Assembly: GCF_900149695.1 (NCBI RefSeq)
Contig: NZ_LT703003.1
Coordinates: forward strand, 868,001 to 932,000
Source of the DNA: Anderseniella sp. Alg231-50
Lineage (GTDB): Bacteria > Pseudomonadota > Alphaproteobacteria > Rhizobiales > Aestuariivirgaceae
DNA: 64,000 nucleotides
Direction: 5' to 3'
Part shown: in pieces, positions 1 through 64,000 of the stretch
How the letters are laid out: the number at the start of each line of letters is the position of its first letter
How positions within the stretch are numbered: the stretch's first letter is position 1
Notes under the pieces: generated by a model
The model's database searches: none
Seen by the model: only the letters and a program-made list of their open reading frames with translations
Told to the model about the DNA's origin: nothing
Made by a program: the position numbers and the translations under genes

Positions 1-1432
1 TTGAGTCCAATTCGGTGTCCTGAATCTTTTCGGAGATTTGAACCGAAATGCAAGTCCTCTTGCCACTATCAATGGAATTGAATTCTTGGACCGCATGTGG
101 CAACGAAGCGCTGCCAACAAAAAAGTCCATAATCAACGCGTCAGAGTCTTCTTTTGTTGAAAGCTCCAAAATTCTCTTCATCAGCCGAATCGGCTTTGGT
201 GTGTCAAAGACTCCAGCATATTCTGGTAGTAATGAGTTTACTTCTTTTTTGGCCTCCTGATTATGGCCGCACTCTTCGTAGGTCCACCAAGTAGTGGGAA
301 CTCGTCCGTCTTTCACGTCCGTCAGATATTGTTTTATTGCTGGAACGTTTGATCCATCTTCCCCAAACCATATCCTGCCCTGTTCCATCAAGTTTTTCAT
401 ATTTTCTTTGGAGGTGAACCAACAACGTCCATTTGGTGGACGAACAACGCGGCCTGATGGTGTGATAATTTCGTAGTCATAGGAAGCTGAGTAAGATTTT
501 ACAGATGCGTCACCAGCTTTCCAAACACCACGCGGATCATCATCTCTATTTGTATATCTTGCGTTCTGTTCTTCGGTTCGAGGCAGTAGATCGATGTTCC
601 AACCTGTCGTGTCAGATTTTTTATCCCGCCTATTTTTCGCAAAAACCAATATATGATCATGCATATCGCTGAAATAAGTAGCGTCATTTTGGGGAGAGTA
701 TTTCTTTTGCCAAACAATGTTTGCCACAAAATTTCCACTCCCAAACAACTCCTCACACATCTTTTGAAGGGCTGAAACCTCGCCATCATCAATAGAGATG
801 AAAATAACCCCATCGTCTCGTAGTAAATTTCGCGCCAACTTCAGTCTTGGGTACATCATCGACAGCCAGTCTGAATGGTACCGTCCATTACTTTCAGGAT
901 TGGCAACCAGCCGTCCGCCTTCCTCATCCCGCTGACCGCTTTCTTCAAGATACTGGTCCTTGTCAGCCGTGAAATTGTCCCTGTAGATGAAGTCCTTGCC
1001 GGTGTTATAGGGCGGATCGATGTAGATCAACTTGACCTTGCCGAGATAGGTTTCTTGCAAGAGCTTTAAGGCATCTAGATTGTCGCCTTCGATGAAAAGG
1101 TTCTTCGTAGTGTCGAAGTCGACGCTCTCCTGGCGGCAGGGGCGCAGGCTCTTGTTGATCGGCGCATTGGCGGCCAGCATGGCCTTCTTCTTGCCCGGCC
1201 AGTTGAGGTGATAGCGCTCTTGCGGTCCTTCGACGATATTGTCCGACAATTCCTGTTTCAGCGCATCGAAATCGATGACGTGTTTCACATTGCCATCGTC
1301 GTCGCGGCCTTCCGTCACCACATTAGGAAACAGGTCCGCAATGCGCTGGATGTTTTGATCGGTGAAGTTCGGCGTGGTCAAGTCCAGCTTTTCCAGCCCG
1401 CTTTCGTCGCCATATTCGATCTCATCGCTCAC
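1..1432 (-). CDS. Type III-like site-specific DNA methyltransferase (Mod), partial at window edge
   Basis: Adenine-N6 DNA methyltransferase of the beta class, the modification subunit type of type III restriction systems. The reading frame is open from the GTG at 1432 to base 1, about 477 codons, so the C-terminus lies outside the window. The catalytic motif DPPYNTG is near residues 139-145, and the AdoMet-binding motif comes later (DFFVGSAS, about residues 436-443). This DPPY-before-AdoMet order defines the beta class. The third position of the usual FxGxG is Ala instead of Gly. The GTG start overlaps the stop of the upstream DUF4391 gene by 4 bases, so translation is probably coupled. Base composition is clearly more AT-rich than the genes from 5.6 kb onward. 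From family knowledge, a Res-type helicase-nuclease would be expected next, beyond base 1; this is inference. Confidence 0.9.
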   Translation of the reverse strand, partial: MSDEIEYGDESGLEKLDLTTPNFTDQNIQRIADLFPNVVTEGRDDDGNVKHVIDFDALKQELSDNIVEGPQERYHLNWPGKKKAMLAANAPINKSLRPCRQESVDFDTTKNLFIEGDNLDALKLLQETYLGKVKLIYIDPPYNTGKDFIYRDNFTADKDQYLEESGQRDEEGGRLVANPESNGRYHSDWLSMMYPRLKLARNLLRDDGVIFISIDDGEVSALQKMCEELFGSGNFVANIVWQKKYSPQNDATYFSDMHDHILVFAKNRRDKKSDTTGWNIDLLPRTEEQNARYTNRDDDPRGVWKAGDASVKSYSASYDYEIITPSGRVVRPPNGRCWFTSKENMKNLMEQGRIWFGEDGSNVPAIKQYLTDVKDGRVPTTWWTYEECGHNQEAKKEVNSLLPEYAGVFDTPKPIRLMKRILELSTKEDSDALIMDFFVGSASLPHAVQEFNSIDSGKRTCISVQISEKIQDTELDS

Positions 1433-2130
1433 AGGCTTCGCTCCAATCTTCTTGTTGTTTCATCCGGCGGCGTTTCCAGCACTACCAATTCTGCTTCGGC
1501 CTGCCGCAGTCTTTTATTGAGTTCCACCCGCCGGTTGAATTGTTTCTCCCGCGCCATCGCAGCCTTCAGCTTGTCACAAGTTCGTTCCTTCACCGCAATC
1601 GCAGTGACACGGTCCGCGAACGCATCCATCGTTTCGCCGGGAAACGGCACATGCGGCATTAGCACTTGCAGCATCTCGCGGTAGAGCGTACCGAGATTGA
1701 GCGCCATTGGCAGCGGTGCCCGCTGCGTATCAACCGGTAGCCAGTCGCCGCGAAAATAATCGCCCACCATCCATTTCATTCTGTCAGCCTCGCTGGGCCG
1801 CTTGTATGCCGCTGAAACACAGAGTTGCTCTGCACGATGCAATTCGAAGATGATGGGGAAAGCAATCGCCCGATCGACAAGCCTCAAAACACCTTCCGAT
1901 ATTTCATCGCCCTTCAAAACCACTTCAAATATCTGAATTTCCGGTACAGCTTCGGTGGAGGACAAATTGAGCGCCTTGGGGAATAGTTTGTGTTTCCAGA
2001 TAATTTGCGCCACCTGATCGGTCAACTGCTCCCTGACAGTTCCTGTGGGTCGGGAATTAGCGGTTATCCTAGACTTCGGTACTACCTTGTTGAAAAGCGT
2101 GTTTGTCGGATATTGAAACAATCCGCTCAC
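1429..2130 (-). CDS. DUF4391 domain protein of the methylase-helicase module
   Basis: A 233-residue protein that resembles the DUF4391 family in length and in its central region (EIQIFEVVLKG followed by FPIIFEL and a later FRGDWLP segment). The C-terminal 50 residues are rich in Lys, Arg and Glu and look like a coiled coil (KLKAAMAREKQF through LRQAEAELVVLE). The family has no assigned enzymatic role that I know of. It is repeatedly found between SNF2-type helicases and type III-like methyltransferases, as here. Both junctions are 4-base overlaps: the start overlaps the helicase stop at 2127-2130, and the stop overlaps the methyltransferase GTG. This implies one transcript and fixed stoichiometry. 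A DNA-targeting or adaptor role in defence is inference. Confidence 0.75.
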   Translation of the reverse strand: MSGLFQYPTNTLFNKVVPKSRITANSRPTGTVREQLTDQVAQIIWKHKLFPKALNLSSTEAVPEIQIFEVVLKGDEISEGVLRLVDRAIAFPIIFELHRAEQLCVSAAYKRPSEADRMKWMVGDYFRGDWLPVDTQRAPLPMALNLGTLYREMLQVLMPHVPFPGETMDAFADRVTAIAVKERTCDKLKAAMAREKQFNRRVELNKRLRQAEAELVVLETPPDETTRRLERSL

Positions 2131-5100
2131 TGAAGCGTCCTCACGACAATAAAGGCAACGAGTTCGAAGTCATCTAGACCTTCGATGGTATCCGTTAGCG
2201 CAGTAGTGGCTCCACCGGAAAACAAACTTTCAATGTCTTTTTCCTCTTTCACATCGATCATCGAGCGTATCGCCTGGTCGAGAAGCGCAGAATATTTCTG
2301 CATTCGCCGTCCGTCCTGCGTTTCCTTATTAAACGGCTCGTAAAACGCTTTGACCGGCTCCGAAACTCCACGGCAAGCTGACCGCGCAAGATCAAGCAGG
2401 TGCTTGACTTGGGTGTGGTCTGAAATGATCTCACCGGCTTCGCTGATGTAGACAAGATAGAACGGGTGAAGCCGGTTCTGCCGATTGATCTCGCTGCCTG
2501 CCTTGATGTTTCGAAGCGTGAAGATCACGCCGGGCTCCAGACCCAAGGATGGCATTGCGGGAACGACGGCGTGCATCCCATTTGGGACGCCGTTCATATC
2601 GCCTCGTGCTTTGACATAGTTCACGAGGTCCATGCGGAAGTCATTCAAGCCAAGGTCTGTGATCGAAATGCCTTGCCGCACGTCTTCCAATTCTATGACC
2701 TCATCCTGCATCCGGCGCAGCTGTTCGCGCCTGTATGAAATATCGTTCGCCTTGGCACTCAACACATTGTCATCGCCAGTTGCCGACACATCCGCAATAA
2801 CCATGCGGTTTTCGACCCGCTCCTTGAGATTGATGTATTCATCCAGAGAAATGTCAGGCCAGTAGTTCACCAACTGGATTTGATCATTAGAAGAACCAAT
2901 ACGATCCACGCGGCCAAAGCGCTGAATGATGCGAACGGGATTCCAGTGTATGTCATAGTTGATCACCATATCGCAGTCTTGAAGGTTCTGACCTTCCGAA
3001 ATGCAATCGGTGCCGATCAGAATATCGATTTCTTCCGGTTCCTCCGGCAACAGCAGGCTTTTCTTTTTGGATTGCGGTGAAAACAGCGTCAAAATCGATT
3101 GGAAATCATAGTGATTTTTCAAAGTCGATTTTGGTGCGCTGGAACCAGAGACGCAAGCCGTGTGGCGCTGATGTTTTACCGAGATATGTTCTGCGACATG
3201 TTCGTTGAGGTAGTTTGCCGTATCGGCGAAGGCCGTAAAAACAAGTACCTTGTGATTACCGGAATTGATCGGTTCATCGACTTTCTCCGACAAGCGTTGT
3301 AGCAAATGTTGCAACTTGAAGTCATCTTCTGGCTTTATGTGGCCAAGACTTTCGAGAAGCGCCGAAACGATTGCCTGATCTGCTGACAGTTCCGCCTTCC
3401 AAGTTGGCAGGTCCATATCTGCGAAATCAATCTGAACCTTCCCGCCGGTTGTTGATGGATCAATCTCGGTGAGATCGTCCTCGTCCGGCTCCATGCCTTC
3501 AATGATATCGGTTAGGTCACCAATGTTTGCTGCCTCACCAGAACTCTCGAAAGTTTCGATGTGGCCAAGCGTGCTTGAATAGAGATCATTCAGACGACCC
3601 AGCGTGATGCGGAACGCTTCCACAGAACTTTCAAGCCGCTTGAGCAAGTTCGTTGTCATCAAAGCCTGCAAGGCTTTCTCGCGATCTGCCTGGCGTAGTG
3701 CAGAACCGCCGCTACTCACCTTTGTGTCGTAGAGTTCTTCATACTTTTGCAGGCGGCTCGGCAGGACGTATTTAATCGGCGCGTAGACCGCGAGGTGGAG
3801 TTGAGTGAGGTCCTTGTAGATTTCATTGAACTGTGGTGTGTCCGGTCGCTCTGACAGCTTGCAGTGATGAGAGATCGGCTTAAGGCGCTTAGGAAATTGG
3901 CCAATCTCCGCGGTATCGTAATAGGTGGTGATGTGCTTTCGCGAGCGTGCAATGGTGACGCTATCGAGCAGTTCGAAGAGGTCGAAATCAAGCGCCTCGA
4001 GTATCGCTTCTGCGGTGCGATCTTCTGGGGGCAGCTTTGACCACTCGTTAAACGCAGCCTGTGAGCGCCGGAAAATCTCGTCGATACCTTTGCTGGTTTT
4101 CAACTTCTGGTTCAGACGTTCTGGTTCGTCCTCATAAGCCAGCGCCAGCTGGTTCTTTAAATCGTTGAACCGATTATTCACTGGTGTAGCGGAAAGCATG
4201 AGAACCTTCGTTTTGACACCCGCGCGCACGACCTGATTGAGCAACTTCTCGTACCGGGTCTCGCGGTCTTTTACGGCATCATTATTTCGGAAATTGTGAG
4301 ACTCATCGATAACAACAAGATCGTAATTACCCCAGTTTACCTCGTTCAATCGAATACCAAAGGACTCGCCGGTTTCGCGTTGCAGATCAGTGTGACACAA
4401 GACATCGTAGTTGAGCCGGTCTGCCGCCAGGATATTAGTCTTGAGGTTCTTGTTGTAGGTGAGCCAGTTGTCAGCCAACTTTTTTGGACAAAGCACCAGG
4501 ACGGACTTGTTTCGCAATTCGTAGTATTTGACGACAGCCAGTGCGGTGAAGGTTTTGCCGAGGCCGACGCTGTCAGCGAGTATGCAGCCGTTAAAGGTTT
4601 CAAGTTTATTGATCAGCCCAACAGCTGCATCACGTTGGAAGTTGTAGAGAGTGTTCCAGACAACCGAGTCCTGATAGCCAGTCATCTCGTTGGGCAGCAC
4701 ATCTTCATTAATGTCCTCAAGGAACTCATTGAATACATTGAAGAGCATAAGAAAGTAAATTCGTTCCGGCGAATTCTCGCGATAGATCGACGCAATATGT
4801 TCGCAAAGACGCTCTGTGACGTCCTCGACCCTATCGGCATCGTTCCAAACTTGCTCGAACAGTTTGACGTAGACACCAGTTGTCGCGGCATCATCGTTTC
4901 GATTTACGAAATTGGAAACTGCATTGCCTTGGGTGTACCCAAGATCTGCAACTGAGAAGCCTTGAATTCCGGAATAGACTGTTGCCCCATCAATTGTCTC
5001 TGTAAAGGCGAATTGCTGCATGGTCGAACGTGTGCGGTTGCTCTTGAACTTCGCCTTGCGCCTAATCCAGTCCGCACATTCACGGGCAATCGCGCGCTGC

Positions 5101-5399
5101 GTTAGTTGATTTTTGAGATGAACCTCGTACTCGGTTCCGTACAAGCCGCGCTCTCGGTTCAACTTAGGAATTTCGAATTCACGATGCGCCCGCTTGTTAC
5201 TATCAGTTTGCTGGGAAGGTGTGAACGTCGAGGAGGTGAAAATGAACTGTAATTCATCTACTTTTTCGAGTTCATCCTTAAGAACTTCATAGGCGAACAT
5301 CGAGAAATTTGCGGCTGCGACTCTTAGCTTAGCACCTGGAATCAATTTGGTTTTGAGATCGTCACCAAAGATTTGATTGATGTTATCAATTACAAGCAT
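2127..5399 (-). CDS. SNF2/RapA-type helicase with degenerate PLD-like N-terminal domain
   Basis: A 1090-residue superfamily 2 translocase, first gene of the module. Residues about 1-150 look like a phospholipase-D-like domain (AAANFSMFAYEVL near 28-40), but no intact HxK...D catalytic motif is visible: the place where HxKF would be expected reads MQQF near 127-130. The helicase core is complete: Walker A ADSVGLGKT at 275-283, DESH at 365-368, LSATP at 402-406, motif V TDCISEGQNLQ near 797-807 and motif VI QRFGRVDRIGS at 826-836. The VGLGKT and FGRVDRIG forms are typical of RapA/SNF2 proteins rather than Res subunits. An acidic insert (EPDEDDLTEID) separates the two RecA-like lobes. It is likely an ATP-driven DNA translocase acting with DUF4391 and Mod in genome defence. 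The start is the only well-placed ATG, after an AT-rich leader. Confidence 0.9.
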   Translation of the reverse strand: MLVIDNINQIFGDDLKTKLIPGAKLRVAAANFSMFAYEVLKDELEKVDELQFIFTSSTFTPSQQTDSNKRAHREFEIPKLNRERGLYGTEYEVHLKNQLTQRAIARECADWIRRKAKFKSNRTRSTMQQFAFTETIDGATVYSGIQGFSVADLGYTQGNAVSNFVNRNDDAATTGVYVKLFEQVWNDADRVEDVTERLCEHIASIYRENSPERIYFLMLFNVFNEFLEDINEDVLPNEMTGYQDSVVWNTLYNFQRDAAVGLINKLETFNGCILADSVGLGKTFTALAVVKYYELRNKSVLVLCPKKLADNWLTYNKNLKTNILAADRLNYDVLCHTDLQRETGESFGIRLNEVNWGNYDLVVIDESHNFRNNDAVKDRETRYEKLLNQVVRAGVKTKVLMLSATPVNNRFNDLKNQLALAYEDEPERLNQKLKTSKGIDEIFRRSQAAFNEWSKLPPEDRTAEAILEALDFDLFELLDSVTIARSRKHITTYYDTAEIGQFPKRLKPISHHCKLSERPDTPQFNEIYKDLTQLHLAVYAPIKYVLPSRLQKYEELYDTKVSSGGSALRQADREKALQALMTTNLLKRLESSVEAFRITLGRLNDLYSSTLGHIETFESSGEAANIGDLTDIIEGMEPDEDDLTEIDPSTTGGKVQIDFADMDLPTWKAELSADQAIVSALLESLGHIKPEDDFKLQHLLQRLSEKVDEPINSGNHKVLVFTAFADTANYLNEHVAEHISVKHQRHTACVSGSSAPKSTLKNHYDFQSILTLFSPQSKKKSLLLPEEPEEIDILIGTDCISEGQNLQDCDMVINYDIHWNPVRIIQRFGRVDRIGSSNDQIQLVNYWPDISLDEYINLKERVENRMVIADVSATGDDNVLSAKANDISYRREQLRRMQDEVIELEDVRQGISITDLGLNDFRMDLVNYVKARGDMNGVPNGMHAVVPAMPSLGLEPGVIFTLRNIKAGSEINRQNRLHPFYLVYISEAGEIISDHTQVKHLLDLARSACRGVSEPVKAFYEPFNKETQDGRRMQKYSALLDQAIRSMIDVKEEKDIESLFSGGATTALTDTIEGLDDFELVAFIVVRTLQ

Positions 5400-5573
5400 G
5401 TCTTTGAAAATTTCAAATTATCGCGCCTAGTTTACAGTTGAAGCCGGTTTCGTCTGCAAATGAAAACCAACGAATAACAGAATCAAATACCACACGAAGT
5501 CTCATTTGGCACGATTAACAGTCAACTGATAATTAAGTTTGCTCCGTTGAGAATTGCAGATCAACCACCCCCA

Positions 5574-5591
5574 CCGTCATCAACTTGTCAC
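5574..5591 (+). promoter_or_regulatory. Candidate Pho box upstream of btaA
   Basis: CCGTCATCAACTTGTCAC has two 7-base direct-repeat halves (CCGTCAT and TTGTCAC) separated by four bases. This matches the known layout of PhoB sites, CTGTCAT-N4-CTGTCAY, at most positions. It lies 70 bases upstream of the btaA start, where a PhoB-activated promoter would place it in lieu of a -35 box. The downstream genes (betaine lipid synthesis, PlcP, Agt) are the genes expected to be phosphate-controlled, which strengthens the call. Seen by eye only; no matrix score was computed. Confidence 0.65.
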
Positions 5592-5660
5592 CACACTGTA
5601 GCGTAGCGGTTATCGACTCGGCTTACCCAGCAGCCTCAGGAACACTGTTTCGGGGCTGTC

Positions 5661-6926
5661 ATGCAGGACGACGTTTTAGATACCGCCACTCACACAGGCG
5701 CCGCCTCAACGACACCTTTGAAGCAGGCGGTGTTTCGCAGCTCCAAGGCCTCGCGGCAAGGGGTGCTGGAGCGCCTGTTTGCGTTTGTGTTTGAGGGGCT
5801 GGTCTATCCGCAGATCTGGGAAGACCCGGTTGTCGACATGGACGCCATGGCGATCGAGCCGGGCCATCATGTGGTGGCGATCACGTCGGGCGGCTGCAAT
5901 GTGCTGTCCTACCTTACCGCCGACCCGGCGCGGATTACCGCGGTGGACCTGAACCAGGCGCACCTGTCTTTGTTGAAACTCAAACAGGCGGCGATCAAGC
6001 ACCTGCTGGCGCACGAGGATTTCGCGCGGTTTTTCGCCGGCAGCGGCAGCCCGCTGAACGTCGAGCTGTACGACCAGTTGCTGGCGCACCGGCTGGATGA
6101 CGAGGCACGGCACTACTGGTCGGGCGAGCGCACGCTTGCGGGCCCGCGCATAGAACTGTTTGCCGGCAACTTTTATCGCCACGGCCTGCTCGGGCGCTTC
6201 ATCTCCGCCGCGCACCTGGCGGCGCGTCTTCATGGCGTCAATCCGGCCGATATCATGGCCTCAAAAACGCTGGACGAACAGCGCTGGTTCTTTGCCGAAA
6301 AACTGTCACCGCTGTTCGACAAGCGGCTGATCCGCTGGCTGACCTCGTCGCCGATGTCGCTGTACGGCCTCGGCATACCACCGGCCCAGTACACCGAGCT
6401 GGCCGAAGGCCGCCACATGGCCGACGTGCTGCGCGAACGGCTCGGCAAGCTGGCTTGCGACTTTCCCCTGTCGGAAAACTATTTCGCCCGCCAGGCGTTC
6501 GGCCGCAGCTATGCAAGCCCGCCGGCCGGCGGCCAGGATGGCATGGCGCTGCCGCCCTACCTGGATGCGGAAAACTGGGGCGCCTTGCGCGACCGCATTG
6601 ACCGGGTCAGCGCCCACAACCGGTCGGTGACCGACGTGCTGGCCGAAGCACAGCCTCAAAGCGTCGATCGGATCGTGCTGCTGGACGCGCAGGACTGGAT
6701 GTCAAACGACCAGCTCAACGCCCTGTGGGCGGCGGCCACGCGCGCTGCCGCACCGGGCGCGCGCATCATCTTCCGCACCGCCGCACGCACCTCGCCGCTG
6801 GAGGGGCGCGTAGCGCCGTCCGTGCTGGACCGCTGGGCCTACGGCAAGGCCGCCTCCAGGCGCCACACCGCCCGCGACCGCTCGGCGATCTATGGCGGCT
6901 TTCACCTCTACGAGTTGCGCCCATGA
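5661..6926 (+). CDS. btaA: BtaA: AdoMet:diacylglycerol 3-amino-3-carboxypropyl transferase (DUF3419)
   Basis: First enzyme of betaine-lipid (DGTS) synthesis. It moves the 3-amino-3-carboxypropyl group of AdoMet onto diacylglycerol to give diacylglyceryl-homoserine at the inner membrane. At 421 residues it matches the bacterial BtaA length. The N-terminal part has GLVYPQIWEDP near 46-56, the AdoMet loop ITSGGCN near 74-80 and the acidic strand end AVDLNQAH near 94-101, all typical of DUF3419 proteins. The ATG at 5661 is preceded by a GGGGC stretch and lies 70 bases past the Pho-box-like site. The stop overlaps the btaB start by four bases (ATGA). Confidence 0.93.
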   Translation: MQDDVLDTATHTGAASTTPLKQAVFRSSKASRQGVLERLFAFVFEGLVYPQIWEDPVVDMDAMAIEPGHHVVAITSGGCNVLSYLTADPARITAVDLNQAHLSLLKLKQAAIKHLLAHEDFARFFAGSGSPLNVELYDQLLAHRLDDEARHYWSGERTLAGPRIELFAGNFYRHGLLGRFISAAHLAARLHGVNPADIMASKTLDEQRWFFAEKLSPLFDKRLIRWLTSSPMSLYGLGIPPAQYTELAEGRHMADVLRERLGKLACDFPLSENYFARQAFGRSYASPPAGGQDGMALPPYLDAENWGALRDRIDRVSAHNRSVTDVLAEAQPQSVDRIVLLDAQDWMSNDQLNALWAAATRAAAPGARIIFRTAARTSPLEGRVAPSVLDRWAYGKAASRRHTARDRSAIYGGFHLYELRP

Positions 6927-7672
6927 AGCAGCACAGCCAGACGCTTGTCGCCACCCGCCATGCCCGCACCATGGACGATGTCTACCGCTACCAGCGCTAC
7001 ATCTATGACCTGACCCGGAAATACTATCTGTTCGGCCGCGACACGCTGCTCGACACGCTGGACATTCCCGACGGCGCGCGGGTGCTGGAAATCGGCTGTG
7101 GCACGGGGCGCAACCTGGTGCTGGCGGCGCGCGCCAACCCGCAGGCACTGTTTTACGGGTTCGATATCTCATCCCAGATGCTGAAGACGGCAAGCGCCAA
7201 GGCGGCAAAAGCCGGGGTTGACGGGCGCATCTTCACCGTGGCGGGGGACGCGGAGAAGTTCGACGCCCGCCGGGCGTTCCAGGTCGGCGGTTTTCAGCGC
7301 GTGCTGTTCTCCTACAGCCTGTCCATGGTGCCGGACTGGCAGCGCGCCTTTTTGAATGCGCTCGACCAACTCAGCCCCGACGGCCGCCTGCACATTGTCG
7401 ATTTCGGCGAAATGGAACGCTGGCCCGGCTTTGCCCGCGCGCTGATGCTGAAATGGCTGGCCAAATTCCATGTGGAACCGCGCGCCGGCATGGCGAGCAT
7501 CGTCGAGACGCTGGCCAAACGGCGCGGACTGACCGCCAGCGCCCGCAAGCTGGCCGGCGGCTATGCAGTGCTGATCGTGGTGTCGAAAGACCCGGTCCCT
7601 TCAGTCCAAAAGCCCCCTGAGAAAGCGGACAACAGTGACGAGATCAATTTCATACATGCGATGATCCCGTGA
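6923..7672 (+). CDS. btaB: BtaB: AdoMet-dependent methyltransferase of betaine-lipid synthesis
   Basis: A class I methyltransferase expected to trimethylate the amino group of diacylglyceryl-homoserine, giving DGTS. From the ATG at 6923 it has 249 residues. The AdoMet motif I is VLEIGCGTG near residues 54-62, with the acidic end of strand 2 in YGFDISSQM. It is assigned as BtaB because it directly follows and overlaps btaA and has the N-terminal DDVYRYQRYIYDLTRKYYLF segment of that family. The frame stays open upstream inside btaA, but the ATGA overlap marks the natural start. Its stop overlaps the plcP GTG by four bases. The C-terminal tail after residue about 225 is polar and looks dispensable. 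Confidence 0.92.
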   Translation: MKQHSQTLVATRHARTMDDVYRYQRYIYDLTRKYYLFGRDTLLDTLDIPDGARVLEIGCGTGRNLVLAARANPQALFYGFDISSQMLKTASAKAAKAGVDGRIFTVAGDAEKFDARRAFQVGGFQRVLFSYSLSMVPDWQRAFLNALDQLSPDGRLHIVDFGEMERWPGFARALMLKWLAKFHVEPRAGMASIVETLAKRRGLTASARKLAGGYAVLIVVSKDPVPSVQKPPEKADNSDEINFIHAMIP

Positions 7673-8505
7673 ACGTCCACTCGCCAAAACCACGGTCCTC
7701 CCGGTACCGCGCCATCTGGATTTCGGATTTCCACCTCGGCACCAAGCGGGCCCAGGCGGAGCTACTCCTGGACTTCCTGCGGGTGACCGAGTCCGAAACC
7801 CTGTACCTGGTCGGCGACATCGTCGACAACTGGGCGCTGCAGAAAACCTGGCAGTGGGACCAGCTGCACAATGACGTCATTCAGAAGCTGTTGCGCAAGG
7901 CGCGTAAGGGCACGCGCGTGATCTACATTCCCGGCAACCACGACGAGAATTTCCGCGATTTCGCCGGCTCCCAGTTCGGCCGCATGGCGGTGCGGCTGAC
8001 CGACATGCATATCTCGGCCACCGGCAAGCGCTACCTGGTCATGCACGGCGACGAGTTCGACGGCGTGGTGAAATATGCCAAGTGGCTGGCCTATCTGGGC
8101 GACAATGCCTACGAGGTGGCGATCTCCACCAATATCGTGCTCAACAAGGTCCGGCGCCTTTTGGGCAGGCCGTACTGGTCGTTGTCGGCCTACCTGAAAA
8201 ACCGGGTGAAAAAGGCGGTCGAGTTCCTGTCCAATTTCGAGCACGCCATGGTGCGCGAAGCCCGGCGGCGCGAGGCGCACGGGGTCATCTGCGGCCATGT
8301 GCACACGCCGGAAATGCGCACCATTGACGGTATCGAATATCTCAATGACGGCGACTGGGTGGAAAGCTGTTCAGCGCTGGTGGAACATTTTGACGGCACC
8401 TTCGAGCTCTTGGACTGGCGCGCCGCGAACCCCATATGTGTGGGCGAACCGGAGAAGAGACATGCGCATACTTCTGGTAACGGACGCCTGGCACCCGCAG
8501 GTTAA
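7669..8505 (+). CDS. plcP: PlcP-like metallophosphatase (phospholipid C-type hydrolase)
   Basis: Calcineurin-like metallophosphoesterase of 278 residues. All metal-binding motifs are visible: DFH at 20-22, GD at 49-50, GNHDE at 89-93, HGDEFD near 126-131 and GHVH at 209-212. Sequence relatives include LpxH-type UDP-diacylglucosamine pyrophosphatases and PlcP, which strips headgroups from phosphatidylcholine and phosphatidylethanolamine under phosphate starvation in rhizobia and marine alphaproteobacteria. The position between btaAB and a GT4 glycosyltransferase, downstream of a Pho-box-like site, favours PlcP: it would release diacylglycerol for BtaA and Agt. LpxH activity is the alternative. 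The GTG start overlaps the btaB stop by four bases. Confidence 0.82.
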   Translation: MNVHSPKPRSSRYRAIWISDFHLGTKRAQAELLLDFLRVTESETLYLVGDIVDNWALQKTWQWDQLHNDVIQKLLRKARKGTRVIYIPGNHDENFRDFAGSQFGRMAVRLTDMHISATGKRYLVMHGDEFDGVVKYAKWLAYLGDNAYEVAISTNIVLNKVRRLLGRPYWSLSAYLKNRVKKAVEFLSNFEHAMVREARRREAHGVICGHVHTPEMRTIDGIEYLNDGDWVESCSALVEHFDGTFELLDWRAANPICVGEPEKRHAHTSGNGRLAPAG

Positions 8506-9544
8506 CGGCGTCGTCCGCACCCTTACCCGCACCATGCAGGGCCTGGAAGACAAGGGCCACGAGGTGATGTGCCTGACGCCGGACGGCGCCCGCACCATTC
8601 CAATGCCGACATACCCTGAAATCCGGCTGGCACTGGTCACGCCTGCCGAAGTCAGCCGCCGGATCTCCGGCTTTGCGCCCGACTGCGTGCACATCGCCAC
8701 CGAAGGCCCGCTCGGCTGGATGGCGCGGCGGCACTGCCTCAAACACAACATGGCGTTCACCACCAGCTTTCACTCGCGGTTTCCCGAAATGCTGGTCAAC
8801 CGGCTGCCTATACCGGGACTTGAGCGCCTGGCATATGCGTTGCTGCGCCGGTTTCATGCACCTGCCGCCGCGACACTGGTGCCGACGCCGACGGTCACCC
8901 GCAGGCTGGGGGATTTGGGGTTTTCAAACCTGAAAACCTGGACGCGCGGAGTGGATACCGACCTGTTCAAACCGCACCAAGGCGACGTGTTTGAAGGCCT
9001 TGCCCGCCCGGTCATGCTGTGCGCCGGACGGGTGGCGGTGGAAAAGAACATCGAGGCTTTTTTGCAGACAGACCTGCCTGGAACCAAGGTGGTGGTCGGC
9101 GACGGCCCGCAGCTTGCCGAGCTGAAACAGCGCTACCCGGATACGGTGTTCACCGGATACCGCACCGGCGATGATCTTGCCCGGACATTGTCTTCGGCTG
9201 ACGTGTTCGTGTTTCCCAGCAAGACCGACACGTTCGGGCTGGTCATGCTGGAAGCGCTGGCCTGTGGCGTACCGGTGGCCGCCTTCCCGGTCGAGGGTCC
9301 CATCGACGTGATCACCTCGCCACGCGCCGGGGTCCTCGATGATGACCTGGCCACCGCAATCAGCGCTGCACTGAAGCTTGACCGGCAGGACTGCATAGAC
9401 TTCGCCAAGACGTTTTCCTGGGACCGGGTCACCGAGCAGTTTGAGGCATCGCTGGTGCCGGCTGACCGTAATCCGCCCAACCATCGGCGTGCAGCATCCG
9501 GGCGCGCATTTGCAGGCAGACACACTTCCAACACCGGAATCTGA
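8462..9544 (+). CDS. agt: GT4 glycosyltransferase, probable Agt glycolipid synthase
   Basis: A 360-residue GT-B fold glycosyltransferase of family GT4. The N-terminal DAWHPQVNGVVRTL and the C-terminal donor site KTDTFGLVMLEALACG (the E-x7-E region) are typical of this family. It is the usual partner of PlcP, using UDP-sugars to glycosylate the diacylglycerol that PlcP releases, giving mono- or glucuronosyl-diacylglycerol as phospholipid substitutes. The start chosen is the ATG at 8462, preceded by GGAGAAGAG at a good distance; it overlaps the last 44 bases of plcP in another frame. The last 30 residues are basic and low in similarity to the core. The sugar donor cannot be read from the sequence. 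Confidence 0.82.
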   Translation: MRILLVTDAWHPQVNGVVRTLTRTMQGLEDKGHEVMCLTPDGARTIPMPTYPEIRLALVTPAEVSRRISGFAPDCVHIATEGPLGWMARRHCLKHNMAFTTSFHSRFPEMLVNRLPIPGLERLAYALLRRFHAPAAATLVPTPTVTRRLGDLGFSNLKTWTRGVDTDLFKPHQGDVFEGLARPVMLCAGRVAVEKNIEAFLQTDLPGTKVVVGDGPQLAELKQRYPDTVFTGYRTGDDLARTLSSADVFVFPSKTDTFGLVMLEALACGVPVAAFPVEGPIDVITSPRAGVLDDDLATAISAALKLDRQDCIDFAKTFSWDRVTEQFEASLVPADRNPPNHRRAASGRAFAGRHTSNTGI

Positions 9545-9623
9545 TATAGTTGTGAATGGTACGTTATCCGATTGGGCTCGTACATTGACCGACAACAAAA
9601 ATGCAATTGAAAGGAACAGTGTC

Positions 9624-9932
9624 ATGATGACTACAATAAAAAACAGCCTCGCCTTTGCAGGTATCGCCGGTGCAATCGCCTTTACCGCCCTGCCGGGTAC
9701 TTCAACCCCTGCCCAGGCCGGATCGTTTTCCAACGACGCGGGCCGCACCGCCATCTGGGTATATGTGCGGGCGTTTCGCGGTGAAGATGTCTGGGAAACC
9801 TGCCGCCGGGTGTACCGGCGTGATGTGTACCAGGTTCGCCGCGGCGGCGGCCCGGGTGAAGCACGCTGCTATATCGATGCCAGCAGTATCGGCGACCCGC
9901 GCGGCTACAACCGGTCGCGCTACCGCGACTGA
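9624..9932 (+). CDS. Small secreted protein of unknown function
   Basis: A 102-residue protein starting at the first of two adjacent ATGs, preceded by AAAGGAACAG. The N-terminus is a Sec signal peptide with a likely cleavage after AQA near residue 34. The mature part is about 68 residues, basic, with two cysteines (in WETCRR and EARCYID) that could form a disulfide. No domain is recognised. It is 79 bases downstream of agt and convergent with the regulator at 9943, so it could be the last gene of the lipid operon or a separate unit. Confidence 0.6.
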   Translation: MMTTIKNSLAFAGIAGAIAFTALPGTSTPAQAGSFSNDAGRTAIWVYVRAFRGEDVWETCRRVYRRDVYQVRRGGGPGEARCYIDASSIGDPRGYNRSRYRD

Positions 9933-9942
9933 CGTTCCGCTA

Positions 9943-10938
9943 TTAGGCCTCCTGCTCCAGCGGAGCTGACAACCTGCCGGCCTGCACCCGGTCGCGGCGC
10001 GGCGGGATGCCGAACTTGGCCGAATAGGCACGCGAGAAATGGCTGGCATTGGCGAAACCACACGCCAGTGCCACCTCGGTGATCGGCAAGGTGGACTGCA
10101 TCAGAAGGTTGCGGGCGCGTTCAAGCCTCAAAGTGCGGTAATGATCGGCAAAGCTTGCCCCCAGCAGGCTGGCGAATAGCCTGTCGATCTGGCGCGTGGA
10201 CAGGCCGACCCGCTTGGCGATGGCGGCGCGGTCGAGCGGTGTCGCGATATTGCTCTCCATCAGTTCCAGCGCATAGATCACGTCCTGCCGGTGAATGCCG
10301 TAGCGCTGGGTCAAAGATGCGCGCTGCGGCGATGTCGCCAGGGCCACATCGCGATGCAGAAACCAGTCTGACACTTGCGTGGCAAACGCCTTGCCGTGCT
10401 GCTCGGCAATGATGGCGTGCATCATGTCGAGCGCCGCAATGCCGCCGGCACAGGTGACCCGGTCGCGGTCGATGATATAGCGCGAGCGGGTCAGCAGCAG
10501 GTCGGGATATTCCTCCGACAAGGCCGGCGCATGCTCCCAGTGGATGGTCATGTGGCGGCCTTCCATGATGCCGGAGCGCGCCAGCACGTAAGGCCCGCCC
10601 GATACGCCGCCAATGCGCACGCCGCGCCGCGACAACAGCCGCAGCCAGGCGAACGTCTTCTTGTCACCGTACGACCACGGCCTGCCGCCGGCGCACACGA
10701 ACAGCGTGCTGGCGTCGATCATGTCGCCGACCGCCGCCTCGCACGGCTGCACCGTGCCAACCGAAGAGGTGACCGGATTGCCGTCATGGGAAACGCAGAT
10801 TGTCTTGTACAGTTCGCGGCCCGCCAGCGTGTTGGCGGCCCGCAGCGGTTCGACCGCCGAGGCAAACGACATCAGCGCAAACCCGTCCACCAGCAGGAAT
10901 GCAAAGACTTGCGGCGATGAGGCGTCCATCAAACTCAT
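9943..10938 (-). CDS. GlxA-family transcriptional regulator (DJ-1/PfpI + AraC), GbdR-like
   Basis: A 331-residue regulator with an N-terminal DJ-1/PfpI-like (GATase1) domain (FLLVDGFALMSFASAVEPLRAAN near the start; residues about 8-175) and a C-terminal AraC helix-turn-helix pair (IAKRVGLSTRQIDRLF and ITEVALACGFANASHFSRAY). This architecture is that of GbdR/GlxA, which in Pseudomonas activates glycine-betaine, dimethylglycine and sarcosine catabolism. It is divergent from soxBDAG across 105 bases, so control of those genes is the likely role. The gap contains CTATG and CATAG arms (10943-10947 and 10964-10968). The ATG at 10938 is preferred over an upstream TTG (10974). Confidence 0.85.
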   Translation of the reverse strand: MSLMDASSPQVFAFLLVDGFALMSFASAVEPLRAANTLAGRELYKTICVSHDGNPVTSSVGTVQPCEAAVGDMIDASTLFVCAGGRPWSYGDKKTFAWLRLLSRRGVRIGGVSGGPYVLARSGIMEGRHMTIHWEHAPALSEEYPDLLLTRSRYIIDRDRVTCAGGIAALDMMHAIIAEQHGKAFATQVSDWFLHRDVALATSPQRASLTQRYGIHRQDVIYALELMESNIATPLDRAAIAKRVGLSTRQIDRLFASLLGASFADHYRTLRLERARNLLMQSTLPITEVALACGFANASHFSRAYSAKFGIPPRRDRVQAGRLSAPLEQEA

Positions 10939-11043
10939 GTCGCTATGAGTAAAGTATACGGCCCATAGAGACAACAGATTTTCCGTTTCCGCCCCCTATA
11001 CTTTCGCTGAAATCGTCCTCGACAGCCGAAACGGATGCCTGAC

Positions 11044-12294
11044 ATGAAGTATTCGATTTTCTCACTGGCCCGCAATGCGTGGTCCGGCCACAAGAACTGG
11101 CAGCCCGCGTGGCGCTCGCCCGATCCGAAGCCGGAATACGACGTCATCATTGTCGGCGGCGGCGGGCACGGCCTGGCAACCGCCTACTACCTGGCCAAGG
11201 TGCACGGCATCACCAATGTCGCAGTGCTTGAAAAAGGCTATCTGGGCGGCGGCAATGTCGGGCGCAACACCACCATCATCCGCTCCAACTACCTGTTGCC
11301 CGGCAACAACCCGTTCTACGAAAAATCACTGCAGTTGTGGGAAGGCCTGGAGCAGGATTTTAATTTCAACGCCATGGTTTCGCAGCGCGGCGTCATCAAC
11401 CTGTTCCACTCCGACGGCCAGCGCGACGCCTATGTGCGGCGCGGCAACGCCATGCGCATTCATGGCGTGGATGCGGAAATCCTCGACCAGCACTCTCTGC
11501 GCGACCTGGTGCCGTTTCTGAATTTCGAGAATGGCCGCTTCCCGATCATGGGCGGGCTGATGCAACGGCGCGGCGGCACGGTGCGCCATGACGCGGTGGC
11601 CTGGGGCTTTGCCCGCGGCGCCGACATGCGCGGTGTCGATGTCATCCAGCATTGCGAGGTCACCGGCATCAGGCGCGAAAAAGGCAAAGTCATCGGCGTT
11701 GAAACCAGCAAGGGCTTCATCGGCTGCAAGAAGATCGGCCTGGCTGCCGCCGGCAACTCAACCACCGTGGCGAAAATGGCCGGCCTGGAACTGCCGATTG
11801 AAAGCCACGTGCTGCAGGCGTTCGTGTCGGAAGGCATCAAGCCGTGGCTCGACAATGTGGTGACCTACGGGGTCGGGCATTTCTACATTTCACAGTCCGA
11901 CAAGGGTGGGCTGGTGTTCGGCGGCGATATTGACGGCTACAACTCCTATGCCCAGCGCGGCAACCTGCCGACGGTGGAACACGTGGTCGAGTGCGGGCTG
12001 GCGATGGTGCCGTCGCTGTCACGGGCCCGGGTGCTGCGCTCGTGGGGCGGCATCATGGACATGTCCATGGACGGCTCGCCAATCATCGACAAGACGGATA
12101 TCGACAATCTCTATCTCAATGCCGGCTGGTGCTATGGCGGCTTCAAGGCAACCCCGGCATCGGGCTGGTGTTTTGCCCACACCATCGCCAATGACGCGCC
12201 GCACGAACTGAACTCGGCCATGCGGCTGGACCGGTTCCGCACCGGCTACGTGATGGACGAAACCGCGCACGGTGCGCAGGCAAACCTGCATTAA
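11044..12294 (+). CDS. soxB: Sarcosine oxidase beta subunit
   Basis: FAD- and FMN-carrying beta subunit of heterotetrameric sarcosine oxidase, which oxidises N-methylglycine to glycine and a C1 unit. It has 416 residues from the ATG at 11044, which gives the family-typical N-terminus MKYSIFSLARN; the in-frame ATG nine bases upstream is less likely. The dinucleotide-binding motif VGGGGHGLATAYYLA spans about 37-51. GGTVRHDAVAWG carries the histidine (near 182) that in this family binds FMN covalently. It is the first gene of a canonical soxB-D-A-G operon. Confidence 0.95.
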   Translation: MKYSIFSLARNAWSGHKNWQPAWRSPDPKPEYDVIIVGGGGHGLATAYYLAKVHGITNVAVLEKGYLGGGNVGRNTTIIRSNYLLPGNNPFYEKSLQLWEGLEQDFNFNAMVSQRGVINLFHSDGQRDAYVRRGNAMRIHGVDAEILDQHSLRDLVPFLNFENGRFPIMGGLMQRRGGTVRHDAVAWGFARGADMRGVDVIQHCEVTGIRREKGKVIGVETSKGFIGCKKIGLAAAGNSTTVAKMAGLELPIESHVLQAFVSEGIKPWLDNVVTYGVGHFYISQSDKGGLVFGGDIDGYNSYAQRGNLPTVEHVVECGLAMVPSLSRARVLRSWGGIMDMSMDGSPIIDKTDIDNLYLNAGWCYGGFKATPASGWCFAHTIANDAPHELNSAMRLDRFRTGYVMDETAHGAQANLH

Positions 12295-12305
12295 GGGGAA
12301 TTGTT

Positions 12306-12683
12306 ATGGCTTATCTGATCAATTGTCCCTTCTGCGGCCAGCGCACCACGGACGAATTCTACATCAAGGGCGATGCCTCGAAGCAGCGCCCGGACACCAT
12401 CGGCGACGGCACCATGGACAAGTGGCACGACTATGTGCACATCCGCGACAATGTCCGCGGCCGCACGGCCGAACACTGGCACCACACCGGCGGCTGCCGG
12501 CAATGGCTGGTGGTCGAGCGCGACACGGTGAGCCACGAGATCTACGCGGTCACCCCGGCCAACACCTGGAAGGGGTCATCGACCCCTCCGGCTCGCAAGA
12601 CGACAGGTCGCAAGACTGCGGCACGCAAAACGCCTGCCCGCAAGGCGACTAGTCGCAAAACAGCACGGGGGGCAAAGGCATGA
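12306..12683 (+). CDS. soxD: Sarcosine oxidase delta subunit with a basic C-terminal tail
   Basis: Zinc-binding delta subunit, 125 residues. CPFCG at 7-11 and HTGGC near 59-63 hold the metal ligands. The subunit is usually about 90-100 residues. Here it continues past the normal end (YAVTPANTW) with a tail of about 30 residues made of Lys/Arg-rich near-repeats (ARKTTGRKT, ARKTPARK, SRKTARGAK) that resemble histone-H1-like or AlgP-like tails. It is preceded by AAGGGGAATTGTT and ends with a 4-base overlap with soxA. Confidence 0.93.
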   Translation: MAYLINCPFCGQRTTDEFYIKGDASKQRPDTIGDGTMDKWHDYVHIRDNVRGRTAEHWHHTGGCRQWLVVERDTVSHEIYAVTPANTWKGSSTPPARKTTGRKTAARKTPARKATSRKTARGAKA

Positions 12684-15634
12684 CCTCGTTCCGTTTTGAT
12701 CAAGGCGGCCTGATCGACCGCAGTTCGGTGATTGATTTCAGCTTTGATGGCAAGAACCTGACCGGCCATGCCGGCGACACGCTGGCCTCGGCACTGCTGG
12801 CCAACGGCCAGTTGCTGATGGGCCGGTCGTTCAAGTACCACCGGCCGCGCTCGGTGATCACCGCAGGCGCAGCAGAACCGAATGCGCTGATGGAAATCGG
12901 CGAAGGCGGACGCCTGGAGCCCAATACCCGCGCCACCATGCAGGAACTGTATGACGGGCTGGTCGCGAAAAGCCAGAACCGCTGGCCGACGCTGGACCGG
13001 GATTTCGGCGCGATCAATTCCATCGCGTCGTCGTTCTTCGTGGCCGGTTTCTACTACAAGACCTTCATGTGGCCGAAGCGCTTCTGGGAAGCCATCTACG
13101 AGCCGATCATCCGGCGCGCCGCCGGTCTCGGGCACCTGAGCCATGAAGACGATCCGGACCGCTATGAAAAGGCCTACGCCCATTGCGACGTGCTGGTTGT
13201 CGGTTCCGGCCCGGCGGGCCTGATGGCGTCATTGTCGGCCGCTCGCAGCGGCGCCAGTGTCATCCTGGCCGACGAGCACGCCACCTGTGGCGGATCCCTG
13301 CTGCGCGAGCGTGACGAGATTGCGGGGCAGGAAGGCCATGAATGGGCCGCAGACACACTGGCCGAACTTGCCGCCATGCCCAACGTTACCATCATGGCGC
13401 GCACGACAGTGATCGGTGCCTATGACCAGGGTGTGTTCGGCGCGCTGGAACGGGTGCAGAAACATGTGACCCTGCCCGACCATGACGTGCCGGTGGAAAA
13501 GCTGTGGCGCATCATGGCGAAGGCCTGCGTGATGGCGACCGGGGCCGAGGAACGCCCGATCGTGTTCGGCGGCAATGACCGGCCCGGCGTGATGACCGCA
13601 TCGGCCATGCGCACCTATGCCAACCAGTACGGCGTCGCGGCAGGCCGTTCAGCGTGCGTGTTCACCTCATCCGATTCAGGCTACCGCACCGCGCGCGACA
13701 TGAAAGCTCACGGCGTGCACGTTGAAGCCATCATCGATGCGCGGCCCGATGCGCCCGAGATAGAGACTGGCGGCGTGCCGGTTCTCACCGGTGCAGTGGT
13801 CACCAATGTCAATGGCGGCAAGCACGGCATGCGGAGCATCGAGGTCGACCGGGGCCGCGGCCATGAAACCATACCGTGCCAGTCGCTGGCCATGTCCGGC
13901 GGCTGGAGCCCGGTGGTGCACCTGGCATGTCATCGCGGCGCAAGGCCGTCATGGGATGAGGATGAGTATTGCTTCATGCCGCCTGAGACCGATCCGGCGA
14001 TCATCGCGGCGGGTTCGGCAAATGCCGTCTGGTCGCTGGGCAAGTGCCTGGCGGATGGCGCGGCGCGCGGTGAACAGGCGGCGAAGCTGGCCGGCTTCAG
14101 GACGAAGAAGACACCTGTGCCGAAAGCCAAGGACGACGCCTCGCACACCTCGTCACCGGTATGGTGGGTCAAACAGTCCACCGGCAAGCCGTTCGTCGAC
14201 TACCAGAACGACGTGACCGCGAAAGATCTGCCGCTGGCGGCGCAGGAAGGCTATGACCATATCGAGCTGGCCAAGCGCTACACGACATCCGGCATGGCCA
14301 CCGACCAGGGCAAGCTCGGCAATGTCAACGCCATCGGCATCCTGGCCGAGGCAACGGGCAAGGACATCCACGAGATCGGCACCACCACGTTCCGGCCGTT
14401 CTATACGCCGGTGTCGTTCGGGGCGCTCGGCGGCCAGCACGTGGGCGAGCATTTCGCGCCGGTGCGCATGTCGCCCTTGCACAACTGGGCGGCGGACCTG
14501 GGCGCGGAGTTCGTCGAGACCGGCCTGTGGTACCGCTCGAGCTGGTTCCCGCGTGAAGGCGACGACTGGCTGGCGGCGATGACGCGCGAGGTGCTCAACA
14601 CCCGCGCCCATGTCGGCATCTGTGACGTGTCGACGCTCGGCAAGATCGACATCAAGGGCAAGGACGCCACCGAGTTCATCAACCGGCTTTACTCCAACGC
14701 CTTCGCCAAGCTGCCGGTCGGCAAGGCGCGCTATGGCCTGATGCTGCGCGAGGACGGTTTCGTCGGCGATGACGGCACCACCAGCCGCCTGTCGGACACC
14801 CATTACTTCATGACCACGACCACCGGCCATGCGGCAGCCACCATGCGCGACATCGAGTTTGCCCACCAGGCACTGTGGCCGGAGCTTGACGTGCAGTACG
14901 CCTCGGTGACCGACCAGTGGGCGCAGATGGCCATTGCCGGTCCCAAGGCGCGCGATGTACTTAGCAAGATCGTCGATGCTGATATCTCCAACGAGGCGTT
15001 CGGCTTCCTGGCAGCGCGGCAGGTCAAGGTGCTGGGCTCCATACCCGCCATGCTGTTCCGCATCTCGTTCTCCGGCGAACTGGCCTATGAACTGGCGGTG
15101 CCGGCAGGCTATGGCGAGGCGGTGGCCAACGCCATCATGCATGTGGGTGAACCGTATGGCATCGGCCCGTACGGGCTGGAGGCGCTCAGCGCCATGCGCA
15201 TCGAAAAGGGCTTTGTCACCCACAACGAGATCAACGGCCGGGTGACGGCGGGCGATGTCGGCATGGGGCGCATGCTGTCGAAGAAGAAGGACTATATCGG
15301 GCGCATGATGAGCGAGCGCGACGGGCTTAACGATCCGGAGCGCGAGCAGCTTGTCGGCGTCAAGCCGCTCAACCCGGCCAACCGCTTCCGGGCGGGCAGC
15401 CACCTGGTCAATCCGGGCGACAAGCCCAGCCTGAAGACCGACCAGGGTTATGTCTCATCCGTGGCCTTTTCGCCGATGCTGGACAGCTGGATCGGGCTGG
15501 CCATGCTGAAGCACGGGCGCGAACGGCACGGGCAGAAAGTCATGCTGTGGGACGGCCTGCGCGATGTCCACATGGAGGCAGAAGTCTGCGATCCCGTTTT
15601 CTTTGATCCGGCACAGGAGAAGGCCCATGGCTGA
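12680..15634 (+). CDS. soxA: Sarcosine oxidase alpha subunit
   Basis: A 984-residue alpha subunit. The order is an N-terminal ferredoxin-like segment (FDGKNLTGHAGDTLASALL), a NAD-binding Rossmann domain (VLVVGSGPAGLMASLSAA near residues 172-189), and a C-terminal half related to aminomethyltransferase GcvT that takes the methylene group onto tetrahydrofolate (about 600-980). Length and layout fit the family. The start overlaps the soxD stop by four bases and the end overlaps the soxG start by eight. The methylene-THF produced would feed one-carbon metabolism. Confidence 0.96.
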   Translation: MTSFRFDQGGLIDRSSVIDFSFDGKNLTGHAGDTLASALLANGQLLMGRSFKYHRPRSVITAGAAEPNALMEIGEGGRLEPNTRATMQELYDGLVAKSQNRWPTLDRDFGAINSIASSFFVAGFYYKTFMWPKRFWEAIYEPIIRRAAGLGHLSHEDDPDRYEKAYAHCDVLVVGSGPAGLMASLSAARSGASVILADEHATCGGSLLRERDEIAGQEGHEWAADTLAELAAMPNVTIMARTTVIGAYDQGVFGALERVQKHVTLPDHDVPVEKLWRIMAKACVMATGAEERPIVFGGNDRPGVMTASAMRTYANQYGVAAGRSACVFTSSDSGYRTARDMKAHGVHVEAIIDARPDAPEIETGGVPVLTGAVVTNVNGGKHGMRSIEVDRGRGHETIPCQSLAMSGGWSPVVHLACHRGARPSWDEDEYCFMPPETDPAIIAAGSANAVWSLGKCLADGAARGEQAAKLAGFRTKKTPVPKAKDDASHTSSPVWWVKQSTGKPFVDYQNDVTAKDLPLAAQEGYDHIELAKRYTTSGMATDQGKLGNVNAIGILAEATGKDIHEIGTTTFRPFYTPVSFGALGGQHVGEHFAPVRMSPLHNWAADLGAEFVETGLWYRSSWFPREGDDWLAAMTREVLNTRAHVGICDVSTLGKIDIKGKDATEFINRLYSNAFAKLPVGKARYGLMLREDGFVGDDGTTSRLSDTHYFMTTTTGHAAATMRDIEFAHQALWPELDVQYASVTDQWAQMAIAGPKARDVLSKIVDADISNEAFGFLAARQVKVLGSIPAMLFRISFSGELAYELAVPAGYGEAVANAIMHVGEPYGIGPYGLEALSAMRIEKGFVTHNEINGRVTAGDVGMGRMLSKKKDYIGRMMSERDGLNDPEREQLVGVKPLNPANRFRAGSHLVNPGDKPSLKTDQGYVSSVAFSPMLDSWIGLAMLKHGRERHGQKVMLWDGLRDVHMEAEVCDPVFFDPAQEKAHG

Positions 15635-16229
15635 GATGCTGACACAGATTTCCGCACTGGATGACATGATCGTGCCGGGCCGCTACGGGCGCTCGCTGGA
15701 AGAAGGTCCCGGCGTGGCCCTGACGCTGGTGCATCCGTGCGAGGTGGTCACGGTTATCGCGGCCAAGGGCAAGGCGCGTGCGCTCGCTGCCGCAGTCAAG
15801 AAGGACTTCGGCCTGGACCTGCCCGGCATGGGCGGCTCGGCCACCGCGCGCGGCATGAGCCTTCACGGAAGCGCGCCGGACCAATGGCTGGCCCTGGCAT
15901 CGGGCGCCGCCGCCGGCAGCCTGGCCTCAAAACTGGAGAAAAAGCTCGGCACGCTGGCGATGGTCTCCGACCAGTCGCACGGGCGCACGGTGCTGCGCAT
16001 GGAAGGGTCAAGGGCGCGCGATGTGCTGACCAAGGGCACGGCGGTCGACCTGAGATCGACATCTTTCAAATCCGGCATGTGCGCCGCCACCCAGATCGGC
16101 CATGTCGGCGTGCTGATCGCGTGTACCGGGCCAGACAGTTTCGAGCTCAGCGTCCTGCGCAGCTTCGCCGAAGGTTTCTGGCAGGGCATATGCGAACTGG
16201 CGCTGGAGTGGGGTTACGAGATCCGCTGA
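15627..16229 (+). CDS. soxG: Sarcosine oxidase gamma subunit
   Basis: A 200-residue gamma subunit, last of the sox operon. The chosen ATG at 15627 gives MAEMLTQISALDD and lies inside the last codons of soxA, with GGAGAAGG just upstream. The fold is GcvT-like, with the typical PDQWLAL and DQSHGRTVLR segments. The frame is open further upstream inside soxA, but without a usable ribosome site. A GC-rich hairpin follows 27 bases after the stop. Confidence 0.93.
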   Translation: MAEMLTQISALDDMIVPGRYGRSLEEGPGVALTLVHPCEVVTVIAAKGKARALAAAVKKDFGLDLPGMGGSATARGMSLHGSAPDQWLALASGAAAGSLASKLEKKLGTLAMVSDQSHGRTVLRMEGSRARDVLTKGTAVDLRSTSFKSGMCAATQIGHVGVLIACTGPDSFELSVLRSFAEGFWQGICELALEWGYEIR

Positions 16230-16255
16230 GGCGGCAACTGACGCCTAAAAGCGTT

Positions 16256-16297
16256 GCGCCCGATTTCCGGCAGGGAGGGGACCGGAAGATCGGGCGC
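16256..16297 (+). terminator. Hairpin after soxG, probable transcription end
   Basis: Arms of about 15 bases (16256-16270 and 16282-16297) pair almost perfectly, with one bulged G, around an 11-base loop. No T-run follows, so this is either a hairpin-only terminator or a 3' mRNA stabiliser for the sox transcript. Confidence 0.5.
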
Positions 16298-16721
16298 TAG
16301 AGACCTCAAGGTACGTTGCTCGGGTCTGATGACGGGTAGTCTTTTTATGGCTGGTTGACCGGTTGTTTGGCAGGGGGGCCGGGGAACCATTTTTGTTGTT
16401 TGTCATCTTGTTGTTGATGAAGACCATAGGCCGGAAACAAGCCGGTGAATGTGTGATTCATCACATTGCGGAGCTTTTGTTTGGGTGACTTCTCCTGAGC
16501 ACTACGTTGCTTGGATGGTAACTGTTTGCTGAGGCTCGAAGTTCAACGCTCCGAACCCAGCCAGTAACCTGTTCGATACAAAACACGTGATTACCGCGTT
16601 GCTGCGATTGGCCGCAATGGGCGGAGAGTTATCATTCGCGGCAGCTTGAACGAAGGTCAGCAGAACGAACGCAGCTGCTGTTCAAAAAACAACGCGTCAA
16701 AGTCCGCTTTCTGGAAACGCT
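16298..16721. other. Gene-poor, more AT-rich gap between soxG and the GFA gene
   Basis: No convincing gene is seen in these 424 bases. On the minus strand 16502-16681 is open and encodes a hydrophobic leader-like stretch (FVLLTFVQAAA), but it has no start codon or ribosome site and is preceded directly by a stop. It may be a decayed gene. No tRNA-like fold or repeat was found. Confidence 0.4.
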
Positions 16722-17117
16722 TCAAAACCACATGTCCTTCACCGTCCGACCGTCACCTGGCAGTTCTTTAAAGCTATCGTGCCCCTCAAAGTGACGGATT
16801 GGAAGCTCGCTGATCGGTGAAGGATCAGACATCCGTACATTCACGGCAGTCCGATTGCGCCCGTTTTCGTCCTCCAAACCTGCAACGTAATGCGTCACAC
16901 ATCCACAAATGGCGCAGAAGTGGAAATCAATATCTCCGCTATCGCGACGCCGATAAGCACTCGTTTGCCCGGTCGTTTGAATATCATAGCCAATGTACCC
17001 GTAGGCCCACAGGACGCCGTAGCGCCGACAAATTGTGCAATTGCAGGCCGTGATCGACTCCGGCAACGTATCGAGTGTCCAGCCAACTGCGCCGCAGTGG
17101 CACGTTCCTTTCAGCAT
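16722..17117 (-). CDS. GFA-family (glutathione-dependent formaldehyde-activating-like) zinc protein
   Basis: A 131-residue protein of the GFA/CENP-V fold. The zinc ligands are visible as CHCG near residues 6-9, CNCTIC near 25-30 and HFCAICGC near 66-73. Family members bind zinc; some were linked to S-hydroxymethylglutathione formation, but most have no proven reaction. The closeness to sarcosine oxidase, which can release formaldehyde, is suggestive only, since the gene is on the opposite strand and more than 490 bases away. Confidence 0.82.
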   Translation of the reverse strand: MLKGTCHCGAVGWTLDTLPESITACNCTICRRYGVLWAYGYIGYDIQTTGQTSAYRRRDSGDIDFHFCAICGCVTHYVAGLEDENGRNRTAVNVRMSDPSPISELPIRHFEGHDSFKELPGDGRTVKDMWF

Positions 17118-17429
17118 ATACCTATCTCCTCTCTCGACATTGTTGGTGATTCTTACGGTATGGGCTCGAAGCAGCCATTTGATGTAGATTAAACGAACGT
17201 CAGCCCCTGGCCGGGAACCGTCAACCGCTTAAGCCTGCCCGCACTGCATCGCAATGAATTGGCGTTCTGAGCCCACTCCGCATTGCTGCCGTTGACGATT
17301 ATATCGGTGAACTTTTGTGGCAGCGTCAGCAAATTGACCGTTATCGCCTCAGCCACACCACTAACAGTTCATTAATGCCCGCTCCATATAATTCATTTCG
17401 AAGGGCCAAATGAATTTGGAGATGTTCGA
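17118..17429. other. Intergenic region between the GFA gene and a small membrane protein
   Basis: Holds the divergent promoters of the two flanking genes. Apart from the 9-base inverted repeat at 17390-17416 nothing clear is seen. Confidence 0.4.
17390..17416. promoter_or_regulatory. Perfect 9-9-9 inverted repeat before the 17430 gene
   Basis: AATTCATTT and AAATGAATT flank nine bases. It ends 13 bases before the ATG at 17430, overlapping the expected leader, so it could be an operator or an RNA hairpin that affects translation. Confidence 0.35.
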
Positions 17430-17768
17430 ATGCGTAACAGTCCATGGTACATCCTGCTTTTGATTGCCTTTATCTCAAGCATGACCGGACACACTTATTA
17501 CACGTCAAAGGTCCAGGAAGTTACGGTATTTGGCAAGCGGATCGAAGATGGGCGCGGTCGCAGGGGAAATGTAACCGAAGTATTTGTTCTGGAAACGGAT
17601 AGCGGGGATCTTCGGATTTTGAAATTTCCGGTCATAGGTTATTCTTTTGGTGTCGATGAAATCTACAATGGCATTCAATCCGGTTCGAAAATTCAGGTCC
17701 GGATAGGCATGTGGCCGCCAGCAATTATCAGCGATCATGCCAAACCCCAGATAATGACGATCTACTAG
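17430..17768 (+). CDS. Small membrane-anchored protein of unknown function
   Basis: A 112-residue protein with an N-terminal hydrophobic helix (about residues 5-20, ILLLIAFISSM), then a soluble beta-rich domain (VQEVTVFGKRI, TEVFVLETDSGDLRILKFP) probably exposed outside the inner membrane. The ATG is preceded by TTTGGAGATG. It has some likeness to DUF1523-type proteins but is shorter, so no family is claimed. No partner genes are evident. Confidence 0.6.
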   Translation: MRNSPWYILLLIAFISSMTGHTYYTSKVQEVTVFGKRIEDGRGRRGNVTEVFVLETDSGDLRILKFPVIGYSFGVDEIYNGIQSGSKIQVRIGMWPPAIISDHAKPQIMTIY

Positions 17769-17946
17769 GCTGTGATCATTGCAGGACTACGGTGACAGTT
17801 TACCAAATGCACTCATCATTGCACTGTGGCTGACCTAACTCACCCGGACTTACGGTAATGGGGCAATGTCGTCCAGGCTCTATTCCAGCCTCATTTTCCA
17901 ATTATCTGGAACAGGAACTGGTATTGATCAGCGAGTGACCCGGACA

Positions 17947-18150
17947 ATGGCCCGTATCCCTACTTTACTTCGTCCAAGAGCCTTTTTGTTGGCCGTTGCG
18001 ACTGCGTCTGGATTGTTTGCGGCCATCATGGTTGGGGTTGCCTGTGGCTGTTCGGATGAGGGGGCTGCTGGTTCTGCCAACCCTCCTTTTTCATACAAGG
18101 TGCAACGGTTTTTGAGGGATGTGAAAGATTCCCTGCTCCACGGTGAGTGA
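17947..18150 (+). CDS. Possible 67-residue single-span membrane protein
   Basis: From the ATG at 17947 the frame gives a basic N-terminus, one hydrophobic segment (FLLAVATASGLFAAIMVGVAC) and a short polar tail. It could be a small lipoprotein-like or membrane peptide. The ribosome site is weak (CCCGGACA) and there is no family match, so it may not be a gene. Confidence 0.35.
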   Translation: MARIPTLLRPRAFLLAVATASGLFAAIMVGVACGCSDEGAAGSANPPFSYKVQRFLRDVKDSLLHGE

Positions 18151-18269
18151 GCTTCCAACGGCACTCAGTTGACAAAATCTCAAGGCATGCTGGTTACGCT
18201 TGGCGGTTCATTGCAGCCGGGAATCGGCTATACCCGTTGTCGATCGTCAACGGCAACAAAGACCAGACC

Positions 18270-19091
18270 ATGAGAAACGTTCACTCGACATCAGCCCTGT
18301 TCGGTTTCCTGATTTTCAGCGTAGTGGCGATCTGGACGCTGCCGGCGCACGCTGGGCCTAACCGCACGATACATATTGACGACCGGCCCGTGGGCGCGAC
18401 GCTGACCCATGTCTTCCTGGTCAGGACCATCACCGACACGCTGGAGACCTACAACTCACAGCTCACGCATCAATTTCTGGTCAAGCAGGATGTGACGTCC
18501 GGGCGGGTTGAAAAACACTGGTTGTTGCGCCGGTTCAACCTGGAGACCATGCTGGAACCTAGTGACACAGGCAAGCCTGAACGATCCCTGGATGTGTATG
18601 AACCACCCATCACTGAAAACGAAGGCAAACCGGCAGGGGCGCCGCCGGATGCAACGCTTTACAATGATGCGTTTCAAATCCTGCGGTCAGAACGTGCGGT
18701 ATCCATTTCAGGGATTGATATTTCCAGAGCGAATTCGCCGCTGAACCGGTGGAAGGTATCCAGCGAGCACGGACTGGAGTGGGTCAGTCTCGACGGCGAG
18801 ACCGGGAAGCCCGAAAATCCGTCTGCCAGGGACATCCGCCTGGCTGTGCCGGACATCAGGCGCCAGATGCGTGACACGCTGCATCCCACGCTGGCGGAAA
18901 TGAAGAAGTTCAACCCCGCAGACCACAGGTCGGCGATCCCTGTGGAATCGCTCTCGGAAGATATATCGGCCTGCGGCATAGACACTGAATTTCATGCCCC
19001 CACCCGCTTCTCCGCTCACTATATGAAGCTTTATTGCGAAATGCAGTCCGAACTCATCCGGTCGCTGGAGATATGGATTGTTGTGGACTGA
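18270..19091 (+). CDS. Secreted protein of unknown function
   Basis: A 273-residue protein starting at the ATG at 18270, with a signal peptide (hydrophobic FGFLIFSVVAIWTL, likely cleavage after AHA near residue 33). The frame is open further upstream, but that part lacks a leader-like start. The mature protein is polar with no recognised domain; it contains a Pro/Glu-rich stretch (EPPITENEGKPAGAPP) and two cysteines near the C-terminus. No operon partners are evident. Confidence 0.65.
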   Translation: MRNVHSTSALFGFLIFSVVAIWTLPAHAGPNRTIHIDDRPVGATLTHVFLVRTITDTLETYNSQLTHQFLVKQDVTSGRVEKHWLLRRFNLETMLEPSDTGKPERSLDVYEPPITENEGKPAGAPPDATLYNDAFQILRSERAVSISGIDISRANSPLNRWKVSSEHGLEWVSLDGETGKPENPSARDIRLAVPDIRRQMRDTLHPTLAEMKKFNPADHRSAIPVESLSEDISACGIDTEFHAPTRFSAHYMKLYCEMQSELIRSLEIWIVVD

Positions 19092-19324
19092 GTGCTCAGG
19101 CACAGGGTCCCTGTCGCGGGCCGGATGTCTGACCGTCCGACCGGCGTCAATCGAACGATTGTAGCGATACACACGTCCGAAAATCGGTCGGTTCGGGATC
19201 ATCCCAAATCCCAGAAACCTCCAAAACAAGCGGAATTTCGATGTGGCATGCATCTTGCCTTACATAGAGTCAAAAATCTCCGGTTCGCCCTGTCCGGCGA
19301 CCTGAGAAAAACCGGGAGGACGAC

Positions 19325-19804
19325 ATGAGCGCTACCGTCGCCGTGCAAAAGGCGGAACCATGCTATCGCCTGATATACCGCAGCCGCAGCCTGCTTTCCG
19401 AACAACCCGGGGATGTCGATGCCGGTCTGTCGGAGATACTTCGTGTGGCGCGCAGCAATAATCGCAAGCAGAACATTACCGGCGCCTTGATGATGTATGA
19501 GCACAAGGACTGGTTCGCCCAGGTGCTCGAAGGCACGGAGACGGAAATCAACACCCTGTTCGAGCGGATCAAGAAAGATCCCCGCCACAAGAGCGTCGAG
19601 GTTGTAGAAACAGGCGATGCGCCTGCGCGCCTGTTCGGCAAATGGGCCATGGCGCTGATTGCCGAACACGGCCAGCCCGATGCACCCCTTGTCGCAACCG
19701 CCGGCGGCATTTCCGAAGCCGCACCCTGGCAGGTTACGGAAGACCAGGAAAACGTGCTGACCCGGTTGCGTGACATCACGCGCGGCTACGGCCGCTCCTA
19801 CTGA
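19325..19804 (+). CDS. Stand-alone BLUF-domain blue-light sensor
   Basis: A 159-residue protein that is almost only a BLUF domain (about 13-115), which binds FAD and senses blue light. Residues known to be needed for the photocycle are present: Tyr18 in LIYRS, Asn46 in NNRKQNITG, Gln66 in FAQVLEG, and Trp107/Met109 in KWAMAL. The order matches AppA Tyr21, Asn45, Gln63, Trp104 and Met106. The C-terminal 45 residues form a short helical tail with no output domain, so it probably works through protein contacts. A good ribosome site (GGGAGG) lies before the ATG. No obvious partner is adjacent. Confidence 0.9.
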   Translation: MSATVAVQKAEPCYRLIYRSRSLLSEQPGDVDAGLSEILRVARSNNRKQNITGALMMYEHKDWFAQVLEGTETEINTLFERIKKDPRHKSVEVVETGDAPARLFGKWAMALIAEHGQPDAPLVATAGGISEAAPWQVTEDQENVLTRLRDITRGYGRSY

Positions 19805-19865
19805 CAACAGCAGCACTGACGGCATCACGTATTACGCCGCGGCCTGATATGTCCGGAGATGCGGA

Positions 19866-20408
19866 CTATTCCGATCCGGGTTGCGGCTTGCCGCGCAGGA
19901 ATGACAAGGCGCCGGGATGCCAGCTGACATCCGGGTCCTGATCCAATCTGCGCCTGTCTGTGGTCCGGGTCTGATCCAGCGTCGCAGCTATGAGCCACGC
20001 GTGCCTGGCCGGCAGACGTTCATGGGCGACCAGGAGGCGCCCGCCGATGCCTGCAAGCTGCCTGATGGAAATCGGCCCATAAGGTTCAAACCGACCCGAT
20101 CCGCTCTGCATGGCGATGGCATCGGCTGTATCAAGCACCGCAACATCGAGCTGGTCCGTACCAATGAGACTTGCAAGACGTTGAGCCGTGGGCGCGCGAG
20201 CCACCCGGCATCTGGATTTCGGCAGGCTGTGCGCCAGCACTGCCGCCAGCTTTTTTGCCAGATCATATGTCGTCGGATCAGCCCGGTGTGCGCCGATCAG
20301 GAGATGCTTTTTGCGATAGACGACCCACTGCCTGTAAGGCGTGTGAGCCCCGGCCGTCTGCCAGCTGGCAAGCAGAACCGGAACCCACAGAAATTCCCGC
20401 CGGTTCAC
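19866..20408 (-). CDS. Putative periplasmic binding protein, small, with twin-arginine leader
   Basis: A 180-residue protein with a leader MNRREFLWVPVLLASW that contains an RRxFL twin-arginine motif. The mature part (DLAKKLAAVL, ARAPTAQRLASLIGTDQLDVAVLDTADAIAM) resembles the first lobe of TAXI-type or related solute-binding proteins, where a compound is bound between two lobes. It is shorter than such proteins usually are, so it may be a one-lobe form or a different family. The start overlaps the stop of the exported amidase by four bases, so the two are made together. Confidence 0.6.
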   Translation of the reverse strand: MNRREFLWVPVLLASWQTAGAHTPYRQWVVYRKKHLLIGAHRADPTTYDLAKKLAAVLAHSLPKSRCRVARAPTAQRLASLIGTDQLDVAVLDTADAIAMQSGSGRFEPYGPISIRQLAGIGGRLLVAHERLPARHAWLIAATLDQTRTTDRRRLDQDPDVSWHPGALSFLRGKPQPGSE

Positions 20409-21661
20409 TTATCGAATACGTCGAGGTTGAGGACAGCGGTGACAACGTAGTTGGGCACGTCCACCACCTGTCCGACACGCAAGTCCACCGCGACACTGGC
20501 AAGAATATACGCCTGCTCGGCAGACAGCCCGTGCTCGCGCTGGATATAGGCAATCATCTTGATCAATGCGTCACGTGCCGCGAGCGTGAGATCTTCGGAC
20601 AGATTCTCCAGGTCCTTGATTTTCTCGCTTTCCAGATATTTCAGCTGCTCCGGGATTTCACCCGCCTTTTTAATCGGGAGACCGATCGTCTGGTAGAATT
20701 TGGATGGCTCAATATCCTTGATCTGCGAGCCGCCCTCAACTTCCGGGCTGGTGATCTGGGCGCCCTGACCTTTTCGGATTTCAGTCCTGACGGTAACAAC
20801 CGCACCGGTTTCGATCGCCGTGCCGGAAACCTCTCCGTCACCCTGGGCATAGTGCACGTCACCGACAAACAGGCCGCAGCCATCGATAAAGCAGGGTAAA
20901 AGGAGTGTTGTACCCACCTGCATTTGCTGGACATCCATATTGCCGCCGTTTTCGCGCGGCGGGATCGTCCGCAAACAGGCATCCTTGTGCGAGCCGTTCG
21001 GCCCGCACACAGCGCTCGGCAGTGCGCCAACCGGCTGCGGCGGAAGGGCGATGCCCTTGGCTGCGCCCAATGCCGCTTCACGCGCCAGCCACGCCTTGGT
21101 CTCAGGCTCACCGGGCAACACGCCCACCGACCCCATAAAGGCTTCGTATGGCACCTTTACGCCGGGCATTTGCTCAGAGACTGCATGGTTCCGGGTCAGT
21201 TTCCAGTTGACCAGATGGGGCTTGGTATAGATGTCGCGCAGGAAGCCAAAGCCGGGCACAATCACGGTGTACCCATATTGATCAGGTTCAATATCAACCA
21301 AAGTGATCGCCAGAACATCGCCGCGTTCTGCACCTTCTATGTGCACTGGCCCGGTCATGGGGTGGACCAGATTCAAGTCGATGGCGGCCAGATCGTCGGC
21401 GACCGAGGTCAGGTTGAGATCGGAGTCCAGCGCATCGCGGGTGTGGAAAGTGATCATGTCGCCGGGCTTCGCACGGGAAACAGCCGGAATCGCCGGATGA
21501 TAGCGATTGAAGCAATTGGCATCATCGACGCAATGATTGCCTTTCTTTTCAATCACAACCTTGTTTTGCCATTTAACATCCGTCGTGTCGGCGAGCGCTA
21601 CCGGCATTGCACCGGCCAGTGCAACACCGGCAGTCGCCATCAAGCTAAGCAAACCCTTCAT
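20405..21661 (-). CDS. Exported acetamidase/formamidase-family hydrolase
   Basis: A 418-residue FmdA/AmdA-type amidohydrolase. Typical segments are PGDMITFHTRDALDSD, HPMTGPVHIEGAERGD, and the later GGNMDVQQM and GDVHYAQGDGEVSGTAIET. Unlike the usual cytosolic enzymes it has a Sec signal peptide (LMATAGVALAGAMPVALA, cleavage near residue 25) when started at the ATG at 21661, which follows GGGAGA. It would hydrolyse short amides to acid and ammonia in the periplasm. It is the first of two overlapping genes, with the binding-protein gene downstream. The exact substrate is unknown. Confidence 0.85.
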   Translation of the reverse strand: MKGLLSLMATAGVALAGAMPVALADTTDVKWQNKVVIEKKGNHCVDDANCFNRYHPAIPAVSRAKPGDMITFHTRDALDSDLNLTSVADDLAAIDLNLVHPMTGPVHIEGAERGDVLAITLVDIEPDQYGYTVIVPGFGFLRDIYTKPHLVNWKLTRNHAVSEQMPGVKVPYEAFMGSVGVLPGEPETKAWLAREAALGAAKGIALPPQPVGALPSAVCGPNGSHKDACLRTIPPRENGGNMDVQQMQVGTTLLLPCFIDGCGLFVGDVHYAQGDGEVSGTAIETGAVVTVRTEIRKGQGAQITSPEVEGGSQIKDIEPSKFYQTIGLPIKKAGEIPEQLKYLESEKIKDLENLSEDLTLAARDALIKMIAYIQREHGLSAEQAYILASVAVDLRVGQVVDVPNYVVTAVLNLDVFDK

Positions 21662-21928
21662 CTCAATTCTCCCTGTTGGAGCACCGTCCACAGACCAGAG
21701 CGGAATTGTGTATGAAGGCATCGGTCCGTGACAAGGTGCCCCGCGCTGTTATTCCATGATGTGCAACGGTCGAAAACGGGGCCAGCCTGTTGCAAAGGGC
21801 CCGGATTACCAATGCCGGTCCGTGTCAACTGCGTTCCCGGACACCCACCGTAAAGCCATGAACAGCCTAAAGCCGGGACAGGGTGCCGGAGCAGTTTATC
21901 CAGGAATCCCGGCGGTACATTGCCAACC

Positions 21929-22450
21929 TCACGGTGTCAGCGCTGCCAGCTCATCTTCGAGAAACGCCCGCAAGGCGAGCGGCAAAGCGTGGTAGCGCGG
22001 CTCTTGTGTTTCGAGCTTGCCGGTCACGGTTTCGACCAGCGGCAATAGCTGCCGGTCAACGAAGTCTTTCTGCGCCGCATGCAAACTGCTCACCGCCGCC
22101 GCATCGCCAGCGTTGGCGTGTTCCTGAGCCGTCAGGAACTGCAGGAACTCCAGCATCACCGACAGATGGTCCGGCAGTTCGCCGCCGTCGCGGCGTTTCA
22201 GGCCGAAGTGGTCGTACCACCTGATCAGTTCCTGGTAGAGGTCGGTCTGGTCGCGTTCGGTGTGGGCCGAGGCGTGCAGGGAGACAGCCGTCTTTGAAAT
22301 CGACGGGTCGAAGGCTGCCATGAAGGCGCGGGCGGCGTCTTGCGGTGGTGGCGGGACTATTGCCTCATCCAGCGCATCCGTGCCGCCATCCGGCGTCCGG
22401 AAGGCTGCAGCAAAGCCGCCATAGACGGCGGAGCGTTCAAGCGGCGTCAT
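21929..22450 (-). CDS. TorD/NarJ-like chaperone for the molybdoenzyme
   Basis: A 173-residue, mostly helical protein expected to insert cofactor into, and guard the Tat leader of, the alpha subunit encoded just upstream. It has the family-typical START-like beginning (LERSAVYGGFAAAFR), the DLYQELIRWYDHFGL and LPDHLSVMLEFLQFL segments, and Cys-free loops. The ATG at 22450 overlaps the end of the alpha-subunit gene by 14 bases. The longer frame reading back to 22765 is not coding for this protein. It is last in the operon, as chaperone genes often are in type II DMSO-reductase clusters. Confidence 0.82.
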   Translation of the reverse strand: MTPLERSAVYGGFAAAFRTPDGGTDALDEAIVPPPPQDAARAFMAAFDPSISKTAVSLHASAHTERDQTDLYQELIRWYDHFGLKRRDGGELPDHLSVMLEFLQFLTAQEHANAGDAAAVSSLHAAQKDFVDRQLLPLVETVTGKLETQEPRYHALPLALRAFLEDELAALTP

Positions 22451-25361
22451 TGCTGCCTTGCGTGGCCGTGCCTGTACCTGCCTGCGGGCCGGAAATCCTG
22501 GTGATCTCGATGCGGGTATCGCGGTCGAAGCTGTTGGGCTGGCCTTCCAGCATGCCGACCTTGAGATGCGCGTGATCACCGGCCAGTTCCACCGGGTTGA
22601 TCGGCGACGGCGACACCTCGCGCGGCGAGCCGGTGCCGGCAAACTGGTAATTCTCCCAGGCGTGATACATGAACACCTGGCCGGGGCGCATGGCGTGGGT
22701 GACCTTGACGCGCACCTCGAAGTCGCCGACATCATTGTGACAGCGCACCCAGTCGCCGTCGGCAATGCCGCGGTCGGCGGCGTCCTTGATGCCGATCATG
22801 ATATAGGGTTGGCCGCGGTTTAAGCGGTTCATCAGCCGGTTGTCGCGCCACACGCCGTGAATCGACCAGCGCGTATGCCCGCCGGTCATCATCAGCGGAT
22901 AGTCGCCGCCGATCGGAGGCGGCGCCTTGTAGCGCGGCAATGCCTCGTCATGTTCCAGATAGAGGTCGTTGTCGATATAGAACTGAATGCGCTTTGTCTG
23001 GGTCGGATAGGGCAGCTTGTCGTGGATATGGTAGGTCAGCGGAATGAACGGCTTGCCCTCTTCCAGCTTGCCGGCATTGCCGATGGCCAGCGGCGAGATG
23101 CCGATGGAATTGTAGCGTGCGTAACCCTTTTCCTTCTGCTCCTCCCAAGACACGTGCGACAGGTTACTGGAGGCATCGATGATGGCGCCGGCGGCCTTAT
23201 CGGTATCGTCTTCCAGGAAGCGGCCGCTCATGGTCATGTCTTCGTACAGGTTGTCGAGATGCACGGTCTTGCCGAGATGCGAGACAATCGAGGTGAGGCC
23301 GCGCTCGCGGGCGCGCTTCTGCACATGCTTGGTCAGCATGGTGAAAATCCAGAAGTCGGGCTTGGACTCACCGAGCGGCTCGACTGCCTTGTTGGTGACG
23401 TGGTTGAACGGCACCAGCGGGGTGACCCATTTGTGGTCGGTAGTCTCGTACCAGGCAGCCGCCGGCAGGATGTAGTCGGCCATCTGGGCCGTGGACGACA
23501 TGCGGAAATCCACCACCACCGACAGCTTCAGCTTGGGCCACAACACCTCGGTGAGCTTTTGCGAGCCGCGCACCGAGCGCAACGGGTTGGCGCAGTAATG
23601 GAACAGGATGCGCGGGTCGGTCCCGGCGGGCGGTTGCAGCGGCAGCCACTTGTTGTCGAGCGACTCTTTGACCGCTTCGCGTACCGGCTTTTTCAGGTCC
23701 GGCACCCACTTGTCCGCGGTCTCCGCCAGTTCCATGACACCGCCGTGAACCTGCCAGAACAGTGCGGCAGACGTCCAGATCGGCAGGTTGCCGCCAATGT
23801 CCTTGAACGAGTTGTTGCCGAGTTTCTTGAAGAACATTTCCGCGGTGTCACCGGCGGCAAGGTCGGTCAGAAGATCCAGCCCGATATCGGTGCCGAACTT
23901 CATCCGGTCACCATTGCGGAACCCGGAGACATAATCCTCCCAGCCGTCATTGGCCAGGAAGGCAAACGCCGAATAGCCCGCGCCGGGACGGCCCATCTGG
24001 CCCTGCAGCGCCCAGATCAGGATCATGGCGCGCTCGGTCAGGTTGCCATGAAAATACTTGTTCATGGAGCTGCCGGACACGTTCGACAGGGCCTTGGCCC
24101 TGATACACAGGCTTGCGAATTTTTTGATCACCTTGACCGGTGTGCCGGTCATCTTCGACACCGCTTCGAAGGTGTAGGGCTCGAGCCGGTCTTTCAGCAG
24201 CGAATAGACCGAGCGGACCGCGATTTTACCGCCCCCGAGGACATCGATTTCCGTGTCGACGTCCAGCTCCGGTTCCAGCGTGCCCAGCTTCAGCGACTTG
24301 GCCGGGGCCGTCATGGGGCCGCGTATCTTGTCCATGACGGTAAAGCGGTCGGTACGTCCGCCCTTGGCGTCCTTTTCCGACAGCAGCTTGCCGGTGTCGG
24401 TGCGCACGAGCAGCGGCAGGTCGGTCTGCTCGGCCACGAAGCCTTCATTGACGTGGCCGCCGAAGACGATCTCGCGGGCGACCGCCAAAGCCAGCGCCGC
24501 ATCGGTGCCGGGCGCCAGCGGCACCCACAGGTCCGCCTTGATGGCGGACGGCGAATAGTCCGGCGCAATGCACACGATCTCAGACCCGTTATAACGGGCC
24601 TCGGTGAAAAAATGCGCATTGGGGATCGAGGTGACGATCGGGTTCGAGCCCCAGATCAGGATCACGTCGGAATAGAAATAATCCTCGATGGAGCGGTCCA
24701 TGTAGATATTGCCGAAAGTCTCGAACGCGCCGCGATGGCCGTCGCCATTCGACGAGTTGGAGTCCAGCGAGATGGAATGGGTGAGCTGGGCAAACCGGGC
24801 CTGGCCGGCATTGGCAGCACCGACATTGATGTCCGGTCCCATGTCCCAGATGACCCGGTCGGTGCCTTCCTCGGTAACCACGTCGAGAAACTTGTCGGCG
24901 ATGTCGTCGAGCGCCTCGTCCCAGGTAACCCGCTCCCACTTGCCCGAGCCGCGTTCGCCGGCCTGCTTGAGCGGATAGCGGATGCGGCTTTCCTCGTACA
25001 TGCGCTTGGAAAACGAGCAGCCCTTCTGGCACCCGCGCGGGTTCATGTCCGGCACGTCTTCATTGAGCTGCGGATAATCTGCGGCCTGTTCCTCGCGGAA
25101 CACGATGCCGTCGCGCACATAGACATCGAACGCACAGTGCGCCTGGTACCAGCAATTGATCATGTGGGTGCCGCGGACGGTTTTGTCCCAGGTCCACTTG
25201 TTGCGGTATATGTCGACGATTTTGGTGTAGTCAGGCGGGCGCGAACCTGCCAGTGCGGTCAGTGATTGGCCGGAACCGGCAATGAAATCCGGCAGCGCAA
25301 GCGATGCGGTGACCGCCGCTCCGGCTTTCAGAAAATTGCGCCGTGTCAGTCCGCTGGTCAC
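22437..25361 (-). CDS. Molybdopterin-dependent oxidoreductase alpha subunit (type II DMSO reductase family)
   Basis: A 974-residue catalytic subunit with a Tat leader (TRRNFLKAGA, residues 6-15). It is nearest in layout to DdhA/EbdA-type enzymes that oxidise dimethylsulfide or hydrocarbons in the periplasm. The FS0 cluster ligands are His66, Cys70, Cys76 and Cys111 (THMINC, AHC, RGCQKG). The first two cysteines are five residues apart, against three in NarG and, as I recall it, in DdhA. Asp207 in NSSNGDGHRG lies where type II enzymes have the Mo-ligating Asp. Segments such as APDYSPSAIKADLWVPL and ADYILPAAAWYE fit the family. The substrate cannot be told from sequence. It overlaps the beta gene by four bases. 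Confidence 0.9.
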   Translation of the reverse strand: MTSGLTRRNFLKAGAAVTASLALPDFIAGSGQSLTALAGSRPPDYTKIVDIYRNKWTWDKTVRGTHMINCWYQAHCAFDVYVRDGIVFREEQAADYPQLNEDVPDMNPRGCQKGCSFSKRMYEESRIRYPLKQAGERGSGKWERVTWDEALDDIADKFLDVVTEEGTDRVIWDMGPDINVGAANAGQARFAQLTHSISLDSNSSNGDGHRGAFETFGNIYMDRSIEDYFYSDVILIWGSNPIVTSIPNAHFFTEARYNGSEIVCIAPDYSPSAIKADLWVPLAPGTDAALALAVAREIVFGGHVNEGFVAEQTDLPLLVRTDTGKLLSEKDAKGGRTDRFTVMDKIRGPMTAPAKSLKLGTLEPELDVDTEIDVLGGGKIAVRSVYSLLKDRLEPYTFEAVSKMTGTPVKVIKKFASLCIRAKALSNVSGSSMNKYFHGNLTERAMILIWALQGQMGRPGAGYSAFAFLANDGWEDYVSGFRNGDRMKFGTDIGLDLLTDLAAGDTAEMFFKKLGNNSFKDIGGNLPIWTSAALFWQVHGGVMELAETADKWVPDLKKPVREAVKESLDNKWLPLQPPAGTDPRILFHYCANPLRSVRGSQKLTEVLWPKLKLSVVVDFRMSSTAQMADYILPAAAWYETTDHKWVTPLVPFNHVTNKAVEPLGESKPDFWIFTMLTKHVQKRARERGLTSIVSHLGKTVHLDNLYEDMTMSGRFLEDDTDKAAGAIIDASSNLSHVSWEEQKEKGYARYNSIGISPLAIGNAGKLEEGKPFIPLTYHIHDKLPYPTQTKRIQFYIDNDLYLEHDEALPRYKAPPPIGGDYPLMMTGGHTRWSIHGVWRDNRLMNRLNRGQPYIMIGIKDAADRGIADGDWVRCHNDVGDFEVRVKVTHAMRPGQVFMYHAWENYQFAGTGSPREVSPSPINPVELAGDHAHLKVGMLEGQPNSFDRDTRIEITRISGPQAGTGTATQGSNDAA

Positions 25362-26449
25362 TGGCTGGAGCCTCCGGGACCGCGATAGGCAATGTCGATT
25401 TCCGGGGGCACGATCACCGGCTCGCGTTCGAGCTCGGTGGCAATGCGCTCGATCTCGCGCGGATGATTGGTGAACGGGCCGAACAGGTCGAGGAAGTTTT
25501 TCGAGATCAGTGTGTCCATCAGATCCGATCCCTTGCCCGCCTGCTTGTCGGCGCGCCCCTGCTTGATGCGCTCAAGTGCGGCGCCGACTTCGGGGCCGAA
25601 CAGGCTTTCCAGATAGCCCAGCGGAATGCGGTCTTCGCCGGTCGGGTTGCCGTCGTCGTCGAATTTTTCCGGCGACAGCGGTGGAATGTAGAACACGTTG
25701 GGCTCGGTCTCGTATTCCGGGTGCAGCGGCAGGGCCACCTTGTGCACATTGACCAGCTTGTGGATCGGCCCGTCCTCGTCTTCCAGGAAGCCCAGGAAAC
25801 GCACCCGTCCCGGGCACTGACGCGAGCACGCGGTGGCCACGCCCTTTTCGATGCGCGGCAGGCAAAACACGCATTTCTGCGCATGGCCGGTGACGTGGTT
25901 GTAGTAGATTTCCTTGTAGGGGCACGCCGACTGGCAGAACCTCAAGCCCCGGCAATGGTCCTCGTTGATGACGACGATGCCGTCTTCCTCGCGCTTGGTT
26001 ATGGCGCCGCGCGGACAGGCTTCCATGCAGGCGGGCTTGGTGCAGTGATTGCAGATGCGCGGGATGTAGAAGAAGTAGGAATTGGGATAGTCGCCAGCGC
26101 CCACGTCCTCGTCCCAGTTCATGCCCCATTGCGGTTCGTCGCCAATGGGTTTGAGCGCTTCGTTGCCGGCGCCGTCGAACAGCGCTTCCTTGTAGTTGAG
26201 TTCAAAGCCCTCGCCGAAGTCTCCCTGCGCCGGGCGCACGCCCTTTTGCGGCTCGCCGTCCTTGAAGCCGCCACCCATCTGCTCCCAGTCTTTCGGCGTA
26301 CCGTGGCCGGGCGCGGTATAGACCTGGTTCCACCACATGCCTTCCTGGCCTTCGCCGGACGTCCACGAGGTCTTGCAGGCAACGGTGCAGGTCTGGCAGC
26401 CAATGCACTTGTTGAGATCGATGACCATGGCCACCTGGCGATTGCTCAT
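25358..26449 (-). CDS. Iron-sulfur beta subunit of the molybdoenzyme
   Basis: A 363-residue electron-transfer subunit of the NarH/DdhB type with four Fe-S clusters. The first motif is CIGCQTCTVAC at residues 15-25, followed by the characteristic MWWNQVY segment. The second is CNHCTKPACMEACP, the third CRGLRFCQSACP and the fourth CVFCLPR with a distant CSRQCPGR. It has no leader of its own and would be carried out with the alpha subunit by the Tat route. It sits between gamma and alpha, overlapping alpha by four bases. Confidence 0.92.
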   Translation of the reverse strand: MSNRQVAMVIDLNKCIGCQTCTVACKTSWTSGEGQEGMWWNQVYTAPGHGTPKDWEQMGGGFKDGEPQKGVRPAQGDFGEGFELNYKEALFDGAGNEALKPIGDEPQWGMNWDEDVGAGDYPNSYFFYIPRICNHCTKPACMEACPRGAITKREEDGIVVINEDHCRGLRFCQSACPYKEIYYNHVTGHAQKCVFCLPRIEKGVATACSRQCPGRVRFLGFLEDEDGPIHKLVNVHKVALPLHPEYETEPNVFYIPPLSPEKFDDDGNPTGEDRIPLGYLESLFGPEVGAALERIKQGRADKQAGKGSDLMDTLISKNFLDLFGPFTNHPREIERIATELEREPVIVPPEIDIAYRGPGGSSQ

Positions 26450-26465
26450 TTGAGTTTCAGCTCCT

Positions 26466-27104
26466 TCAGGCCTCTATTGTCAGTGGCGACCAGTCAACCG
26501 ACACCGCCTTGATGCCGGCGCGCTCCTCGTTGGAGCCGTTCCAGACCGCAAAACCGATCTTCGTGCCGCTGCCGGGTTTGAGCGTAGCGGCTTCCGGCCC
26601 GCCCGCAAGGGTGCGCAACATTACAATTGTCCAATACCCTTGCGACCATCCGGCGGTCACGCTCTCGCTGACAGCCGTGCCGGGGACGGAGGACCCGATG
26701 CCCCAGGCGACAACCGAGCGGATCTTGTTCTTCATGGCCTGCCACTGGATGAACTGTACCGGCTCGTCCTCATTGCCCATGGTCCACAGCACCGGCTCGC
26801 CTGTGATCGGAAACGCGATTGCCGCGCCGTCGGGAAATCCTTCACGGCCACCGGTTTCTGGTTTTTCAGAGGCCCAGCGCAGCCGCACCGCAATGCTCGT
26901 CCCGTCATGCACCGATTGCGCTTCCAAGCTGGAGAGCTGGCCGTACGCACGGTCCTGCCAGTTGGCCTGGATAAAGCCGTTGGGCTGCATTTCGACCGGC
27001 GCCGGCACCATCTCGACGGTCTCAGTGGCCACCTGCTGCCAGCCGGCCGCCGTGGTGGCCGCGTAATCGGCGATGGCTGTAATTTTCACGGACCGCAAGG
27101 GCAC
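26466..27104 (-). CDS. Heme-type gamma subunit (ethylbenzene-dehydrogenase-related)
   Basis: A 212-residue protein of the EB_dh fold, the b-heme subunit of ethylbenzene, dimethylsulfide, selenate and chlorate enzymes. The start and end of the domain are seen in FIQANWQDRAYGQ, GAAIAFPITG, VLWTMGNEDEPVQFIQW and VAVWNG-like FAVWNGSNEE followed by GIKAVS. The Met in TMGN and the Lys in GIKA are candidates for the Met/Lys heme ligands known in this family. The best start is a GTG at 27104 after GAGG, and the frame is closed by a stop not far upstream; no signal peptide is visible. It is the first gene of the operon, an uncommon order. Confidence 0.82.
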   Translation of the reverse strand: MPLRSVKITAIADYAATTAAGWQQVATETVEMVPAPVEMQPNGFIQANWQDRAYGQLSSLEAQSVHDGTSIAVRLRWASEKPETGGREGFPDGAAIAFPITGEPVLWTMGNEDEPVQFIQWQAMKNKIRSVVAWGIGSSVPGTAVSESVTAGWSQGYWTIVMLRTLAGGPEAATLKPGSGTKIGFAVWNGSNEERAGIKAVSVDWSPLTIEA

Positions 27105-27212
27105 TGCCTCAAAACTGGTTGTGTGTCAGGTCACATATAAGGTTTGGCCAGCCAGTTGCACAGGGAATTCCGGACCCCTGCGCCATTGTGCCTCTCACCC
27201 GTGATACTGGTC

Positions 27213-28163
27213 TCAAGGGTATTTTACACCGGGCAGCACACAGAGCATTTCATAGAGGATATTGGCCCCGATCAGCGCCGTATTGCCGCTTGCGTCATAG
27301 GGTGGCGAGACTTCCACCAGGTCACCACCAACCAGGTTGAGCCCCCTGGCACCGCGCACGATCTCCAATGCCTGCCAGGTGGTCAGCCCACCCATTTCCA
27401 CCGTGCCGGTGCCCGGCGCAAAGGCCGGATCAAGACTGTCGATATCATAGGTGAAATAGCACGGCTGATCGCCGATTTTTTCTCGCACCTGCTCCATCAG
27501 GGGTGCCATGGACTTGTACCAGCACTCTTCCGCAGTGACCACGGTGAAGCCCTGTTCGCGCGGCCAGTCAAAGTCCGCCGGGGCGTAACCGGTGCCGCGC
27601 AGGCCGATCTGGAACACCTTGTCGTTGGCCAGCAGGCCTTCCTCCACGGCGCGGCGGAACGGTGTGCCGTGGGCGATTTTTTCGCCGAACATGTGCTCGT
27701 TGATGTCGGCATGGGCATCGATATGCAGCAGGGCCACTGGCCCGTGCTTCTTATGCATGGCGCGCAGGATGGGCAGGGTCAGCGTGTGATCACCGCCCAG
27801 CGTCAGCGGCACGCAATCCTGCGCCAGAATGCGGTCATAGGCCTTCTCGATGATTTTTACCGACTTCTTCAGGTCGAACGTGTTGACCGCCACATCGCCG
27901 ATATCGGCAACCTGCAATGAATCGAACGGCGCTGCTCCGGTCGCCATGTTGTAGGGCCGCAGCATGCAGCTCTCCGCCCTGATCTGGCGCGGGCCGTGCC
28001 TTGTGCCGGAGCGGTTCGAGGCGCCGATGTCCATGGGCACGCCGACGAAGCAGGCATCCAGGCCGCGGGCCGTCTTCGCCGTGGGCAGGCGCATCATGGT
28101 GGCGGGTCCGGCAAAGCGCGGCATGTCGTTGCCACCCAGCGGCTGGTTGTAACCTTGGGCCAT
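27213..28163 (-). CDS. Ureohydrolase (agmatinase/guanidinobutyrase family)
   Basis: A 316-residue binuclear-manganese hydrolase releasing urea from a guanidino compound. Metal motifs are complete: GGDHT, HIDAHADI, and DIDSLDPAFAPGTG. The N-terminal region (VGVPMDIGASNRSGTRHGPRQIR) fits agmatinases and guanidinobutyrases. Which substrate is used, agmatine, guanidinobutyrate or another, cannot be settled. AAGGA precedes the ATG. It is six bases downstream of ltnD on the same strand, so it may share a transcript with malate synthase and LtnD. Confidence 0.9.
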   Translation of the reverse strand: MAQGYNQPLGGNDMPRFAGPATMMRLPTAKTARGLDACFVGVPMDIGASNRSGTRHGPRQIRAESCMLRPYNMATGAAPFDSLQVADIGDVAVNTFDLKKSVKIIEKAYDRILAQDCVPLTLGGDHTLTLPILRAMHKKHGPVALLHIDAHADINEHMFGEKIAHGTPFRRAVEEGLLANDKVFQIGLRGTGYAPADFDWPREQGFTVVTAEECWYKSMAPLMEQVREKIGDQPCYFTYDIDSLDPAFAPGTGTVEMGGLTTWQALEIVRGARGLNLVGGDLVEVSPPYDASGNTALIGANILYEMLCVLPGVKYP

Positions 28164-28168
28164 GTTGG

Positions 28169-29059
28169 TCAGTCCTTCTTGTCTGCCTTTGCGTTCAGGC
28201 CACGATAGGACTGAATAACCTGGCTGTCATCAGCCCTGCCGAGGCCAGCACCTGAAGCCGCCAGGAACATCTGGTGCGCTGCTGCCGACAAGGGCAGCCC
28301 GTGGCGCGCGGCACGGCCGTGATCCAGCACAATCCCCAAGTCCTTCACGAAAATATCCACGGCCGAGCGAACCTCGGGGTCATCTTCCAGCATGCGGGGT
28401 CCGCGGTCATTCAGCATCCAGCTCGAAGCAGCTGAAACGGACACGATATCAAACACCGATTTCGGGTCGACGCCTGCGGCCTCAGCCAGTTGCAGTGCTT
28501 CTGCAGCGGCAGCAATGTGAACACCGCACAGCAACTGGTTGACCAGCTTGGCGGTGGAGCCCGCGCCATGATCCTCGCCGACGTGAAACACGTTCCTTCC
28601 GACTACGTCGAGCACCGGCTTCGCCTTTTCGAACACGTGCGCCGGGCATGACGACATGATGGTCAGGGTACCCGTCTCGGCACCGCCAACACCGCCTGAA
28701 ACAGGCGCATCCACCAAAGTGAGCTGATGTTGGCCCAACTTGTCGCCCAGCGCCCTGGCCTGGGCCGGTGGCTGGGTGCATGAGGCAATGACACAGGCAC
28801 CTGACGGCAGCTTTTCCACCGCCTTGCCGGCGCCGAACAGGACATCGTCGGCCTGATCGCCATTGACCACCATCAGCACGAAAAAGTCTGCGGCTTTCGC
28901 GGCTTCCGCCGCGCTGCCGGCCACCAGGCCGCCGTGCCCGGCAAACGCCTTCAACGCGCGCTCGTTGAAGTCGAACGCGGTAACTTCGTGACCCGCCTTT
29001 ACCAGATTGACCGCCATGGGAAGTCCCATGGCGCCCAAACCGATAAAACCTATGTTCAT
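28169..29059 (-). CDS. ltnD: L-threonate dehydrogenase-like NAD-dependent beta-hydroxyacid dehydrogenase
   Basis: A 296-residue member of the 3-hydroxyisobutyrate dehydrogenase family. The Rossmann motif GFIGLGAMG is at residues 4-12, the substrate loop [11 protein letters not shown] near 120-130, and the catalytic Lys in [12 protein letters not shown]. The [12 protein letters not shown] and [16 protein letters not shown] segments are those of LtnD, which oxidises L-threonate at C2 to the 2-keto acid. Partner genes for the rest of the threonate route (OtnK, OtnC) are not adjacent, so a different hydroxyacid is possible. The start overlaps the malate synthase stop by four bases. Confidence 0.75.
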
Positions 29060-31227
29060 GCTTGTGCCTTCAACTCTATGCGCCGGGCATGCAGAACCGG
29101 TTCGGTATAACCGGACGGCTGCTTGCGGCCTTCGAACACCAGGTCACAGGCTGCCTTGAAGGCGATGGAGTTGTCAAAGTCATCGGCCATGGGCCGGTAG
29201 GCCGGATCACCGGCGTTCTGCTGGTCGACGATCGCCGCCATCTTCTTCATGGCTTTCATCACCTTGCCCCGGGTGACAACCTTGTGGCGCAGCCAGTTGG
29301 CCAGGTGCTGGGCTGAAATCCGCAATGTGGCGCGATCCTCCATCAGGCCGACATTGTTGATGTCCGGCACCTTCGAGCAACCAACGCCCTGGTCGACCCA
29401 GCGCACCACATAGCCCAGAATGCCCTGGCAGTTGTTCTCGATCTCGTTCTGGATTTCCTTGCGGTCCCAGTTCGGATTGGGCGCCAGCGGAACGGACAGG
29501 ATGTCTTCCAGCGTTGCCTTTTCGCGCGTGGCCAGCTGTTTCTGGACGTCCGTGACGTTGACCTGGTGGTAGTGGGTTGCGTGCAGCGTAGCCGCGGTCG
29601 GCGACGGCACCCAGGCGGTGTTGGCACCGGCTTTCGGGTGCACGATCTTCTGGTCCAGCATGTCCGACATCAGGTCCGGCATGGCCCACATGCCCTTGCC
29701 GATCTGGGCGGCACCGGGCAGGCCGCATTCAAGACCCACATCCACGTTCCAGCGCTCGTAGGCGTCGATCCAGGTCGAGGCCTTCATGTCGGCCTTGCGG
29801 ATCATCGGGCCTGCTTCCATGGAGGTATGGATCTCGTCGCCGGTGCGGTCAAGGAAGCCGGTGTTGATGAAGAACACGCGCGAGCGCGCAGCGCGAATGC
29901 ACTCCTTGAGATTGACAGTAGTGCGGCGCTCTTCGTCCATGATGCCCATCTTCACGGTGTTGCGCTTCATGTCGAAGGCCTTCTCGATCGCAGTGTAGAG
30001 CTGATTGACCAGGGCGGCTTCCCTGGGCCCGTGCATCTTGGGCACGACCACATAGATCGAGCCCTTGCGCGAGTTCCTGAAGCCGCCATTGGGGCCCACA
30101 TCGTGCAGGCCGATTGCCGTATTGACCAGCGCGTCGAGCAGGGTCTCGGGTATATCGTTGCCGTTACCGTCCTTGATGGTGCCGATGGTCATCAGCAGAC
30201 CGACATTGCGCACCAGCATGAGCGAACGTGAGTGCAGCGACAGGGGCTTGCCGTTGACGGCGGTGTATTCGCGGTCTGCAACCAGCTTGCGGGTAATCGC
30301 CCTTCCGCCCTTTTCAAACGTGTCGGCGAGATCACCCTTCATCAGGCCAAGCCAGTTGCGGTACACGACCAGCTTGTCTTCGGTGTCGACGGCAGCAACA
30401 GAGTCCTCGCAATCCATGATGGTCGACATGGCGCTTTCGATGACGACATCGGCCACGCCGGCATCATCTCCGCCGCCGATGACATGGCTGCGGTCGACGA
30501 CGATCTCGATGTGCAGGCCGTTATTGACCAGCAGGATCGATGTCGGATTGGCCTTGTCACCCTTGAAGCCCTTGTACTGGGCGTTGTCGACCAGGCCGGT
30601 TACCGAACCGGATGACAGCGACACGGCCAGCTTGCGTCCCTTGATGAAGTAACGTGTCACATCGGCATGGCTGCCGCCGAACAGAGGCGCGGCGTCGTCA
30701 AGAAACTTGCGCGCCCAGGCGATGACCTTTTCACCGCGCACCGGGTTGAAACTGCCGGCGCGGTCGGCACCGTCTTCTTCAGAAATGGCGTCCGTGCCAT
30801 ACAGCGCATCATACAACGAACCATACCGTGCGTTGGCGGCATTCAGCGCATAGCGTGCATTCATGACGGGCACAACGAGCTGTGAGCCTGCCACTTTGGC
30901 GATCTCGTCATCGGTATTGCGCGTGGCAATCCTGCAATCGCCCTTGTCAGGCACGAGATAGCCGATTTCTTCCAGGTAGCCGCGGTAGGCGGCGGGGTCA
31001 ATCGCCTGTCCGGCCCGCTGCCGGTGCCAGCGGTTAAGCTTGTTCTGCAGCGATTTCCGCTTGCGCAACATGCTGGCAATCTTGGGCGAGAACTTGTGAA
31101 TGATCTCATCTGCTGCCGACCAGAAGCTGTCGGGTTCAACACCGGTTCCCGGCAATGCCTCGGTGTTCACGAATTCATAGAGTTCTTTCGCGACGGTCAA
31201 CCCGCCGTGCTTCACAGTCTCAGCCAT
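29056..31227 (-). CDS. glcB: Malate synthase G
   Basis: A 723-residue glyoxylate-condensing enzyme, acetyl-CoA + glyoxylate to malate. Length and order of conserved parts match isoform G, as in [41 protein letters not shown] and the C-terminal [16 protein letters not shown]. It lets cells grow on acetate, glycolate or other C2 compounds. It is the first of three tightly spaced genes (with ltnD and a ureohydrolase), which suggests that glyoxylate and a hydroxyacid are used together. Confidence 0.96.
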
Positions 31228-31458
31228 GTAGAGATTTCCTGATTTGTCTCGATTATGGGCGCATTCAACACGCCAGAGCCGTCATTTCAACGATTCATTC
31301 CACTATGTGGCGGGTTTTGGCGGCATATTCTCACGCATTAATGATGTGGCATCATGTATCTACCCATCTGAACCTGTTGCGGTATATTCGAGGACAGTCC
31401 ATATAAGAGCTATATGGGAGCGGGCAACCCATCGAAGTACCGATACCGGAGGAATGAA

Positions 31459-31842
31459 ATGCGTTTTAAGTTTGTAATCGCCGTCGCTGCAGCGCTTGGT
31501 GCCATGTCAACCGGCGCGTTCGCAGAAGGCGATGCGGCCAAAGGCGAAAAAGTCTTCAAGAAGTGCAAGGCGTGCCATGCGGCTGATAAAGCAAAGAACA
31601 AGGTCGGTCCGCATCTGGTCGGCATTATCGGGCGTAAGGCAGGATCAGTGGAAGGCTACAAATACGGCAAGGGCCTTACCGCAGCTGCTGAAAAAATCGG
31701 CGAGTGGGACGAAGCCAAGCTGGCGGACTACCTTGCCAACCCCAAGGAATATATCGGCGGAAAGTCAAAGATGACCTTCAAGCTGAAAAAGGAAGACCAG
31801 CGCAAGGACGTTGCGGCCTACCTGGCGTCCCTGAACAAGTAA
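31459..31842 (+). CDS. Class I c-type cytochrome (c2/c550-like), secreted
   Basis: A 127-residue cytochrome. It has a signal peptide with cleavage after AFA near residue 22, a single heme site CKACH near 36-40, and a distal ligand Met in KSKMTFKL near 104-109. GGAGGA stands just before the start region; the ATG at 31459 is chosen since an earlier in-frame ATG at 31414 lacks a leader-like sequence. It is likely a periplasmic electron carrier. It could accept electrons from periplasmic enzymes, such as the molybdoenzyme in this window, but this is inference. Confidence 0.9.
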   Translation: MRFKFVIAVAAALGAMSTGAFAEGDAAKGEKVFKKCKACHAADKAKNKVGPHLVGIIGRKAGSVEGYKYGKGLTAAAEKIGEWDEAKLADYLANPKEYIGGKSKMTFKLKKEDQRKDVAAYLASLNK

Positions 31843-31863
31843 CTTCGATTTCCGATTACAATG

Positions 31864-31895
31864 AAAAGCCGGCAGAAAACTCTGCCGGCTTTTTT
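31864..31895. terminator. Bidirectional rho-independent terminator
   Basis: Perfect 13-base arms (AAAAGCCGGCAGA, 31864-31876, and its complement 31881-31893) with a 4-base loop and T-runs on both strands. It ends the cytochrome gene on plus and dctM on minus. Confidence 0.92.
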
Positions 31896-31916
31896 GCGCC
31901 CCCCAATCCTCAACTT

Positions 31917-33389
31917 CTAGTTGAGTAGCTTGCCTGGCAGCCACATGGCCAATTGCGGGAAGCTCATGACCAGCCCGAGGCCGATCAGCTGCAGAATCAC
32001 AAACGGAATGATGCCGCGATAGATCTGTTCGATCTTGATCGACTTGGGCGCCACCGCCTTCATGTAGAACAGGGCGAACCCGAACGGCGGGGTCAGGAAC
32101 GATGTCTGCAGGTTGACCGCCAGCAGGATGGCAAACCAGTACACCACATCCTGCTTGGCCACATGGTCGCCAAAGTCGAGCAGGCCGATAATCGGTGAGA
32201 ACACCGGCAGCACGATCAGGGTGATCTCGATCCAGTCGAAGAAGAAGCCGAGGAAGAAGACGATCGCCATCAGCAGGAACAGCAGGCCCCACGAGCCAAG
32301 TCCCAAGGAGTCGACCAGGTGAATGACGATGTCGTCGCCACCCAGTGACCGGAACACGAACGAGAACAGTGTGGCACCGATGAAAATACCGAACAGCATG
32401 CCGTTGGTCAGCGCGGCGCGGTAGACGACCTGGGTGAGAACGCCCCAGTAGCCGGTCAATCTTTCGCGGAAGGACATGCCTTCAATCTTGTCACCCAGGT
32501 CAACATCCGCCTGGCCTTCAAACTGCATTTCCGGAACACCCAGCGACGGCAATACGACAAGGTTGACGAAGGCCAGCAGGATGGCGCCCATGGCACCGAC
32601 ACCGGCAGCTTCTGTCGGCGTTGCGAAGCCACCCAGAATTGATCCCAGGACCAGCACGATCAATACCAGCGGCGGGATGAAGCTGCGCAGCACCATAATC
32701 GCTACACCAATCAGGGATTGCGGCCCCATATCGGTAGGCAGCTTGGGCGCCAGCTCCTTGTTAACAGTGCAGCGCGTCATGATGTACAGGCAGTACATGA
32801 CCGACAGCATGAAACCAGGGATGACCGCGGCCACGAACAGGTTGCCGACCGACCGGCCCAGCAAGTCGGCCATGATGACCAGCATGATCGACGGCGGGAT
32901 CAGAATGCCCAGCGTGCCGGATGCCGCAATCGTACCGGTTGACAGTGTTGGTGCGTAGCCGCGCTTCTGCATCACCGGCAGCGCCAGCAGTGTCATCATG
33001 ACGACAGAGGCGCCGATGATGCCGGTGGTGGCTGCAAGTATGGTCCCCATGATGGTGACCGCCAAAGCAAGCCCGCCGGGTACCCGGCGCAGCAGCACCT
33101 GCAGGCAGTTCAGAAGGTCACGCGCGACGCCGGATCGCTCCAGCATGGTGCCCATAAAGATGAACATCGGAATTGCGGTGAGGATCAGATTTTCAGCTAT
33201 GGCCCCGAAAATACGCGATGGAATGGCACCGAACTGCGGCCAGTCGAACAACCATGGGTCGATCAGGATGGCCAGGAAGGCAAAGCCCAGGCCGATGCCG
33301 CCCAGCACGAACGCCACCGGATAGCCGGAGAAAAGCAATATTGCCAACGCTGCGAACATCAGCAGCGGAAGAGACTCAGCGAGCGTCAT
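31917..33389 (-). CDS. dctM: TRAP transporter large permease (DctM)
   Basis: A 490-residue polytopic protein with about 12 hydrophobic segments, the Na+-coupled translocating subunit of a TRAP uptake system. Typical stretches are MFIFMGTMLERSGVARDLL and VMMTLLALPVM, TGTIAASGTLGILIPPSIM, and ATPTEAAGVGAMGA. It is two bases downstream of the small permease and third after dctP and dctQ. The insert with EMQFEGQADVDLGDK is a cytoplasmic loop. Confidence 0.93.
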   Translation of the reverse strand: MTLAESLPLLMFAALAILLFSGYPVAFVLGGIGLGFAFLAILIDPWLFDWPQFGAIPSRIFGAIAENLILTAIPMFIFMGTMLERSGVARDLLNCLQVLLRRVPGGLALAVTIMGTILAATTGIIGASVVMMTLLALPVMQKRGYAPTLSTGTIAASGTLGILIPPSIMLVIMADLLGRSVGNLFVAAVIPGFMLSVMYCLYIMTRCTVNKELAPKLPTDMGPQSLIGVAIMVLRSFIPPLVLIVLVLGSILGGFATPTEAAGVGAMGAILLAFVNLVVLPSLGVPEMQFEGQADVDLGDKIEGMSFRERLTGYWGVLTQVVYRAALTNGMLFGIFIGATLFSFVFRSLGGDDIVIHLVDSLGLGSWGLLFLLMAIVFFLGFFFDWIEITLIVLPVFSPIIGLLDFGDHVAKQDVVYWFAILLAVNLQTSFLTPPFGFALFYMKAVAPKSIKIEQIYRGIIPFVILQLIGLGLVMSFPQLAMWLPGKLLN

Positions 33390-33391
33390 GA

Positions 33392-33985
33392 CTAAATGTC
33401 TCCCCCAACCGTCTCGGCAATCTTGTCATCCGGCAACTTGCCGAGAAAACCAGCGGTGGACTTTATGAGTTGTGAAACGCCGGCAAGGCCGAGCAACAGG
33501 AACAGGATCGGCAGGGCGGATTTCAATAACCAGATATGCGACAACCCGATCACCGACTTTGACGCCTCGCCTTCGTAAAAAGAGGCCAGCGCATAGCTGT
33601 AGCAGTAAATGCCGGCCACAACGGCGTAGGAGATCAGGAAGAACAGGCAGCCGAACATCTCGATGGCGTATTTCGCCTTGAGTGGAAGCCTGTCCCTGAC
33701 CAGGTCAATGCGGACATGACCCTGCTTGGTATAGGTGTAACCGATCAGCAGCGCGAACAGAAATGTGTGCAGCCAGTACTCGGATTCCTGAACCATTGTC
33801 GAATTGAGGCCAAACGGTTTCGGTACACCAAAATACCGGGTCAGCACATCGTAACAAACCACGATCACCAACGCCAAACCGAACCACATGCCAATTTTTG
33901 CGCATGTTTCAAGAAGCCGGTCTATGCCAGCACTTAGTTTGAATAATCCACCCACAGCCCTGCCCTTTTTGAGGATCAACTCCAC
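33392..33985 (-). CDS. dctQ: TRAP transporter small permease (DctQ)
   Basis: A 197-residue, four-helix membrane subunit. The conserved DVLTRYFGVPKPFG and EYWLHTFLFALLIGYTY... GHVRIDL segments are typical of DctQ. It is encoded between dctP and dctM with an 83-base gap to dctP, so it belongs to the same transporter. Confidence 0.92.
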   Translation of the reverse strand: MELILKKGRAVGGLFKLSAGIDRLLETCAKIGMWFGLALVIVVCYDVLTRYFGVPKPFGLNSTMVQESEYWLHTFLFALLIGYTYTKQGHVRIDLVRDRLPLKAKYAIEMFGCLFFLISYAVVAGIYCYSYALASFYEGEASKSVIGLSHIWLLKSALPILFLLLGLAGVSQLIKSTAGFLGKLPDDKIAETVGGDI

Positions 33986-34068
33986 TGATCGAACATGGTA
34001 ACCGGCCCGATGACATCACCTCACGTGATAAGCACCGGGCCGGCAACAGTTTGTCAGCTTGTATCAGC

Positions 34069-35109
34069 CTACTTCAAGTAGCCAAGATTTTTCCAGTCTG
34101 CATATTCACCACGGAACTTCTGCAGATTGTCCCAGGCTTCCTTGAATGCCGGATCGCCGGCGGCGATTTCCACAACCAGGCCTTCCCAGGTTTCCTTGAG
34201 CTTGGCAAGATCGGCATCCGACCAGGTGTGAACCGTAACACCCTTGGATTTCAGCTCCGCCAGAGCCGCACCCTGAATGTATTCGCCTTCGGCCATACCG
34301 AGCGCGTAGTTGGCGAGGCATGCGACCTCAATGATTTTCTTCTGCTGATCAGTCATGGAATTCCACTTGTCCATGTTGATCATCAGCTCAAACGAAGTCG
34401 CCTGCTGATGCCAGCCGGGGAAGTAGTAGTGCTTGGCGATCTGGTAGAAGCCGAGATTCAGGTCGATGGCAGGCATCGAAAACTCGGTTGCGTCAATGGT
34501 GCCGCGCTCGAGCGCCGGATAGATGTCGGCCGCTCCAAGCAACTGGGTGTCCACGCCGAGCTTCTGCATGACCTTCGCACCCAGGCCGAAGAAACGCATC
34601 TTCTTGCCCTTCAGGTCGTCGATGGACTTGAGCGGCTCACGGAACCAGCCCGAAGCTTCCGGTGCAATAACACCGCAGATGAGGGAGTGAATGTTGTGCT
34701 TGGCATACACCTTCTGCATCAGCTTTTCGCCGTCACCGTGGAGCAGCCAAGCGCCATATTCACGCGCATCCGGTCCAAATGGAACGGCCGAGAACAGCGC
34801 CAGAGATGGCTCCTTGCCCTGCCAGTAGCCGGGTGTTGACCAGGCTGCATCAACCGAACCGTTCTTGACGGCATCGAACACTTCCAGCGCCGGTACCAGT
34901 GCACCAGGCTCAAAGTACTTGATCTGCACTTCACCGCCGGACATGCCATTGATGTTGGCTTCCAGTTTTTTACCCAGCGTACCCAGCTGGGTCAGGCTCG
35001 ACGGATAGGTCGACGCCATCTTGAGGCGAATTGGATCAGCCATCGAGCTGACTGCCGACATGGCAACCATGGATGCGCCGACAACAGCCGCCGTAAGTAA
35101 CTTCTTCAT
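34069..35109 (-). CDS. dctP: TRAP transporter substrate-binding protein (DctP/TakP type)
   Basis: A 346-residue periplasmic binding protein started at the ATG at 35109, which gives a signal peptide with cleavage after SMA near residue 25. The GTIDATEF and LGFYQIAKHYYFPGWH segments match TakP-type proteins that bind 2-oxo acids or related carboxylates. The binding Arg is likely in KKMRFFG. It is transcribed away from a FadR-type regulator across 274 bases, so that regulator probably controls it. Ligand not determined. Confidence 0.92.
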   Translation of the reverse strand: MKKLLTAAVVGASMVAMSAVSSMADPIRLKMASTYPSSLTQLGTLGKKLEANINGMSGGEVQIKYFEPGALVPALEVFDAVKNGSVDAAWSTPGYWQGKEPSLALFSAVPFGPDAREYGAWLLHGDGEKLMQKVYAKHNIHSLICGVIAPEASGWFREPLKSIDDLKGKKMRFFGLGAKVMQKLGVDTQLLGAADIYPALERGTIDATEFSMPAIDLNLGFYQIAKHYYFPGWHQQATSFELMINMDKWNSMTDQQKKIIEVACLANYALGMAEGEYIQGAALAELKSKGVTVHTWSDADLAKLKETWEGLVVEIAAGDPAFKEAWDNLQKFRGEYADWKNLGYLK

Positions 35110-35280
35110 GTGCAGATTCCTCCCTTGCACGTTTACACTTCACACACCGCCTGATCTTGAGTGACAGGCATCCGTCAAAATGCATTCCCAAAAATTCAAT
35201 CCAGCCCGACCCTGTGCAATACTCCCGTTCGCATCAAACTCAGGTTGCAGCGAACACAAAGCCTGCCGTCATGGTAGGCA

Positions 35281-35324
35281 ACACCTCAGGTGTCTGAGCA
35301 ATTGGACAATTAACTTGACCAATT
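35281..35324. promoter_or_regulatory. Two candidate operators in the dctP-fadR-type gap
   Basis: ACACCTCAGGTGT at 35281-35293 is a perfect palindrome with one central base. AATTGG at 35300-35305 and CCAATT at 35319-35324 form a second, wider inverted repeat. GntR/FadR-family dimers bind such symmetric sites, and AATTGG/CCAATT arms recall PdhR/LldR sites, though the spacing here is longer than the usual one. Confidence 0.4.
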
Positions 35325-35383
35325 TGCAAGACCCTTGTTTGATCTATGTCAAATTTAACGAATTAAGACCGGAGGTCGGTTGA

Positions 35384-36151
35384 ATGTTTCACCCTGTGGG
35401 GCAGGAACGGGTATCAGCGGAGATCGTTCACCAGATAGAACGGTTGATACTGGAAGGTGTGCTTCGCCCCGGTGACAAGCTGCCTGCGGAACGCGACCTG
35501 GCCGGAGAGTTCGGTGTTTCACGTCCCACCTTGCGAGAGGCACTGGGGCAACTGGAAGCGTCAGGACTGCTCACGGCAAGACAGGGCGGCGGCACCTATA
35601 TCGCCAATGTCATGCATTCCATTTTCGGAGAGCCGATTATCGGCCTGTTCGGAAAACACGAGAAGGCAACGGGTGATTATCTGGAATTCCGCGAGGGAAT
35701 TGAGGCCCAGGCAGCCCGCTGGGCAGCCCAGCGCGCCACCAGCGCAGATCATGAAATCCTGACCTCAGTCATGACACGCATGGAAGCCGCGCACGAGAAG
35801 GAAGATCCGGATGAGGAAGCCCAGCTGGACGTCGAGCTGCACATCGCGGTCAGCGACGCCAGCCATAACATCGTGATGATCCAGTCATTGCGCTCCATCT
35901 ACAATCTCCTGGAACACGGTGTTTTCTACAATCGCTACCTGCTGTACGGACACAAGGGCGGGCGTGATGCGCTGCTTGAACAGCACCGAGCCATCTATGA
36001 CGGGGTGATGGCGCGCGATCCGGACCGGGCTGAGGCAGCGGTGCGGGCGCATATGAAATCCGTTGGCGCGGCGTGGCGTGAAAGCGATGCGGAGGCGATC
36101 AGAATTCAAACGGCCGAACGCCGCCTCAACCGGCACAACATCCAGAAGTAG
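35384..36151 (+). CDS. FadR-subfamily GntR transcriptional regulator
   Basis: A 255-residue regulator. The winged helix is at about 8-72 (LRPGDKLPAERDLAGEFGVSRPTLREAL) and an all-helical FCD ligand domain follows. In that domain Asp/His residues typical of metal-dependent FCD folds are visible in EAQLDVELHIAVSDAS and EQHRAIYDGV. Such proteins sense carboxylates (lactate, pyruvate, glycolate and others). Divergence from dctPQM suggests it controls uptake of a carboxylate. AGACCGGAGGT precedes the ATG. Confidence 0.92.
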   Translation: MFHPVGQERVSAEIVHQIERLILEGVLRPGDKLPAERDLAGEFGVSRPTLREALGQLEASGLLTARQGGGTYIANVMHSIFGEPIIGLFGKHEKATGDYLEFREGIEAQAARWAAQRATSADHEILTSVMTRMEAAHEKEDPDEEAQLDVELHIAVSDASHNIVMIQSLRSIYNLLEHGVFYNRYLLYGHKGGRDALLEQHRAIYDGVMARDPDRAEAAVRAHMKSVGAAWRESDAEAIRIQTAERRLNRHNIQK

Positions 36152-36158
36152 GCCGCCA

Positions 36159-36788
36159 ATGCCCTTGCAGAACAGAGTCAGGCCGGATGGTGAGATTGTC
36201 TCCTCGCCGGCGCGCGGGATACTGATGGGCAACCGGGGCGGCAAGCTGCATGACCCTGAGACCAGAACCCTGGTGAGGACACAAAGCTCAAGGCAGTGGA
36301 TCACTTGCGTGCTGCAGTTCAAGGCGCGCCAACGCCAGGTGATGGGCAAGGGATATACGGAACTGTTTTTCATGGACGAGGTGACCGCACTGGCCGCCGG
36401 CCACCGGCCGTGCTTTGAATGCCGGCGCAAGGATGCGCTATTGTTTCGCTCGGCGTGGCAATCCTCAAAGACACTTACCGCGCCACCGTCGGCACCCGAC
36501 ATGGACCGGGAATTATCCGCCGAACGCCGGATGAATGGCGGTGCAAAAATCACCTGGACCGGCAGGGCCGGTACTTTGCCGGACGGCGCTATGGTTCGTA
36601 TTGATGACAACATCCTGGCCATTCGTGACCGGAAATTCCTGCCCTGGACGGCGTCCGGATACCGCGCCGGCATACCTCTTGATCTGAATCTCGACGTTGA
36701 GGTTTTGACACCGCCGACAATCGCGCGCATTTTGCACGCGGGTTATCAACCGATCTGGCACCCGAGTATCAGGGACGCCGGAGATTAA
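36159..36788 (+). CDS. Conserved protein of unknown function with a CxxC site
   Basis: A 209-residue protein from the ATG at 36159; the frame is also open upstream inside the regulator gene. It carries GHRPCFECRR near residues 82-91, a possible metal site, and LFFMDEVTALAAGH just before it. The N-terminal SSPARGILMGNRGGKLHD part recurs, as I recall, in alphaproteobacterial proteins of unknown role. No catalytic family is claimed. It starts seven bases after the regulator stop, so they may share a transcript. Confidence 0.65.
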   Translation: MPLQNRVRPDGEIVSSPARGILMGNRGGKLHDPETRTLVRTQSSRQWITCVLQFKARQRQVMGKGYTELFFMDEVTALAAGHRPCFECRRKDALLFRSAWQSSKTLTAPPSAPDMDRELSAERRMNGGAKITWTGRAGTLPDGAMVRIDDNILAIRDRKFLPWTASGYRAGIPLDLNLDVEVLTPPTIARILHAGYQPIWHPSIRDAGD

Positions 36789-36807
36789 TTCTAAGAGGCA
36801 ATCAGAA

Positions 36808-37656
36808 ATGAAGCTTGTACGTTATGGCAGGGCCGGCAAGGAAAAGCCGGGCCTGATCGATGCTGATGGAAAACTGCGTGACCTGTCGGCGCGCATTGAC
36901 GACATCACGCCGGACCAGCTGTCCGACAAGGCGCTGGCCAAACTCGCCAAGATCAATCCGGCCCGCCTGCCGCTGGTCAAGGGCAAACCGCGCTTCGGTC
37001 CACCGCTGAGCGGCATCGGCAACTTCGTCTGTGTCGGCCTGAACTACACCGATCATGCCGAGGAAACCGGCCATCCCATTCCTACCGAGCCGGTCATTTT
37101 CTCCAAGCACACAAGCTGTATTTCCGGCGCCAATGATGATGTGGTGCTGCCCAGGAAATCGGTGAAGACCGACTGGGAAGTGGAGATCGGGTTTGTCATC
37201 GGGACCGAGGCCAAGAGCGTTTCGCAGGCCAAGGCGCTGAGCCATGTGGCCGGGTATTTCGTGTGTAATGACGTGTCCGAGCGCGAGAACCAGATCGAAC
37301 ACGGCGGGCAGTGGGTAAAGGGAAAGTCACACGACACGTACGGCCCGATCGGCCCGTGGCTGGTGACCCGCGACGAAGTTCCAAACCCGCAGAAACTCAA
37401 CCTGTGGTGCGACATAAACGGCGAGCGCATGCAGGACGGCACCACGAAAAACATGATCTTCCCGATCAAGTTCATCGTGTCCTACCTGTCCCAGTTCATG
37501 ACCTTGCAGCCAGGGGACATCGTCATTACCGGTACACCGGCAGGTGTCGGGCTAGGCATGAAACCGCCGGTGTTCGTGAAGCCGGGTGACGTCATGGAGC
37601 TTGGTATTGACGGGCTCGGCTCACAGCGCCAGACGGTTGTACGCGGCAAGGTCTGA
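36808..37656 (+). CDS. Fumarylacetoacetate-hydrolase-family protein
   Basis: A 282-residue FAH-fold enzyme. The family motifs are in order: FVCVGLNYTDHAEE, PVIFSKHTSCISG, DWEVEIGFVIG with the metal-binding Glu residues, GYFVCNDVSERENQ, and GKSHDTYGPIGPW. Family members hydrolyse or isomerise C-C bonds in diketo acids or act as ureidoglycolate lyase-like enzymes. With a FadR-type regulator and a TRAP transporter upstream, catabolism of an aromatic or sugar acid is a fair guess, not proven. Confidence 0.88.
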   Translation: MKLVRYGRAGKEKPGLIDADGKLRDLSARIDDITPDQLSDKALAKLAKINPARLPLVKGKPRFGPPLSGIGNFVCVGLNYTDHAEETGHPIPTEPVIFSKHTSCISGANDDVVLPRKSVKTDWEVEIGFVIGTEAKSVSQAKALSHVAGYFVCNDVSERENQIEHGGQWVKGKSHDTYGPIGPWLVTRDEVPNPQKLNLWCDINGERMQDGTTKNMIFPIKFIVSYLSQFMTLQPGDIVITGTPAGVGLGMKPPVFVKPGDVMELGIDGLGSQRQTVVRGKV

Positions 37657-37681
37657 TGAAAAGCGGGCGGGACGTTTCGGC

Positions 37682-38776
37682 TTATTCCTGAGGCGGACCG
37701 CCCTTGAGCCATTCGTCCCGGCCACTGCCGGTCACCTCGGGCAACCGCGAGACACCGTGTTCCTCCATCCGGTCGATCAGGCCCTGCAGGATGTCCGCGA
37801 CAAGTTGCGGTCCCTGATAGACCAGCGCCGAATACAGCTGCAGCAGCGAAGCACCGGCCCGCAGTTTCTGCCAGGCATCTTCGGCGCTCGCAATGCCGCC
37901 GGCACCTATCAACGCCACTTTGCCTTTGGTCATGGAGTGCATGCGGGCCAGCTGCACCGTCGATAGCCGGAACAGCGGTGTGCCGGACAATCCGCCTGCC
38001 TCGTCCTTGTGCTTCGACTTCAGCGGCGGGCGGGAAATCGTCGTGTTGGATACAATGACCGCATCCACCTTCATCTTCAGGCAAACCGCGGCAATGTCCT
38101 TCAGTTCTTCTTCCACCAGGTCTGGCGCTATTTTAAGCGCCAGCGGCGCCCGGCACCCGTCTTCGTCCGCTGACGCGTCGATGGCATCGCGAACCCTGCC
38201 GATGAGAGTTTCCAGTTCGCCCTTTGACTGCAGCGCGCGCAGGCCCGGCGTATTGGGTGACGAGACATTGACCGTGATGTAACTCGCCAGCTTGTTGAAA
38301 ACAGCCGCGCCCAGCGCGTAGTCGGCAATGCGGTCTTCAGAGTCCTTGTTGGCGCCGAGATTGACGCCGACAATTCCGCCGCGATCGCCGCGATCCGCCA
38401 GGCGCCCGAATACCCGCGGATGACCGTCATTGTTGAATCCCATGCGGTTGATCACGGCCTTGTCTTCGGGCAGGCGGAAAAGGCGCGGTTTTTCATTTCC
38501 CTTTTGCGGGCGCGGGGTCACCGAACCGATTTCCACAAATCCGAAGCCCAGGCGCAACATGTCGTCGGGCACCTCGGCGTTCTTGTCGAAACCGGCGGCA
38601 AGGCCAAGCGGGTTTGGAAAGTCGAGCCCCATGCAATTCACCTGCAGGCGCGGGTCGTCCGGGACGGCACCTGCGGTCAACAGTCCCGAGCTCAGCGTGG
38701 CTATGGTCAGGTCGTGGGCGGTTTCAGGGCTGAAGGCATGCAGGACGGGGCGCGCCAGGGAAAACAGGCGGCTCAT
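37682..38776 (-). CDS. pyrD: Dihydroorotate dehydrogenase (quinone)
   Basis: A 364-residue class 2 enzyme of pyrimidine synthesis, with the N-terminal membrane-associating extension (RLFSLARPVLHAFSPETAHDL). FMN-site segments NPLGLAAGFDKNAEV, GFVEIGSVTPRPQKGN and VNVSSPNTPGLRALQ, plus the catalytic Ser in the latter, are intact. It overlaps the DUF952 gene by four bases, a pairing common in Rhizobiales. Confidence 0.96.
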   Translation of the reverse strand: MSRLFSLARPVLHAFSPETAHDLTIATLSSGLLTAGAVPDDPRLQVNCMGLDFPNPLGLAAGFDKNAEVPDDMLRLGFGFVEIGSVTPRPQKGNEKPRLFRLPEDKAVINRMGFNNDGHPRVFGRLADRGDRGGIVGVNLGANKDSEDRIADYALGAAVFNKLASYITVNVSSPNTPGLRALQSKGELETLIGRVRDAIDASADEDGCRAPLALKIAPDLVEEELKDIAAVCLKMKVDAVIVSNTTISRPPLKSKHKDEAGGLSGTPLFRLSTVQLARMHSMTKGKVALIGAGGIASAEDAWQKLRAGASLLQLYSALVYQGPQLVADILQGLIDRMEEHGVSRLPEVTGSGRDEWLKGGPPQE

Positions 38777-39117
38777 GTCAGGTCATCCGGAAACTCGTGG
38801 GCGCCTGCCTCATTCAGCGGCAATGGCCAGGAACGCACAACCGATGACACCGGCAGTGGCTTGTAGAGGTGCGGAAACAGGGCACCACCCCTTGATGCTT
38901 CCCATTTCAGGCCCGGGTCCAGGCTCGCGGTGTCAACGGCAAGCAGCACCAGATTATCCTGCCCGGCAAAATGCCTGGCTGCCGTTTCGCGCATCTGATC
39001 TTCAGTGGAAAAATGAATAAAGCCATCTCGTTTGTCATCGCGAGAACCGCCATATCGGCCGCATGCGCGTGCGGCATCCCACTCGTCCCTGTCGATTATT
39101 TTGTAGATGACCGTCAT
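38773..39117 (-). CDS. DUF952 family protein
   Basis: A 114-residue protein of the DUF952 family, unknown function. The start is the ATG at 39117, giving MTVIYKIIDRDEW. The FIHFSTEDQMRETAARHF and LLAVDTASLDPGLKWE segments are typical. It is upstream of and overlapping pyrD. Confidence 0.88.
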   Translation of the reverse strand: MTVIYKIIDRDEWDAARACGRYGGSRDDKRDGFIHFSTEDQMRETAARHFAGQDNLVLLAVDTASLDPGLKWEASRGGALFPHLYKPLPVSSVVRSWPLPLNEAGAHEFPDDLT

Positions 39118-39281
39118 GCTGGCAGCGAACCTATTCGCCGGGCAATCGCAAAACAAGAAGACAATTGGCAAGCTTGTGCATTAACTGCTGCAACGCTACA
39201 GTTTCCGCCAATGTCAAAGCAGTCAGGATGCATTTTCGGGGGGAGCAATTGCGACCGGATGCCTTCCTGGGAGAGACGGCC

Positions 39282-39899
39282 TTGTTTTCACATTCGCAGA
39301 TCTGGCAGGCCATCGACCGCCTTGCTGAAGCAAACGGCATGTCGGCGTCCGGACTGGCCAGGGCAGCCGGGCTGGACGCCACCGCCTTCAACAAGTCAAA
39401 ACGCGCAACACCGCACGGCAGAGCGCGATGGCCGACAACCGAAAGCATCGCCAAATGCCTTGCGGCAACCCGCACCGGCCTGAACGAGTTTGCCGGACTG
39501 GTTGACGGCACGCAGCGGGCAGTTCCCTGCATCAGCATGACACGCTCCGGGGCAAGCGACTTGTTCGATGAGGCAGGCAGGCCTGCAGGTGACGGCTGGA
39601 ACCGGACCAACCTGTCCGGTATTGATGATCCGAGCGCCTATGCCCTCAACATCAGCGACGACACCATGAAGCCGGTCTATCGCGACGGTGATACGATCAT
39701 TGTGTCACCGGCAGCATCGGTGCGGCCTGGCGATCGCGTTGTCGTCAAAACACGCGATGGTGAGCTGCTGGCCAGGCGGCTGCTGCGCGACACTGGCGCG
39801 ACAATTGAGCTTGCCTGTTTCAACCCACAGCAGCCCACGCTCGTCATTGCGCGCGATGATATTAAATGGATGGCACGAATCGTCTGGACCAGCCAATAA
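39282..39899 (+). CDS. Helix-turn-helix regulator with S24/LexA-like C-terminal domain
   Basis: A 205-residue repressor-like protein. The TTG at 39282 is the preferred start: GGGAGAGA lies at the right spacing, and the N-terminus LFSHSQIWQAIDRL matches related rhizobial proteins. HTH region about 12-45 (ANGMSASGLARAAGLDATAFNKSKR). The C-terminal S24 fold has ISDDTMKPVYRDGD, where the usual catalytic Ser before Met is Thr128, and ARRLLR where a Lys is usual. Self-cleavage is therefore doubtful. Target genes are unknown. Confidence 0.82.
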   Translation: MFSHSQIWQAIDRLAEANGMSASGLARAAGLDATAFNKSKRATPHGRARWPTTESIAKCLAATRTGLNEFAGLVDGTQRAVPCISMTRSGASDLFDEAGRPAGDGWNRTNLSGIDDPSAYALNISDDTMKPVYRDGDTIIVSPAASVRPGDRVVVKTRDGELLARRLLRDTGATIELACFNPQQPTLVIARDDIKWMARIVWTSQ

Positions 39900-39942
39900 A
39901 CAGATTACAAATCCGCTGATGCCGAGGCTGCGTTAAGACCAC

Positions 39943-40950
39943 ATGGATTCATTGACACAAGTGTTGCTCGGGGCCTCGGTTGCCGAGCTGGTCATTGGCC
40001 GCGCCATCGGGCGCAAGGCTACCTTGTACGGCGCCATGCTGGGAACGCTGCCGGATCTCGATGTTCTCGTACCCTTTGGCGGGGCCATTGAGGACTTCAC
40101 CTATCATCGCGGGTTTTCCCACTCATTGCTTGTTCTCAGCGCCGCTGCGCCGGTGATCGGCTGGGCTCTGCACAAGCTGCACGGCGCGGCCAGTCTCAGG
40201 CTCTGGATAGCGATGGCCTGGCTGGTGCTGATCACCCATCCGCTGCTCGACAGTTTTACCGTCTATGGAACCCAATTGTTCTGGCCGATTACCGAATACC
40301 CAGTGTCGGGATCGTCTACTTTCATCATTGATCCGGCCTATACGCTATGGCTGGCGATAGGGGTAATCGCGGTTCTTGCCTTGAACCGGCAAAACCTGCT
40401 TGGCTACAAGGTGAACGCCATCTGTCTGGCACTGGCGAGCAGCTATCTGGCCTGGACCATGGCGGCCAAGGCCCATGTCACCGACATTGCCGAGCGCTCG
40501 ATGCAAAAGCAGGGGCTCACCCACAATCACCTGCTGTCCACCCCGGCACCGTTCAACACACTGTTGTGGCGCTTCGTGGCCATGCAGGACGATGGTTATT
40601 ATGTGGGGTACTACTCGGTTTTCGACGAGACAAAAGACATCCGGTTCACCCGCTATGAGAGCCGGACCGACCTGCTGCAACCACTGGCCGACAACTGGTA
40701 TGTCAAACGCCTGCAGTGGTTCAGCCACGGTTTCTACCGGGTATCGCAACCCTCACCGTCCGAAGTGATGATCACCGATCTCAGAATGGGCGTGGAAGAC
40801 GCCTATGTGTTCAGCTTCAAGATTGCCGACATTGCCGCAGACGGCAGCCTGAAACCTGCTAATGAGCGGGTGCCGGTCAAGCGCGTTACATCCCGCCTGT
40901 GGCTGTTCTGGGACCGCATCTGGGACAGTTCCGTAAACCTGGCACCATAA
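39943..40950 (+). CDS. Membrane-bound metal-dependent hydrolase (DUF457/YdjM-like)
   Basis: A 335-residue inner-membrane protein with several hydrophobic helices in the N-terminal half. MDSLTQVLLGASVAE, GTLPDLDVL and YHRGFSHSLL are the conserved motifs with the putative metal ligands His and Asp. The C-terminal 150 residues are soluble. Function in the family is not defined. It begins 43 bases after the S24-type repressor stop. Confidence 0.85.
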   Translation: MDSLTQVLLGASVAELVIGRAIGRKATLYGAMLGTLPDLDVLVPFGGAIEDFTYHRGFSHSLLVLSAAAPVIGWALHKLHGAASLRLWIAMAWLVLITHPLLDSFTVYGTQLFWPITEYPVSGSSTFIIDPAYTLWLAIGVIAVLALNRQNLLGYKVNAICLALASSYLAWTMAAKAHVTDIAERSMQKQGLTHNHLLSTPAPFNTLLWRFVAMQDDGYYVGYYSVFDETKDIRFTRYESRTDLLQPLADNWYVKRLQWFSHGFYRVSQPSPSEVMITDLRMGVEDAYVFSFKIADIAADGSLKPANERVPVKRVTSRLWLFWDRIWDSSVNLAP

Positions 40951-40981
40951 AAACCATAGCAGTTATGCACACGAGGTAATT

Positions 40982-42217
40982 GTGTTGCGCGTCGTGATGT
41001 CCTATCCGGCAGCGATGAAAGCACCGACACAACCCCTGGGCATGGCGGAATTCGTCACCATGCTGGCGACGATGGTCTCGATCCTGGCCCTGTCCATTGA
41101 TGCCATGCTGCCGGCGCTGGAGCAGATCGGCAGCGACCTCGGTGTTACGGATGCCAATGATACGCAACTGATCGTGTCGGGCATGTTCCTGGGCTTTGCC
41201 GCCGGTCAGATCGCAGCCGGGCCGCTGTCGGACAGTTTCGGCCGCAAGCCGGTCATCTATGGCGGGTATGTCATTTTCATCGCGGGTTGCATCATGTCGA
41301 TGACGGCGACAGTGTTCGAGGTCATGCTGGCAGGCAGGGTGCTGCAGGGCCTGGGCGCAGCAGCGCCGCGCATTGTCAGCCTGGCCCTGGTGCGTGACGG
41401 CTACGAAGGCCGGGCCATGGCGCGCATCATGTCCATCGTCATGGCGATCTTCATCCTGGTGCCGGCTATCGCGCCGTCCGTCGGCGAGGCGGTTTTGCTG
41501 GTTGCCGACTGGCGGGCGATTTTCGGCCTACTGCTGTTGATGGCGATCATCGCATCGGTCTGGTTCGCGACCCGTCAGCCTGAAACCCTGGCCGTATCGG
41601 AGCGCCGGAAATTTTCGTTGCGAAATATTGCCGGCGGCATTCGGGAGGCCTGCGGGTTCCGTGCCGCGGTAGGTTATACGATCGCATCAGGCATCATATT
41701 CGGCGCTTTTCTCGGCTATCTGAGTTCCGCGCAACAGGTGTTCCAGACCGTCTACGGCACCGGCAAGCTGTTTGCCATCTACTTCGGTGTTGCCGCGCTT
41801 GCCATCGGTGCCGCCAGCATCTTCAACTCTAGCGTCGTGATGCGGCTTGGCATGCGCTTCATGACCTGGCGCGCCCTTTTCGGCGTGACCCTGATGTCAG
41901 CCCTGTTCCTGCCGGTCGTGTGGCAGTTCGACGGGGTGCCGCCACTATGGACATTCATGGTGTGGCTGCTGGCAGCTTTCTTCGCGACCGGCATCCTGTT
42001 CGGCAATTTCAATGCAATGGCGATGGAACCACTGGGCCACATGGCCGGACTGGGTGCTGCCTTTGTAGGGTCGGTCTCGACCTTCATCTCGCTGCCGCTG
42101 GGCTGGGCAATCGGCCACTGGTTCGACAATACGGTGGTGCCGCTGATCGCGGGTTTCGCAATTCTGGGCGCGATATCACTTGTTGTCATGTGGTGGACAG
42201 AGCGCGACATCCCGTGA
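40982..42217 (+). CDS. Bcr/CflA-type MFS drug-efflux transporter
   Basis: A 411-residue 12-helix transporter. Motif A between helices 2 and 3 is AGPLSDSFGRKPVIYGG. LSIDAMLPALEQIGSDLGV near the N-terminus is typical of Bcr/CflA proteins. The GTG at 40982 follows ACGAGG; an ATG 15 bases later is also possible. Substrate unknown. It converges with a FAD oxidoreductase gene. Confidence 0.9.
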   Translation: MLRVVMSYPAAMKAPTQPLGMAEFVTMLATMVSILALSIDAMLPALEQIGSDLGVTDANDTQLIVSGMFLGFAAGQIAAGPLSDSFGRKPVIYGGYVIFIAGCIMSMTATVFEVMLAGRVLQGLGAAAPRIVSLALVRDGYEGRAMARIMSIVMAIFILVPAIAPSVGEAVLLVADWRAIFGLLLLMAIIASVWFATRQPETLAVSERRKFSLRNIAGGIREACGFRAAVGYTIASGIIFGAFLGYLSSAQQVFQTVYGTGKLFAIYFGVAALAIGAASIFNSSVVMRLGMRFMTWRALFGVTLMSALFLPVVWQFDGVPPLWTFMVWLLAAFFATGILFGNFNAMAMEPLGHMAGLGAAFVGSVSTFISLPLGWAIGHWFDNTVVPLIAGFAILGAISLVVMWWTERDIP

Positions 42218-42222
42218 ACGGG

Positions 42223-43416
42223 TTATTTTATGCCCGCTTCAGCATATGGCTCGTTGCGGTGCACCCGGCCGATTTCCATACGTTCCAGGTCAAGAGACTG
42301 ATACCTACCGGTTAGCGCAAGCTCACTCAGCGCACGGCCGACTGCGGGCGCATGCATGATCCCGTGGCCGGAAAAGCCGCATGCCGTGATAATGTTGTCA
42401 TGACCGGGCGAGTATTTCCCGATGATCATGTTTCCGTCCAGCGTGTTCTGGGCGTAATGGCCTGCCCAGCTTCTGAGCAGGCTCAGTTCCTCGAAACTGG
42501 GCACCAGCGACGCCAGCATCGGCCACACGGTTTCCTCAAAGTAGTTGGCGAAGAAGCCGGTATAGATGTCATCGACAAAACCCGGCTCAATATCAAAACT
42601 TGGCCGGCCGCCGGCAAAGCCGGCGCCTTCAGGGCGGAAGAACATGCCGCTTTCATCCTTGACCAGCGGGAGCGGCTCGAGCTCCCGGGAGCATTTCCAG
42701 AAATGCTGCACCCGGCACATGGGCACAACCGGCAGATGGGCCCCGGTCATGGAAGCAAGCGAGGCGACCCATGGGCCTGCCGTGTTGATGAAAAAATCCG
42801 CCTCAACCATTTCACCGGTATCCAGCTGCAGGGAAGTCACAGCGGTGTCGGACGTGTTGATTGCCATAACCCCGGCCTTGCGGTAATCAACACCCAAGTG
42901 GGTGGCGGCACGGCGAAATCCCCACAAACCGGCACTCGGATCGATCCAACCATCGTCGGGCGTATGGCAGCCCAGGACAATATCGCTGCGTTGAATGGAC
43001 GGAAAGCGCCGCCTGATTTCAGGATAGTCGATCAGTTCAGCCTTCGCCCCCAACCCGGACTGAAGTTCCTGATTGCGGCGCAGGGTTTCCTCGCCGTTCG
43101 AAGTAACGACTAACAGGTATCCCTGTTCACGAAAATTGATATCCGGCATATCCGGGATATCAATCATCTGGCGGGCAAACGACTTGTAGAAGTCCAGGCT
43201 GAAACCCGACATTGCAATATTCTCAGGCACGCTGAATTGCTGACGGATGCCGCCTGCGCCCTGCGGCGTGGTGGCATCGGCATAGGTCGGATCCGGTTCA
43301 ATGACAGTGATTGATCCTGCCTGGCCGCTGCGAGCCAGAAAGTAGGCGGTTGCAGATCCCATAATTCCGCCACCGATGATTGCAATTGAGGTTTTCAAAT
43401 TGCCGGACTCCATCAT
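42223..43416 (-). CDS. DAO-family FAD-dependent oxidoreductase
   Basis: A 397-residue amino-acid/amine oxidase-like flavoprotein. The FAD site is SIAIIGGGIMGSATAYFLA near residue 10, and the C-terminal GFSGHGIMHAPAVG is the conserved FAD-binding end. The start is taken at tandem ATGs (43416), since the upstream open part overlaps the M24 peptidase gene. The presumed operon is lysK-M24 peptidase-this gene. The substrate is probably an N-methyl or cyclic amino acid, but this is not shown. Confidence 0.85.
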   Translation of the reverse strand: MMESGNLKTSIAIIGGGIMGSATAYFLARSGQAGSITVIEPDPTYADATTPQGAGGIRQQFSVPENIAMSGFSLDFYKSFARQMIDIPDMPDINFREQGYLLVVTSNGEETLRRNQELQSGLGAKAELIDYPEIRRRFPSIQRSDIVLGCHTPDDGWIDPSAGLWGFRRAATHLGVDYRKAGVMAINTSDTAVTSLQLDTGEMVEADFFINTAGPWVASLASMTGAHLPVVPMCRVQHFWKCSRELEPLPLVKDESGMFFRPEGAGFAGGRPSFDIEPGFVDDIYTGFFANYFEETVWPMLASLVPSFEELSLLRSWAGHYAQNTLDGNMIIGKYSPGHDNIITACGFSGHGIMHAPAVGRALSELALTGRYQSLDLERMEIGRVHRNEPYAEAGIK

Positions 43417-43439
43417 TGCCGGGCGGGCAAACTCAATCC

Positions 43440-44606
43440 CTAACCGATCTTCCACATTTCGCGTGGCGCGCGCGTGGTCAGCAGGCGACAACCGTCTTCG
43501 GTAATGACCACGTTTTCCTCATGCACCAGCATCTTGCCGTCGCCATAGTCCATGCCGGGCTCGATGGTCATCACCATGCCCGGCTCGAGCACGGTCTCGT
43601 CACCGGCCATGTTCGATGGCGGTTCAGTCAACTGCAGACCGAGCCCGTGGCCGAGGCGGCCGACATTGCCGCCTGTCGCTCCGGCATCAGCCATCACCGA
43701 CACCATGGCCGCAGCAAGGTCTGCCGGCGTTGCACCGGGGCATGCAGCGGCTATGCCGGCTTCGGTCGCGCGCCAGACGATATCTTGCGTTTTCCTGGTT
43801 TCGTCGTCGACGTCGCCGCAAGCAAAATTGCGGTCGAAATCGCAGAAATAGCCGTCAAAGGTGGCGCCCAGATCGATGAACATCACATCGCCCGGACTGA
43901 GATTCCGGTCGTTTGGGCCAACGATGATCTGGTCATAGCCACCGGCACCTGCCGTCACTGCCATGAACGGTATGGCGTCAGCGCCTTGCCTGGTCAGTTC
44001 GGCCCGGAACGTGCGGGCGACTTCATGCTCGTTCATGCCGTCAGACAATTGCCCCGGCAGCGCGGCATAAGCATCGCTGCCGATCCGGCAGGCGCGTTCA
44101 ATCTTTGCAATTTCCGCCGGTGACTTGACCATCCGCAACCGCCAGATGAGCGGTGATGCATCAGCAAACTCAATGCCGCTGCAGGCAGCCCGGATGCGGT
44201 CAAAGTCGGCAATCGGCATGCGAATGACACTCTCGCGGCCCATCTCCCAGCCAATGCGGCCGTAGGTGCGCGGGCAGTCGGCCAAAACCTTGGCCATTGC
44301 CGACACGCCATCGTCTTCCGGCTGCGGCGCCGGCCAGGTGCGGATGTCCTTTACCCAGGTTTTGGCGATGCCGGGTTCGCCGATGGTCGGAATAACCGCA
44401 ATTGGTTCACCTGCACGCGGCAGGACAAGAAACCAGGGGCGTGTCGGGCTTTCCCAGAACTGGGTTGCAAACCCGGCAAAATAGCGCCAGTTGGGTGGAG
44501 CGGTGATGACGATCGCATCCAGGCGCCGGACGGTCATTTCCGACTGTGCCCGCGCCATGCGCGCCTCAAACTCTGAAAGTTCAAACCCGCGCGCAGCTGT
44601 CATCAC
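43440..44606 (-). CDS. M24-family metallopeptidase (Xaa-Pro dipeptidase-like)
   Basis: A 388-residue creatinase/aminopeptidase-fold protein. The N-terminal creatinase-like domain is followed by the M24 core with metal ligands visible in [17 protein letters not shown] (two Asp), RLGHGLGLQ (His), MTIEPG (Glu) and VHEENVVIT (Glu). All five ligands are there, so it is likely active. Related enzymes cleave Xaa-Pro bonds or hydrolyse creatine or ectoine. Pairing with a DAO-type oxidase would suit such a small-molecule role. It overlaps the lysK stop by four bases. Confidence 0.88.
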
Positions 44607-46264
44607 GCAGCCCCCCTGACCAGGTCACCGGCCAGCGCGCGATCGATCAGGGCGCGGGTTTCATCGACGCCGTAAAGCGCCACAAACGAGCCAAACCGCG
44701 GGCCCTGCTTTTCTCCAAGGAGGATTTCATAGAGCGTGTTGAACCAGGCCAGCGATACGCCGACGGAGCCGTCCTTGTTCTGCTTGGTGTAGGGCTCGCG
44801 GCGGCCGACATCATAGATTGCCGACTGGATGTCCTGCGGCGTCGAGCCTGCCGGCAACTGCGCCAGCGTGTCGGACAAATCACGAAGAGCCGTGGCTTCG
44901 TCGGCAGTGGCCTCGCGGTATTGCTTTGCCGGCCTGACAAAGTCCTCAAAGTAGCGCAGTGCAAAGCCTGCCAGCTGATCCACATGCGGATGCGTCTCCG
45001 GCGTGGTGTCGGGCGAATAGCGCTGGATGAAGGCCCACAGGCCGTCCTTGGTTTCAGCATTGGCCACGGCCGCCAGATTGAGCAGCAATGCAAAGCTGAC
45101 CGGCATGTCGGCCACGGGCGGATTGCCCTCATGGATATGCCAGGCCGGGTTCGACAGCCGGTCCTTCAGTTCCTGGCGCTGGAAGGCGCCAAGAAACTGG
45201 AAATACTCATCGACGGCGCGCGGAATGACATCGAAATACATGCGCTTTGCCGTGCGCGGTTTCTGGAACATGAACATCGACAGGCTCTCGGTCGGCGCAT
45301 AGGTCAGCCATTCGTCGATGGTCAGGCCGTTGCCCTTGGACTTGGAAATCTTCTCACCGTTCTGGTCCAGGAACAGCTCGTAGACATAGTGCTCCGGCGC
45401 ATGACCTCCCAGCGCCCGGCAGATGCCGTCATAGATCGGCGTGTTGGTCTGGTGGTCCTTGCCGTACATTTCAAAATCGACGCCGAGTGCTGCCCACCTG
45501 GCACCGAAGTCCGGCTTCCATTGCAGCTTCACATTGCCGCCGGTGACCGGCAGCGTTACGTCGGTGCCATCCTCGTCGGCAAACGTCACCGTGCCGTCAG
45601 CGGCATTGACGTCCTTCATCGGCACATACAGCACGCGGCCCGATGTGGGCGAGATCGGCAGGAAGCAGGAATAGGTTGCGCGGCGTTCCTCGCCCAGTGT
45701 CGGCAGCATGATGTCCATGATTTTCTGGTAGCGCTCGCAGGCGCGCAGCAGGATGTCGTCAAACTTGCCGGACTTGTAGTATTCGGTCGCGCTGGCGAAC
45801 TCGTACTCGAAGCCGAAAGTGTCGAGGAAGCGGCGCAGCATGGCGTTGTTGTGATGGCCGAAGCTCTCATATTCCCCGAAAGGATCAGGCACCACGGTCA
45901 GCGGGCGGTGCAGGTTTTCCTGCAGCAGTTCCTGGTTGGGCACGTTGTCGGGCACCTTGCGCATGCCGTCCATGTCGTCGGAAAAACACAAAAGCTTTGT
46001 CGGCATGTCCGAGATAAGCTCGAATGCGCGCCGGATCATGGTGGTGCGGGCGACCTCGCCGAAAGTGCCTATGTGCGGCAAACCGGACGGCCCATATCCT
46101 GTCTCAAACAGGATATAGTCGTGACGCGTCTGGCGCTTCTCGATTCGCTTAAGCAGTTTGCGGGCTTCTTCAAACGGCCACGCCTTGCTTTCTAGGGCAG
46201 CGGCACGCAGTGCGGGATCGACAGTTGGCTTTGACGGACTGGACATAGACAATTCAGCATTCAT
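44603..46264 (-). CDS. lysK: Class I lysyl-tRNA synthetase
   Basis: A 553-residue class I LysRS, charging tRNA-Lys. HIGH-like motif PHIG near residues 63-66 and KMSKS-like KISKSKG are present. This archaeal-type form is also normal in alphaproteobacteria, where it replaces the class II enzyme. An ATG 18 bases downstream (MSSPSKP) could also be the start. First of three same-strand genes. Confidence 0.95.
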
Positions 46265-46354
46265 TTCTTGAAAAAGGTAGGGTCATGACCCTGATGTTGG
46301 GCGAAAAGCTGTGCCACATTGCGATGCGAACATAAAGAGCCGAATCGATATTTG

Positions 46355-49198
46355 ATGAACGACAGCCAGGATCAAAACGCCACAACACAGCTTGCCGGCA
46401 ACCAGGGTTTACCGCCGGTGATGGTGCTGGACGGCGTGTCGGCGCTGCGCGTAACGACCGGGCGGGAACCGGAAACGGTAAAACCGGCCGCAGCGCTGAA
46501 AGCGCTGGGGGAAAGTGCGCATGTGGTCTGTCACGCCGGCTACCTGGTCAACCGCCTGGCTCTGGCGGCACAGGTGCCGCAGGGCGTGGTGCGCACGGCG
46601 CGTGAGCAGTCGCACCTGGATGTCTGTGAACTGTTCGCATTCGTGGCACCGGCGGTGATGGCAGTGCCAACACCGCGCGGTCTGTGTGCAGCAATTGGGC
46701 TGGAGACAGACCTGCCTGATGCCGAGTTGATCCTGGCTCTTGCCCACGCCCTGCTCGACAGGGTTGCCCAAAAAAACTATCCGAATTCGCGCGAAACGTT
46801 CCAGGTGGCGCAATTTCTTGATCGCGGCAAATGGCCGTGGGCCAAGCTGGTCATTGAGCGCCTCGGCCGCGACCCCAAAGGCGATGCGGCTTCGGTATTT
46901 GCGACCGGGTTGAATGTCTGGGACAGAATTGATGAATGGGAAGACGACGGGCCGCGCCCACCCGGTGCACATGAACCGGTAACGGCGGCTGAAGCCCAGA
47001 CGTTCCTGGCGGGTGTCCTGGGCGGGTCGTCGGAAGCGCGTCCACAACAGGTCGATTACGCCGGGGCGGCGACTGCAGCGTTTGTGCCGCGTGAAACACC
47101 CACCAGCAATTCGATCGTGCTGGCGGAAGCCGGCACCGGCCTGGGCAAGACGCTTGGCTACCTGGCGCCGTCCTACCTTTGGGCGTCCCGCAACAAGCAG
47201 GCCGTATGGATTTCCACCTACACCAAGAACCTGCAGCGCCAGCTTGAACAGGAAACCGCCCGGCTGGTGCCGGACCCGGCAGAGCGTCGCCACAGGGTCG
47301 TGGTCCGAAAGGGCCGTGAAAACTATGTCTGCCTGCTCAACATGCAGGAAGCATTTGCGCGCATGACCGCATCCAATCCGCGTTCTGCCCTGATGGCCGG
47401 GCTGATTGCACGCTGGGTGCGCCACTCAAAGGATGGCGACATGGTCGGCGGCGATTTTCCCGCCTGGCTGATGGGCCTGTTCTATGATGCCAACACAGGT
47501 GAGCGCGCCATGACGCCGATGGGTCTTGGCCTGACCGACCGGCGTGGCGAGTGCATCTATTCCGCCTGCCCCCACTACCGTAAATGCTTCATCGAAAAGG
47601 CTGTGCGCGCCGGCCGCAAGGCTGACCTTGTCATCGCCAATCACGCACTGGTGCTGCACCAGATCGCCGTGGACCATGCCATCGGCGAGGCGCAGGTGGA
47701 TGAAGACCAGGAGCGCGCCGGCGGGCTGAAACGGCTGGTGTTCGACGAGGGCCATCATCTGTTTGATGCCGCCGACAGCGCCTTTTCCGGACATCTGACC
47801 GGACAGGAAACCACCGAGTTGAGGCGCTGGATCAGGGGCCCGGAATCACAACGCCGCCGGGGTCGCGGGCTGGTTGACAGGCTGGGTGACCTGGCCGGTG
47901 ACGACGATGAGGCGGAAAACCTGCTGGCGTCTGTTCTGTCAGGCGCGCTGTGCCTGCCGGGACCGGGCTGGATGCGGCGCATACAGGCAGGCCAGGCGGA
48001 CGGTGAAACCGAAGCCTTTCTCGGCCTCGTGCGGCAGCAGGTAACGGCGCGCGCTGACAGCAGGCAGACCGGCAATCTGGAAACCGACTGCCGGCCGTTC
48101 ATAGACGGATTGCAGGCTGCCGCCGGTACGCTTGCGGCCGCCATGATAGACCTTAAACGGCCCATGACCGGGCTGGCGCGACGACTGATGAAACGCCTGG
48201 ATGACGAGGCCGCCGACCTGGCCAGCACGGAACGGGCTCGCATCGAGGCACTGGCGCGGTCCCTGACCCGGCGCTCGGAGCTGATGCTGGGCGGCTTCAT
48301 TGAAATGCTGAGCCGGCTGGTGGATGAACCCAGGCCGGAATTTTCCGAATGGTTCGCCATCGAGCAGGCCTGGGACCGGGAAATCGACACCGGCCTGCAT
48401 TCCCACTGGATCGACCCGACCGTGCCGCTGGCCAGTGCGGTACTGCAACCTGCCGACGGTATCATCATCACCTCCGCCACGCTGCGCGACCGGCCCCCTG
48501 AAATGCCGGACGACTGGCGCAATGCGGAGATGCGCACCGGCTCGGTTCACCTGCCCTACCCGGTGATCCGGCACAGCTGGGAATCGCCGTTCGACTATCT
48601 GAAGAATTCGCGCCTGATCGTGGTCAATGACGTTGGTCGGGAGAACATGGACCAGCTGGCAGCCGCCTACCGTGAACTGTTCATGGCATCGGATGGCGGG
48701 GCGTTGGGCCTGTTTACCGCGATCTCCCGGCTGCGGGCAGTTCACCGGCGCCTGGTCCAGCCCATGGCGGAAGCGGGACTGCCGCTGTATGCCCAGCATG
48801 CCGACCCGATCGACACCGGCACACTGGTCGACATGTTCAGGGCCGAGAAAAACGCCTGCCTGCTGGGCACCGATGCGGTGCGCGACGGCGTCGATGTGCC
48901 CGGAGAATCACTTAGGCTGATCGTCATGGATCGGGTACCGTGGGGCCAACCCACCATACTGGAGCGAGCGCGGCGCGGTGCCTTTGGCGGCCAGGCCTGG
49001 CAGGACATGCAGGTTCGCCTCAGATTGCGGCAGGCTTTCGGGCGCCTGATCCGGCAGGCGACAGACAGGGGTTGCTTCGTGATGCTGGATGCGCGTATGG
49101 CAAGCCGGTTTTCGACAGCCTTTCCGCCAGGCCTGACCATTGAGCGCACCGGCCTTGTAGATGCCATTGAGATTGTAAAAGAGTTTGGAGCAAACTGA
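46355..49198 (+). CDS. DinG/XPD-family ATP-dependent DNA helicase
   Basis: A 947-residue Fe-S helicase. Walker A is EAGTGLGKT, Walker B DEGH, and the Fe-S cluster ligands are four Cys in VCLLN, CIYSAC and KCFIE between motifs Ia and II. The C-terminal motif VI is RLRQAFGRLIRQ. About 250 residues precede the helicase core, without a recognised domain. It likely unwinds DNA at replication or repair structures. The ATG at 46355 is chosen over an upstream ATG at 46319. It is followed after two bases by a TerB-like gene. Confidence 0.9.
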   Translation: MNDSQDQNATTQLAGNQGLPPVMVLDGVSALRVTTGREPETVKPAAALKALGESAHVVCHAGYLVNRLALAAQVPQGVVRTAREQSHLDVCELFAFVAPAVMAVPTPRGLCAAIGLETDLPDAELILALAHALLDRVAQKNYPNSRETFQVAQFLDRGKWPWAKLVIERLGRDPKGDAASVFATGLNVWDRIDEWEDDGPRPPGAHEPVTAAEAQTFLAGVLGGSSEARPQQVDYAGAATAAFVPRETPTSNSIVLAEAGTGLGKTLGYLAPSYLWASRNKQAVWISTYTKNLQRQLEQETARLVPDPAERRHRVVVRKGRENYVCLLNMQEAFARMTASNPRSALMAGLIARWVRHSKDGDMVGGDFPAWLMGLFYDANTGERAMTPMGLGLTDRRGECIYSACPHYRKCFIEKAVRAGRKADLVIANHALVLHQIAVDHAIGEAQVDEDQERAGGLKRLVFDEGHHLFDAADSAFSGHLTGQETTELRRWIRGPESQRRRGRGLVDRLGDLAGDDDEAENLLASVLSGALCLPGPGWMRRIQAGQADGETEAFLGLVRQQVTARADSRQTGNLETDCRPFIDGLQAAAGTLAAAMIDLKRPMTGLARRLMKRLDDEAADLASTERARIEALARSLTRRSELMLGGFIEMLSRLVDEPRPEFSEWFAIEQAWDREIDTGLHSHWIDPTVPLASAVLQPADGIIITSATLRDRPPEMPDDWRNAEMRTGSVHLPYPVIRHSWESPFDYLKNSRLIVVNDVGRENMDQLAAAYRELFMASDGGALGLFTAISRLRAVHRRLVQPMAEAGLPLYAQHADPIDTGTLVDMFRAEKNACLLGTDAVRDGVDVPGESLRLIVMDRVPWGQPTILERARRGAFGGQAWQDMQVRLRLRQAFGRLIRQATDRGCFVMLDARMASRFSTAFPPGLTIERTGLVDAIEIVKEFGAN

Positions 49199-49200
49199 CC

Positions 49201-49626
49201 ATGAACAAGCCCGTAACCAAAACCATCAACCATCATCAGGCACTCATCTACGTGATGATGACGATGATTGCCGTCGATGCCAAAATCGGCAATGCGGAAC
49301 TGGCCCGCATCGGCAGGTTGGTGCAGACCCTGCCGGCATTTTCCGGCTTTGATCCCGAACGCCTGACCCACGTGGCGCAGGAGTGTGGTGAAATCCTGCA
49401 GGAAGAAACCGGGCTGCAAACCGCCCTGGCCCTGATCAAGGCCGGGCTGCCGGCAGTGCTGCGCGAAACGGCCTACGCGCTGGCGGTCGAGGTGGCGATC
49501 GCCGACCGCAATATTGCACGGGAGGAAATCCGTTTCCTGGCCATGCTGCGCGATGCACTGGACCTGACCAAATTGCAGACAGCGGCACTGGAGCATGCGG
49601 CAATCGCGCGCTATCAAAGCGCCTGA
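49201..49626 (+). CDS. TerB-like domain protein
   Basis: A 141-residue helical protein of the TerB/DjlA-N type. VMMTMIAVDAKIGNAELARIG and AVEVAIADRNIAREEIRFL hold the two acidic loops (VDAK...E and ADRN...E) that bind divalent metal in this family. Function unclear in the absence of other ter genes. It starts directly after the DinG-like gene and may be co-transcribed. Confidence 0.82.
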   Translation: MNKPVTKTINHHQALIYVMMTMIAVDAKIGNAELARIGRLVQTLPAFSGFDPERLTHVAQECGEILQEETGLQTALALIKAGLPAVLRETAYALAVEVAIADRNIAREEIRFLAMLRDALDLTKLQTAALEHAAIARYQSA

Positions 49627-49651
49627 GCAACCCATCACCAAGAGAGACCAC

Positions 49652-50275
49652 ATGGCAGAATACCAACTGTATTGCTTTGGCGAATCCGGCAATGCCTACA
49701 AGGCAGCCCTCATGCTGGAACTTTGCGGCGCGGACTGGGAAGCCCGCTTCGTCGACTTCTTCAATGGCGAGGCCCGTTCGGATGAATACCGGTCGCAGGT
49801 CAATGAAATGGGTGAAGTCCCGGTGCTGCTGCACGGTGAGCGCAAGCTGATCCAGACCGGCGTGATGCTTGAATACCTCGCCACGACCCTCGGCAAGTTC
49901 GGCTGGGACAATGATGACGAGCGCCACGAAATCCTGCGCTGGATGTATTTCGACAATCACAAGTTCACCAGCTACAACGCCACGTTGCGCTTCATGATCA
50001 CGTTTCTCAATTCCGGGGAAACACCGGTGACGGAATTCCTGCGCGGCCGCGCCGAGGCGACCATGCAGATTGTCGACAAGCATCTTGGCGCTCACAACTT
50101 CATTGCACTGGACAGGTTGACCATCGCTGACCTGTCGCTGGCCGGGTACATGTTCTACGACGACGAGCTGGGTGTTGATCTCAACGACTATCCCAATATT
50201 CTCAAATGGCGCGAGCGCATATCATCACTGCCGGGCTGGAAAGGCCCTTATGACCTGATGCCGCGCAAGGGTTAG
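49652..50275 (+). CDS. Glutathione S-transferase
   Basis: A 207-residue GST. The N-terminal thioredoxin-like half (YQLYCFGESGNAYKAALMLEL, then GEVPVLLHG, with the cis-Pro, and LIQTGVMLEYLA) and the helical half with LDRLTIADLSLAGYMF are typical. The start ATG follows AGAGAGACC. The Ser in ESGNAY is the likely activating residue. Substrate unknown. Confidence 0.9.
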   Translation: MAEYQLYCFGESGNAYKAALMLELCGADWEARFVDFFNGEARSDEYRSQVNEMGEVPVLLHGERKLIQTGVMLEYLATTLGKFGWDNDDERHEILRWMYFDNHKFTSYNATLRFMITFLNSGETPVTEFLRGRAEATMQIVDKHLGAHNFIALDRLTIADLSLAGYMFYDDELGVDLNDYPNILKWRERISSLPGWKGPYDLMPRKG

Positions 50276-50311
50276 ACCGGGATGATATCTGCATCTGAGG
50301 AGTGAACGGAT

Positions 50312-51586
50312 TTGCTGACCGACAGATATGACAACCCGATTTCAACCTCCTCGACCAAGGCCCGGGACCTCTATGTGACAGCCGTTGACAAGCTGCTCGA
50401 GGGTGCTCCGCATATAGTTGAAGCCTTCGAGGCGGTGGTCGCGGAAGACCCGGACTTCGCGCTGGGCCATGCCGGGCTGGCGCGGGCGCAGCAGGCAACA
50501 GGCAATGCGACCAAAGCCCGTGAAATTATCAGCAAGGCCCGCGAGCTTGCCGGCAACGCAACCGAGCGCGAAACCGGCCATATCAACGTCTTTGACCTGC
50601 TGGCCAGCGGCAAGACCAAGGATGGGTTTACCGCCGTTGCCGACCACGTCACTGCCCACCCGCGCGATGCGATGGTCGCCCAGACCAGCACCAGCATATT
50701 CGGGCTGATCGGGTTTTCCGGCCTGCCGGGACGTGAAGCGGAGATGCTGGCCTTCACCAGCTCGCTCAGACCGCACTATGGCGACGACTGGTGGTTTCTA
50801 AGCCAGTATGCGTTTGCGCTTTGCGAAACCGGCCAGGTGGACAAGGCATCTGCGGTCATCGACCGCTCGATGGCGATCAATCCGCGCAACGCTCACGGCG
50901 CCCATGTCCGCTCGCACATTGATTATGAAGCTGGTGAAACGCTGACCGGCGTGTCCTACCTCAACAACTGGCTGAAAGACTATGACCGCTCAGCCGTCAT
51001 GCACGGCCACCTGTCGTGGCACGTGGCGCTATGGTCGCTGCAGATGGGTGACACGGAGCAGATGTGGCAGCGCGTCGACGCCGACGTCAAACCGGGCGTC
51101 GCGCTCGGCATGCCGATCAACATTCTGTCGGATACCGCATCCATCCTGTACCGGGCCGAACTGGCAGGCGAGACTGTACCGAAGGAAAAATGGCGCGAAG
51201 TGAGCGCCTATGCCAGCAAGTTCTTCCCCAATCCCGGCCTGAGTTTCATCGACTATCACGCAGCCCTGGCCCACGCCATGGCTGGCGACAGCGACGCGCT
51301 GTCGAAGATCATCTCCAACCCGAAAGGCCCTGCCGGAGAGCTTGTCCGTGACGCCGCCGAAGCCTTCGCGGCCATCGCCGGCCAGGACTGGCTCAAGGCC
51401 GAACGCCTGTTGACCCATTGTATGTCCGACGACGCCCGCCTCGGCGGCAGCCGCGCACAACGCGACCTTTTGGAATTCTCGCTGCTGGAATGCCTGCTCA
51501 AACAAGGCAAGACGGAAGAAGCCCGACGCCTGCTAACCCTGCGCCGCCCGGTGCTGGCGGACACGCATCCGGTGCAGGGTTTGTGA
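50312..51586 (+). CDS. Tetratricopeptide-repeat protein
   Basis: A 424-residue cytosolic protein made of TPR-like helical pairs (VEAFEAVVAEDPDFALGHAGLAR, DKASAVIDRSMAINPRNAHG and others), with no signal peptide or other domain. Whole-protein relatives are large solitary TPR proteins of unknown role. The start is TTG at 50312 after GAGGAGTGAACGG. 36 bases after the GST gene. Confidence 0.82.
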   Translation: MLTDRYDNPISTSSTKARDLYVTAVDKLLEGAPHIVEAFEAVVAEDPDFALGHAGLARAQQATGNATKAREIISKARELAGNATERETGHINVFDLLASGKTKDGFTAVADHVTAHPRDAMVAQTSTSIFGLIGFSGLPGREAEMLAFTSSLRPHYGDDWWFLSQYAFALCETGQVDKASAVIDRSMAINPRNAHGAHVRSHIDYEAGETLTGVSYLNNWLKDYDRSAVMHGHLSWHVALWSLQMGDTEQMWQRVDADVKPGVALGMPINILSDTASILYRAELAGETVPKEKWREVSAYASKFFPNPGLSFIDYHAALAHAMAGDSDALSKIISNPKGPAGELVRDAAEAFAAIAGQDWLKAERLLTHCMSDDARLGGSRAQRDLLEFSLLECLLKQGKTEEARRLLTLRRPVLADTHPVQGL

Positions 51587-51612
51587 TATCAAGAGCGGTG
51601 GGCAATACGGCT

Positions 51613-52842
51613 TCACGCCTTCGCCTTATGCACCGCAGCGTTCTGACCAACGTGGTGGCCTTCAGGTAACTCACTGCCGACGGGGAAATCCTTCGCTCCC
51701 AAAGCCTTGAACTTGCTGTCGTGGATCAGGCAGCTTTGCCTCACCGTGGGCCACGCCTGCGAGCGCAGGAACCACTGGTCGAGATGCCAGTTGGCCAGGG
51801 CTGACGGCTTGAAATCCTTCAGCAGGGCCTGCAGTGGCGGCAGCACGCCGCCGGTGCCGCCCCACATGCCGGCCAGCATCACCTCGGTGTGGGTCCACCA
51901 GTCGCGCATGACGTGAAATGCCTTGCCGGACTGGAGCCATTCGCTGACCGCCGCCTGTTCGCGCACATTGATGATGCTGTCGGCGTCACGCACCAGAAAG
52001 TGCCGGGTGCGTCCGTCATTGACCGGCAGAAAGCGCCAGAACAGGCCGTCGAACGGATTGACGCGATTCATCATCACGACTTCAGCGCCCAGCGTTTTCA
52101 ACTGGTCACGCACGGCTTCAGGCACCGTGTCATCGCAGTAGAACCGGCAGCGCCAGTCCGGATAGATGTCCGGGGCCAGGCGGGCGTTTTCCAGCGCACC
52201 GTTCAGGTACTTTTCGCCGTCACCCCACAACGAAAACGCGATGACATTCAGTGACGGATCCTGCGGAGAAAACTGTGCAAGCTGGCCGGTGACCGAATGG
52301 GCGTTGCCGGTTTTCGCAGCAACTTCGTCCTTCAGTTCCAGCGACGTCTCGCCATGGTGGCGGGCATCATCGAATCGTTGCATCCGGTAGGATACCGAGG
52401 CCAGTGCATCATGGGTGTTGGGAACATCCGGGGCAATTTTCAGCGCCCGCGACAAAAGCTCGTGGGCTTCTTCAAGCCGGCGCAACCTGGACAGCACGAC
52501 ACCATAATTGGCCAGTGCCTCGGCATCGTCGGGGCGGAATTTTATGGCGTTCTTGAAAACGTTTGCCGCCGACGGCAGGTCGCCGTGAGCAAACAGGAAA
52601 GCTGCCAGCCTGACCTGGTCTTCCGCACTTTCTTCGCTTGTGGCGCCGATCTCGTTGACCACGGCCATTTGCGCCTGGATGGCGTCGACGAAGCGGCCTG
52701 CACGATAGTGCGCTAGTGCCGCATCGCGCTTGTCCTTGAGACCTTGCCCACCGTCAGACAGAATTACCGCTCCCAGAAGATCTGCACTGCATACAGGTGA
52801 TGGTTCACCTGTGCCGCCCCGGTCGAGACATAGGCATACCAC
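51613..52842 (-). CDS. TPR protein with a glycosyltransferase-like C-terminal domain
   Basis: A protein of up to 409 residues. TPR units span about 40-175, with ANYGVVLSRLRRLEEAHELL as a clear repeat. The C-terminal half has LNVIAFSLWG and then FLVRDADSIINVREQAAV, where RDADS resembles the DxD donor site of glycosyltransferases. The C-terminal WHLDQWFLRS is a family feature I cannot name. The N-terminus is unsure: the frame opens with GTG at 52842 inside the CAP gene, and no ATG, GTG or TTG occurs between that point and the first repeat. Confidence 0.75.
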   Translation of the reverse strand: MVCLCLDRGGTGEPSPVCSADLLGAVILSDGGQGLKDKRDAALAHYRAGRFVDAIQAQMAVVNEIGATSEESAEDQVRLAAFLFAHGDLPSAANVFKNAIKFRPDDAEALANYGVVLSRLRRLEEAHELLSRALKIAPDVPNTHDALASVSYRMQRFDDARHHGETSLELKDEVAAKTGNAHSVTGQLAQFSPQDPSLNVIAFSLWGDGEKYLNGALENARLAPDIYPDWRCRFYCDDTVPEAVRDQLKTLGAEVVMMNRVNPFDGLFWRFLPVNDGRTRHFLVRDADSIINVREQAAVSEWLQSGKAFHVMRDWWTHTEVMLAGMWGGTGGVLPPLQALLKDFKPSALANWHLDQWFLRSQAWPTVRQSCLIHDSKFKALGAKDFPVGSELPEGHHVGQNAAVHKAKA

Positions 52843-53330
52843 CGGTTCATCAGGTTGCGTTTGTGGCCGGCAGAGTCAAGCCACTGGGTAAACAGCCGCC
52901 GGGCCTTTTCCTTGTCGACCTTGCCGCGCTTGCGGTCACGCGCCGCGTTCTCACCGAAGTCGCCGCGCTGGTCGGGATCCGCATAGGCTTCAAAGCGCTT
53001 GCGGAAACTGTGGCCGCTGGCAGACTTGTGGCCGACAAAATTGCCCTTGACCATTTCCAGCGCCTGGGCGCGGGCCATGCTGCGCAACAAGTCTGACCCT
53101 TCGACCGGCTTGCGCTTGGCGCGGTAGCGCGCTTCTGCGGCCAGCAGGTCGAGGTAGGCTTCAAGATCCGGGCGGATTTTAGCACCGCGCGGCGGCGATG
53201 CCAGCATGGCATCGGCATAGCCGCGATACCCGCCGGCAGCGTGTGCCGGCAGTACATGTGCCGGAAGTACGAGCGCGCAAGTGGTCAACCCGCCGATCAA
53301 TTCGCGCCTGTTGATGAGTAACATGTTCAA
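52764..53330 (-). CDS. CAP-domain secreted protein
   Basis: A 188-residue protein with an N-terminal leader (INRRELIGGLTTCALVL, possible twin-arginine; cleavage near HAA at residue 32) and a CAP/SCP fold about 50-188. The conserved features are the FVGHKSASG region with the metal His, FGENAARD with Glu and WLDSAGHKRNLMN with the second His. It overlaps the alpha/beta hydrolase gene by four bases. CAP proteins bind lipids or act at the cell surface; role here unknown. Confidence 0.82.
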   Translation of the reverse strand: MNMLLINRRELIGGLTTCALVLPAHVLPAHAAGGYRGYADAMLASPPRGAKIRPDLEAYLDLLAAEARYRAKRKPVEGSDLLRSMARAQALEMVKGNFVGHKSASGHSFRKRFEAYADPDQRGDFGENAARDRKRGKVDKEKARRLFTQWLDSAGHKRNLMNRWYAYVSTGAAQVNHHLYAVQIFWER

Positions 53331-54103
53331 AGCTCCGTCACGAAACTGCAGATGGCGTCCAGTACGGCGGCTGTTTGGTCCTTTTGTGGCGCATGTCCGC
53401 AGTCATCAAGAACGAGTTTGGTTACGGGTGCGCCACAGGATTGCTCAATCGCGTCAAGCTGGGCCAGTGTTCCATAATCATCATCACGGCCCTGTACAGC
53501 CAAAACCGGTGCAGTGATTAATGGCAGGAAGCCGGTTATGTCCCAGTCACGGAAGCCGGGATTGAGCCAGCTGTCATTCCAGCCCAGAAACGCCGTGTCG
53601 ACATTATCGCCATGGTGACGCTTGAGCCTGTCCCTGAGGTTTGTCGTCTCCCATGCGTCCCGGGCAGTTCTGATGCCTGCAATGGAAATATCCTCGACGA
53701 ATACGTGCGGCGCCATCAGGACCAGGCCTTTCAGGCCCGCATGCGGTTTGCTGCCGGCATATATGGCGGCAATGGAGGCGCCGTCGGAGTGGCCGACCAG
53801 CACATGATCGCGGCCCTGCAACTGCGAGATGATATGCGGCAGCACGTCGCCTGCTTCATCGTGCATATAGCTCAACGGGCGCGGCAGGCTGACCGGCGCG
53901 GAGGCACCATATCCGGCCCGCGAATAGGCAAGAACCGCGCAGCCCGATGCCGTCGCCAGCAGATCGGGAAAATCCCGCCACTGGCTGACGCTGCCAAGTC
54001 CTTCATGCAGCAATACCAGAACCGGCCGGTCGGCAGGCCCGTCCATGAACCGGGCCTCGAGCCTGGTGCCCGCGACTTCAAGAACCCCGTCCGGCGCAAT
54101 CAT
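53327..54103 (-). CDS. Alpha/beta hydrolase
   Basis: A 258-residue serine hydrolase. Nucleophile elbow GHSDGAS, oxyanion HEG near residue 33, acid Asp in QGRDDDYG and His in DDCGHAPQKD. It overlaps the benzoate-CoA ligase-like gene by four bases, so it is likely to act on the aromatic or acyl-CoA route served by that ligase, for example opening a lactone or thioester. Confidence 0.87.
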   Translation of the reverse strand: MIAPDGVLEVAGTRLEARFMDGPADRPVLVLLHEGLGSVSQWRDFPDLLATASGCAVLAYSRAGYGASAPVSLPRPLSYMHDEAGDVLPHIISQLQGRDHVLVGHSDGASIAAIYAGSKPHAGLKGLVLMAPHVFVEDISIAGIRTARDAWETTNLRDRLKRHHGDNVDTAFLGWNDSWLNPGFRDWDITGFLPLITAPVLAVQGRDDDYGTLAQLDAIEQSCGAPVTKLVLDDCGHAPQKDQTAAVLDAICSFVTEL

Positions 54104-55635
54104 GCACGCAACTTGAAGCGCTGGATCTTGCCGGTCGCGGTCTTCGGCAGATCGGTGAGGAATTCGATCCAGCGCGGATATTTCCAGGGCCCGGCTTCCG
54201 CCTTGACGTGGTCCTTCAGTTCGTCAAACAGGCCGTCGCCGGAGTATCCGTCATTGAGCACCACAAAAGCCTTGGGCTTGATGAGGCCCTCATCGTCTTC
54301 ATGGGCGACAACGGCCGCCTCGAGTACTGCTGCATGGCTTACCAGCGCGGATTCCACTTCAAACGGCGACACCCAGATGCCGGACACCTTGAACATGTCA
54401 TCGGTGCGCCCGCAATACTGGTAGAAGCCATCCTCGTCGCGAATATACTTGTCGCCGGTGCGGGCCCAAAGCCCCTCAAATGTCGAGCGCGTCTTGTCAC
54501 GCTTGTTCCAGTAACCGTTGCAGCACGACGCGCCGCACACCAGAAGTTCGCCTATTTCACCGGCAGGCAGCTCCTCGCCCTTCTCGCCGACCAGTCGCAA
54601 TTCATACCCCGGCACGGCCTTGCCGGTGGTGCCGCGTTTCTGGCCGCCAGGCCCATTGGAGAGGAAAATATGCAGCATTTCCGTCGAGCCGATACCATCC
54701 CATATCTCGACCCCGAACCGCTTGTGCCAGCCGGCTGATACTTCGGCAGGCAGGGCTTCACCGGCAGATATGCATTTCGCCAGTTTCGCTGACCCGGTTT
54801 CGGGTGTGCAGGAGCTGTCGGCCAGCATGGCGGCATACAGCGTCGGCACCCCGAAAAACATGGTCGCGCCGTGGGCATGTAGCTTTTCCTGCACGGCCTG
54901 CGGTGTCGGGCGTCCGGACAACAAAACCGTTGTCGCCCCGACCGATAAAGGAAACGTCAGGGAATTGCCCAGCCCATAGGCGAAGAAGAACTTGGCGGCT
55001 GAAAAACATACATCGCTCTCGGATATGCCGAGCGTCCCGGCGCCATAGGTCCGTGCGGTATCCATCAGGCTGGAATGAACATGCATCACGCCCTTGGGCT
55101 GGCCGGTGGAACCTGACGAGTACAACCAGAACGCGACTTCATCGGACGATGTTTGCGCCGCCTCATGAGTATCTCCTGCAGACGCCATCAGCGTCTCGAA
55201 AGATGTGTGGTTGCCCGCATCGCCACCGACGACAATCACATGTTTCAGGAACGGCAGCTCAGCCAGCACCGGCTCAACCACCTGCAACAGGGGTTCGGAT
55301 ACGAACAGGACCTGCGAGCGGCTGTCCGACAGCATGTATTTGTACTGGTCCGTGGTCAGCAGAGTGTTGAGCGCCACCGGCACGACACCGGTGCGCATGG
55401 CGCCCACGAACACCGCAGGCCAGTCGACCGTGTCGAGCATCAATACGGCAATCCTGGTCTCACGCGCCACGCCCAGCCCATCCAGAACATTCGCCACCCG
55501 GCGGGTCGCAACGGCCAGTTCGCCAAAAGTGATCTGGCGCGTGTCATCGATAAAGGCAGGCTTGGATTCGCGGCCTTCATCAAGGTGCCTGTCCACCAGG
55601 TCGAGCGCGGCGTTGTATGGATATGGATCACTCAT
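54100..55635 (-). CDS. Benzoate-CoA ligase-family enzyme
   Basis: A 511-residue ANL-superfamily acyl-CoA synthetase. P-loop YSSGSTGQPKG near 174-184, EML-type motif STEMLH, adenylate site TGDKY and the last-domain Lys in KTATGKIQRFKL. FWLYSSGSTGQPKGVMHVH and KFFFAYGLGNSLTFPL are typical of benzoate-CoA ligases, which activate aromatic acids. Only this gene and the hydrolase represent the route inside the window; the ring-attacking enzymes are not here. Confidence 0.85.
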   Translation of the reverse strand: MSDPYPYNAALDLVDRHLDEGRESKPAFIDDTRQITFGELAVATRRVANVLDGLGVARETRIAVLMLDTVDWPAVFVGAMRTGVVPVALNTLLTTDQYKYMLSDSRSQVLFVSEPLLQVVEPVLAELPFLKHVIVVGGDAGNHTSFETLMASAGDTHEAAQTSSDEVAFWLYSSGSTGQPKGVMHVHSSLMDTARTYGAGTLGISESDVCFSAAKFFFAYGLGNSLTFPLSVGATTVLLSGRPTPQAVQEKLHAHGATMFFGVPTLYAAMLADSSCTPETGSAKLAKCISAGEALPAEVSAGWHKRFGVEIWDGIGSTEMLHIFLSNGPGGQKRGTTGKAVPGYELRLVGEKGEELPAGEIGELLVCGASCCNGYWNKRDKTRSTFEGLWARTGDKYIRDEDGFYQYCGRTDDMFKVSGIWVSPFEVESALVSHAAVLEAAVVAHEDDEGLIKPKAFVVLNDGYSGDGLFDELKDHVKAEAGPWKYPRWIEFLTDLPKTATGKIQRFKLRA

Positions 55636-55770
55636 GAACGATCTCCCTCAGGCCTTTGCCACGCCTCTTTGCGGGCGTGCTGAAAATACCATAGATAACA
55701 AAGGTCGGACCCTAACGCTGCATCATGTTGCAGAACAAGTGCGGAATAGTGCATGGGCGGCGGGGGCCGG

Positions 55771-56142
55771 TCAGTTGGGCAGATGCGCAGCCTGGTGATG
55801 CACCAGGCGCCAGTTGTCGCCTTCAACGACAAAGGTGTTGGTAGCGATCAGCGACACCTGTCCCAGGTGCTCGGTGCAGAACACGAGTGCCGTGTTGCCG
55901 TTGCGGATAATACTGGTGTCGCTCACCTTGATGTCGGGCGTATCGCCCAGCACAAGTATTGAATACCAGCTGTCCAGTACTTCTTCACGCCCGGTAATGC
56001 CCGGCCAGCCCGGATGATAGCAGGACACCGCTGCCCGGCGCGACCACAGCGCTTCCATTGCAAGATAGTCACGCTGGCGGAATGCCGCATAAAATGCGTC
56101 ATTGGCCTCGAGAATAACTTCATCCTGCATAAGATCACTCAT
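55771..56142 (-). CDS. NTF2/SnoaL-like small protein
   Basis: A 123-residue protein of the DUF4440/SnoaL-like cone fold, started at the ATG at 56142 (MSDLMQDEV). LEANDAFYAAFRQRDYLAMEALWS and the later TNTFVVEGDNWRLVHHQAA are typical. It could bind a small ligand; no enzyme role can be assigned. It stands alone, divergent from hisS. Confidence 0.82.
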   Translation of the reverse strand: MSDLMQDEVILEANDAFYAAFRQRDYLAMEALWSRRAAVSCYHPGWPGITGREEVLDSWYSILVLGDTPDIKVSDTSIIRNGNTALVFCTEHLGQVSLIATNTFVVEGDNWRLVHHQAAHLPN

Positions 56143-56290
56143 AACAAGGATGAGTTTGCCCCAAGCTTGTGTCCTTGCCAAGTCACTCCTTGGGCAAATG
56201 TGCATGCGTAACTGCCTTGAAGGCGGGCCGGTGATGATCTAGAAGGCAGGCCTTGTATTATTGAACAGCCCAAAGCCGCTGAAACCGTCC

Positions 56291-57751
56291 ATGTCAAAAA
56301 ACAAAAAACCAAACCGGCCGAAAGCCCGGCAGCCACGTGGCTTCACAGACCGCTCGGCAAGCGACATACGCGCTGTCGACGAGATGGTCGCGAAGATCAA
56401 AGATGTATTCGAACTGTACGGCTTTGACCCGGTCGAAACACCGCTGTTTGAGTATACCGATGCACTGGGCAAGTTCCTGCCCGACAGTGACCGGCCCAAT
56501 GAGGGCGTGTTTTCGCTGACCGACGATGACGAGCAGTGGATGAGCCTGCGCTATGACCTGACCGCGCCGCTGGCCAGGCACGTTGCCCAGAACATCAATG
56601 ACATCCAGTTGCCGTACCGGACCTACCGGGCAGGCTATGTGTTCCGCAATGAAAAGCCGGGACCGGGCAGGTTTCGCCAGTTCATGCAGTTTGACGCCGA
56701 CACCGTCGGAGCACCATCGGTCACGGCAGATGCCGAAATGTGCATGATGATGGCCGATACGATGGAAAAACTGGGCATTGCGCGCGGTGACTATGTCATC
56801 CGTGTCAACAACCGCAAGGTGCTCGATGGTGTCATGGAGACGATCGGCCTTGGCGGCGACGAGCACGCCGGCACCAGGCTGTCAGTGCTGCGCGCCATCG
56901 ACAAGCTGGACAAGTTCGGCCCTGAGGGCGTGAAGCTGTTGCTGGGTGCCGGGCGCTGGGAAGGCGGCAAGGAAAACGCGGGCGACTTCACCAAAGGTGC
57001 CGGGCTGGACGAGACCCAGATCGAAAAGGTGCTGAGTTACATATCGGGTGCACCCATCGAGGGAAATGACGGTGTCGCCGAACTTGACCTGATCGAAACC
57101 CTGGTGCGCTCCGCCGGGTATGACGAGGCCCGCATCAAGATCGACCCGTCCGTGGTGCGCGGGCTCGAATATTACACCGGACCGGTCTACGAGTGCGAAC
57201 TCACCTTCGACGTGACCAATGAAAAGGGCGAGACGGTTCAGTTCGGCTCAGTCGCGGGCGGCGGGCGCTATGACGGACTGGTGCAGCGCTTCACCGGACA
57301 GGCGGTACCGGCGACCGGATTCTCCATCGGTGTGTCACGGCTCATGACCGCGCTGAAAAACCTCGGCAAGCTGGAAACATCGGCCCTGCCTGCGCCTGTT
57401 ATCGTGTGTGTGATGGACCGCGACGCGGACAGTCTCGGGCGCTACCAGAAGATGGTCCAGGCGCTTCGCGCGGCGAATATCCGGGCCGAACTTTATCAGG
57501 GCAATCCGAAACAGTTCGGCAAACAGCTGCAATATGCCGACCGGCGCGGTGCGGCGGTGGCGGTGATCCAGGGCGGGGATGAACGCGCCGCCGGACAGGT
57601 GCAGCTGAAGGACTTGATCGCCGGGGCAGAAGCAGCCAAGGACATTGAAAGCCGCGAAGAATGGGTCGAGCAGAAACCGGCGCAGGTCTCTGTGGCCGAA
57701 GCCGACCTGGTCGCGGAAGTGCGCAGTATCCTTGCGCGCTACGAGGCTTGA
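56291..57751 (+). CDS. hisS: Histidyl-tRNA synthetase
   Basis: A 486-residue class II synthetase charging tRNA-His. Class II motif 2 is in [23 protein letters not shown] and the His-site motif is [14 protein letters not shown]. The C-terminal anticodon-binding domain follows ([12 protein letters not shown] onward). The ATG at 56291 is chosen; the frame is open 30 bases upstream without a better start. First of the hisS-hisZ-hisG group. Confidence 0.95.
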
Positions 57752-57760
57752 GCTGAGCAG

Positions 57761-58930
57761 ATGACCGGTAAATCCTCAACCCAGCGGCGCGCCACCGATG
57801 CGCTGAATGCCTCGATGACAAATGTGTTCGAGGCCGCCGGCGCGGAATTCATCGAACCGGACATCATACAGCCGGCAGATGTGTTCCTGGAACGCTCCGG
57901 CGAGCACATCCGATCACGTACCTATGTGTTTACCGACCCGTCCGGCGCACAGCTGTGCCTGCGGCCGGACCTGACGGTTCCGGCCTGCCGCTATCACCTT
58001 GAGCAGGCAGGCGACGCAAGGGTTGCAACGCGCTACTGCTATGCAGGCAAGGCCTTCCGGCACTCAAAGACAGCCGCCGACACATCGCTGCGCGAGTTCG
58101 ACCAGGTCGGCCTTGAGTTATTCGGCGACGGCAGTGTTGCCAATGATGATGCCGAAACACTGGCCCTGACACTGGCGGCGCTGGATGCAGCAAACGTGTC
58201 CGGCTACAGCATCCAGCTTGGTGATCTTGGACTGTTTACGGCTCTGCTGTCGGCAATCGACATGCCGGAGCGCTGGCGCACCAGCCTGAAGCGCCAGTTC
58301 TGGCGGCCGCGCGCGTTTCGCGATCTGCTCAACCGGCTGACCGGCAAGGCAGCGAAGGCCAGAACTTCCGTTTCCGACCTGCTTGACGAAATGGCATCCA
58401 GCGCGCTGGATGCGGTTTCCTTCGTCGAACAGAAACTCGAGGCTGACGGCCTGGAAATGATTGCCGGGCGCAGCATTGAACAGGTAGCGGGCAGGTTGTC
58501 CGAAAAACTCCTGGACCGCAGCGAACCTGCCTTGTCGAGCGATCATGCCAAACTTATCGATGACTATCTGTCCATCCGCTGTTCACCGTCACAGGCGGTG
58601 ACAAAGCTAAAGCAGCTCGGTGCGCAAACCGACGGTGAGTTTGCCTCTGCCGTGGAACTGTTCGAAGCGCGTTTTGAGGCAATACAATGCGCCGGGCTGG
58701 ACACTGCCGATATGGAGTTTGCCGCCGTGTTCGGTCGCAGTCTTGAGTATTACACCGGCTTCGTGTTCCAGATCGACCGCCAGTTGGCCGACGGCGCCAA
58801 CGAAACCATTGCCGGTGGCGGACGCTATGACACCATGCTGAAGGATATTGGCGCCGGCACCATGATACCGGCCGTCGGCTGTGCGATTTACGCCAGCAGG
58901 CTGGTATCGGCCAGCGAGGCAGCATCATGA
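57761..58930 (+). CDS. hisZ: ATP phosphoribosyltransferase regulatory subunit
   Basis: A 389-residue HisRS paralogue without tRNA-charging ability, which forms a complex with short HisG to give histidine-sensitive ATP phosphoribosyltransferase. Class II core segments are CLRPDLTVPACRYHL and IAGGGRYDTM. It starts nine bases after hisS and overlaps hisG by four bases. Starting histidine synthesis and charging with histidine are thus encoded together. Confidence 0.93.
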   Translation: MTGKSSTQRRATDALNASMTNVFEAAGAEFIEPDIIQPADVFLERSGEHIRSRTYVFTDPSGAQLCLRPDLTVPACRYHLEQAGDARVATRYCYAGKAFRHSKTAADTSLREFDQVGLELFGDGSVANDDAETLALTLAALDAANVSGYSIQLGDLGLFTALLSAIDMPERWRTSLKRQFWRPRAFRDLLNRLTGKAAKARTSVSDLLDEMASSALDAVSFVEQKLEADGLEMIAGRSIEQVAGRLSEKLLDRSEPALSSDHAKLIDDYLSIRCSPSQAVTKLKQLGAQTDGEFASAVELFEARFEAIQCAGLDTADMEFAAVFGRSLEYYTGFVFQIDRQLADGANETIAGGGRYDTMLKDIGAGTMIPAVGCAIYASRLVSASEAAS

Positions 58931-59619
58931 GCAACAACCTCACTCTTGCGCTTCCCTCCAAGGGCCGCCTGCGGGAGATGGCCGAAACCATGTTTGCGCG
59001 CGCCGGTTTTGACATCGTGCGCACCGGGTCCGCGCGCGGCTATCGCGGTGAAGTGAAAGGCCTCAGCGGCGTTGACGTCGCTTTCCTGTCGGCTTCGGAA
59101 ATAGCTCAGGCATTGCGCGACGGCACTGTTGATCTGGGCGTCACCGGAGAAGACCTGCTGCGCGAGACAATCGGGCCGGACGAGCCCATAGCGGATGTGG
59201 TGTTGCGGCTGGGATTCGGCCCGGCGGATGTCGTTATAGCGGTGCCTGAAAGCTGGCTGGACGTTGCCTTCGTCAGCGACCTCGACCAGGTGGCGGCCGA
59301 GTTCTATGAAACCCACGGTCGCAGATTGCGGGTAGCGACCAAATACCTGGCGCTGACCAGACGCTTCTTCGCCGACAATGGGGTCACGGGTTACCGCATC
59401 GTGGAAAGCCTCGGGGCAACGGAAGGTGCGCCTGCATCGGGATCGGCCGAGATCATTGTCGACATCACCACCACCGGTTCCACATTGAGAGCCAACAGGC
59501 TGAAAATACTGGACGATGGCCTGATCCTGAGTTCCGAGGCGATACTGGCCGCAAGACGCGAGGCATTAACGCGGCCCGTGGTGCAAAATCTCAAAAATCG
59601 CCTTGAGCTGGCTATTTAG
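58927..59619 (+). CDS. hisG: ATP phosphoribosyltransferase, short form
   Basis: A 230-residue catalytic subunit of the first step of histidine synthesis. LALPSKGRLREMAE, DLGVTGEDLL and ATKYLALTRRFF with the PRPP loop ADIIVDITTTGSTLRAN-like stretch (EIIVDITTTGSTLRAN) are the family motifs. It lacks the long-form C-terminal regulatory domain, in line with the need for HisZ. Confidence 0.95.
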   Translation: MSNNLTLALPSKGRLREMAETMFARAGFDIVRTGSARGYRGEVKGLSGVDVAFLSASEIAQALRDGTVDLGVTGEDLLRETIGPDEPIADVVLRLGFGPADVVIAVPESWLDVAFVSDLDQVAAEFYETHGRRLRVATKYLALTRRFFADNGVTGYRIVESLGATEGAPASGSAEIIVDITTTGSTLRANRLKILDDGLILSSEAILAARREALTRPVVQNLKNRLELAI

Positions 59620-60057
59620 CGAGTCCGGTTTTGACTTTGTATGATTCTTTCCTTAGGTAAGCTTGTCAAACTTCGAACCGGGCGCTTGCAAATAAGCCTG
59701 ACGGATTAATCGTTTACTGAACATTACATCTGGTCAGTTGAAGCTCGCCGCTATATAGTGCCGCCGGAGGAGAAGTCTCATTTTGCAATCCTGGAGGACT
59801 TCTATTCTTTGTAAAACACGTCCTGCTGGGGGGTCTGGTGGACTGAAAAACATTATCTTGAACAATCGACTGTCGCAGTGGACATAGCTGGAAGCATCCT
59901 GTGGTTGTCGGGCTTCCCCCGGTTCCGATAGCTTTTTTGCAGGTTCTGCTGAAGCTGAGGCCACTGCTGATGGCGAAGGGCCGCTCTGGCAACAGGGTGG
60001 CCCTTCTGCATGGAGCAGGTGGAGATGATTTGCTGGCGGGACATTTCACTCGTTTTA
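59620..60057. other. Hairpin-rich non-coding stretch after hisG
   Basis: No convincing protein gene. Several stem-loops stand out: 59771-59777 with 59797-59803 (7 bases), GCAG/CTGC around 59938-59948, and GAAGGGCC 59975-59982 with 59999-60006 (8 bases). A TATATAG stretch at about 59752-59758 could be a -10 box. A structured small RNA is possible, but no known RNA family was recognised. Confidence 0.35.
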
Positions 60058-60383
60058 TTTTATTTCGCTGGCGCAAGCAGCCTTCGGCTGCGCTCCGCTA
60101 GGGCGGGCCTGCCCGGCCCGAGGCCCGTCGGGCCTAGTCGGGAGTTCAACATACAGGTTAGTGTGAGCGGTTATTCATTATTCTGGTCGAACAGCTTTAC
60201 TCAGCACTTCGTGCTTCGCGCCGTTCTCCGACCCTGAACAACCGTTGTATTGTAGTCATTCCAGCGACGGCTATGATGAACGCCTCCGAGGCACGAAGTG
60301 CCGAGGCAAGCGCGACTGCGCGCCGCACGAAGTGCGCCCCCGCGGAGCGCAGCCGTCAGGCTGCTTGCGTGAGCGGAATAAAA
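60058..60383. repeat. Palindrome-rich element with long terminal inverted repeats (MITE/RIME-like)
   Basis: Bases 60058-60098 and 60342-60383 are near-perfect inverted copies. Each contains TTTTATT-CGCT-CGCAAGCAGCC and GGCTGCGCTCCGC. Between them are three GCACTTCGTGC/GCACGAAGTGC palindromes (about 60204-60214, 60291-60302, 60325-60335) and a GGCCCGTCGGGCC palindrome at about 60122-60134. No coding sequence is seen. The right arm begins 10 bases after the rpe stop, so it may also end rpe transcripts. It resembles REP/RIME-type intergenic repeats; copy number elsewhere is unknown. Confidence 0.7.
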
Positions 60384-60393
60384 GCAAATCACC

Positions 60394-61068
60394 CTAGATC
60401 GCAGAAGCCGCGGCTGTGCGAATGGCGTCCATGTTGGCGCCGTACCTGGCCGGGTCATTGTTCTGGTAGACAGCAGAACCCGCCACCAGAACATCGGCGC
60501 CGGCGGCTGCGACGATGCCGGCGGTTTTCTCGCTGATGCCGCCATCCACTTCAATATGGATGTCACGGCCACCGACCATGTCCCTGATGCGGGCAATCTT
60601 GGCTGCCATTTCCGGAATGAAGGCCTGCCCCCCAAACCCCGGGTTCACCGTCATCACCAGGATGAGGTCGAGCTTGTCGAGCACATATTCGATCACGTTT
60701 TCAGGCGTCGACGGGTTAAGCGATACCCCGGCCTTCTTGCCCAGCGACCTGATCAGCTGCAGCGTGCGATCAAGATGCGGGCCTGCTTCTGCGTGAACAG
60801 TAATGATATCGGAACCGGCCTCTGCAAACGCTGCAATGAACGGATCGGCCGGGGTGATCATCAGGTGCACATCGAGCACCTTTTTGGTCACCGGCCGAAT
60901 GGCTTTCACCACCATCGGGCCGATGGTGATGTTGGGCGCAAAATGCCCGTCCATCACATCGACATGCACCCAGTCACACCCCTGCTCGTCAATGGCGCGC
61001 ACCTCGTCTCCCAGCCTGGCGAAATCTGCCGACAGGATCGACGGTGAAATAAGAATTGGGCGCGCCAT
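60394..61068 (-). CDS. rpe: Ribulose-phosphate 3-epimerase
   Basis: A 224-residue TIM-barrel enzyme that interconverts ribulose-5-phosphate and xylulose-5-phosphate. The metal-binding and catalytic segments are [28 protein letters not shown]-like [23 protein letters not shown] and [10 protein letters not shown]. It follows gap by six bases on the same strand. Confidence 0.95.
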
Positions 61069-61074
61069 GGCGAC

Positions 61075-62082
61075 TTACTTTGCCTTGTGCAGGGCGACAG
61101 CAGTGTCGGCCATGCGATTTGAGAAGCCCCACTCATTGTCGTACCAGCTCAACACACGCACCAGCGTGCCATCCATCACCTTGGTCTGGTCGAGATGAAG
61201 AGTTGAAGAGTGCGGGTCATGATTGAAGTCAATCGACACATTGGGTTGATCGGTGACCGCCAGAATACCCTTCAGGGCACCCTTGGACGCCTTGATCATG
61301 GCGCGGTTGACCTGTTCAACCGTAACCGACCTGGACATGACGCACTTCAGGTCGACCACGGACACATTTGGTGTCGGCACCCGAATGGACACACCGTCGA
61401 GCTTGCCGTTCAGTTCCGGCAGGACCAGACCGACAGCCTTAGCCGCGCCGGTGGAGGTCGGGATCATCGACACTGCCGCCGCCCGGCCCCGGTAGAGATC
61501 CTTGTGCATGGTGTCCAGTGTCGGCTGATCGCCGGTGTAGGCATGGATGGTGGTCATGAAGCCGTGTTCAATACCAAATGCATCATTGAGCACCTTGGCC
61601 ACCGGTGCCAGGCAATTGGTGGTGCATGAGGCATTGGAGACGACCTTGTGCTTGCCGGTCAGCTGATCGTGGTTCACGCCGTAGACCACCGTCATGTCGG
61701 CATTTGCACCGGGTGCTGAAATCAGCACTTCCTTGGCGCCCGCTTTCAGATGCGCTGCGGCAGCATCGCGCGAGGTGAAAATGCCGGTGCATTCCATCGC
61801 CACATCAACACCGATTTCCTTCCAGGGAAGCTTGGACGGGTCACGCTCTGCGGTCACCTTGATCCAACCGGTACCGCAGTTGATCTCATCGCCCCTGACC
61901 TTGACCGTACCGGGGAACTTGCCGTGCACGCTGTCGAAGCGCAGCAGATGGGCATTGGTTTCCACCGGGCCCAGATCATTGATTGCAACGACCTTTACGT
62001 CCTTGCGTCCCGACTCTGCAATGGCGCGCAAAATATTGCGCCCAATGCGACCAAATCCGTTGATTGCAACGCGTACCGCCAT
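61075..62082 (-). CDS. gap: Glyceraldehyde-3-phosphate dehydrogenase
   Basis: A 335-residue NAD-type GAPDH. NAD site [10 protein letters not shown], catalytic Cys in [12 protein letters not shown] and His in [10 protein letters not shown]. The start is the ATG at 62082, after GGAGATCACC; an open stretch upstream is not needed. It forms a small carbon-metabolism unit with rpe. Confidence 0.96.
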
Positions 62083-62164
62083 GGTGATCTCCGATAATTT
62101 TGGGCTTTGCCCGAATGAGGAAAGAAACGAGTTCCCGCGTCTTATAAACCAATGTGGGTCAGGG

Positions 62165-62812
62165 TCAATTGACAGGCCCGTTTGCGTCAAAATGCGCAGG
62201 GTAAAACGCGGCCAGGCAATTGTGCAGCGTGCTCAGGGCCTGTGACCGGGTAATGCCCGGCGGCGTGTGGGCAAGCGCAACCCACAATCCGTCGGTGAGC
62301 GCGTTGATCACCCGTGCATCGAGCTTGCCGGATTGCGGCCTGTTGTAATTTCCGGCGCTGGAAATGTCGGCGCACATGGTTTCCAGCGTTTGCAGGTATT
62401 CTGCTTCTTCGTCGCCATAGACTTCATCATAGGCGGGCCTTGACTGGGCCTCCGCCCAGAAGCTCACCCATGCCTGCAGTGTCCGCGGCGTGCAGACATC
62501 TTCACCGAAATCAGCACTGGTCATGGCATAGAGCCGCGCGGCGGGATCGCCGCCGGCTTCGCTGACCGCTGCCATCCAGTTGTCACGGTACTGCACGGCC
62601 AGGTGCTTCAGGGTATCGGCCAGCAGCGCTGCCTTGGACTCAAAATGAAAGTTCACAATGCCCATCGACAGGCCGGCCCGGCGCGACACATCACTGATCG
62701 TCAGGCTGGAATAGCCGCGTGTCGCCAGCACATCGATGGTTGCCTCGATAAGCTGCCTGCGGCGCACATCGCGCGCCGCCTTTCTTGGTCTTGGCCGTTC
62801 AGACGTGGTCAT
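62165..62812 (-). CDS. BetI-like TetR-family repressor
   Basis: A 215-residue regulator. The N-terminal TetR helix-turn-helix is at about 18-65 ([41 protein letters not shown]). The C-terminal half ([15 protein letters not shown]) is like BetI, which senses choline. It overlaps the methyltransferase gene by four bases, so it is likely to control that gene and itself. Distinct from the classical BetI by its target, if this pairing is right. Confidence 0.8.
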
Positions 62813-63588
62813 GGCTTTCGCCCGCGCACATGATGCGGGCAGTGCTCACCGGTCTCCAGCACTTTGATCATCAAGCCCCATGTCTGGATATTGTGGTCGA
62901 CAATTTCATAACCCAGCTCCGCAATCGCGGCATCGTGCAGCTCCCCCTGGAGGAGAGCCAGTTCGCGCCTGGCCTGGTCACGGTACCAGGCATTGCGATT
63001 GGTCAATGCCACATCGACAAAGCCCGCCTGTTCAAGGGCGTCTGCGTAAAGACGCGGCGACGCCATCCCGAAATCAAGGTCCTCCGATGCCAGATAGGCC
63101 TGCATGTCGGGCGACGGTTCGCCGTCATGCGACATCAGCCAGTCGGACGCCACGAACCGGCCACCGGGTTTCAAAACACGAAACACGTCCCTGCCCAGTT
63201 CATGCTTGCCCGGAATGTGAACGATGGCATCCTTGGAAAAAACCACGTCGAATTCATCGGCGGCAAACGGCAGCGGACCCGGTTCGACCTGCATCAGCTC
63301 CACGTGCTCGGAAATGCCGGCTTCACGAATGCGCGTGCGGGCTGCCTCCAGCACGGATGCTTCCACGTCAATGCCGGTGATTCTCGCCGCGCCGTACTCG
63401 CTGACCAGCAGGCAATCGATACCCCCGGCACCACAGCCGATATCGAGAACGTGCTTGCCGCGCAAATCCTCGCCTTCGAGCAGGCGTGCAAGTTCATCCG
63501 GGCCGCCGGGAGACAGCCAACCGCGTCCCCACAGCATTTCCAGAAATCCGATAACAGGCTCCGGATAAAGCTCTTCTGGCTGCGTCAT
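62809..63588 (-). CDS. AdoMet methyltransferase, phosphoethanolamine N-methyltransferase-like
   Basis: A 259-residue class I methyltransferase. Motif I is HVLDIGCGAGG and the acidic end of strand 2 is TGIDVE. The GWLSPGGPDELARLL start, FSKDAIVHIPGK and PSPDMQAYLAS segments recall phosphoethanolamine N-methyltransferases that lead to phosphocholine. The ATG at 63588 after AGAGGTGAG is preferred to earlier ones. The adjacent BetI-like gene supports a role in choline-type compounds. The exact acceptor is not shown. Confidence 0.72.
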   Translation of the reverse strand: MTQPEELYPEPVIGFLEMLWGRGWLSPGGPDELARLLEGEDLRGKHVLDIGCGAGGIDCLLVSEYGAARITGIDVEASVLEAARTRIREAGISEHVELMQVEPGPLPFAADEFDVVFSKDAIVHIPGKHELGRDVFRVLKPGGRFVASDWLMSHDGEPSPDMQAYLASEDLDFGMASPRLYADALEQAGFVDVALTNRNAWYRDQARRELALLQGELHDAAIAELGYEIVDHNIQTWGLMIKVLETGEHCPHHVRGRKP

Positions 63589-63758
63589 CTCACCTCTCAT
63601 CCGCTCCTTCATCAATCCGGGCATTCTCAGATCAATGCCCGCCTGTGCCAAGAAACTTCAGCTCATGTCTTGCAAGTCTCTGCCCGGACTGATCATATTG
63701 CACTCGCGATGCTTGGCGAAAGACCAATTCGCATGTGGGATAACAGGGTGGGCATTTC

Positions 63759-64000
63759 GTGTTAAGCGTAGAAAAGCTGAGCAAAAGCTTTGGCGGGCTG
63801 CAGGCTGTACGTGACTGCAGTTTCAGAATTGAGGAAGGATCAATCACCGGATTGATCGGCCCGAACGGCGCGGGCAAAACAACTACCTTCAACATGATCG
63901 CCGGTGAAATGGAACCGACCGCCGGCAAGATCATTTTCCAGGGCGAGAACATTGCCGGGCTGCCGACCCACAAGATGTTTCACCTCGGCATCGTGCGCAC
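63759..64000 (+). CDS. LivG-type ABC transporter ATPase, partial at window edge
   Basis: The frame is open from the GTG at 63759 to the window end, 80 codons. Walker A GPNGAGKTTTF near residues 38-48, with LSVEKLSKSFGGLQAV at the N-terminus, is typical of LivG-like ATPases in branched-chain amino acid, urea or aromatic-acid uptake. GGGTGGG lies eight bases before the start. Other subunits would lie beyond 64000. Confidence 0.85.
   Translation, partial: MLSVEKLSKSFGGLQAVRDCSFRIEEGSITGLIGPNGAGKTTTFNMIAGEMEPTAGKIIFQGENIAGLPTHKMFHLGIVR

What the first reader, a model, noticed from the sequence alone, without database searches (positions are those of the whole stretch)
1..5399. SNF2-type helicase, DUF4391 and beta-class methyltransferase as one coupled defence-like module
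Three genes are joined by 4-base overlaps and are more AT-rich than their surroundings, which suggests transfer as a unit. Type III systems are normally Mod plus Res; here a RapA/SNF2-type translocase and a DUF4391 protein precede Mod. DUF4391 has no known function that I can name. A composite restriction or BREX/DISARM-like strategy is plausible but is inference.
Basis: partly seen in the sequence, partly recalled or inferred. Interest (0 to 1): 0.65.

Follow-up and report, generated by a model that had tools for sequence, protein, structure and literature searches.

The report
Type III restriction with extra motor
The genes at the window's left edge are most of a type III restriction system, a bacterial defence against foreign DNA, which here carries two extra partner genes (a DNA-motor protein and a protein of unknown function) that recur beside it in many bacteria and seem to be inherited with its cutting enzyme.

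Summary
In detail: SNF2 helicase, DUF4391 and Mod overlap by 4 bases each in an AT-rich block. But the window cuts the operon. A full-length Res starts 2 bp after Mod, left of base 1, beside tRNA-Arg. So this is a complete type III R-M system plus a SNF2-DUF4391 pair, not a BREX/DISARM composite. The four-gene set recurs: of the 80 kept DUF4391 relatives, SNF2 is found in 79, Mod in 78, Res in 67, all misses near contig ends. In a 398-genome draw 20 of 21 SNF2 genes of this family adjoin DUF4391. SNF2, DUF4391 and Res trees agree; Mod's does not, because its catalytic/specificity core is exchanged while its ends follow the other genes. E. coli plasmids show the same. The SNF2 N-terminal HKD-like domain lacks the catalytic His and Lys in 107 of 107 rows, so Res is the one recognised nuclease. 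DUF4391 is predicted confidently as an alpha/beta domain plus helical hairpin with a conserved tip; no fold match was found. Most likely the pair is an ATP-driven accessory of the restriction complex; that role is inferred. New variant of a known kind.

The parts
2127..5399 (-). SNF2-family helicase with degenerate N-terminal HKD-like domain, 1090 aa; first gene of the operon
   Evidence: SNF2-rel_dom, Helicase_C; PADLOC C3a139 'HKD+Snf2' 429.6 bits over 3-1086. GLGKT, DESH, SATP, QRFGR present.
5010..5024 (-). TMQQF stretch (SNF2 residues 126-130) at the place of the HKD motif: catalytic His and Lys absent
   Evidence: His column has no H and Lys column no K in 107 of 107 rows; L131 keeps H and K.
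1429..2130 (-). DUF4391 protein, 233 aa: alpha/beta domain (1-160) and helical hairpin (168-219)
   Evidence: PF14335, 7.1e-50; AlphaFold2 pLDDT 93.7; no confident fold match.
1534..1551 (-). Turn of the DUF4391 hairpin (residues 194-199) with E195, Q197, F198, N199
   Evidence: Invariant in the 81-row alignment A2; E.Q.N in 70 of 72 loci of the wider set; position in the model.
1..1432 (-). Mod, beta-type adenine methyltransferase, N-terminal 477 of 639 aa; runs off the window's left edge to L003:9513, followed after 2 bp by Res (L003:6454-9510, 1018 aa, outside the window) and by tRNA-Arg (L003:6330-6406)
   Evidence: EcoP15I Mod 4zcf_A 3.1e-56, EcoP15I Res 4zcf_C 1.6e-76.
1007..1018 (-). 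Mod DPPY motif (residues 139-142)
   Evidence: DPPY in 72 of 72 loci.
110..127 (-). Mod motif I, DFFVGS; lies after DPPY in the sequence, the order of the beta class (class order recalled)
   Evidence: motif in the window's Mod; my general pattern for motif I matched 50 of 72 loci, the other 22 not inspected.

Best explanation
A complete type III restriction-modification system with a dedicated two-gene accessory module: SNF2 (dead HKD domain) - DUF4391 - Mod - Res. Mod methylates adenine in the target site and marks self; Res together with Mod cuts unmarked DNA. SNF2 and DUF4391 act as an ATP-driven DNA motor and its coupler that work with Res and with the two conserved ends of Mod, not with target recognition. 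I think the motor clears bound proteins or moves the restriction complex along DNA so that two complexes meet and Res cuts. Shown: gene set, motifs, loss of the HKD residues, recurrence, congruent descent of SNF2, DUF4391 and Res, exchange of the Mod core. Inferred: a physical complex, the motor step, and defence activity itself.
For: Res full length with helicase and RE_endonuc domains. Four-gene set: SNF2 in 79, Mod in 78, Res in 67 of 80 loci, misses near contig ends; 10 of 10 opened plasmid loci (of 40 records); SNF2 beside DUF4391 in 20 of 21 genomes of an independent draw. Spearman r of distances in 67 loci: SNF2-Res 0.85, SNF2-DUF4391 0.73, DUF4391-Res 0.72, against Mod-Res 0.42. SNF2 and Res trees share 24 of 50 splits, Mod 2 with either. 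Mod residues 581-639 follow the other genes (r 0.55-0.70), residues 101-520 do not (-0.16 to 0.16). E. coli: SNF2 and Res 99.3-100% identical around different Mod cores. Helicase motifs kept in 72 of 72 while the HKD residues are gone in 107 of 107.
Against: No experiment. Mod-Res without the pair exists: 12 of 33 resolvable Mod matches in one draw (hand count), including L139 inside the window's own Res clade, and G077, where only a DUF4391 C-terminal stretch precedes Mod; so the pair is not needed by every type III enzyme. Congruent trees show joint descent, not contact, and Mod ends could follow neighbours because of where crossovers fall. The HKD identity of the window's own domain rests on alignment and a model name; Pfam finds PLDc_2 in 2 of 23 members, not in the window's.
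Confidence: 0.55

Rival explanations
1. Two outputs share one Mod. Mod-Res restricts, while SNF2-DUF4391 stops unmethylated DNA without cutting, as is thought for helicases of BREX or DISARM.
For: SNF2-type helicases next to adenine methyltransferases recur: DrmD-like SNF2 before Mod-Res (L144, L146), SNF2-HKD before a type IIG-like methyltransferase (L131), Type-2 BR systems (PMC12839542, sections 29 and 31). The HKD domain is dead, so this branch would not cut.
Against: SNF2 descends with Res more closely (r 0.85) than with Mod (0.37). No locus with enough sequence keeps SNF2-DUF4391-Mod and lacks Res in the 80-locus set.
Confidence: 0.2
2. SNF2-DUF4391 is a control or safety device for Res, for example preventing cutting of the host chromosome when a new Mod core is taken up.
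For: The pair stays fixed while the Mod core is exchanged; Mod-Res can exist without it.
Against: No toxicity data. Pair-free relatives are viable, and an ATP-driven translocase is a costly safety device.
Confidence: 0.15
3. The pair is an independent defence neighbour that only travels with type III genes in defence islands.
For: Other genes do insert between DUF4391 and Mod (gap >600 bp in 26 of 78) and between Mod and Res (35 of 67), several of them defence-like.
Against: Fixed order with SNF2-Res congruence across the exchanged Mod. No DUF4391 locus with enough sequence lacked SNF2. Only L114 lacked Mod and Res with sequence to spare, and there a transposase-like ORF lies downstream of DUF4391 (the ORF was judged by eye).
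Confidence: 0.1

Closest known systems
Type III R-M, EcoP15I-like (PDB 4zcf)
   Same: Mod and Res adjacent, co-directional, with DPPY, helicase and PD..ETK motifs; Res aligns with EcoP15I Res in helicase and endonuclease parts.
   Different: Two extra genes, SNF2 and DUF4391, upstream in the same operon; EcoP15I is described as Mod2Res1 (PMC4490356, abstract start in a listing).
PADLOC candidate C3a139 'HKD+Snf2'
   Same: SNF2 matches it over almost its full length (429.6 bits).
   Different: The model says nothing of DUF4391 or type III partners; the HKD residues are lost here.
Type-2 BR (BREX-related) systems, PMC12839542
   Same: N-terminal HKD domain on a Snf2 helicase, with an adenine methyltransferase (sections 29 and 31 read).
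   Different: Those have a DUF499 ATPase and an HKD domain described as a DNase; here there is no such ATPase in the island, HKD is dead, and the methyltransferase is a type III Mod with Res.
DISARM class with DrmD
   Same: SNF2-like helicase near an adenine methyltransferase (system content recalled).
   Different: SNF2 149.2 bits against the DrmD cut-off of 610; no DrmA/B/C gene in the four-gene island. A DrmD-like SNF2 with type III Mod-Res exists elsewhere (L144, L146).
modA phasevarion Mods of Neisseria and Haemophilus
   Same: Variable recognition domain in an otherwise conserved Mod (PMC3311624, abstract start in a listing).
   Different: Here the exchanged part reaches beyond the recognition domain into the catalytic core (residues 101-520), and SNF2-DUF4391 belongs to the fixed part.

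Membership tests
Type III restriction-modification | Adenine methyltransferase Mod of the type III group with DPPY | tested here: met
   PADLOC MTase_III 764.9 bits; EcoP15I Mod match; DPPY.
Type III restriction-modification | Adjacent Res with SF2 helicase and PD-(D/E)XK endonuclease | tested here: met
   PADLOC REase_III 1069.1 bits; RE_endonuc; GTGKT, DEPQ, PD..ETK in the window's Res.
Type III restriction-modification | Asymmetric site, ATP-dependent cutting that needs two inversely oriented sites | not testable with these tools
   Needs methylome and biochemistry.
PLD/HKD nuclease (SNF2 N-domain) | Catalytic H-x-K-x4-D | tested here: not met
   0 H and 0 K in those columns in 107 of 107 rows, the window's included.
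DISARM | DrmD by curated cut-off; DrmA/DrmB in the locus | tested here: not met
   149.2 against 610 bits; the other three island genes are DUF4391, Mod and Res.
BREX / BR systems | PglZ and BrxC, or DUF499 ATPase, in the locus | tested here: not met
   None of the four island genes matches such a protein; SNF2 only partly resembles BrxH (97 bits). Genes beyond the island were not scanned for these.
DUF4391 (PF14335) | Score over the curated cut-off | tested here: met
   170.5 against 29.9 bits.
A known fold for DUF4391 | Confident structural match | tested here: inconclusive
   Foldseek: none at E <= 0.001; VIA best Z 7.7 for the hairpin (rmsd 2.6, 61 aligned) and 5.1 for residues 1-160 (rmsd 3.6, 102 aligned).

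The most novel reading that the evidence does not exclude
A motor-assisted class of type III restriction. SNF2-DUF4391 gives the enzyme long-range directional translocation, which EcoP15I-type enzymes lack, and so relaxes the rule that two inversely oriented sites must meet. The DUF4391 hairpin tip is the coupler, and Mod's core is an interchangeable specificity cartridge held by its two ends in a fixed SNF2-DUF4391-Res chassis.
Probability: 0.25. Interest if true: 0.75.

Novelty: new variant of a known kind. Interest (0 to 1): 0.55.

Why it matters
Type III enzymes are described as Mod plus Res. In one 398-genome draw, 21 of 33 resolvable close matches to this PADLOC Mod family had DUF4391 on the same contig (hand count), and in the loci examined the two extra genes descend with Res. 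If they take part in restriction, the subunit list and the two-site mechanism are incomplete for a common form of the type. It also gives DUF4391, found in one paper of the held library, a testable role, and the E. coli plasmid copies make the test feasible in laboratory strains.

Tried and rejected
tRNA-targeted integration: the island lies beside tRNA-Arg, but no exact repeat of 13 bp or more of the tRNA region was found in the window, and none of the four genes is an integrase; not shown, though the site differs between relatives. Promoter/terminator scan: numbers as in shuffles. DUF4391 as a nuclease: VIA rows for residues 1-160 include Uma2-like and Hjc folds (Z 2.7-3.8), with unrelated rows at the same or higher Z; not pursued. 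The match in G275 (below the family cut-off) lies near a coiled-coil-rich ORF with no SNF2, Mod or Res match in its 3.1-kb locus; taken as unrelated. The other sub-cut-off match, G077, is not: it is a DUF4391 C-terminal stretch directly before a Mod gene, probably a remnant. PDB search with the DUF4391 profile: 0 matches; with the SNF2 N-domain profile: chance-level matches only. Phage carriage: the two 'phage' records with DUF4391 are 13-kb faecal scaffolds and the one opened is marked UNVERIFIED; not claimed. Families not listed by Foldseek or VIA are not excluded.
Full report
What is there. The window is G000:C1:868001-932000. On its minus strand SNF2 (2127-5399), DUF4391 (1429-2130) and Mod (1432 leftwards) overlap by 4 bases each. 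I took the sequence to the left. Mod is 639 aa in full, and 2 bp after it starts a 1018-aa Res with helicase and RE_endonuc domains; it matches PADLOC REase_III at 1069.1 bits and, among solved structures, EcoP15I Res only. Beyond it lies tRNA-Arg(ccg). So the module is a four-gene operon, SNF2-DUF4391-Mod-Res, of 50% GC between neighbours of 61-64%.

The site is variable. In a same-genus genome (G655) the TRAP gene left of the tRNA (91% identical) and the DUF3419 gene right of the island (86%) enclose the same tRNA-Arg but another block: Vsr endonuclease, C5 methyltransferase, FRG, Schlafen AlbA_2, a 2128-aa ORF and others. One pair of genomes suggests, but does not prove, a defence hotspot. 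I found no attachment-site repeat.

Recurrence. A scan of the species-genome collection with a DUF4391 alignment found 240 relatives, of which the tool kept the best 80. Searching these with the four proteins found SNF2 in 79, Mod in 78 and Res in 67 of 80. The 1, 2 and 13 misses have at most 67, 418 and 3,315 bases of contig left on the relevant side. Of 40 plasmid records I opened 10; all have the four genes, one (L022) broken by insertion sequences. A draw of 398 genomes of the phylum is free of that selection: DUF4391 in 23, SNF2 family C3a139 at E <= 1e-60 in 21, the two adjacent in 20 by their coordinates. The three genomes with DUF4391 only (G302, G305, G523) have contig ends within 400 bases. 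The one SNF2 without DUF4391 (L131) stands two genes before a type IIG-like methyltransferase.

Type III genes without the pair exist. In the same draw 38 Mod matches reach E <= 1e-120. By hand count have DUF4391 on the contig, 5 cannot be judged (contig end) and 12 lack it. Of the 12, L144 and L146 have a DrmD-like SNF2 directly before Mod. In a class draw of 289 genomes (9 with a match, 7 over the cut-off), G077 has only a DUF4391 C-terminal stretch before Mod. In a tree of 46 chosen Res proteins one clade holds 20 pair-bearing rows, the window's among them, and one without the pair (L139); a second clade mixes both kinds, two of its pair-free rows (L141, L142) being contig-end cases.

One unit of descent with an exchanged part. 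For 72 loci with four full-length genes I compared pairwise distances. In the 67 of the window's subtype Spearman r is SNF2-Res 0.85, SNF2-DUF4391 0.73, DUF4391-Res 0.72, Mod-Res 0.42, DUF4391-Mod 0.39, SNF2-Mod 0.37; 0 of 500 shuffles reach any of these, but such shuffles ignore relatedness. FastTree trees of 53 loci: SNF2 and Res share 24 of 50 splits (200 tip shuffles: mean 0.18, maximum 2), DUF4391 shares 23 with SNF2 and 19 with Res, Mod 2 with each. Along Mod, residues 101-520 show r between -0.16 and 0.16 with the other genes, residues 1-100 0.39-0.50, residues 521-580 0.33-0.42 and residues 581-639 0.55-0.70. The core is exchanged and the ends stay.

The same is visible at short range in E. 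coli. 10 of 5,426 complete genomes match the cassette of L015, 9 over at least 80% of it. I compared L015 with 4 of the 10. SNF2 is 99.3-100% identical, Res 99.5-99.9%, DUF4391 91.7-100% and Mod 66.2-73.6%. In 40-column windows Mod identity is 77-100% in columns 1-120, 0-50% in columns 241-520 and 67-100% after column 520. Variable recognition domains in type III mod genes are known (modA, PMC3311624, abstract start seen in a listing); the fixed partner set around them is what I add.

Active sites. SNF2 GLGKT, DESH, SATP and QRFGR, Mod DPPY, Res GTGKT and DEPQ/H are in 72 of 72 loci; Res PD..ETK in 71 of 72, the miss being L134. My Mod motif I pattern matched 50 of 72; the rest were not inspected. 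The HKD-like N-terminal domain of SNF2 has no His and no Lys in the catalytic columns in 107 of 107 rows, while L131 keeps both. That this domain is PLD-like rests on the C3a139 model's name and on alignment to L131; 2 of 23 members hit PLDc_2 and the window's own domain hits no family.

DUF4391. AlphaFold2 gives a confident model (pLDDT 93.7): an alpha/beta domain and a helical hairpin whose turn carries E195, Q197, F198 and N199, invariant in 81 rows; E.Q.N holds in 70 of 72 loci of the wider set. Foldseek found no match at E <= 0.001 in PDB or the viral library for the whole model, nor in PDB for residues 1-160 alone. The hairpin resembles many coiled coils (best Z 7.7, rmsd 2.6, 61 aligned), which says little; residues 1-160 reach Z 5.1 at best.

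Company. In the 80-locus set a gap over 600 bp lies between DUF4391 and Mod in 26 of 78 and between Mod and Res in 35 of 67, but over 700 bp between SNF2 and DUF4391 in 3 of 79. I collected 100 ORFs from such gaps in the held loci (some are second Mods or Mod pieces). The largest cluster (19) has a Schlafen AlbA_2 representative; representatives of other clusters are DUF2130, UvrD-like, YhcG nuclease, OLD-like ATPase, Fic, ORF6N, PLD-like, SIR2-like, Bro-N and HerA-like proteins. Only representatives were scanned. I did not test enrichment against a background.

Mechanism. From what is known of type III enzymes (recalled; abstract starts of PMC4490356 and PMC11142916 seen in a listing), ATP drives a short motor step, the complex then slides, and cutting needs long-range interaction between sites. 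A second SNF2 ATPase that descends with Res and is indifferent to Mod's specificity core fits an accessory motor of the restriction complex, with DUF4391 as coupler; the dead HKD domain fits because cutting is left to Res. That is inference. A non-cutting branch, a safety device and mere neighbourhood are the rivals.

Literature. 'DUF4391' occurs in one paper of the held library (one passage read: a table row associating it with nonpermissive hosts of the epibiont TM7x). 'PF14335', 'COG4391' and 'C3a139' occur in none. Searches joining type III restriction with SNF2, HKD, helicase, operon and defence terms gave no description of this gene set in what I looked at: passages of PMC12458937, PMC10853773, PMC2292703 and PMC9122601, and passages plus sections 29 and 31 of PMC12839542. 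Listed papers that I did not open may say more; subscription papers and REBASE were not searchable; and PADLOC already lists the SNF2 family, so the parts are known singly.

Noticed in passing
L144:4389-12718 and L146:5147-13001: A DrmD-like SNF2 helicase (705.3 and 657.5 bits to a DrmD model) directly upstream of type III Mod and Res, without DUF4391: a second pairing of an SNF2 protein with type III genes.
   Followed up: partly
L131:9954-17237: SNF2 of the same family that keeps the HKD His and Lys, followed by a 353-aa ORF and a type IIG-like methyltransferase (Eco57I, TaqI_C), with no DUF4391, Mod or Res found in the 20-kb stretch.
   Followed up: partly
L052:10660-14480 and L142:4299-8136: Two full-length Mod genes in tandem before one Res, as if two specificities shared one restriction subunit.
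   Followed up: no
L166 (G655:C10:424500-444400): The same tRNA-Arg site in a same-genus genome holds Vsr, C5 methyltransferase, FRG, Schlafen AlbA_2 and a 2128-aa ORF in place of the four-gene island.
   Followed up: partly
L171 (MT836122, faecal scaffold filed as phage, UNVERIFIED): SNF2, an Abi_C protein, DUF4391, then Mod- and Res-like ORFs on 13 kb; the Abi_C gene sits between SNF2 and DUF4391, a rare place for an extra gene.
   Followed up: partly
L011 (G077): A C-terminal DUF4391 stretch (profile 181-232) directly upstream of a Mod gene, with no SNF2 match in the 3.2-kb locus: probably a remnant of a lost pair.
   Followed up: partly
window 5661-9544: Right of the island: DUF3419 protein (PF11899), then by eye a methyltransferase-like, a phosphoesterase-like and a glycosyltransferase-like ORF, which looks like a membrane-lipid remodelling cluster.
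   Followed up: no
PMC7784981: A table row associates DUF4391 with Actinomyces hosts that are nonpermissive for the epibiont TM7x; few genomes, but in keeping with a defence role.
   Followed up: no
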